A model generated the notes under the pieces. It was not told the DNA's origin. It did not search any database and worked only from the letters and a program-made list of their open reading frames with translations. Positions 1 through 21,001 of a stretch of 21,001 nt of DNA are shown here, piece after piece; within the stretch, counting starts at the first letter, position 1; every line of letters begins with the position of its first letter. The position numbers and the translations under genes were made by a program. The DNA comes from a virus, in the IMG/VR virus record IMGVR_UViG_3300032236_000137, positions 1-21,001 of that record; one strand, written 5' to 3'.

Positions 1-401
1 AACATTTCGTCAAGTTGCTCTTCAGTAATCTTCTCTTCGTAGAAGGCTGACATCAAAGCACCTTCATTGATGACTCGTTTCATTTCGTAAACGTCGTCAG
101 CAATTCCTGCAGTAGCAATAATACGCTCTGCGGTCTCTTCGTCAAGTACCCGCTTTGCTCGGCGTGTCTTCTGCACACGCTGGACTTCACCGATAGGGCT
201 GTCAAGGTAAAGGCTGAGGCTACCTGCGGTGTCCTCGTCGCCCTCGCTCTCGATGTGAGTAAAAATTGCGGCTCGCAGTTCTTTCTGGCGTGCCTCGAGC
301 ATCGACATTGATGCCTTGAGTTTCACGTACTCTGCGACCTGTGATTGAAGGCTGTCTGGATTGCCGAAGCGGATGCCTTCTTCTTCGATGCGATTTGCCA
401 T
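1..401 (-). CDS. Unknown protein, coiled-coil-like, partial at the left edge
   Basis: This open frame starts at ATG 401, preceded by a good AAGGAG site (408-413), and runs off the left edge after 133 codons without a stop, so the C-terminus is missing. The visible part is strongly charged. It has a helical, possibly coiled-coil stretch (about residues 18-50, rich in E, K, A and L), then a basic patch (QKTRRAKR near residue 77), then a helical acidic segment. I see no catalytic motif and do not recognise the family. Its SD overlaps the end of the SNF2-like helicase gene, only 12 bp upstream, so it is probably co-transcribed with the replication genes. A role in DNA metabolism is only guilt by association. 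Confidence 0.8.
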   Translation of the reverse strand, partial: MANRIEEEGIRFGNPDSLQSQVAEYVKLKASMSMLEARQKELRAAIFTHIESEGDEDTAGSLSLYLDSPIGEVQRVQKTRRAKRVLDEETAERIIATAGIADDVYEMKRVINEGALMSAFYEEKITEEQLDEM

Positions 402-413
402 TTGATGCTCCTT

Positions 414-1976
414 CTATTTACCAGATAAGAAGTTAATCAGACTTCCTACCGTTAAGTCAACACCCCCAGAAGAATTAATTCCTTCGCCATCTAGAACTGC
501 ATTGGCTACTGACTTCTTCTGCTGGAGCATGTCGTACTGACGTTGCTCGATTGAATCCTTTACCAGAATATCTTGGATGGTTATTGTAGCCCACTCCGAC
601 GACGTTCTGTTAATGCGACCATTTCTCTGAACTGCTAGTCCAGCAGACCATGGCTGGTCATAGTTTAGCAATAGGTTTGCTTGTGGCAAGTCTACGCCGT
701 AACCGCCCGCATCGCTAGAAACCAGAACTCTGATGTGGGCTCTGGTTTGGAACTTAACCTTAGCATCCTCTTTCTTGGTGGCGTTCATCTCACCTGTGTA
801 TGCCACCGCTCCGTAGCCCTTGGCGTTAAGTCTCTCCACTATCTCGGATACCGAGGATAGGTAGGATGTGAACACTACCGCTTTGTAGGACTCGTCGATG
901 TCTAGGTGCTCAGCAAGGTAGTCGATGGCTGCATCTAGTTTTGGCGTCTTGGAGATTCCGTGGAGTAGGTCTCCCAGCGAGTGCACGTACGCACTGCCCT
1001 TGCCGTTCTGTTCTTGGAAGTTCTCATAACTCTCAAGTAGTACTTGAGGGCTTGAGCACAACATTCTGAGGGCACCAATGCGGGACATGATTTCCCCACG
1101 CATCTGGTTGGCTGGGTCACTTGGGTCGAACGCTTGCCCGTAGTGGGAGGCTAGGTTGAAGTTCTTGCCGAATAGTTCGCTGGCTTGCGTCAGCAACTCA
1201 ACTAGGTCAGCGGCGATGTACTTGTAGAGGGAGGCAGACGCCTTGTCTAGCGGGATGAGCAATGGCTCTCGGTAGACCGCATCAGGAAGGAACGGGGCGA
1301 CGTCCTCATCCTTCTGGGCTTTTCTTACGGAGGACTCCACAAGAACCTTATGGAGAGTCGGTAGGTTGCGGTATCTCTGGACGCCACCGAAGTGGTTTCT
1401 AACTATGAACGTCTTATCGAAGATGTCGAAGCGCCCAAGGATGTTGGGGTCAACGAACTGCATGATGGAGTAAATCTCCTCAGGCTTGCCGTTCTCTATC
1501 GGCGTTCCTGTGAGAGCAAATCTGACAGGTACTCTTTTTGCAAGTTCCTTAACCTTTTTTGCTCGCTTGGCTCTGAAGCCTTTGATTGCGGTTGCCTCGT
1601 CACAAATGATTGCATCAAACGCAAAATCTTTAATAATGTCCCAGTCATTAACTACCTGTTCGTAATTCATAATCACGTAGTCATACTCGACTACCTGCCC
1701 GTAAAGTTTGGCTCTCTGAGCCTTTGTGCCATCGATGACTAGGGAAGAGGAGTCGCTAAACTTTGTGACTTCTTTTTGCCATTGGTACTTCAAGGATGAC
1801 AGGCATAGAACCAGAACGGTCCTAGCCACTTTGCCGCTATATCTGAGTTCCTCGACTGCGGCGATGGTCATTGGGGTTTTACCCAGACCCATTTCGTAGG
1901 CAACCAGAATCTTCTGCTTGTCTACCATCTTGGTGACGGCATCAACCTGATATGGTTTCAGGGTTCCTTTGAACAT
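414..1976 (-). CDS. SNF2-type (superfamily 2) DNA helicase/translocase
   Basis: Likely an ATP-dependent DNA translocase or helicase of the SNF2/DEAD-like superfamily. Counting from ATG 1976 (520 aa): a Q-like motif (LKPYQ, residues 6-10), Walker A EMGLGKT (28-34), motif II DEAT (126-129, where classical SNF2 proteins have DEAH or DEAQ), motif III LTGTP (155-159), motif V DAGGYGVDL (422-430) and motif VI QRNGRINR (450-457) with arginine finger candidates. Both RecA-like lobes are therefore complete. A longer GTG start at 2018 is possible, but ATG 1976 has GGAG nine bases upstream and overlaps the primase gene by only 35 bp, so I prefer it. The usual long SNF2 insertions are short, as in phage versions. 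Its place after primase and DnaB suggests a role in phage replication, recombination or fork remodelling; the exact substrate is unknown. Confidence 0.9.
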   Translation of the reverse strand: MFKGTLKPYQVDAVTKMVDKQKILVAYEMGLGKTPMTIAAVEELRYSGKVARTVLVLCLSSLKYQWQKEVTKFSDSSSLVIDGTKAQRAKLYGQVVEYDYVIMNYEQVVNDWDIIKDFAFDAIICDEATAIKGFRAKRAKKVKELAKRVPVRFALTGTPIENGKPEEIYSIMQFVDPNILGRFDIFDKTFIVRNHFGGVQRYRNLPTLHKVLVESSVRKAQKDEDVAPFLPDAVYREPLLIPLDKASASLYKYIAADLVELLTQASELFGKNFNLASHYGQAFDPSDPANQMRGEIMSRIGALRMLCSSPQVLLESYENFQEQNGKGSAYVHSLGDLLHGISKTPKLDAAIDYLAEHLDIDESYKAVVFTSYLSSVSEIVERLNAKGYGAVAYTGEMNATKKEDAKVKFQTRAHIRVLVSSDAGGYGVDLPQANLLLNYDQPWSAGLAVQRNGRINRTSSEWATITIQDILVKDSIEQRQYDMLQQKKSVANAVLDGEGINSSGGVDLTVGSLINFLSGK

Positions 1977-2943
1977 ATGCCGATTCTCCAAGAAGTGCTG
2001 ATTGTGCGTTTTCCACACCCCAGCGAATCTCTTCGTCGGTCATGTCACCAGGGTCTTTTTTGCCACTACCACCATAGTTGAAAAAGAACAAATTTAAACC
2101 GTATTTGCGAGACCATTCCAGCATCTCCTTTGATGCCTTGTAGCCAGCCTTATCGTTGTCGAAGGCGGCGACTATCTTGTTTGAGTAGCGAAGAAGTTTT
2201 ACTTGTTCTTCCGACGGGGACGACCCACAGATAGCCACTCCTCCAGCAATACCAGCAGAGTCAATGCGGACACAATCAAGGGGAGACTCAACAACAACAG
2301 CAAGTTCAGCACTTTGGTTCTCAATTCCGAATAGGGTTTTTGACTTGGCTAGACCTGTTGGGCGATTGAAGAAGGTGCGGTCTACTGTCCCCTTCTCCTG
2401 CCAGCCTAGCAACTTGCCCGTATTAGGGACACGCAATGGGAGAATCCACGCCTTCTTGTTGGCATCCCACAAAACGTGATATTTGCTTATGGAGGTCTCC
2501 ATAAGATTTCGCTTTTTCGCCTCTTCTGATGGAGGTGCTACAAAGACTGCCAGACGGGCTTCAGACATCTCGAGGGGCTTTGGGATGTCCTTGATGTAGG
2601 TAGGCAGTTCGTTCAACTGCTCCATAAGGTCTTCAATGGAAATCTCGGCGCTGTGCTTGAGCCATTCCTTAGCGGCTTGATAGTCGTAACTCTTTACGTC
2701 GCCCCACGAGGTGATGTACAACTGCTTAACGTCGCAGACCAGTTGGAGCAGGTTACCCTTGTAGCCACAGGAGAAGCAGGTGTGCATGCCCGACTCGAGG
2801 TTAATCCACCATGATGGCGAGTTGTCTCGTCGCCCAGTTCGCTCCTCGTGCATAGGACACAGCGCAGTGGCTTCTACCGCATGTTCCGTGTAGTCAACGC
2901 CTAGGGCGTCTAGGGCACTAATAACGTCATACGTTATGCCCAT
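1942..2943 (-). CDS. DnaG-type DNA primase (CHC2 zinc finger plus TOPRIM)
   Basis: Makes RNA primers for DNA synthesis. From ATG 2943 (333 aa) there is an N-terminal zinc-binding domain with C29, H32, C56 and C59 (CPMH ... CFSC), typical of CHC2 primases. The TOPRIM catalytic core has E219 in VVVES, the DxD pair D262/D264 in FDNDKAG, and a third acidic site in KKDPGD (around 297-300). The protein is about half the length of E. coli DnaG and has no obvious extra C-terminal helicase-binding domain, as is common for phage primases. The frame can be opened to TTG 2955, but the GGAG inside that extension is the SD for ATG 2943, and ATG 2943 overlaps the stop of the DnaB-like gene as TAATG. I therefore choose 2943. 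It is almost certainly the partner of the adjacent DnaB-like helicase. Confidence 0.93.
   Translation of the reverse strand: MGITYDVISALDALGVDYTEHAVEATALCPMHEERTGRRDNSPSWWINLESGMHTCFSCGYKGNLLQLVCDVKQLYITSWGDVKSYDYQAAKEWLKHSAEISIEDLMEQLNELPTYIKDIPKPLEMSEARLAVFVAPPSEEAKKRNLMETSISKYHVLWDANKKAWILPLRVPNTGKLLGWQEKGTVDRTFFNRPTGLAKSKTLFGIENQSAELAVVVESPLDCVRIDSAGIAGGVAICGSSPSEEQVKLLRYSNKIVAAFDNDKAGYKASKEMLEWSRKYGLNLFFFNYGGSGKKDPGDMTDEEIRWGVENAQSALLGESAYVQRNPETISG
1986..1989 (-). promoter_or_regulatory. Ribosome binding site deciding the SNF2-like helicase start
   Basis: GGAG (minus strand) lies nine bases before ATG 1976, inside the end of the primase gene. The alternative GTG at 2018 has no comparable site, only a G-rich run directly against it. 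Confidence 0.6.
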
Positions 2944-4190
2944 TAGAGACTCCAAGGAGTGCAGTACTTGCAGGTCTTCTTCTTCTCTTCATCGTGGAAG
3001 CAACCAGTCTCCCAGTCCCAAGTAATCTCTTCAGAACTTGGTGGGCAGTTACGAGACTGAACAATCTTGAGTAGGCGTTGCTTCTCTTCGTCCTCGATTG
3101 GCTCGAGACCTAGGATTACGTCTGAGTCTTGGAAGAACGATGATGAGTAACCGATTGAGTCCGCCGAAACCTTGCCGCCCTTCATCTTCCAGAGCAGGGT
3201 CTGGGTGGTGATGACGATTGGGATGTTCATTTTCTGGGCGACACGCTTGAGACCACGAGTAATGTTCGTCAATGCCTGTGGAGTATTAGCCTCGCCAGTC
3301 ACTTGGTCAAACATCAGGTAGACACCATCGACAAATACGATGTCTGGAGTCAACTGCTCAATCTTTGCTACGAGAGCGTCGATGGTCAGACCGCCCATGG
3401 CATCCACGAGGTGGAATGGGTGCTCCGTCTTCATGTCGTCAAGCAACTTCTTGTAGCGTTCCTCTTCAATCGACAACAGTTTTCCATTGCGGAATCGGGT
3501 TGCCGAGAGGTGGGCACGGATAGAGTCGTGGCGCTGAGACTGCTCGTGGTTGTTCATCTCAAACGATTGGAACATCGGGGTCATGCCCGATGCGTGAACG
3601 TTGACTGCCATCTGTAGTGCAATCTGCGACTTACCTGTCTTAGGTGGAGCGATGACGGTAATCAACTGTCCGCCCTGAAGACCAGAGGTTGCTTCGTCAA
3701 TCTTGCTGAAGCCCGTGGCGATACCCAGCAACTTGTGCTGTTGCAGATTCTCGTACTCTTCAAAACGCTTATCAGTATTCGAGGTCAGGTCTACGTGCGT
3801 GGTTCCAATGACGCCCTGAGCGTTCACCAGCGAGACAGTCTTGCTCATCTCGGCAAGGGCTGACTCGTGGTCGTTCTGCGACATCTTCTGCATGATGTCT
3901 TGGATGCCGCCTCGAGTCAGTACGTTACGGCGGAACGTGACCATCGTGTCGATGAGGTAGTCGAGAGACTCCTCAATGTTGTAGATGGTGAAGTTAGGGA
4001 AGTTATCCTTAACGGTCTCCGCAGTTGGTACTACACGATAGTTGGCATAGTGCTCGCGGATGAATACCCAGACACGGCGTAGGTCGTCATCGACAAACCA
4101 GTCGTCCTTGATGCCCTGTTCGATTACAGGAATAATCACACGGTCTTTGATGACCTTGCTTACTAGCCTTTGCTCATTATCCAATGCCAT
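2943..4190 (-). CDS. DnaB-type replicative DNA helicase
   Basis: Predicted hexameric replicative helicase, 415 aa, start ATG 4190 with a purine-rich SD (AAGGAAGAGGG) upstream. An all-helical N-terminal domain (about 1-130) resembles the DnaB N domain. The RecA-like motor follows: Walker A APPKTGKS (181-188), FEM with the catalytic E211, Walker B IVFVD (284-288), the TTQ motif (328-330), and SRNCP (379-383) in the place of the usual RNGP arginine-finger loop, keeping R380 but with Cys instead of Gly. The C-terminal tail adds C397, C407 and C410, giving four cysteines near the end, which could bind a metal. It follows the unknown 139-aa gene and overlaps the primase start by TAATG, consistent with helicase-primase co-production. 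Confidence 0.92.
   Translation of the reverse strand: MALDNEQRLVSKVIKDRVIIPVIEQGIKDDWFVDDDLRRVWVFIREHYANYRVVPTAETVKDNFPNFTIYNIEESLDYLIDTMVTFRRNVLTRGGIQDIMQKMSQNDHESALAEMSKTVSLVNAQGVIGTTHVDLTSNTDKRFEEYENLQQHKLLGIATGFSKIDEATSGLQGGQLITVIAPPKTGKSQIALQMAVNVHASGMTPMFQSFEMNNHEQSQRHDSIRAHLSATRFRNGKLLSIEEERYKKLLDDMKTEHPFHLVDAMGGLTIDALVAKIEQLTPDIVFVDGVYLMFDQVTGEANTPQALTNITRGLKRVAQKMNIPIVITTQTLLWKMKGGKVSADSIGYSSSFFQDSDVILGLEPIEDEEKQRLLKIVQSRNCPPSSEEITWDWETGCFHDEEKKKTCKYCTPWSL
2950..2953 (-). promoter_or_regulatory. Ribosome binding site deciding the primase start
   Basis: GGAG (minus strand) is six bases before ATG 2943. It lies inside the would-be TTG-initiated extension, which argues that the extension is not translated as part of the primase. 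Confidence 0.65.
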
Positions 4191-4211
4191 TGGATGCCCT
4201 CTTCCTTCTTA

Positions 4212-4631
4212 CTAAAGATTGTAAAGTTCTATGCCCTTTGACCCATAACGGGCTACCCTGCCAGGGACATCTACGATGCCAACCAAGTTCGGGCGATACG
4301 GAAGTTCATCGATGAAGTCATTGATGTCCGAGTAAACCTCCGAGTAGTTAAACGGATTGGTTCCACGCTTGTCAAGTTTCTCCATAATCTGGGTAACAAG
4401 AACTTCAGTCCAGAGGTCTGTTTCAAATGCAGCAAGTTCGATTGACATGCCGTACTTGTTTGCCACAGTCCACAGATGGGATAGGGCTAGGTGGTCGATT
4501 GAGTTAATCTTGCGTTCTTCCGTGGTAGGGAGGAGCACTCGCTTCTTCTCAATAACTTCTGACTTGATGATGGTGTCGATAACCACAATCAAACGCCGAG
4601 GGGTTTCGTTAGAGATGTCTCCGCCTTGCAC
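4212..4631 (-). CDS. Unknown protein in the replication operon
   Basis: A 139-aa protein of unknown function. It starts with GTG 4631, which overlaps the stop of the SWIM protein gene as TAGTG and has GGAG eight bases upstream. The sequence alternates predicted strands and helices: a hydrophobic strand RLIVVIDT (about 13-20), a helical middle with a second strand GMSIELAAF (about 60-68), and a third strand VGIVDV near the end. This looks like a compact alpha/beta (Rossmann- or HAD-like) fold, but I cannot find a convincing catalytic motif and do not assign a family. It sits between the SWIM protein and the DnaB-like helicase, so an accessory replication or recombination role is possible by context only. 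Confidence 0.8.
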   Translation of the reverse strand: MQGGDISNETPRRLIVVIDTIIKSEVIEKKRVLLPTTEERKINSIDHLALSHLWTVANKYGMSIELAAFETDLWTEVLVTQIMEKLDKRGTNPFNYSEVYSDINDFIDELPYRPNLVGIVDVPGRVARYGSKGIELYNL

Positions 4632-4993
4632 TATAGGGTCTCCACTTTTCCGTAGCGAAGAACCAAGTCGCGGAACAAGTCGGTATCTCCTAGCGCATCC
4701 AGAGCATCTTCTTCCTCAACATCTTCTGGGATAGAAAGGTTGAACACACCTTCGGTCTTTGCCAATTGTTCTTTTAGGTACTTGGTGTGCTTGCAGCGAC
4801 CCAACTTCGAGAACCGCTCGCAGGTGCAACGCATCTTCTGCGAGTTCATTGCGTCAACTGATACCTCAGAGATTACGCCAGATGACTTAGGGTCAGGAGC
4901 ATCGGGGTTAGCCTTGTAAGACTCGTTGTCTGCTGGGCTCCACTCAAACTCTTCATCGAGGAAGAACTGGATTGTCCGCCATTCAATTTCCAT
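4631..4993 (-). CDS. SWIM-type zinc-motif protein
   Basis: A 120-aa acidic protein. Counting from ATG 4993 it has C56, C58, C67 and H69 in the spacing CxC-x8-CxH, which is the SWIM zinc-finger signature; basic residues surround it (KMRCTCERFSKLGRCKHTK). The C-terminal third is very acidic (EDVEEEDALD). SWIM motifs are known from transposase-, SNF2- and recombination-mediator-associated proteins, where they bind DNA or protein. A GTG at 5008 would add five residues, but AAAGG lies seven bases before ATG 4993, so I use that. The gene sits between the helicase loader and the DnaB-like helicase genes and is TAGTG-coupled to the next gene. A DNA-binding accessory role is likely; the specific function is unknown. 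Confidence 0.82.
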   Translation of the reverse strand: MEIEWRTIQFFLDEEFEWSPADNESYKANPDAPDPKSSGVISEVSVDAMNSQKMRCTCERFSKLGRCKHTKYLKEQLAKTEGVFNLSIPEDVEEEDALDALGDTDLFRDLVLRYGKVETL

Positions 4994-5000
4994 TGCGTTG

Positions 5001-5005
5001 CCTTT
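5001..5005 (-). promoter_or_regulatory. Ribosome binding site deciding the SWIM protein start
   Basis: AAAGG (minus strand), seven bases before ATG 4993 and directly next to the TGA of the helicase-loader gene (5005-5007). It favours ATG 4993 over GTG 5008. Confidence 0.5.
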
Positions 5006-5721
5006 CACTTCTGGCGCAAATCCTTGCCTAGGAGAGGGACACGATGGAAGGCTTCGTGAACGAAACTTCCCATGGCAGAACCGTACTGGTCTTTCCAGTT
5101 ATCCCGATTTACGTTGGTAGTAATAATTGTAGGTAGAGCCTTGTCGTAACGGGCTCGCAAAATCTCATCGAACGAAGTGTTGTCGTACTTCGAGCCGTAC
5201 TCCTTGCCCAAGTCATCAAGAACTAGGACACGGACATTCAGCCAGTCTTCCTTGGCACGACCATGGAAACCTTCCATCTCGCGGTAAAGGTCTGGGCGCT
5301 CGTCTTCCGATGCGTCAATCAAAGCCTTCTTGCGAGATAGGAACTCTGGAAACGTGAGGTAGTAGATTGGGCGCATGTCGCTAGGCGATAGTCCGCTAGG
5401 GATGCTTAGGATGCGTTCCATCTTGTCCTCAGGCATAAGACGGACAAACTCCATGAGGGCGGTCACTGCGTGAGTGGTCTTGCCACGACCTGGCTCACCA
5501 TCGAACAGAAGACCGACACCAGTGGTGCTGATTCCGCCGATGTTCCTGATGACCTGACCTTCCCAAGCCAACTCGAGCCACTCGTCGATAATCTCTGGGA
5601 ACGAGCCGTTGCGAGCAACGATGTCGCCACGGTCCATGCCCATGAATCGGCGTGGGATGTTAGAGCGGTTGAAAATCCAGTTACGCTTCAAGGTCGATAG
5701 GTCGCCCAAGTTGTAAGCCAT
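5005..5721 (-). CDS. DnaC/IstB-type AAA+ ATPase, putative helicase loader
   Basis: A 238-aa AAA+ protein with Walker A GEPGRGKT (75-82), Walker B VLVLDD (165-170), sensor-1-like TTN (201-203) and a C-terminal region with R227 in a position suited to an arginine finger. Size and motif order match the DnaC/DnaI/IstB group, which load the DnaB hexamer onto single-stranded DNA at an origin. The start ATG 5721 overlaps the stop of the initiator-like gene as TAATG, with AAGGG upstream. Having an initiator-like protein immediately before it and DnaB plus primase soon after strongly supports the helicase-loader role over a transposition helper; no transposase is present. Confidence 0.88.
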   Translation of the reverse strand: MAYNLGDLSTLKRNWIFNRSNIPRRFMGMDRGDIVARNGSFPEIIDEWLELAWEGQVIRNIGGISTTGVGLLFDGEPGRGKTTHAVTALMEFVRLMPEDKMERILSIPSGLSPSDMRPIYYLTFPEFLSRKKALIDASEDERPDLYREMEGFHGRAKEDWLNVRVLVLDDLGKEYGSKYDNTSFDEILRARYDKALPTIITTNVNRDNWKDQYGSAMGSFVHEAFHRVPLLGKDLRQK

Positions 5722-6647
5722 TAGTTGCCCTTCAGTTTTGCTTCATAGCGTGCTAGTGCAGCACGACCTGGCATTGAGTCATCAAACTGCTTGCCGTCAG
5801 AAGCATAAACATACAGGCTTTCTTCATCAACTGCAACTGCCGTCTCAATCGAGACGTTCGAGGCTAGGAACTCGGTGATTGAGTTGAGGAAGATTCCGTG
5901 TGCGTTCTTGGGGAACTTCTTGATTGCAACTAGGTTGCGCTCATCACCAAAGAACTTATTCAGGGCGGCAATCTCCTGCTCTGCGGTAACCCCAAACTTC
6001 TTGCGGTTGGTAGCCAGAGCAATAGCCAGACGCTTGGTGTTTACCAGACCTGGGATGCCACGAATCTTTTCATAGACCTTGGCGGCAAACTCTGAGGCAA
6101 CATCCTGAGAGGTCCACTTCTCCATAGGCTTTTGAGAACGGTGAATCTTCCCACGCACCGCAGGTGCGGTCCCGCCAGGGACTTCCCCCTCAAGTAGACC
6201 GAATCCCCCAACTTCGTCATCTTCGTTCCAACGATTGACCACTGAACCCTCCTGAAGGGATTTATATGACTTATTAGTAGATTTAGTCTTATTAGTAGAC
6301 TTAGTAGTTATAGAGACACGTGTTGTTGTGTCACTGATGACACGTCCTGCGGACGTCTCTTCGACCTCAATTTTGGCTTTCGATGTGTCACGGGTGGAAC
6401 ATCGCAAAAGGGTATAGCGGTTCTCATCCCACAACCCGTAGTTACGTTTTGTGCGATTGACCTTTACCCATCCGCTCTCGACCAATGCCTCAACGGCACG
6501 GTGGACAGATGAGCGTGAGTATCCCGTTAGATTGCCAAGGTCTTCCATGGATGCACGGACTTCACCCCAGCGAGTTTCTAAGTGGCGCATAGCCAAAAAT
6601 ACCTTGAGTTGCGCTGATGGCAATTCAAGTAGTTCTAAATCCGACAT
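5721..6647 (-). CDS. Winged-helix replication-initiator-like protein (lambda O / DnaD-like role)
   Basis: A 308-aa protein starting at ATG 6647 with a strong AGGAGG site five bases upstream. Residues about 10-80 look like a winged helix-turn-helix (SMEDLGNLTGYSRSSVHRAVEALVESGW, given here in part: helix 35-48, recognition helix 45-55, wing about 60-80). A long low-complexity linker (about 85-175) contains the repeated peptide KSTNK. The C-terminal domain (about 176-308) is mostly helical. N-terminal DNA-binding domain, flexible linker and C-terminal partner-binding domain is the plan of phage initiators such as lambda O and of DnaD-like proteins. The next gene encodes a helicase loader. The linker-coding DNA holds an iteron-like, AT-rich region that may be the origin. 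A transcriptional regulator is the alternative, but the context favours an initiator. Confidence 0.8.
   Translation of the reverse strand: MSDLELLELPSAQLKVFLAMRHLETRWGEVRASMEDLGNLTGYSRSSVHRAVEALVESGWVKVNRTKRNYGLWDENRYTLLRCSTRDTSKAKIEVEETSAGRVISDTTTRVSITTKSTNKTKSTNKSYKSLQEGSVVNRWNEDDEVGGFGLLEGEVPGGTAPAVRGKIHRSQKPMEKWTSQDVASEFAAKVYEKIRGIPGLVNTKRLAIALATNRKKFGVTAEQEIAALNKFFGDERNLVAIKKFPKNAHGIFLNSITEFLASNVSIETAVAVDEESLYVYASDGKQFDDSMPGRAALARYEAKLKGN
6270..6308. repeat. AT-rich direct repeats (iteron-like)
   Basis: On the plus strand CTTATTAGTAGA occurs at 6270-6281 and again at 6288-6299, an exact 12-mer with an 18-bp period. A shortened third copy, CTTAGTAGT, follows at 6300-6308. The core TTAGTAG thus appears three times (6274, 6292, 6301). 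In protein they give the repeated KSTNK of the initiator linker. Confidence 0.85.
6312..6360. repeat. Nested inverted repeats beside the AT-rich iterons
   Basis: An outer 6-bp inverted repeat AGAGAC (6312-6317) / GTCTCT (6355-6360) encloses two perfect short hairpins: GTGTCA / TGACAC with a 4-nt loop (6328-6333, 6338-6343) and ACGTCC / GGACGT with a 3-nt loop (6342-6347, 6351-6356). The two share two bases, so they cannot both form fully. The 8-bp palindrome ACACGTGT lies at 6316-6323. Confidence 0.8.
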
Positions 6648-6648
6648 G

Positions 6649-6915
6649 TTACCTCCTGCTGATTACCTGAGTAATCTCCTTAGGCTTTGACACTAGTGCC
6701 AAGATGACCAAAGAAATAAACCCAGAAGCAGGAGTATACACGAACAGCAGAACTGTGTGGATTCCCAAAATCCAAAGCGCCGCGAAGGCAAGTGGGAGCG
6801 TGAGCGTTTGCTTGAAAAGTTTAGGATTTACCCAGTTTGAAAGGGCTGAACTGATTAGTTCGACTAAGTAGCCGCTGGCAAATCCTGCGATGATTATTGA
6901 AATTAAAATGTCCAT
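6649..6915 (-). CDS. Small membrane protein of unknown function
   Basis: An 88-aa protein, start ATG 6915. Hydrophobic segments at about 3-25, 38-60 and 63-76 suggest two to three membrane spans, with a short positively charged C-terminus (SKPKE ... ISRR). The start lacks a clear SD, and it lies nine bases after the stop of the large tail protein, so it may depend on translation from upstream. It stands exactly at the border between virion and replication modules. Size and topology would fit a holin, but there is no endolysin gene beside it in this window and no decisive motif, so I leave it unassigned. Confidence 0.7.
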   Translation of the reverse strand: MDILISIIIAGFASGYLVELISSALSNWVNPKLFKQTLTLPLAFAALWILGIHTVLLFVYTPASGFISLVILALVSKPKEITQVISRR

Positions 6916-6924
6916 AAGGACATC

Positions 6925-9045
6925 TTATGATGACATCCCCGAAGTTTCCAAGACGATGGTGCCATTAATGCCCGAAGTGATGGTAAATGCCTTGTTCATT
7001 GGTATGTAATCAGGCAATTCTTGGACAAGGCGGTTAATCTTAGGGCTCTTGGCTCGGTAAAGAACCGAGATGGAGTTATTAGCCGTACCTAGCCAGTAAG
7101 CCCCACGGTTGGTGTAGGAGCCATCAAAGTAATCTGAGGCTCCGTAACCCTGCTCAACCTGAGCGGCATCGATGTTGACCGCGCCAGAGGTTCCGCTGCC
7201 ATTAAGGCTAACCTTTAGGTATGCCGTGCTGTCTGCTGTGCTAGGCATGAATACAGGGATTTCGAGTCTGGTCCAAGTAGTTCCGACCGAAACTACGTCC
7301 GAGGTTCTGGTGGCAGGAGCGCCAGTAATGTCTGAGATTTGGGCGCCCGTGCTGTCCACAACGCTTGCGGAAACGCTAATGTTTTGAGTTCCGCTCGCAG
7401 TAGATACATAAGCAGAGAAGGTGTAGTACTGACCATTTACAAGCCCAGAACCAGTCTGGGACGATACTGCCCAAGCGCCAGTTCCCGATGGGGTAACCTG
7501 CAGCATGTTAGTGCCGTCTAGTTTGATTCCTGGAAGAGTGCTAGTGACCCAACTTTGTGAGCCCACACCAGTCCACGCCCAGTCGGTGTCAGAGTTATTC
7601 ACCATGGAGGGGTTCTGGAGATAGTTGACCTTGGTAGGCAATAGGCGAATGTCTACGCCACGGGCTTCACGGTAGTAAGTTTCCGCATCGGTCGTGTCTA
7701 CCGCAAACTGAACCATGTCTACGTAGTAAGTTCCAGAGGTTGCGAATAGCAACTTTATAGATGCAAAGTACGCATTACTTGGTGCAGATGCAGTCATGCT
7801 TTTCTTTTGCCAAGTAGATGCCGCGGCACTAGCCGTTCCAGTGGAGGTGCTTATGGTTGCGCCCAAACGGTCATACCAAGTAATAGACGGGGTTACGTTT
7901 GCCGAACCGTCCTTCACGTAATACGAGAAGTAGTACGACGAACCAGCAGTGACGGGGATTCCTGTCAGCGTTGGATTGGTGCCGCCCAAAGAGATGTAGA
8001 CATTTGATGCGGAAGTTATGACCTTGCCAGTGTACGACCTGTCTACCGAGAACAACTCATTCTGATATGGCAAGTCTGTAGAACTGGTGGTTAGGTTTGA
8101 GGTCAGGGCTCCATTAGTTGAGACTTGCCATGAGCCAATAGTTTTATAGAACGAACTGTCCTGAATGTTGAGCAGTAGGTTTGGGGATACGGTAACACTT
8201 GCCGCAAATCCCGTGAGGCTTGTAGTTAAGAAGTTGACGCCAGCACTTGAGCCGCGATTCTTGTTAAGTAGAATTCCGTTTCTAATTAACGCCTTTTTAC
8301 GTTGAAGACTGAGCGTCGGTTCCTTTGGTAGCCCCAATTGTGCCGCCTGTAGGGACACCATGTTAGGGTTACTAGCCTTGCCCGAGATGTCTGGCACTAG
8401 CAAATCCGCAAAGGTTTGGATTTCATCCAAGGTGTAGGAGAATCCGCCAAGGAAAGAACGCAGGTCAGAAGTTTCACTAACCTCGTCTACGTAACTTTGC
8501 ATGTCACTGGTATAGACCTTTGGGATAAGGTCAAGGAACTTGCGCTCCGAAGTCTTATAGATGCTTCCATCAGGAGAAAATACGTGATGCTCAGTAGGAA
8601 TCAGGCAGTAGGTGTATGCCGCCACTGACCATGTGTAATCTGCAAGTAGCACCCATACGGTGTAGTACGCATATGCCCCTTCAATCAAAGGCACGCTGTT
8701 GAACTGGTCTGTAAAGTTAGTGTCTGCTGGGATAGTTGGCGAGAAAGTCTCAAGGATAATTACGCCATCCTCCTCGCTCTCGGACCAACCATCTTGGTTT
8801 CTAACAATTCGGAATCCAAAGACAGAGCCAGTAGGGTTTGTCCAATGCAGTTGAACCGCTGGTCGAGCAAATGGCTTGGTGCTGGTGATTGGATTTCCAG
8901 CCCCGTCATAGCCGATTACAACAGGCTCTTCATAGATTGTGCTGCCAATAGCCGTAGCAGTCAAGGGTGCTGCGGAGTAGCCGACCTTAGATGAGTCGCC
9001 GTATAGAGTTCCGTCGCCCCAGTCAAATGTATTGTAAATACCCAA
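6925..9045 (-). CDS. P2 gpI-like tail protein with C-terminal carbohydrate-binding-like domains
   Basis: A 706-aa multidomain tail protein. The start is TTG 9045, with AGGAG eight bases upstream in the end of the preceding gene. An N-terminal beta-rich part (about 60-150) resembles a fibronectin-III-like fold. Residues about 165-285 match the phage tail protein I / gpI plan: FLDLIPKVY, a helical stretch ending TFADLL, then NRGSSAGVNFLTTSLTGF, the family's typical Arg-Gly-(Ser/Thr) segment. Two beta-sandwich regions follow (about 295-460 and 470-640), each with features of CBM4/9-like modules such as ATWQKK/TWTRLEIP strands and a terminal 'VDMVQFA' or 'IDAAQVE' segment. The gpI part should attach to the baseplate wedge, and the sandwiches are plausible receptor- or glycan-binding modules. 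It ends the virion operon, where host-range proteins commonly sit. Confidence 0.82.
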   Translation of the reverse strand: MGIYNTFDWGDGTLYGDSSKVGYSAAPLTATAIGSTIYEEPVVIGYDGAGNPITSTKPFARPAVQLHWTNPTGSVFGFRIVRNQDGWSESEEDGVIILETFSPTIPADTNFTDQFNSVPLIEGAYAYYTVWVLLADYTWSVAAYTYCLIPTEHHVFSPDGSIYKTSERKFLDLIPKVYTSDMQSYVDEVSETSDLRSFLGGFSYTLDEIQTFADLLVPDISGKASNPNMVSLQAAQLGLPKEPTLSLQRKKALIRNGILLNKNRGSSAGVNFLTTSLTGFAASVTVSPNLLLNIQDSSFYKTIGSWQVSTNGALTSNLTTSSTDLPYQNELFSVDRSYTGKVITSASNVYISLGGTNPTLTGIPVTAGSSYYFSYYVKDGSANVTPSITWYDRLGATISTSTGTASAAASTWQKKSMTASAPSNAYFASIKLLFATSGTYYVDMVQFAVDTTDAETYYREARGVDIRLLPTKVNYLQNPSMVNNSDTDWAWTGVGSQSWVTSTLPGIKLDGTNMLQVTPSGTGAWAVSSQTGSGLVNGQYYTFSAYVSTASGTQNISVSASVVDSTGAQISDITGAPATRTSDVVSVGTTWTRLEIPVFMPSTADSTAYLKVSLNGSGTSGAVNIDAAQVEQGYGASDYFDGSYTNRGAYWLGTANNSISVLYRAKSPKINRLVQELPDYIPMNKAFTITSGINGTIVLETSGMSS

Positions 9046-9056
9046 CTTGGGTTCTC

Positions 9057-9479
9057 CTAAGAAGCGGCTCCGCCGTCGATGACGTTAATCCAGCCATCTT
9101 TAGTTACAGAGGTAACGATAGTGCCCGAAGTGTTTTTGAAGTTTGCAAGGTTGCCAGTGCCGCTAGTCTGCAAGGTCAATCCGACCGTGGTGCTAGACGA
9201 GCCGATGGTAGAGCCACCAAGAGTGTTTACTCTCTGGTTGTAGGCAATGTTAAGCCCGTACTCGGCATTTTGGATGCGGTTAGTAACGGTAGTGAAGTCG
9301 CTCGAGGTCTGGTCAAAACTACCCGTCCAGCCAAGAGTTGCAGATGGAGTCGTTCCCAGAACGCTCTCAATTGCTGAGATTTCGGCGTATGCCAAGTTCA
9401 CGTCAGATGCAATGACGGTATCAGTATTGTAAACCTTATTGACGAACGATTTGACACTGTTTGGGTATACGGCTGCCAT
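9057..9479 (-). CDS. Small tail-fibre-type protein
   Basis: A 140-aa protein starting at ATG 9479 with a strong TAGGAG site. The N-terminal part (about 5-45: VKSFVNKVYNTD, DVNLAYAEISAIESVLGT) is the pattern of short phage fibre or minor tail proteins that begin with a helical trimerising segment containing DVN ... E ... IE..LG. The C-terminal part is Ser/Thr/Gly-rich beta structure (LANFKNTSGTIVTSVTKDGWI), as in fibre shafts. Flanked by the spike/fibre fusion and the gpI-like protein, it probably belongs to the distal baseplate or fibre set. No receptor specificity can be inferred. Confidence 0.7.
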   Translation of the reverse strand: MAAVYPNSVKSFVNKVYNTDTVIASDVNLAYAEISAIESVLGTTPSATLGWTGSFDQTSSDFTTVTNRIQNAEYGLNIAYNQRVNTLGGSTIGSSSTTVGLTLQTSGTGNLANFKNTSGTIVTSVTKDGWINVIDGGAAS

Positions 9480-9544
9480 TTGGACTCCTAATCTCTTATC
9501 TATTTTGCCTTATTCAGGCTAGTTTTAAAGGGCTAATAAACCCC
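9480..9544 (-). other. Longest intergenic spacer (65 bp)
   Basis: Between the spike/fibre gene and the small fibre gene. On the minus strand it starts with a weak hairpin (AAGGG, 9-nt loop, CCCTT) partly overlapping the preceding stop codon, and contains a second 4-bp stem (GCCT/AGGC). No U-run follows, and I see no convincing -35/-10 pair, so neither a terminator nor a promoter can be supported. The last bases hold the SD of the next gene. Confidence 0.4.
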
Positions 9545-10402
9545 TTAACTTATGCTTACTACCGCAAAAGTCTCCGTAAAGTTACTAGCAATACAGTAAA
9601 TACGGATGGAATTAAACTGCTTAGTGATAGTAAACCCGTTACTGCCATTACTAATGTTGCTGCCAGAAATGCCGTTAAGGCTGATTGAACCGCCTGACGT
9701 ATTACCCCACATAAGCAGGAGTTCGACCGTTCTTCCAGCGGTTGGGTTAGTCAGAGTTACGCTCAGGTTTCCGCTGTTTATGTGTTGGTGCACATAGGTA
9801 TCGGTGGATAAGTCTACTGTCAGTGTGTTACCCATTGCTGGTGTACGAATGGCAATCGTTCCTGGAACATAGGCGGTAGTTTGAGTTGACCCGTCTGGAA
9901 AAGACAACCCAGTACTCGTCATCTTCATATTGTTAATTTGTATTTTGGTAGCACCATTAATTGTCAAAGAACCGTTACTGACGCCAATACCCGCTTGAGT
10001 ATGAAGCGTGTCATCCTCAATGTATAAAGTTCCTGGACCAAGTTGCAAAGACTTCCAACGATACGTTGAAGTTCCCAACACATAAGCATTATCAGCAGCA
10101 GGAATTAAATCTCCTGTTACAGGAACTGGTACCCCAGTAATCTGAGTGCCACTAATACCTGACCAAACAGGGAAAGAAGGGTCCCCACCTTCAAACATGA
10201 CCCATACAGAAGTCCCCAAAGGGGGTACAACATCAGTAATTCCCAGGGAAGAATTACCCCAAGACCAACCAGTTTCTTCTTCAAGAAGGACCTGGGGTAC
10301 TTGGAGTTTTACCCTATTCCTATTTAACGGGTCGGCGTTGTTAGTGACAATCCCACGGTACACCCCATAGAACCGTCGGTTGCCAAATTCGTCTTTAATC
10401 AT
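9545..10402 (-). CDS. Baseplate spike OB-fold protein fused to a fibre-like region
   Basis: A 285-aa protein, start ATG 10402 overlapping the J-protein stop as TAATG, with no strong SD, so it is probably translated by coupling. Residues about 10-88 look like the gp5/gpV-type OB fold (YRGIVTNNADPLNRNRVKLQVP, given in part; then PPLGTSVWVMFEGGDPSFPVW), which caps the tube end in contractile spikes. From about 103 the sequence changes to fibre motifs: AYVLGTSTYRWKSLQLG (in phage fibres, D-LGS-YRWK) and FPDGSTQTTAY (168-178). A VHQH (204-207) gives one H-x-H pair, a feature known at iron-binding spike tips, but here not at the C-terminus. A lysozyme domain is absent. The combination suggests a spike protein with a replaced distal part; it could instead be a short fibre anchored by an OB fold. 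Confidence 0.78.
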   Translation of the reverse strand: MIKDEFGNRRFYGVYRGIVTNNADPLNRNRVKLQVPQVLLEEETGWSWGNSSLGITDVVPPLGTSVWVMFEGGDPSFPVWSGISGTQITGVPVPVTGDLIPAADNAYVLGTSTYRWKSLQLGPGTLYIEDDTLHTQAGIGVSNGSLTINGATKIQINNMKMTSTGLSFPDGSTQTTAYVPGTIAIRTPAMGNTLTVDLSTDTYVHQHINSGNLSVTLTNPTAGRTVELLLMWGNTSGGSISLNGISGSNISNGSNGFTITKQFNSIRIYCIASNFTETFAVVSIS

Positions 10403-12318
10403 TACTTAGTAATCTTGATGCTGTATGTGTTCGTGTTTAGAGTATCTGCTGAGGTTACGCTGATAGCCAGGGTGTTTACACCAGTCGCCAAAGTGAACGA
10501 GCCACTGGCAGTTCCGCTAGTTAGGCTTCCAGTAGTAGTAGTTCCTGAACCATCAGTAAACGCATAGGTCAATACCGCAGCACTTCCAGCGAGTGTGTTG
10601 GCTGCAGTAGCAGTAGCAGTAAATGTGGTGCTAGTGCTGGTAAACGCATAGGTCTTAGTCAACGGGGTAAACGGTGGCATAGTTCCATTACCGATAGTGG
10701 TAATGAGGTTTGCCAAACTTGCCACTGGGTAGATGGTGGTGTTAACGTCTTCAAATACGAAGTACTCTCCCTGACCAGCAACAAGGCTGGTTCGTGCAGC
10801 CGAAGAGCCATCACGGTACAACTGCAGAACCTTAACAGTTTCGATGCCGTCCAACTGACCAAGGCTTTGCTCTAGTTTTTCTGGGCGGATGTTCTGGTTG
10901 AAATCGAGATAGTTGTAGCCGTAGCCGTAAACAATCCCCGAATTAATCTGAGTGATGACCTGTGAGTCGGTGTACTGAGGGTCTTTAACGTACTCGACCA
11001 CAGTGTGTACTGGCACGTACACAGGAGGCAAGATAGTTACTGTAGTGCCAATCTGAGTGCGACCACCGAGGTAAGAACTGACGCTTGACTGCAGCGATTG
11101 CCAAACAGTCGTGGTGGCAGTATTGGCTGAGTTCATTCCTGGGAAGTAGTCGCTTGAGTAGTCCGATACAGTTGGACCTACGTATAAAGTAACTGCTGAA
11201 GGCGATGTTGCATATGCCTGAGCCTTGCCAACTCCAGAGACGGTCAATGCCAGGTAGCGGAAGTCATTTAGGCTGACTGCTCGGTTGGCGGCACGGAACG
11301 CAGTTGGTGCGTTACGGCGAATATCGTCGTTAGATTCTGGGTCATCGCCACCAAAGCCTGGAGAGTTTGAGTCATTGGTTACAGTCAGTGCTGCAATCAA
11401 GTCCGACTTGGTAACTCCCTGACCTGCAGGAACGCTGTAAACATTAAAAGTATTTCCGCCCTCAATGTTCCCCTCAAGTCCACCACCGATGTAGTAGGTA
11501 GCCTTAATAGTGTCGCTATATACAGGTATAGCGCCCGAGATACCATCGCCAAAAGTAACGTGGACGTAATTGTTAGCGTCAGTAGTTAATGAGTACACAG
11601 TGTCCTGAGAGCCATACTCAGTCAGGTTGTCTACTTGAGTCCACTGAACATACTGGTCTCCATTACGAACATAAACCTGTACCGTGCCATCAGCAACGTG
11701 GTTATTTTTAAGAGTAAAAATCTGGCTTGGGTAGCCGCTGGAATAGCCCAAAAGTTCACCAGCAATGTCGTACACATCTGTGATGTCTGAGGCATTTTCT
11801 GGCAAAGAAGATACGTTTTGACCGTGAACCAAAGTTCCCAGAGCACTGTTAGCCAAAGGAGCAACATCCAAAGTCACATCGTCAGTTAAAGTGAAGTATT
11901 CCTGCAAAGTCGCAGAAGAGCCATTGTTGGTGGTGACAATAGATACCGTGAATACAGTTCCAGCAGGAACCGTAATAACTGAAGATGAAGAACTTGTCAA
12001 AGTTACTGGGACAGTAGCCTGTCGGTAACCTACAACTTGATAGCCATACATAGCAGCAAGGTTTAGAAGACTCTGGCGCTGAGTAGCAGTGCTGAGGTAA
12101 CTCTCATTTGCCATACGGTCAATGTAATAGTTGGTCACGTCACCGATGTGGGCAAAGGCTTCCACAAGGGCAACACCAAAGTCCGAGGGGTCATTCGCTG
12201 ACCACACCTTGCCATTAGCAGCGACTCGGTTCTGAACACGAGTAATTAGGTCCTCTCTAAGCGAGAAGAAGTCCTTGCTGGTGTAGTCAATTGACGAAAC
12301 AATGTTTTCAGTTGCCAT
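10402..12318 (-). CDS. Baseplate J / T4 gp6-like wedge protein with a cadherin-like tail
   Basis: A 638-aa baseplate wedge protein. The N-terminal half (MATENIVSSIDYTSKDF ... DPSDFGVALVEAFAHIGDVTNYYIDRM in part) is characteristic of the baseplate J family: the ND-PSDFGVALVE segment and the N-terminal YTSKDF are typical. The middle includes FGDG (about 255) and RRNAP/A-RAV (about 330-345), also as in gpJ. Residues about 555-638 form a Thr/Ser-rich beta sandwich ending LNTNTYSIKITK, like a cadherin-like beta-sandwich domain. The start ATG 12318 overlaps the gp25-like stop as TAATG, with AAGGA just upstream. J proteins join wedges into the hexameric baseplate; the terminal domain may face outward. 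Confidence 0.88.
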   Translation of the reverse strand: MATENIVSSIDYTSKDFFSLREDLITRVQNRVAANGKVWSANDPSDFGVALVEAFAHIGDVTNYYIDRMANESYLSTATQRQSLLNLAAMYGYQVVGYRQATVPVTLTSSSSSVITVPAGTVFTVSIVTTNNGSSATLQEYFTLTDDVTLDVAPLANSALGTLVHGQNVSSLPENASDITDVYDIAGELLGYSSGYPSQIFTLKNNHVADGTVQVYVRNGDQYVQWTQVDNLTEYGSQDTVYSLTTDANNYVHVTFGDGISGAIPVYSDTIKATYYIGGGLEGNIEGGNTFNVYSVPAGQGVTKSDLIAALTVTNDSNSPGFGGDDPESNDDIRRNAPTAFRAANRAVSLNDFRYLALTVSGVGKAQAYATSPSAVTLYVGPTVSDYSSDYFPGMNSANTATTTVWQSLQSSVSSYLGGRTQIGTTVTILPPVYVPVHTVVEYVKDPQYTDSQVITQINSGIVYGYGYNYLDFNQNIRPEKLEQSLGQLDGIETVKVLQLYRDGSSAARTSLVAGQGEYFVFEDVNTTIYPVASLANLITTIGNGTMPPFTPLTKTYAFTSTSTTFTATATAANTLAGSAAVLTYAFTDGSGTTTTGSLTSGTASGSFTLATGVNTLAISVTSADTLNTNTYSIKITK

Positions 12319-12719
12319 TAGTTTTCCTTAAATGGAAGGTTGCCGTTAACGGTGATGCTTCCAACTTTGAGTTCGCTGTTTACATCATTTGGAAGGGTGT
12401 AGAAGATGGTGATGTCCATAACCCCTGTGTTCTTATCAAAGTCCATTACGATGTTATTCAGCGTAATCAATGGCAGATAAGTAGTGATTGCCTCACCAAT
12501 AATGGCGGGAACTGTCTCTCTGGCTTTGGACTCAGACTCAAATAGTTCTGTAAAGACTCGACTACCAAAGTAGTACCTTTGGGCTCTTTCCCCCAAAGCG
12601 GTTCCTATGACAGACAGGATTCTGTCTTGCCAAATTTTGCCTTGGTCAGTAGTCGTAGCCACTTTGCCCGTTGGGCTAATAGTGAAGGGTAGGCTAATCG
12701 CTTGTTCTAGGTCACTCAT
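12318..12719 (-). CDS. gp25/gpW-like baseplate wedge protein
   Basis: A 133-aa protein of the usual size for the GPW/gp25 family, which forms the sheath-initiating part of the baseplate. Features include an N-terminal SLPFTISPTGKVATTTD, then QDRILSVIGTALGERAQR (in the family: l..iL.t..GeR), FGSRVFTELFES, and a C-terminal strand pair ending in YTLPN. The start ATG 12719 overlaps the hub-gene stop as TAATG with a strong GGAGG. Being between hub and J genes is the standard order in contractile systems. Confidence 0.9.
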   Translation of the reverse strand: MSDLEQAISLPFTISPTGKVATTTDQGKIWQDRILSVIGTALGERAQRYYFGSRVFTELFESESKARETVPAIIGEAITTYLPLITLNNIVMDFDKNTGVMDITIFYTLPNDVNSELKVGSITVNGNLPFKEN

Positions 12720-13996
12720 TAGTTACCTCCGACTTTCGAATACCACCAGACGGCTGGCGTGCGGTTAAACCCTTGCTTAGTCTCTTGCTGGATTGGGGTG
12801 CTGGACCTTAGTCTGGCATCCACAGTCTTAGTCCCAGAGAAGCCTTGCGCCAAGGCTTCCGTCAAGTTTACCACTCCAACAACGCTTTTGGCTCCGTCTT
12901 TTCTTCCAGTGCGGGTATCCAAGCCCGTACCATCTATGGATGCCTTGAGTTCGATTTGGTAGTCGCCCAGTCGTGCAAACTGATGCTTCACCTCAGAAGT
13001 AATCCAGAAGCCATCCGTTAGAGGTCCAGTACCCTGAATCAAGATTGGAGCAAAAGGGTGAATACGAGGGTCGCCCTGACACTTAACCTTGGCGGGCATG
13101 TTGAAGCGACCAAGTTGAGCCGAGCCATCTGATAATGCTTTGGCTTGCTCGGCAGAGTAGGCTACCTTAGAGGACTCAACCTCAGAGAAGATGACGTCAC
13201 TAACGTCTTGTCGTAGAGCATCTCCCATGTCCTTAGGAGATGAAGAAGTGATGATAGGTATGCCAGTCAGTGCGTCGATTCCACCGAGTTGCTTGTTAGT
13301 GCGAAGTGTGCCATAGCCCTCCACATGTTCTCCATTAATCACCTTAAACGAGTCCAGAGTTCTGTCTAGGAAGTTGTTTCCAACTGGAACGTGTTTGTCA
13401 TTCATGCTGAGAACTGGGACATCAGAAAGCCCATAGTTAATCAAGGCGTCCAGCGGGCGGAAGTGGAAGTTCATGTTGTCCACCCAGACCCCATAGCCAA
13501 TCTTCTTGGCGTATTCGTGAATCCATTCCCAGTACGAGTGCCCAGCAATAGTCAATTGGTCAAATACAATTCCGTTGTCCTCGCCAATAAAGTTAAACCC
13601 GAATCCAGTGACAATCTCCTCCACCGCAGCAGGGATACTCATGTTTGAGAAGACCTTGGTGGTTCGTTCCTTTAGCGGGAATGTAGACCCAACGCAGTGG
13701 ACCTCCATAAACTCTTGCTTTTGTCCCGCCACATTCTTGCTGACAAAGGAGACATATCCCAGCCAGGCTCGAGTTAAAGGTCCCTGAGACCAAGTAAACT
13801 TCATTGGAATACCAGTCTTCATCAGTTCAAACCACTTAACGCTTGTCTGAGAAAACTCCATAATCAACACGTCGTGGTGGTATGGCTTTTGCACCAAATC
13901 AATTCGCCAAGGTGAAATAGACAGCGTAGGTAGCGTAGGAAAGGACAGGGTATAGCCTGTCCCCCTACGGTACTTACTGGTCTGTAACTCAGTCAC
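12719..13996 (-). CDS. Baseplate hub protein, gp27/gpD-like
   Basis: A 425-aa protein. The start GTG 13996 has AAGG seven bases upstream and overlaps the LysM gene by 8 bp. The N-terminal part is beta-rich and contains WFELMKTGIPMKFTWSQG and YVSFVSKN, followed by VHCVGSTFPLKERTTKVFSNMSI (given in part) and helical IPAAVEEIVTGFGF, the plan of late control gene D/gp27 proteins. HEYAKKIGYGVWVDN (about 160-174) fits the conserved 'A...g..v..d...l.f..' segment. The C-terminal part has the DPRIHPFAPILIQGTGPLTDGFWITSEVKHQF stretch, here split, as in hub proteins that end the tube. Function: the trimeric hub linking tube end and spike. Order before gp25-like and J genes supports this. Confidence 0.8.
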   Translation of the reverse strand: MTELQTSKYRRGTGYTLSFPTLPTLSISPWRIDLVQKPYHHDVLIMEFSQTSVKWFELMKTGIPMKFTWSQGPLTRAWLGYVSFVSKNVAGQKQEFMEVHCVGSTFPLKERTTKVFSNMSIPAAVEEIVTGFGFNFIGEDNGIVFDQLTIAGHSYWEWIHEYAKKIGYGVWVDNMNFHFRPLDALINYGLSDVPVLSMNDKHVPVGNNFLDRTLDSFKVINGEHVEGYGTLRTNKQLGGIDALTGIPIITSSSPKDMGDALRQDVSDVIFSEVESSKVAYSAEQAKALSDGSAQLGRFNMPAKVKCQGDPRIHPFAPILIQGTGPLTDGFWITSEVKHQFARLGDYQIELKASIDGTGLDTRTGRKDGAKSVVGVVNLTEALAQGFSGTKTVDARLRSSTPIQQETKQGFNRTPAVWWYSKVGGN

Positions 13997-14264
13997 GAGG
14001 TAGCCTTATCTGGGTTCCAGGAGCAATGTTTAGGGCGTCAGCAATCTCTGGGTTGTAGTCCATGATTCTCCACCAGGCATCGCTATTGGCATAGACGCGC
14101 TGAGCCAGCACATCAATACGGTCAGTCTCTTTCCAGACATAGATGTAGTAGTCAGAGGTCGCCGTAGGGTAGATGCGACGAACTGTAACCTGCACCAAAC
14201 CACTGCGAGAATCCTGTGCTTTGTAAATTGCGCTTTCAGCGTATCTGCTATCTCCGTAAATCAA
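13989..14264 (-). CDS. LysM-domain baseplate protein
   Basis: A 91-aa protein. Residues about 40-91 form a LysM fold: IYVWKETDRIDVLAQRVYANSD, here with the typical WWRIMDYNPEIADALNIAPGTQIRLP (split; W-I...N--I-----l-PG--l-lP). In phages such LysM proteins hold tube initiators and hub together rather than bind peptidoglycan. The start is TTG 14264, overlapping the TGA of the previous gene, with GGGA six bases upstream. No ATG is available without losing most of the protein. It lies directly after the CIS-tube-like protein; in other contractile systems these two domains form one polypeptide. Confidence 0.83.
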   Translation of the reverse strand: MIYGDSRYAESAIYKAQDSRSGLVQVTVRRIYPTATSDYYIYVWKETDRIDVLAQRVYANSDAWWRIMDYNPEIADALNIAPGTQIRLPRD

Positions 14265-16075
14265 TTTGTTCCCGTCGTAGTGCTGGACGTACTAGAAGTA
14301 GAAGGCTGAGTCTTGATGTTGTCCAACGTAGACTTCTTAGCGAAGTCTGGAAGGCGGTTACAAGTCAACTGAAGATTGGTAAACACAGGAACCATGTCTT
14401 TAGTAAAGATAGTGTGGCTAATGTTAAACGAATCAATAGTCACCAAGTAACGGAGGTTCTTACCTAGGTGGAGTTCTACTGGGTAGGCTCCCAGGTAACC
14501 AATGTCTGCGGTCAGCATGTTTCCTCGCATGCTGCTAGGCAAGCGGTAACCAATCAGGGTCATCAACAAGTACTCAATGTCATACATTGTTCCCAGTTTT
14601 TGAATCTTCTGCAGTTCCTCAGCCACACTGTCAATGTTGTCCGCATTATCGTGGGCTTGAGGGTGATTGCCATTGTGAGAATAGATGTCCGAGAAGGAAG
14701 GTCCGCCAGTCACTGGCTCACGGTCAACCGCAGCCAAAGTCTTCTGGACAGCAGCATCCGTGTACTGCTGCAGCAGCCCATCAAGATACTTAAAGTCATT
14801 CATGCGATTGATAAGCAAACTAAAGGTCACCGTACTGCTGGTTACTCCAGAACCGATAAGAGCGACCTTATCTGCGCCCGAGGTCTCCAAACCAATGTCA
14901 ACTGCAGGAGCACCCGCGTAGTACATAGTCACAGTGGATGGGTTATAAATGAACTGGAATCCGTAACGACGGCTATTGATGTTCTTGATGTTTACACCAA
15001 GACCACCAGTCCCAGTATCCTGAGGCTTATTCCAAGCACCAGCACCCAACTTTGCTGGAACAATGTATGACTGAATCATACCCTTGTAGGCTTGATTGTC
15101 CGCCCACAACTTACTTGCATCAGTTACTAGCGAAGGCTTATTTCCCGCAGTTACATAGGTAACGCTCTTACTAGCGTCGCCCCCCGCAGGGTCCCACGCA
15201 CGGAAGTACATCTCATTTACGCCAGGAAGATTATGGATTACGGGCTTGCTGTCATCTCCAATTCCAAGATAGCCTTGGTTGCTTCCTGGGTCTTTGACCT
15301 TATTGTCTTTACCGTTTCCATTGCCACCAGGAGATTTAGTTGAGTTATCCGTAGGAAGTTGAGTAAGGTCCTTAGTTGCCCAGCCGCGCTGCCTCTCATC
15401 GTCAATCAACTTATTGTAAGCAGCGACCATTTCTTTGTACTTGTCGGCGGTGTATTGTTCTAGTTTAGTATAGTAAACGCTTAACCTCTGAGTCCAATGA
15501 ACTTCATCAATAGAACTTCCAGACCAGATAGGAAGTTGGTCATAAAAAGGGAAATTACTTACAACACCTTTGTAGCCCTCCCTATCGAGATAGGCTTGCC
15601 AGTCAGCAGTACCGAAGTTAAGTCCATAAGTATTAAAGTTACGGCAACTGTAAATCTTTCCGCCAGTAACGGTTTTGATTGAAGTATTAGTGGTACCTCC
15701 AGGAGTGAGGCGAACTATAGACCAGTTAGTACTTGCAGGGTCCTGAGTTACGTCCGCATCAGTTAACTGGTTTACGCCATTTCCTAGCCCAAGTATCCAG
15801 TGAAACTTATTTAACTGACCCCCAGCATGTGGGAATACTGTTCCTGAAGGAAGGTATAGGACAACAACGCCACCGTTAACTTCGTATTGGTGAATAGGTG
15901 TTTCTATTAGCAAATCCAAAGCGTTGTGGTAAACCAACTTAGCCACATTTCTAAATGGAATAGAGTCTTTCCATGCCTTCACTGCATTATTGAAGGCTGA
16001 GGTATCCAGCGCAGAGACGGGCGGCTTAGTAACAGGCTTAACTACTACGGTAGTTTTTGGTGGTGGCTTAGGCAT
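14261..16075 (-). CDS. Long baseplate/tube-initiator-like protein with N-terminal extension
   Basis: A 604-aa protein, start ATG 16075, overlapping the tape-measure stop as TAATG. The C-terminal part (about 365-575) begins RRYGFQFIYNPSTVTMYYAG and ends with LRYLVTIDSFNISHTIFTKD plus PVFTNLQLTCNRL. This matches the pattern of contractile-injection-system tube-like proteins: an F-x-x-x-NPS strand at the start and a 'V.S......iF..d..P......l' end. A Thr/Ser tail follows. The N-terminal 240 residues are proline-rich at first (PKPPPK ... KPPV) and otherwise unfamiliar, with aromatic-rich segments. A glycine/lysine linker (about 242-268) separates the two parts. It probably forms the end of the tube at the baseplate; the N-terminal part I do not recognise. 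Confidence 0.6.
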   Translation of the reverse strand: MPKPPPKTTVVVKPVTKPPVSALDTSAFNNAVKAWKDSIPFRNVAKLVYHNALDLLIETPIHQYEVNGGVVVLYLPSGTVFPHAGGQLNKFHWILGLGNGVNQLTDADVTQDPASTNWSIVRLTPGGTTNTSIKTVTGGKIYSCRNFNTYGLNFGTADWQAYLDREGYKGVVSNFPFYDQLPIWSGSSIDEVHWTQRLSVYYTKLEQYTADKYKEMVAAYNKLIDDERQRGWATKDLTQLPTDNSTKSPGGNGNGKDNKVKDPGSNQGYLGIGDDSKPVIHNLPGVNEMYFRAWDPAGGDASKSVTYVTAGNKPSLVTDASKLWADNQAYKGMIQSYIVPAKLGAGAWNKPQDTGTGGLGVNIKNINSRRYGFQFIYNPSTVTMYYAGAPAVDIGLETSGADKVALIGSGVTSSTVTFSLLINRMNDFKYLDGLLQQYTDAAVQKTLAAVDREPVTGGPSFSDIYSHNGNHPQAHDNADNIDSVAEELQKIQKLGTMYDIEYLLMTLIGYRLPSSMRGNMLTADIGYLGAYPVELHLGKNLRYLVTIDSFNISHTIFTKDMVPVFTNLQLTCNRLPDFAKKSTLDNIKTQPSTSSTSSTTTGTN

Positions 16076-18654
16076 TACAACCGTCCCATACTAGAAGTCA
16101 GTGCTTCATCATCAATGTATTGCTTAATCATCTGTGCAAATCGTCTAGCCTCAGACTCAGATGCCTGAGCCACGGTTACGTTAATTACAATGTTGTTCTT
16201 TAGTGGCGCACTATCTCCACCATTACCGCTACCGACCGATGCCCCGCCAGTCATAGTGGTGCTGGCACCGTGACCCACCACAGCCTGTCCTTGAGTAGCG
16301 GACTGAGTAGCCGCCGTGCTTGGTGCGCTGCCAGCGCCAGAATACGGTGCGGGGGTTGGGATGCCAGCAACTTGCTTGGCGGCGGCACTAAATCCTAAAA
16401 GGTCTGCACCCGCCGAACCTGCTCCCGCCACGCCAGCAGAGCCAGAACTACTCGAAGCGGCACTTCCAGAGTCACCAAATCCAGCGGAATAGTTTCCACC
16501 TAGAGCAGCCGATGGGTCAGCAGGTTTGCCCGTAGGGTCATCCAACTCAAAGTGAAGGTGGGGACCAGTCGAGTAGCCAGTGTTACCACTTTGACCAATG
16601 AACTGACCCTGCTTTACAGCAGTGCCGTTCTGCACGCTGATTGCCTGAAGGTGACCATACTTCGTCACCCAACCGCCAGCGTGCTTGATGTGAACCTGAA
16701 GACCTAGAGTAGGTGCTCCGTTAGGGTATGTGTTTTGTGCGTTACCACCAGCGAAAATAACAGTTCCATCGCCAGCAGCCATAACACTAGTTCCAGCAGC
16801 AACAGCGTAGTCAATACCGTTGTGACCATTAGGGTGGTTAGAGTCAACCACACCGAACATAAGGGAAATCTTAGAGTTCTTAGGAACTGGGTGAGTTAGG
16901 CTTAGGGCTCCATTAGATGAGGAAGTACCCGTACCAATAGTGCTGCTCTCACCACCCTGCTGTGAGCCAAAGAGCGCGTCATAGGCTTGAGTTCCGAGCC
17001 AGTTACCAGCCATAGAGCCACCAGCGTAGGTTAGTCCACCTGCAACTAGACCGACACCACCAGTAGCGGCAGTCACTGCTGCAGTTGCTCCAGCACCGCC
17101 CAAAAGACCACCGACATCACCAAAGACGCCACGCCAGTTACCTTGCATGACATCGCTACCAATGCTCATAATGTTAAAAGCAGTTCCGACTCCAGGAACA
17201 AGTTTGCCTAAAGTCTTACCCAAAGTTTTAAAGCCAACTTTTTCGGTAGCGTTGAGTGCGTCCTTTTCAGCCGCACTAATAAACTTTCCAGTGGCACTGT
17301 TCTGCCAACGATTTGCTTTTGCGTTCCAAACAGCCTTCGCGCCAGAGCCACCTGCGCCAGCAGCACCAGCAGCACCTGCGCCGTTACCAAGTACGCCCGC
17401 TTTTGTAAGGGTTCGCTTTAGCATGGCGTTCTGGAATAACGAATTTCCAATACCGCCGATACCGCCAATGACTCCGCCAGCAGCACCCAAGATACCCTGA
17501 CCAATGTTGGTGCTGCCACCAAAACCAAGACCAGCGTTCAACTGTGCAAGATTGTTGCCAGCAGTGGTGTTCAAGAATTTTTGAATTGCACCATTGAACT
17601 TGTCAATCATGCCAGCGGCTTTTTGCATGCCAGCGATGTAGGCATCCGAGGCGGCTTGCATAGTTCCAGTGCTAGAAGAGTTAACATCATAGCCTGGCTG
17701 ATTAGGGTTTACCCCAGACTCTTTTTGGAGTTGAGCCATAACCTGATTATTACCCAAGTCCATGTTCTTGCCAGAAGCCTTGTCGAGCATGTACTGGTAT
17801 GCGAGACGCTGCTGAGTAGCGTCAAGACCAGAGAGTTGCAAGTCCTGAGCAAGTGCTCCACCTTGCATGGAAGTCATCAGGTCAGCACGAGAAAGTTTTT
17901 GTCCACCAGTAATACGGGCGTTCAACTGAGCAAAGATGTCGGTTGGGCTAAGACGCTTACCCGTCATTGGGTTGGTGGTATACAGACCGAAGTTACGCAT
18001 CAGTGCGGAAGAGGTGGTGCCAGAAGTAAGTCCGCCAAGAGCCTGAGCGGCGGTAGCGTTATCAATGTTTAGGTACTTGGCTGCGTTAGCAGTAGAGGTG
18101 GCTAGGTTCGCAAACTGACCAGTGAGTTGACCATTCTTGCCAAAGGTTGGCATGACACCCATACCAACAAGGTTCGCGGCGGTAACAGCGTCAGTACCTA
18201 GTCCAGTTAGTCCACCCTTCATTGCTCCTAGAGTGGCAAGACCTAGGCGGTTACGACCACCTGCGCCAAGACCAGCCATGGTCGAAGCGTCATAGAGGGC
18301 AGAACTTCTGGCAGTAGTCGTTGACCAATCAGGAAGTGCAGTAGCAACACCTGCTGCGATGCCAGTGATGGCTTGGAGTCCGCCCTTTGCCAGAGCCATA
18401 CGCATGTCGTATTGACCTGCAGCACCAGTGATTTGGGAGATGTTGCCGAGAGACCCCGACATGATGTTGCCAGAAGAACTACTGCCCAAGCCCTTTTGAC
18501 CAAAGCCGCTTTGAGACCCAGCGTTGTTCTTAAAGGCTCCCGTGGCAGCGGAACCCAACTTGCCAAAATCGGTGACGAGTTTGTTGACGAGTTTGTCTAG
18601 TTTAGACATGCCGTCATACATCTTGGAGACGAAATTACTTGCGTCATCAGCCAT
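16075..18654 (-). CDS. Tape measure protein with M23 endopeptidase domain
   Basis: The longest gene, 859 aa, start ATG 18654, overlapping the end of the chaperone extension. The N-terminal part is helical and Ala/Gly-rich with an internal hydrophobic, glycine-rich stretch (about 490-560: VGLVAGGLTYAGG and neighbours) expected for a tape measure that inserts in the host membrane. Residues about 590-730 are an M23 (lysostaphin-type) peptidase domain with H611, D615 (HNGID) and H699/H701 (HLHFE), plus H668 in KYGHLQ: all metal ligands and the extra active-site His are present, so it is probably active and cuts peptidoglycan cross-links during DNA entry. After a low-complexity Gly/Ala/Ser linker, a helical tail (about 820-859) ends the protein. 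By the usual 1.5 angstrom per residue rule the tail would be about 130 nm (inference). Confidence 0.9.
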   Translation of the reverse strand: MADDASNFVSKMYDGMSKLDKLVNKLVTDFGKLGSAATGAFKNNAGSQSGFGQKGLGSSSSGNIMSGSLGNISQITGAAGQYDMRMALAKGGLQAITGIAAGVATALPDWSTTTARSSALYDASTMAGLGAGGRNRLGLATLGAMKGGLTGLGTDAVTAANLVGMGVMPTFGKNGQLTGQFANLATSTANAAKYLNIDNATAAQALGGLTSGTTSSALMRNFGLYTTNPMTGKRLSPTDIFAQLNARITGGQKLSRADLMTSMQGGALAQDLQLSGLDATQQRLAYQYMLDKASGKNMDLGNNQVMAQLQKESGVNPNQPGYDVNSSSTGTMQAASDAYIAGMQKAAGMIDKFNGAIQKFLNTTAGNNLAQLNAGLGFGGSTNIGQGILGAAGGVIGGIGGIGNSLFQNAMLKRTLTKAGVLGNGAGAAGAAGAGGSGAKAVWNAKANRWQNSATGKFISAAEKDALNATEKVGFKTLGKTLGKLVPGVGTAFNIMSIGSDVMQGNWRGVFGDVGGLLGGAGATAAVTAATGGVGLVAGGLTYAGGSMAGNWLGTQAYDALFGSQQGGESSTIGTGTSSSNGALSLTHPVPKNSKISLMFGVVDSNHPNGHNGIDYAVAAGTSVMAAGDGTVIFAGGNAQNTYPNGAPTLGLQVHIKHAGGWVTKYGHLQAISVQNGTAVKQGQFIGQSGNTGYSTGPHLHFELDDPTGKPADPSAALGGNYSAGFGDSGSAASSSSGSAGVAGAGSAGADLLGFSAAAKQVAGIPTPAPYSGAGSAPSTAATQSATQGQAVVGHGASTTMTGGASVGSGNGGDSAPLKNNIVINVTVAQASESEARRFAQMIKQYIDDEALTSSMGRL

Positions 18655-18826
18655 TGTCCCTCACCACCTTTCCGTTTTCCCTGGATAGTTCTAGCCAGTT
18701 GATACGTTCTCTAGGAGACATTTCCTGAATTTCTGAAAGTGTCCACGACTTATAAATTCGATTTAGTGCAGCCCAAGACCGCACTAGACCTTCATAACTC
18801 GCCAGGCTAGAAGCGAAACAAGGCAC
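18647..18826 (-). CDS. Out-of-frame C-terminal extension of the tail assembly chaperone
   Basis: This reading frame is open from before 18826 to a TGA at 18647-18649, right up to the tape measure start (18654). It lies in the +1 frame relative to the chaperone. It encodes a compact, helical, charged peptide: after the overlap come SYEGLVRSWAALNRIYKSW and then LSEIQEMSPRERINWLELSR. An independent start (GTG 18826) has no visible SD. Position (immediately before the tape measure), length (about 55 residues) and overlap all fit the 'GT' part of a G/GT chaperone pair, made by ribosomal frameshifting. Fused to residue 266 of the chaperone, it would give about 321 aa. Confidence 0.7.
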   Translation of the reverse strand: MPCFASSLASYEGLVRSWAALNRIYKSWTLSEIQEMSPRERINWLELSRENGKVVRDNG

Positions 18827-19613
18827 CGAGGCTAATCGGCACGCTCACTTCACTCTCGCAATCTGGGCAAGTAACTGAGATGTCGTCGAATTGTGGTCCA
18901 GGGTTTCGGTCTGCAATAGCGTCTCCAATAGCACGACGGTCAAGAACACCTAGTGCCTGGATTTGTGATTTGCCGAAGACAGGGTTTCCATCAATCTGCA
19001 AAACAGTGTTTTCCAAAAGCGTAGTCATAGACTCCGCAGCCGTTGCTTCAGGGTTAGCAAGAAGTTTCTTCTGAGTGTGCCCAGTAGGCAACGTCACTAG
19101 AAACTCCTTAGTCTTTCCCTTTACAGTGAAGGCAGTCTCACGAGCATCAGGCAAAATCTTGGTCTTGATGTCGGTAAGGACACTAACCTCAACTGCCTTG
19201 AACTCGCGGCAACCTTCGCAGTATCCCGCAAGTTCCGCCGTCTCACCAAAGGTGGCACGGTAGATGCCGAGGAGGAGGGCATCGCGGTCGCCAACAAGAA
19301 GACGGTCAAGGTCTTCTTCTTTAGCCGCTCTGTCACCCAGGGATACAGTTCCTCGGTTTACAATTACGTTGAACATACGTGGAGTGTTGTCTGCGCGAAT
19401 AATCGCTTCCTCATCACGCCCATTTAGTTCACGAACTACAGCGGTCTTGATGACCTCCCCGCCGAGCACAAGCCCGCCAGGGAGGTCAACAACGACATCT
19501 GCTGGAGCAGTAATCTTTGCTGGTTCGATTGGTGTCGTGTCAGCCAGAGCCTTAGCAATCAGGTCATTTGCCTGAGCAGGATTCTCTGCTGCATTTAGTA
19601 CGTTTTCTGCCAT
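18807..19613 (-). CDS. Tail assembly chaperone, zero-frame product
   Basis: A 268-aa protein, start ATG 19613 with TAGGAG six bases upstream. By location (between tail tube and tape measure) it is the chaperone that coats the tape measure during tail assembly, resembling T4 gp26-type proteins of contractile phages. Two CxxC pairs, C132/C135 (YCEGC) and C249/C252 (CPDC), could form a zinc ribbon bringing the middle and end of the protein together. The end reads ALFRF then TAG. Just before the stop a +1 frame opens that continues to the tape measure, suggesting a frameshifted longer form. Function is by gene order; confidence for the fold is moderate. Confidence 0.78.
   Translation of the reverse strand: MAENVLNAAENPAQANDLIAKALADTTPIEPAKITAPADVVVDLPGGLVLGGEVIKTAVVRELNGRDEEAIIRADNTPRMFNVIVNRGTVSLGDRAAKEEDLDRLLVGDRDALLLGIYRATFGETAELAGYCEGCREFKAVEVSVLTDIKTKILPDARETAFTVKGKTKEFLVTLPTGHTQKKLLANPEATAAESMTTLLENTVLQIDGNPVFGKSQIQALGVLDRRAIGDAIADRNPGPQFDDISVTCPDCESEVSVPISLGALFRF
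18810..18821 (-). promoter_or_regulatory. Candidate +1 frameshift site
   Basis: The minus strand reads TTG TTT CGC TTC, directly before TAG. At TTT (18816-18818) the Phe tRNA can slip one base forward to TTC (18815-18817) and keep full pairing; the next codon in the new frame is GCT. This is the only slip in this stretch that I find to keep cognate pairing. A -2 shift would reach the same frame but no such sites re-pair well. Confidence 0.5.
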
Positions 19614-19640
19614 TTTATTCTCCTAATAGATTTTGGTTTT

Positions 19641-20315
19641 TTAGACCAGGTACTGCTCGTCCTTGGTCAAAGCGTTTCCTGCACTAGTCAGGTCACTAGC
19701 CCATACGATTTCGAAACCTTCGTGGACCAACTGCATCTGCTCGACGAGGATAGCGTTGTCACCAGCGTTGAGGTCCGAGTATGCAATCGAAGTAATCCAG
19801 GCGTTGTATACCTTGAATCGCATCGATACGTGGTCGGTGTAGGTTCCGTTAGGGCTGCCAGGGGTTGCTCCGCCGCCAACAGTAGCAGTCGAAGCCAGTG
19901 GGTGAGTCAGAACGTCAATGTCGATGTCCACACGGAAGTTGTCTGCGCTTGAGCGCTTTACAGTTCCCTGAACAGTCATGAACAGTTCCTTCATCCAGTC
20001 CCAGTTCTGGCTGGTGCCAAGAACAACACCACGAGCCAGAGTCAATGGAGCAAACGAAGTCTGTCCAGGAATCTGGTGAACGGTGGTGTTGTAGCCACCC
20101 TCACGGTAAGGGATACTGTCAGTCGAAGTAGCCAAGCCACCTACCGAAGTGAAGCCGAATGGAACAGTCGATAGAGCAGTTGCCCACTCGCCCTGTTCCG
20201 ACTTAGTTCCAGTAGTAGCGGCGGTGTTGCCCTGAGGCTTGAAAGTAACCAGGAATCGGAAGTTACGAATCGGGTCAGTCGCAAGCGAAGAGCGGTTATT
20301 GAGGATTGTAGCCAT
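19641..20315 (-). CDS. Tail tube protein, gp19-like
   Basis: A 224-aa protein, start ATG 20315 with AAGGAG ten bases upstream. It follows the T4 gp19-like tube plan: an N-terminal DPIRNFRFLVTF (family: D-....F.f.V.f), then GFTSVGGLATSTDSIPYREGG (split; G----V-GL....e-i.yReG), TVHQIPGQTSFAPLTLARGVV (also split), WDWMKELF (W.W...), and the C-terminal KVYNAWITSIAYSDLNAGDNAILVEQMQLVHEGFEI, again typical and cited in part. These segments are all present and in order, so the assignment is firm. It forms the rigid inner tube that is driven through the cell envelope by sheath contraction. The sheath gene lies immediately upstream. Confidence 0.95.
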   Translation of the reverse strand: MATILNNRSSLATDPIRNFRFLVTFKPQGNTAATTGTKSEQGEWATALSTVPFGFTSVGGLATSTDSIPYREGGYNTTVHQIPGQTSFAPLTLARGVVLGTSQNWDWMKELFMTVQGTVKRSSADNFRVDIDIDVLTHPLASTATVGGGATPGSPNGTYTDHVSMRFKVYNAWITSIAYSDLNAGDNAILVEQMQLVHEGFEIVWASDLTSAGNALTKDEQYLV

Positions 20316-20334
20316 GAGGTGTTTTCTCCTTTAC

Positions 20335-21001
20335 TTACTGACCAGTAATCTGGCTCAGGTTGATAACTACGAATTCGGCTGGGTACTCAAGAGCAACACC
20401 AACCTCGATGTTGACAACACCATTCGCAATGCTGGTAGGGGTGTTGTTGGTGGTGTCCACCTTGACGTAGTATGACGACGGAGCGTCTACGCCTCGGAGA
20501 CCGCCTTGGTTGCGGTAGTCGTTCAGGAACACGCTTACAGCAGTTCGCAATTGACTCCACAACTTAGCGTCGTTGTTGCGGAAGACCGCAAACTGAGTGA
20601 TGTACTGCAACTGCTTCTCAATGTAGATAAGCGAGCGGCGAGTGTTTACATAACGGTTTGCAGTTCCATCCTGAAGCAGGGTCTTTGCGCCCATAACTAC
20701 GATGCCAGCGCCTGGCAGGTTACGGATTGCGTTAACAGCAGTTCCGTAAACAGTGCTACCACCAGAGGTGTAGACACCAGTGTTTAGCGAGTCCAGGTCA
20801 CCAGGAGTGAACGCACGCTCGAGCGAGATTGCGCCACGGATGCTTGCTGAGACACCTGCTGGAGCCTTGAAAGGACCATCGGTCTTGTCGGTTGCAAGGT
20901 AGACACCTGCGATTGCAGCAGCAGGAGCAACCTTACGGAGCGAGCCCGAACGACCAATTGGGTCAGTTACGTAGTAGTAAGGGTAGTAACCAGCAGCGTG
21001 G
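20335..21001 (-). CDS. Tail sheath protein, C-terminal part (start outside the window)
   Basis: An open frame runs from the right edge to TAA 20335-20337, 221 complete codons. It begins HAAGYYPYYYVTDPIGR, then LRKVAPAAAIAGVYLATDKTDGP, IRGAISLERAFTPGDLDSLN, AVNAIRNLPGAGIVVMGAKTL, NRYVNTRRSLIYIEKQL, and ends with NGVVNIEVGVALEYPAEFVV. All are hallmark segments of contractile sheath C-terminal domains (P-A...aGvya.tD..rG....pAg...; RyVNvRRl...ie..i; nieiGvAp..PAEFv). The N-terminal half, including the variable outer domains, is not in the window. The sheath surrounds the tube and contracts to drive it into the cell. It heads the visible part of the virion operon. Confidence 0.96.
   Translation of the reverse strand, partial: HAAGYYPYYYVTDPIGRSGSLRKVAPAAAIAGVYLATDKTDGPFKAPAGVSASIRGAISLERAFTPGDLDSLNTGVYTSGGSTVYGTAVNAIRNLPGAGIVVMGAKTLLQDGTANRYVNTRRSLIYIEKQLQYITQFAVFRNNDAKLWSQLRTAVSVFLNDYRNQGGLRGVDAPSSYYVKVDTTNNTPTSIANGVVNIEVGVALEYPAEFVVINLSQITGQ

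Follow-up and report, generated by a model that had tools for sequence, protein, structure and literature searches.

Positions 6240-6404 of a 21,001-nucleotide stretch of viral DNA (hereafter the window; IMG/VR record IMGVR_UViG_3300032236_000137, positions 1 to 21,001) very probably form a phage replication origin situated inside the linker-coding part of the phage's own initiator gene, as judged from comparative sequence analysis. A first-pass annotation, made from the letters of the sequence, had proposed an origin embedded in this linker, and the proposal is supported by synonymous constraint on the linker in four clades of relatives and by one relative in which the corresponding DNA is a non-coding gap. 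The analysis establishes the domain layout of the initiator, the sequence elements, their order and their constraint beyond codon need. Read along the coding strand, the winged-helix codons are followed by dyad 1, dyad 2, an extra half-site, an AT-rich block, a Shine-Dalgarno-like sequence, a GTG codon and the C-terminal domain (Table 1).

In the mechanism that we infer for origin activity, the N-terminal winged helix would bind, as dimers, to the two dyads, and binding on supercoiled DNA would open the adjacent 52-bp AT-rich block. The C-terminal domain, tethered by the linker and perhaps also made separately by internal translation from the GTG, would then recruit the AAA+ loader encoded by the adjacent gene. 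The loader in turn would deliver the phage's DnaB-like helicase to the strand so exposed, with the phage primase following.

Table 1. Features of the candidate origin and its replication genes (window coordinates)
Feature	Position	Strand	Basis
Initiator gene, 308 aa	5721-6647	-	ORF; PHROG profiles; AlphaFold layout; homologue matches
Initiator domains: winged helix (residues ~1-85), disordered linker (~96-164), helical C-terminal domain			AlphaFold
Dyad 1, CGATGTGTCACGGGTGGAACATCG, proposed initiator-binding site	6381-6404		Position conserved in clade A; matching dyad in B2
Dyad 2, TGTTGTGTCACTGATGACACGTCC, proposed initiator-binding site	6324-6347		Repeat search; clade A core; G001 spacing
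Extra half-site GACAC adjoining AT-rich block	6315-6319		In part of clade A only
AT-rich block, proposed DNA unwinding element, 52 bp	6261-6312		G+C, stability, strongest synonymous constraint in the gene, CTA run; includes 12-mers
Shine-Dalgarno-like AGGAGGG	6247-6253	-	Clade A conservation; adjoining constraint window P 0.046
Probable internal GTG start, C-terminal domain (VVNRW...) alone	6240-6242	-	GTG in all clade A members
C-terminal domain coding part	5724-6242	-	Separate helical domain in model; stand-alone gene beside loader in relatives
AAA+ DnaC/IstB-like helicase loader	5005-5721	-	phrog_50 1.9e-23; PF01695 2e-5
DnaB-like replicative helicase	2943-4190	-	PF03796 2e-27; phrog_19 3e-59
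DNA primase (zinc ribbon, Toprim)	1942-2955	-	phrog_47 1e-34; PF13155 6e-11

The initiator, its neighbours and its relatives

The AlphaFold model of the initiator has a confidently predicted winged helix, a stretch with pLDDT below 50 (residues 101-164) and a separate, helical C-terminal domain. The protein matches phrog_678 (replication initiation, O-like; 3e-11, residues 7-128), phrog_270 (replication initiation protein) and, more weakly, phrog_186 (DnaD-like); among 44 aligned homologues, phrog_270 is matched by 43 and phrog_678 by 36. A fold search of the PDB returned weak matches to winged-helix domains only (MarR/ArsR/TFE-type regulators, best E 0.006) and none for the C-terminal domain, which we propose contacts the helicase loader. 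The start of the loader gene overlaps the initiator stop at 5721. Profile matches and the AlphaFold model agree with the gene order first read here, that of a winged-helix initiator-like gene followed by loader, DnaB and primase.

Two small genes between the loader and the DnaB-like helicase (4212-5008, minus strand) have no Pfam or PHROG match. The replication block also has a SNF2-type helicase gene (414-2018, minus strand), which immediately follows the primase. The gene next upstream of the initiator encodes a small hydrophobic protein of 88 amino acids (6649-6915, minus strand) with no informative family match in Pfam or PHROG; in the relatives inspected, this gene is always directly upstream of either the initiator or a stand-alone C-terminal gene. 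Also upstream of the initiator start is a palindrome, TTGACACTAGTGCCAA (6687-6702), which includes a TGACAC half-site and an inverted near copy. It could act as an operator, and relatives keep at best its GTGTC half. Across the initiator from the replication block, genes for a baseplate wedge and a tail tube agree with a contractile tail, and gene content suggests that the source phage is probably contractile-tailed; no sheath gene was identified in the 21-kb window. A tape-measure-like protein (16075-18654, minus strand) has an embedded metallo-endopeptidase/endolysin-type domain at residues ~595-716.

No relative of the initiator was found by tblastn among 50,697 GenBank phage records, with three divergent homologues also tried as queries. 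A protein-profile search of bacterial genomes likewise found none at the sensitivity used, and so no host or prophage was identified. Relatives come instead from IMG/VR, whose contigs are uncultured and mostly fragments: seven contigs are close relatives, a search with the loader gave 80 loci and further scans added more, yielding 66 distinct homologues, ~50 of them full length. Long related contigs include G001 (70 kb) and G006 (93.6 kb). The homologues were grouped by linker type into clades A (which includes the window), B1, B2 and C, labels that describe the linker rather than a tree. The predicted origin thereby belongs to a large lineage of phages that are uncultured and environmental, and for their initiators no relative is detectable in GenBank phages. 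The 16-mer CTACTAAGTCTACTAA was considered as a mobile origin element and rejected: an IMG/VR scan found it in 69 contigs, and the matches beyond known relatives are unrelated coding sequences.

Elements of the linker-coding stretch

The 50-base AT-rich block that had first drawn attention to this locus lies at 6261-6310. It is exactly 22% G+C, the lowest of any 50-mer in the window (the next lowest is 26%), and is also the least stable by nearest-neighbour energy. The homologous block is the least stable 50-mer of the whole contig in both G001 and G006; in G007 (rank 9) and G008 (rank 98) it is not extreme. Within the block, CTTATTAGTAGA occurs exactly at 6270 and 6288, a period of 18 bp, with a shortened third copy from ~6300, just as originally described; only one other exact 12-mer in the window is repeated in tandem at a spacing of 9-24 bp. 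Relatives do not strictly conserve the 12-mers; what is kept is the whole block, with 9-bp units of CTACTA type.

These units consist of in-phase CTA triplets on the coding strand (TAG on the plus strand). Seven in-phase CTA triplets fall within 36 nt, the maximum for the window, and shuffled windows reach no more than five; the maximum of G001 is also at its origin. When compared with synonymous shuffles, CTA is enriched in all of clade A (P at most 0.022), and in clade B the enrichment is uneven. Codon choice points the same way: all five threonine codons in the window's block are ACT, which is used once in the rest of the gene, and clade A blocks use ACT and never ACA, while the rest of these genes use both. 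Since ACT and ACA are equal in A+T, this preference is not a matter of AT-richness alone. The AT-rich 12-mers look like part of an unwinding element.

The two dyads are imperfect, ~22 bp long and 57 bp apart, a spacing also seen in G001. Clade A members share the core of dyad 2, GTGTC-N6-GACAC, which in L006 has a single mismatch. The four GACAC/GTGTC elements noted at the outset as lying within about 75 bases (6315, 6328, 6339 and 6385) are indeed the tightest foursome of the window (P ~0.01, assuming uniform placement). A scan of the 70 kb of G001 for the dyad, with two mismatches allowed, finds just two matches, both at the homologous locus. In clade B2 the dyad at the matching place differs by one base, changed symmetrically in both half-sites (TGTTTCA-N4-TGAAACA), and is often present twice; clade C has direct repeats there, AATTACCGCAC, instead of dyads. 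Because the dyad pattern was read from these same sequences, the scan gives no independent result for the window. When genes are tested singly, the dyads of most do not differ significantly from synonymous shuffles; L018 and L035 alone clearly exceed them, and the dyad in L035 is not the iteron. The case for the dyads therefore rests on their conserved position, the symmetric half-site change and their scarcity in whole contigs. The first-pass annotation had credited the phage with iteron sequences of its own. Candidate sites are present, but on this comparison the initiator-binding iterons are more likely to be the GTGTC/GACAC dyads than the 12-mers.

Two perfect short hairpins, GTGTCActgaTGACAC (6328-6343) and ACGTCCtgcGGACGT (6342-6356), are present in the window as first reported, and the region folds better as a single strand than its shuffles do (z -3.3). 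Alignment shows the second to be private to the window, whereas the GTGTCA/TGACAC dyad that forms the first is kept in relatives.

Dyads are typical of dimeric winged-helix repressors, and the PDB matches are to regulators of the MarR, ArsR and TFE types. The dyads might thus be autoregulatory sites for the winged-helix protein, with the AT-rich block, which lies ahead of a start codon and could hold a promoter, as the place where transcription of the C-terminal domain and the replication operon is promoted or begins. We regard this reading as very unlikely: a simple promoter scan for sigma-70-like sites found none in the block, and autoregulation leaves unexplained both the extreme duplex instability with its in-phase CTA units and the fixed position of these elements, with the initiator domain on one side and the loader on the other. 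An operator role would not preclude an origin role.

Selection on the DNA and its natural rearrangements

An embedded origin should be conserved at the DNA level beyond codon need, as was pointed out when the locus was first described. Synonymous codon identity was scanned on codon alignments against pairwise expectation, with column permutation as the control. In clade A, constraint is seen at residues 114-128 (P<0.0002), 92-109 (P 0.001) and 129-144 (P 0.046); the linkers of the other clades give P values of 0.0004 twice (B1), <0.0002 (B2) and <0.0002 and 0.0008 (C), all from a permutation test that does not model the tree on which these non-independent clade members lie. The windows of strongest constraint fall in the linker in all four clades, and nothing in the rest of the gene is significant. 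Judged from these alignments, the pattern shows that selection preserves DNA signals in the linker-coding stretch and not only the encoded protein.

In L030 the gene is split. The winged helix has its own ORF (2148-2372), the C-terminal domain another (2480-3001), and the non-coding gap of 107 bp between them (2373-2479) holds ACATCAACAG, an AT-rich stretch, two hairpins and a Shine-Dalgarno sequence. One of these hairpins is a perfect 10-bp stem, TAATAAATACtacGTATTTATTA, the second GAAGGCtgacGCCTTC. As read from its sequence, L030 is a natural case of an initiator divided in two about its origin, with block, hairpins and Shine-Dalgarno sequence independent of coding. A different rearrangement is seen in L015, L017, L019, L020, L023 and L052 (the L015 group), which lack the winged helix, the AT-rich block and the hairpins alike; their C-terminal domain is encoded by a gene of its own that immediately follows the small membrane-protein gene and lies just upstream of the loader. 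G005, a long member of this group, has no hairpin 1 and no convincing winged helix elsewhere in its contig. Together, the patterns in L030 and the L015 group indicate that winged helix and origin elements come and go together.

These comparisons bear on the alternative that the repeats reflect a flexible linker rich in K, S, T and N whose AT-richness follows from its codons. The linker is predicted to be disordered and does encode a repetitive peptide (KSTNKTKSTNK). Nevertheless, the conservation of linker codons beyond need in four clades largely refutes this explanation, which we consider extremely improbable: in L006 the CTACTA units persist while the amino acids change, in L030 the AT-rich stretch lies outside any reading frame, and sequences for this same peptide drawn from the phage's codon usage rarely reach the observed A+T (P 0.0009) or CTA content (P 0.0065).

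A second alternative places the origin elsewhere in the genome and makes this locus an accessory or control site for the initiator. The L015 group, without the module, must start replication otherwise, and in phage SPP1 one of two origins lies in the initiator gene and the other ~13 kb away (PMC6316719). The cumulative GC-skew inflection that the first description had suggested looking for is also absent at the locus in five related contigs of 70-94 kb. Phage GC skew is often governed by transcription. G001, however, has no second cluster of the clade's dyads in its 70 kb, and in two long contigs the least stable DNA immediately adjoins the dyads; an origin elsewhere is in our judgement distinctly unlikely.

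Clades B and C have hairpins between the AT-rich block and the C-terminal domain. At 21 loci of clade B the AT-rich block is followed by a stem of 10 bp whose loop is 3 nt long. Of its cells, 98.6% pair, and eight of the ten pairs change on both sides, a combination that none of 500 shuffles reaches; pairing falls to 31-49% when the arms are slid. All but L101 have a second stem (GGGGC/GCCCC, GAGGGC/GCCCTC, GGTGCC/GGCACC, GTGCGC/GCGCAC and others). At the corresponding position clade C forms a stem of its own, whose arms occur in six or more different sequences, and the stems of both clades exceed synonymous shuffles in nearly every representative. Just one G-U pair occurs among the 210 cells of hairpin 1, which weakly favours selection on DNA. 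The window's clade has no equivalent covarying hairpin, and a hairpin at its Shine-Dalgarno sequence is not beyond chance.

The codon homologous to 6240-6242 is where the stand-alone genes begin in L015, L017, L019, L020, L023, L030 and L052. CAGGAGG is kept throughout clade A except in L013, which has CGGGAGG; Shine-Dalgarno strength is just marginally above that of synonymous shuffles. The free-standing relatives and the conserved Shine-Dalgarno sequence make it probable that the C-terminal domain is also translated alone from this GTG.

It might be argued that the whole conserved stretch serves this internal initiation, the sister-clade hairpins acting in mRNA upstream of the Shine-Dalgarno sequence. 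Such a role would suit the start at a homologous codon, the stand-alone genes, and clade B hairpins that lie ~10 nt or less from the Shine-Dalgarno sequence and form stable RNA folds. It leaves the dyads and the AT-rich block unexplained, however, and the L015 group has no hairpins even though its C-terminal gene keeps its own start. The rarity of G-U pairs also weakly favours DNA, the window's clade lacks such a hairpin and its Shine-Dalgarno excess is marginal. As an explanation of the locus, translation control thus seems unlikely; it may operate at 6240-6256 in addition to the origin.

Known origins and a possible unwinding code

In bacteriophage lambda, O dimers bind 19-bp inverted repeats within gene O and cause an adjoining 40 bp of A+T-rich DNA to open (PMC5043065), and two iterons plus the A+T-rich region make up the minimal fragment competent for unwinding (PMC7466680). 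The window resembles oriLambda and the Stx phage origins in that, midway along the initiator gene, inverted repeats are followed by A+T-rich DNA, with the loader gene next, and its two dyads recall the two-iteron minimum. Initiator layout (N-terminal winged helix, flexible linker, separate C-terminal domain), candidate iterons recognised by sequence and conservation as two inverted repeats inside the gene, an A+T-rich region adjoining them on the C-terminal side, a helicase-loader gene directly downstream, selection on DNA beyond codon need and, via phrog_678, a sequence relationship to O-like initiators are all found here. The differences are that the window has two dyads ~57 bp apart where lambda has four close iterons, and of different sequence; that its loader is of the AAA+ DnaC/IstB-like type rather than a lambda P homologue; and that the phage has its own DnaB-like helicase and primase and a probable internal start. 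SPP1 oriL also lies inside an initiator gene (38) and combines repeats with an AT-rich unwinding region, and genes for a loader (39) and a DnaB-type helicase (40) come next (PMC6316719), all of which the window shares. SPP1, however, has direct repeats and a second origin, oriR, whereas the window's clade has dyads, direct repeats being found in clade C only.

An iteron plasmid replicon of the RepE/TrfA type was rejected, given the single winged helix, the inverted-repeat sites of the window's clade and the O-like profiles, and no Rfam family matched the locus. On its sequence-level features we would file the window as a lambda-O-type embedded origin, a variant in the number and sequence of its sites, its AAA+ loader, its probable internal start and a trio-like block. 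Origin DNA in this family would be evolving under protein-coding constraint: sites switch in sequence and in type (dyads or direct repeats) with their order unchanged, hairpins within a reading frame covary, and in one member the gene is divided in two about the origin. The family thus separates, in nature, protein-level from DNA-level selection.

The trio-like block invites comparison with Bacillus subtilis oriC, where DnaA-trios (3'-GAT-5') lie on the 5' tail relative to the DnaA boxes (PMC8287927) and the strand opposite reads 5'-CTACTATTACTTCTACTA-3' (PMC10201434). The block resembles the B. subtilis DnaA-trios and DnaD recognition element (DRE) in its in-phase CTA run, which is on the strand leading away from the dyads and has the same polarity, and, as in the B. 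subtilis system, a DnaD-like family is represented, here by the PHROG matched by the phage homologues. A tentative and on present evidence doubtful proposal is that a lambda-O-like, DnaD-related initiator bound to the dyads would hand over to the AAA+ loader (or host DnaA) assembling on in-register 3'-GAT-5' trinucleotides. The unwinding logic of oriC would then be reused without DnaA boxes and inside coding sequence, with covarying hairpins, probably acting as DNA, taking part of the job in sister phages. Were the trio-like block functional, phage and bacterial origins would share an unwinding code. Unlike oriC, the phage has dyads as its double-strand sites, and no DnaA box lies near the block, the nearest one-mismatch boxes in the window being at 5423 and 7352. 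The B. subtilis 18-mer does not single out the block in the window, where the best match is elsewhere. In-register 3'-GAT-5' trios of the correct polarity are absent in clade C and several B members and present in clade A, G006 and G007; the best match to the 18-mer is at the origin in the 93.6 kb of G006, and in G007 the match at the origin is tied best.
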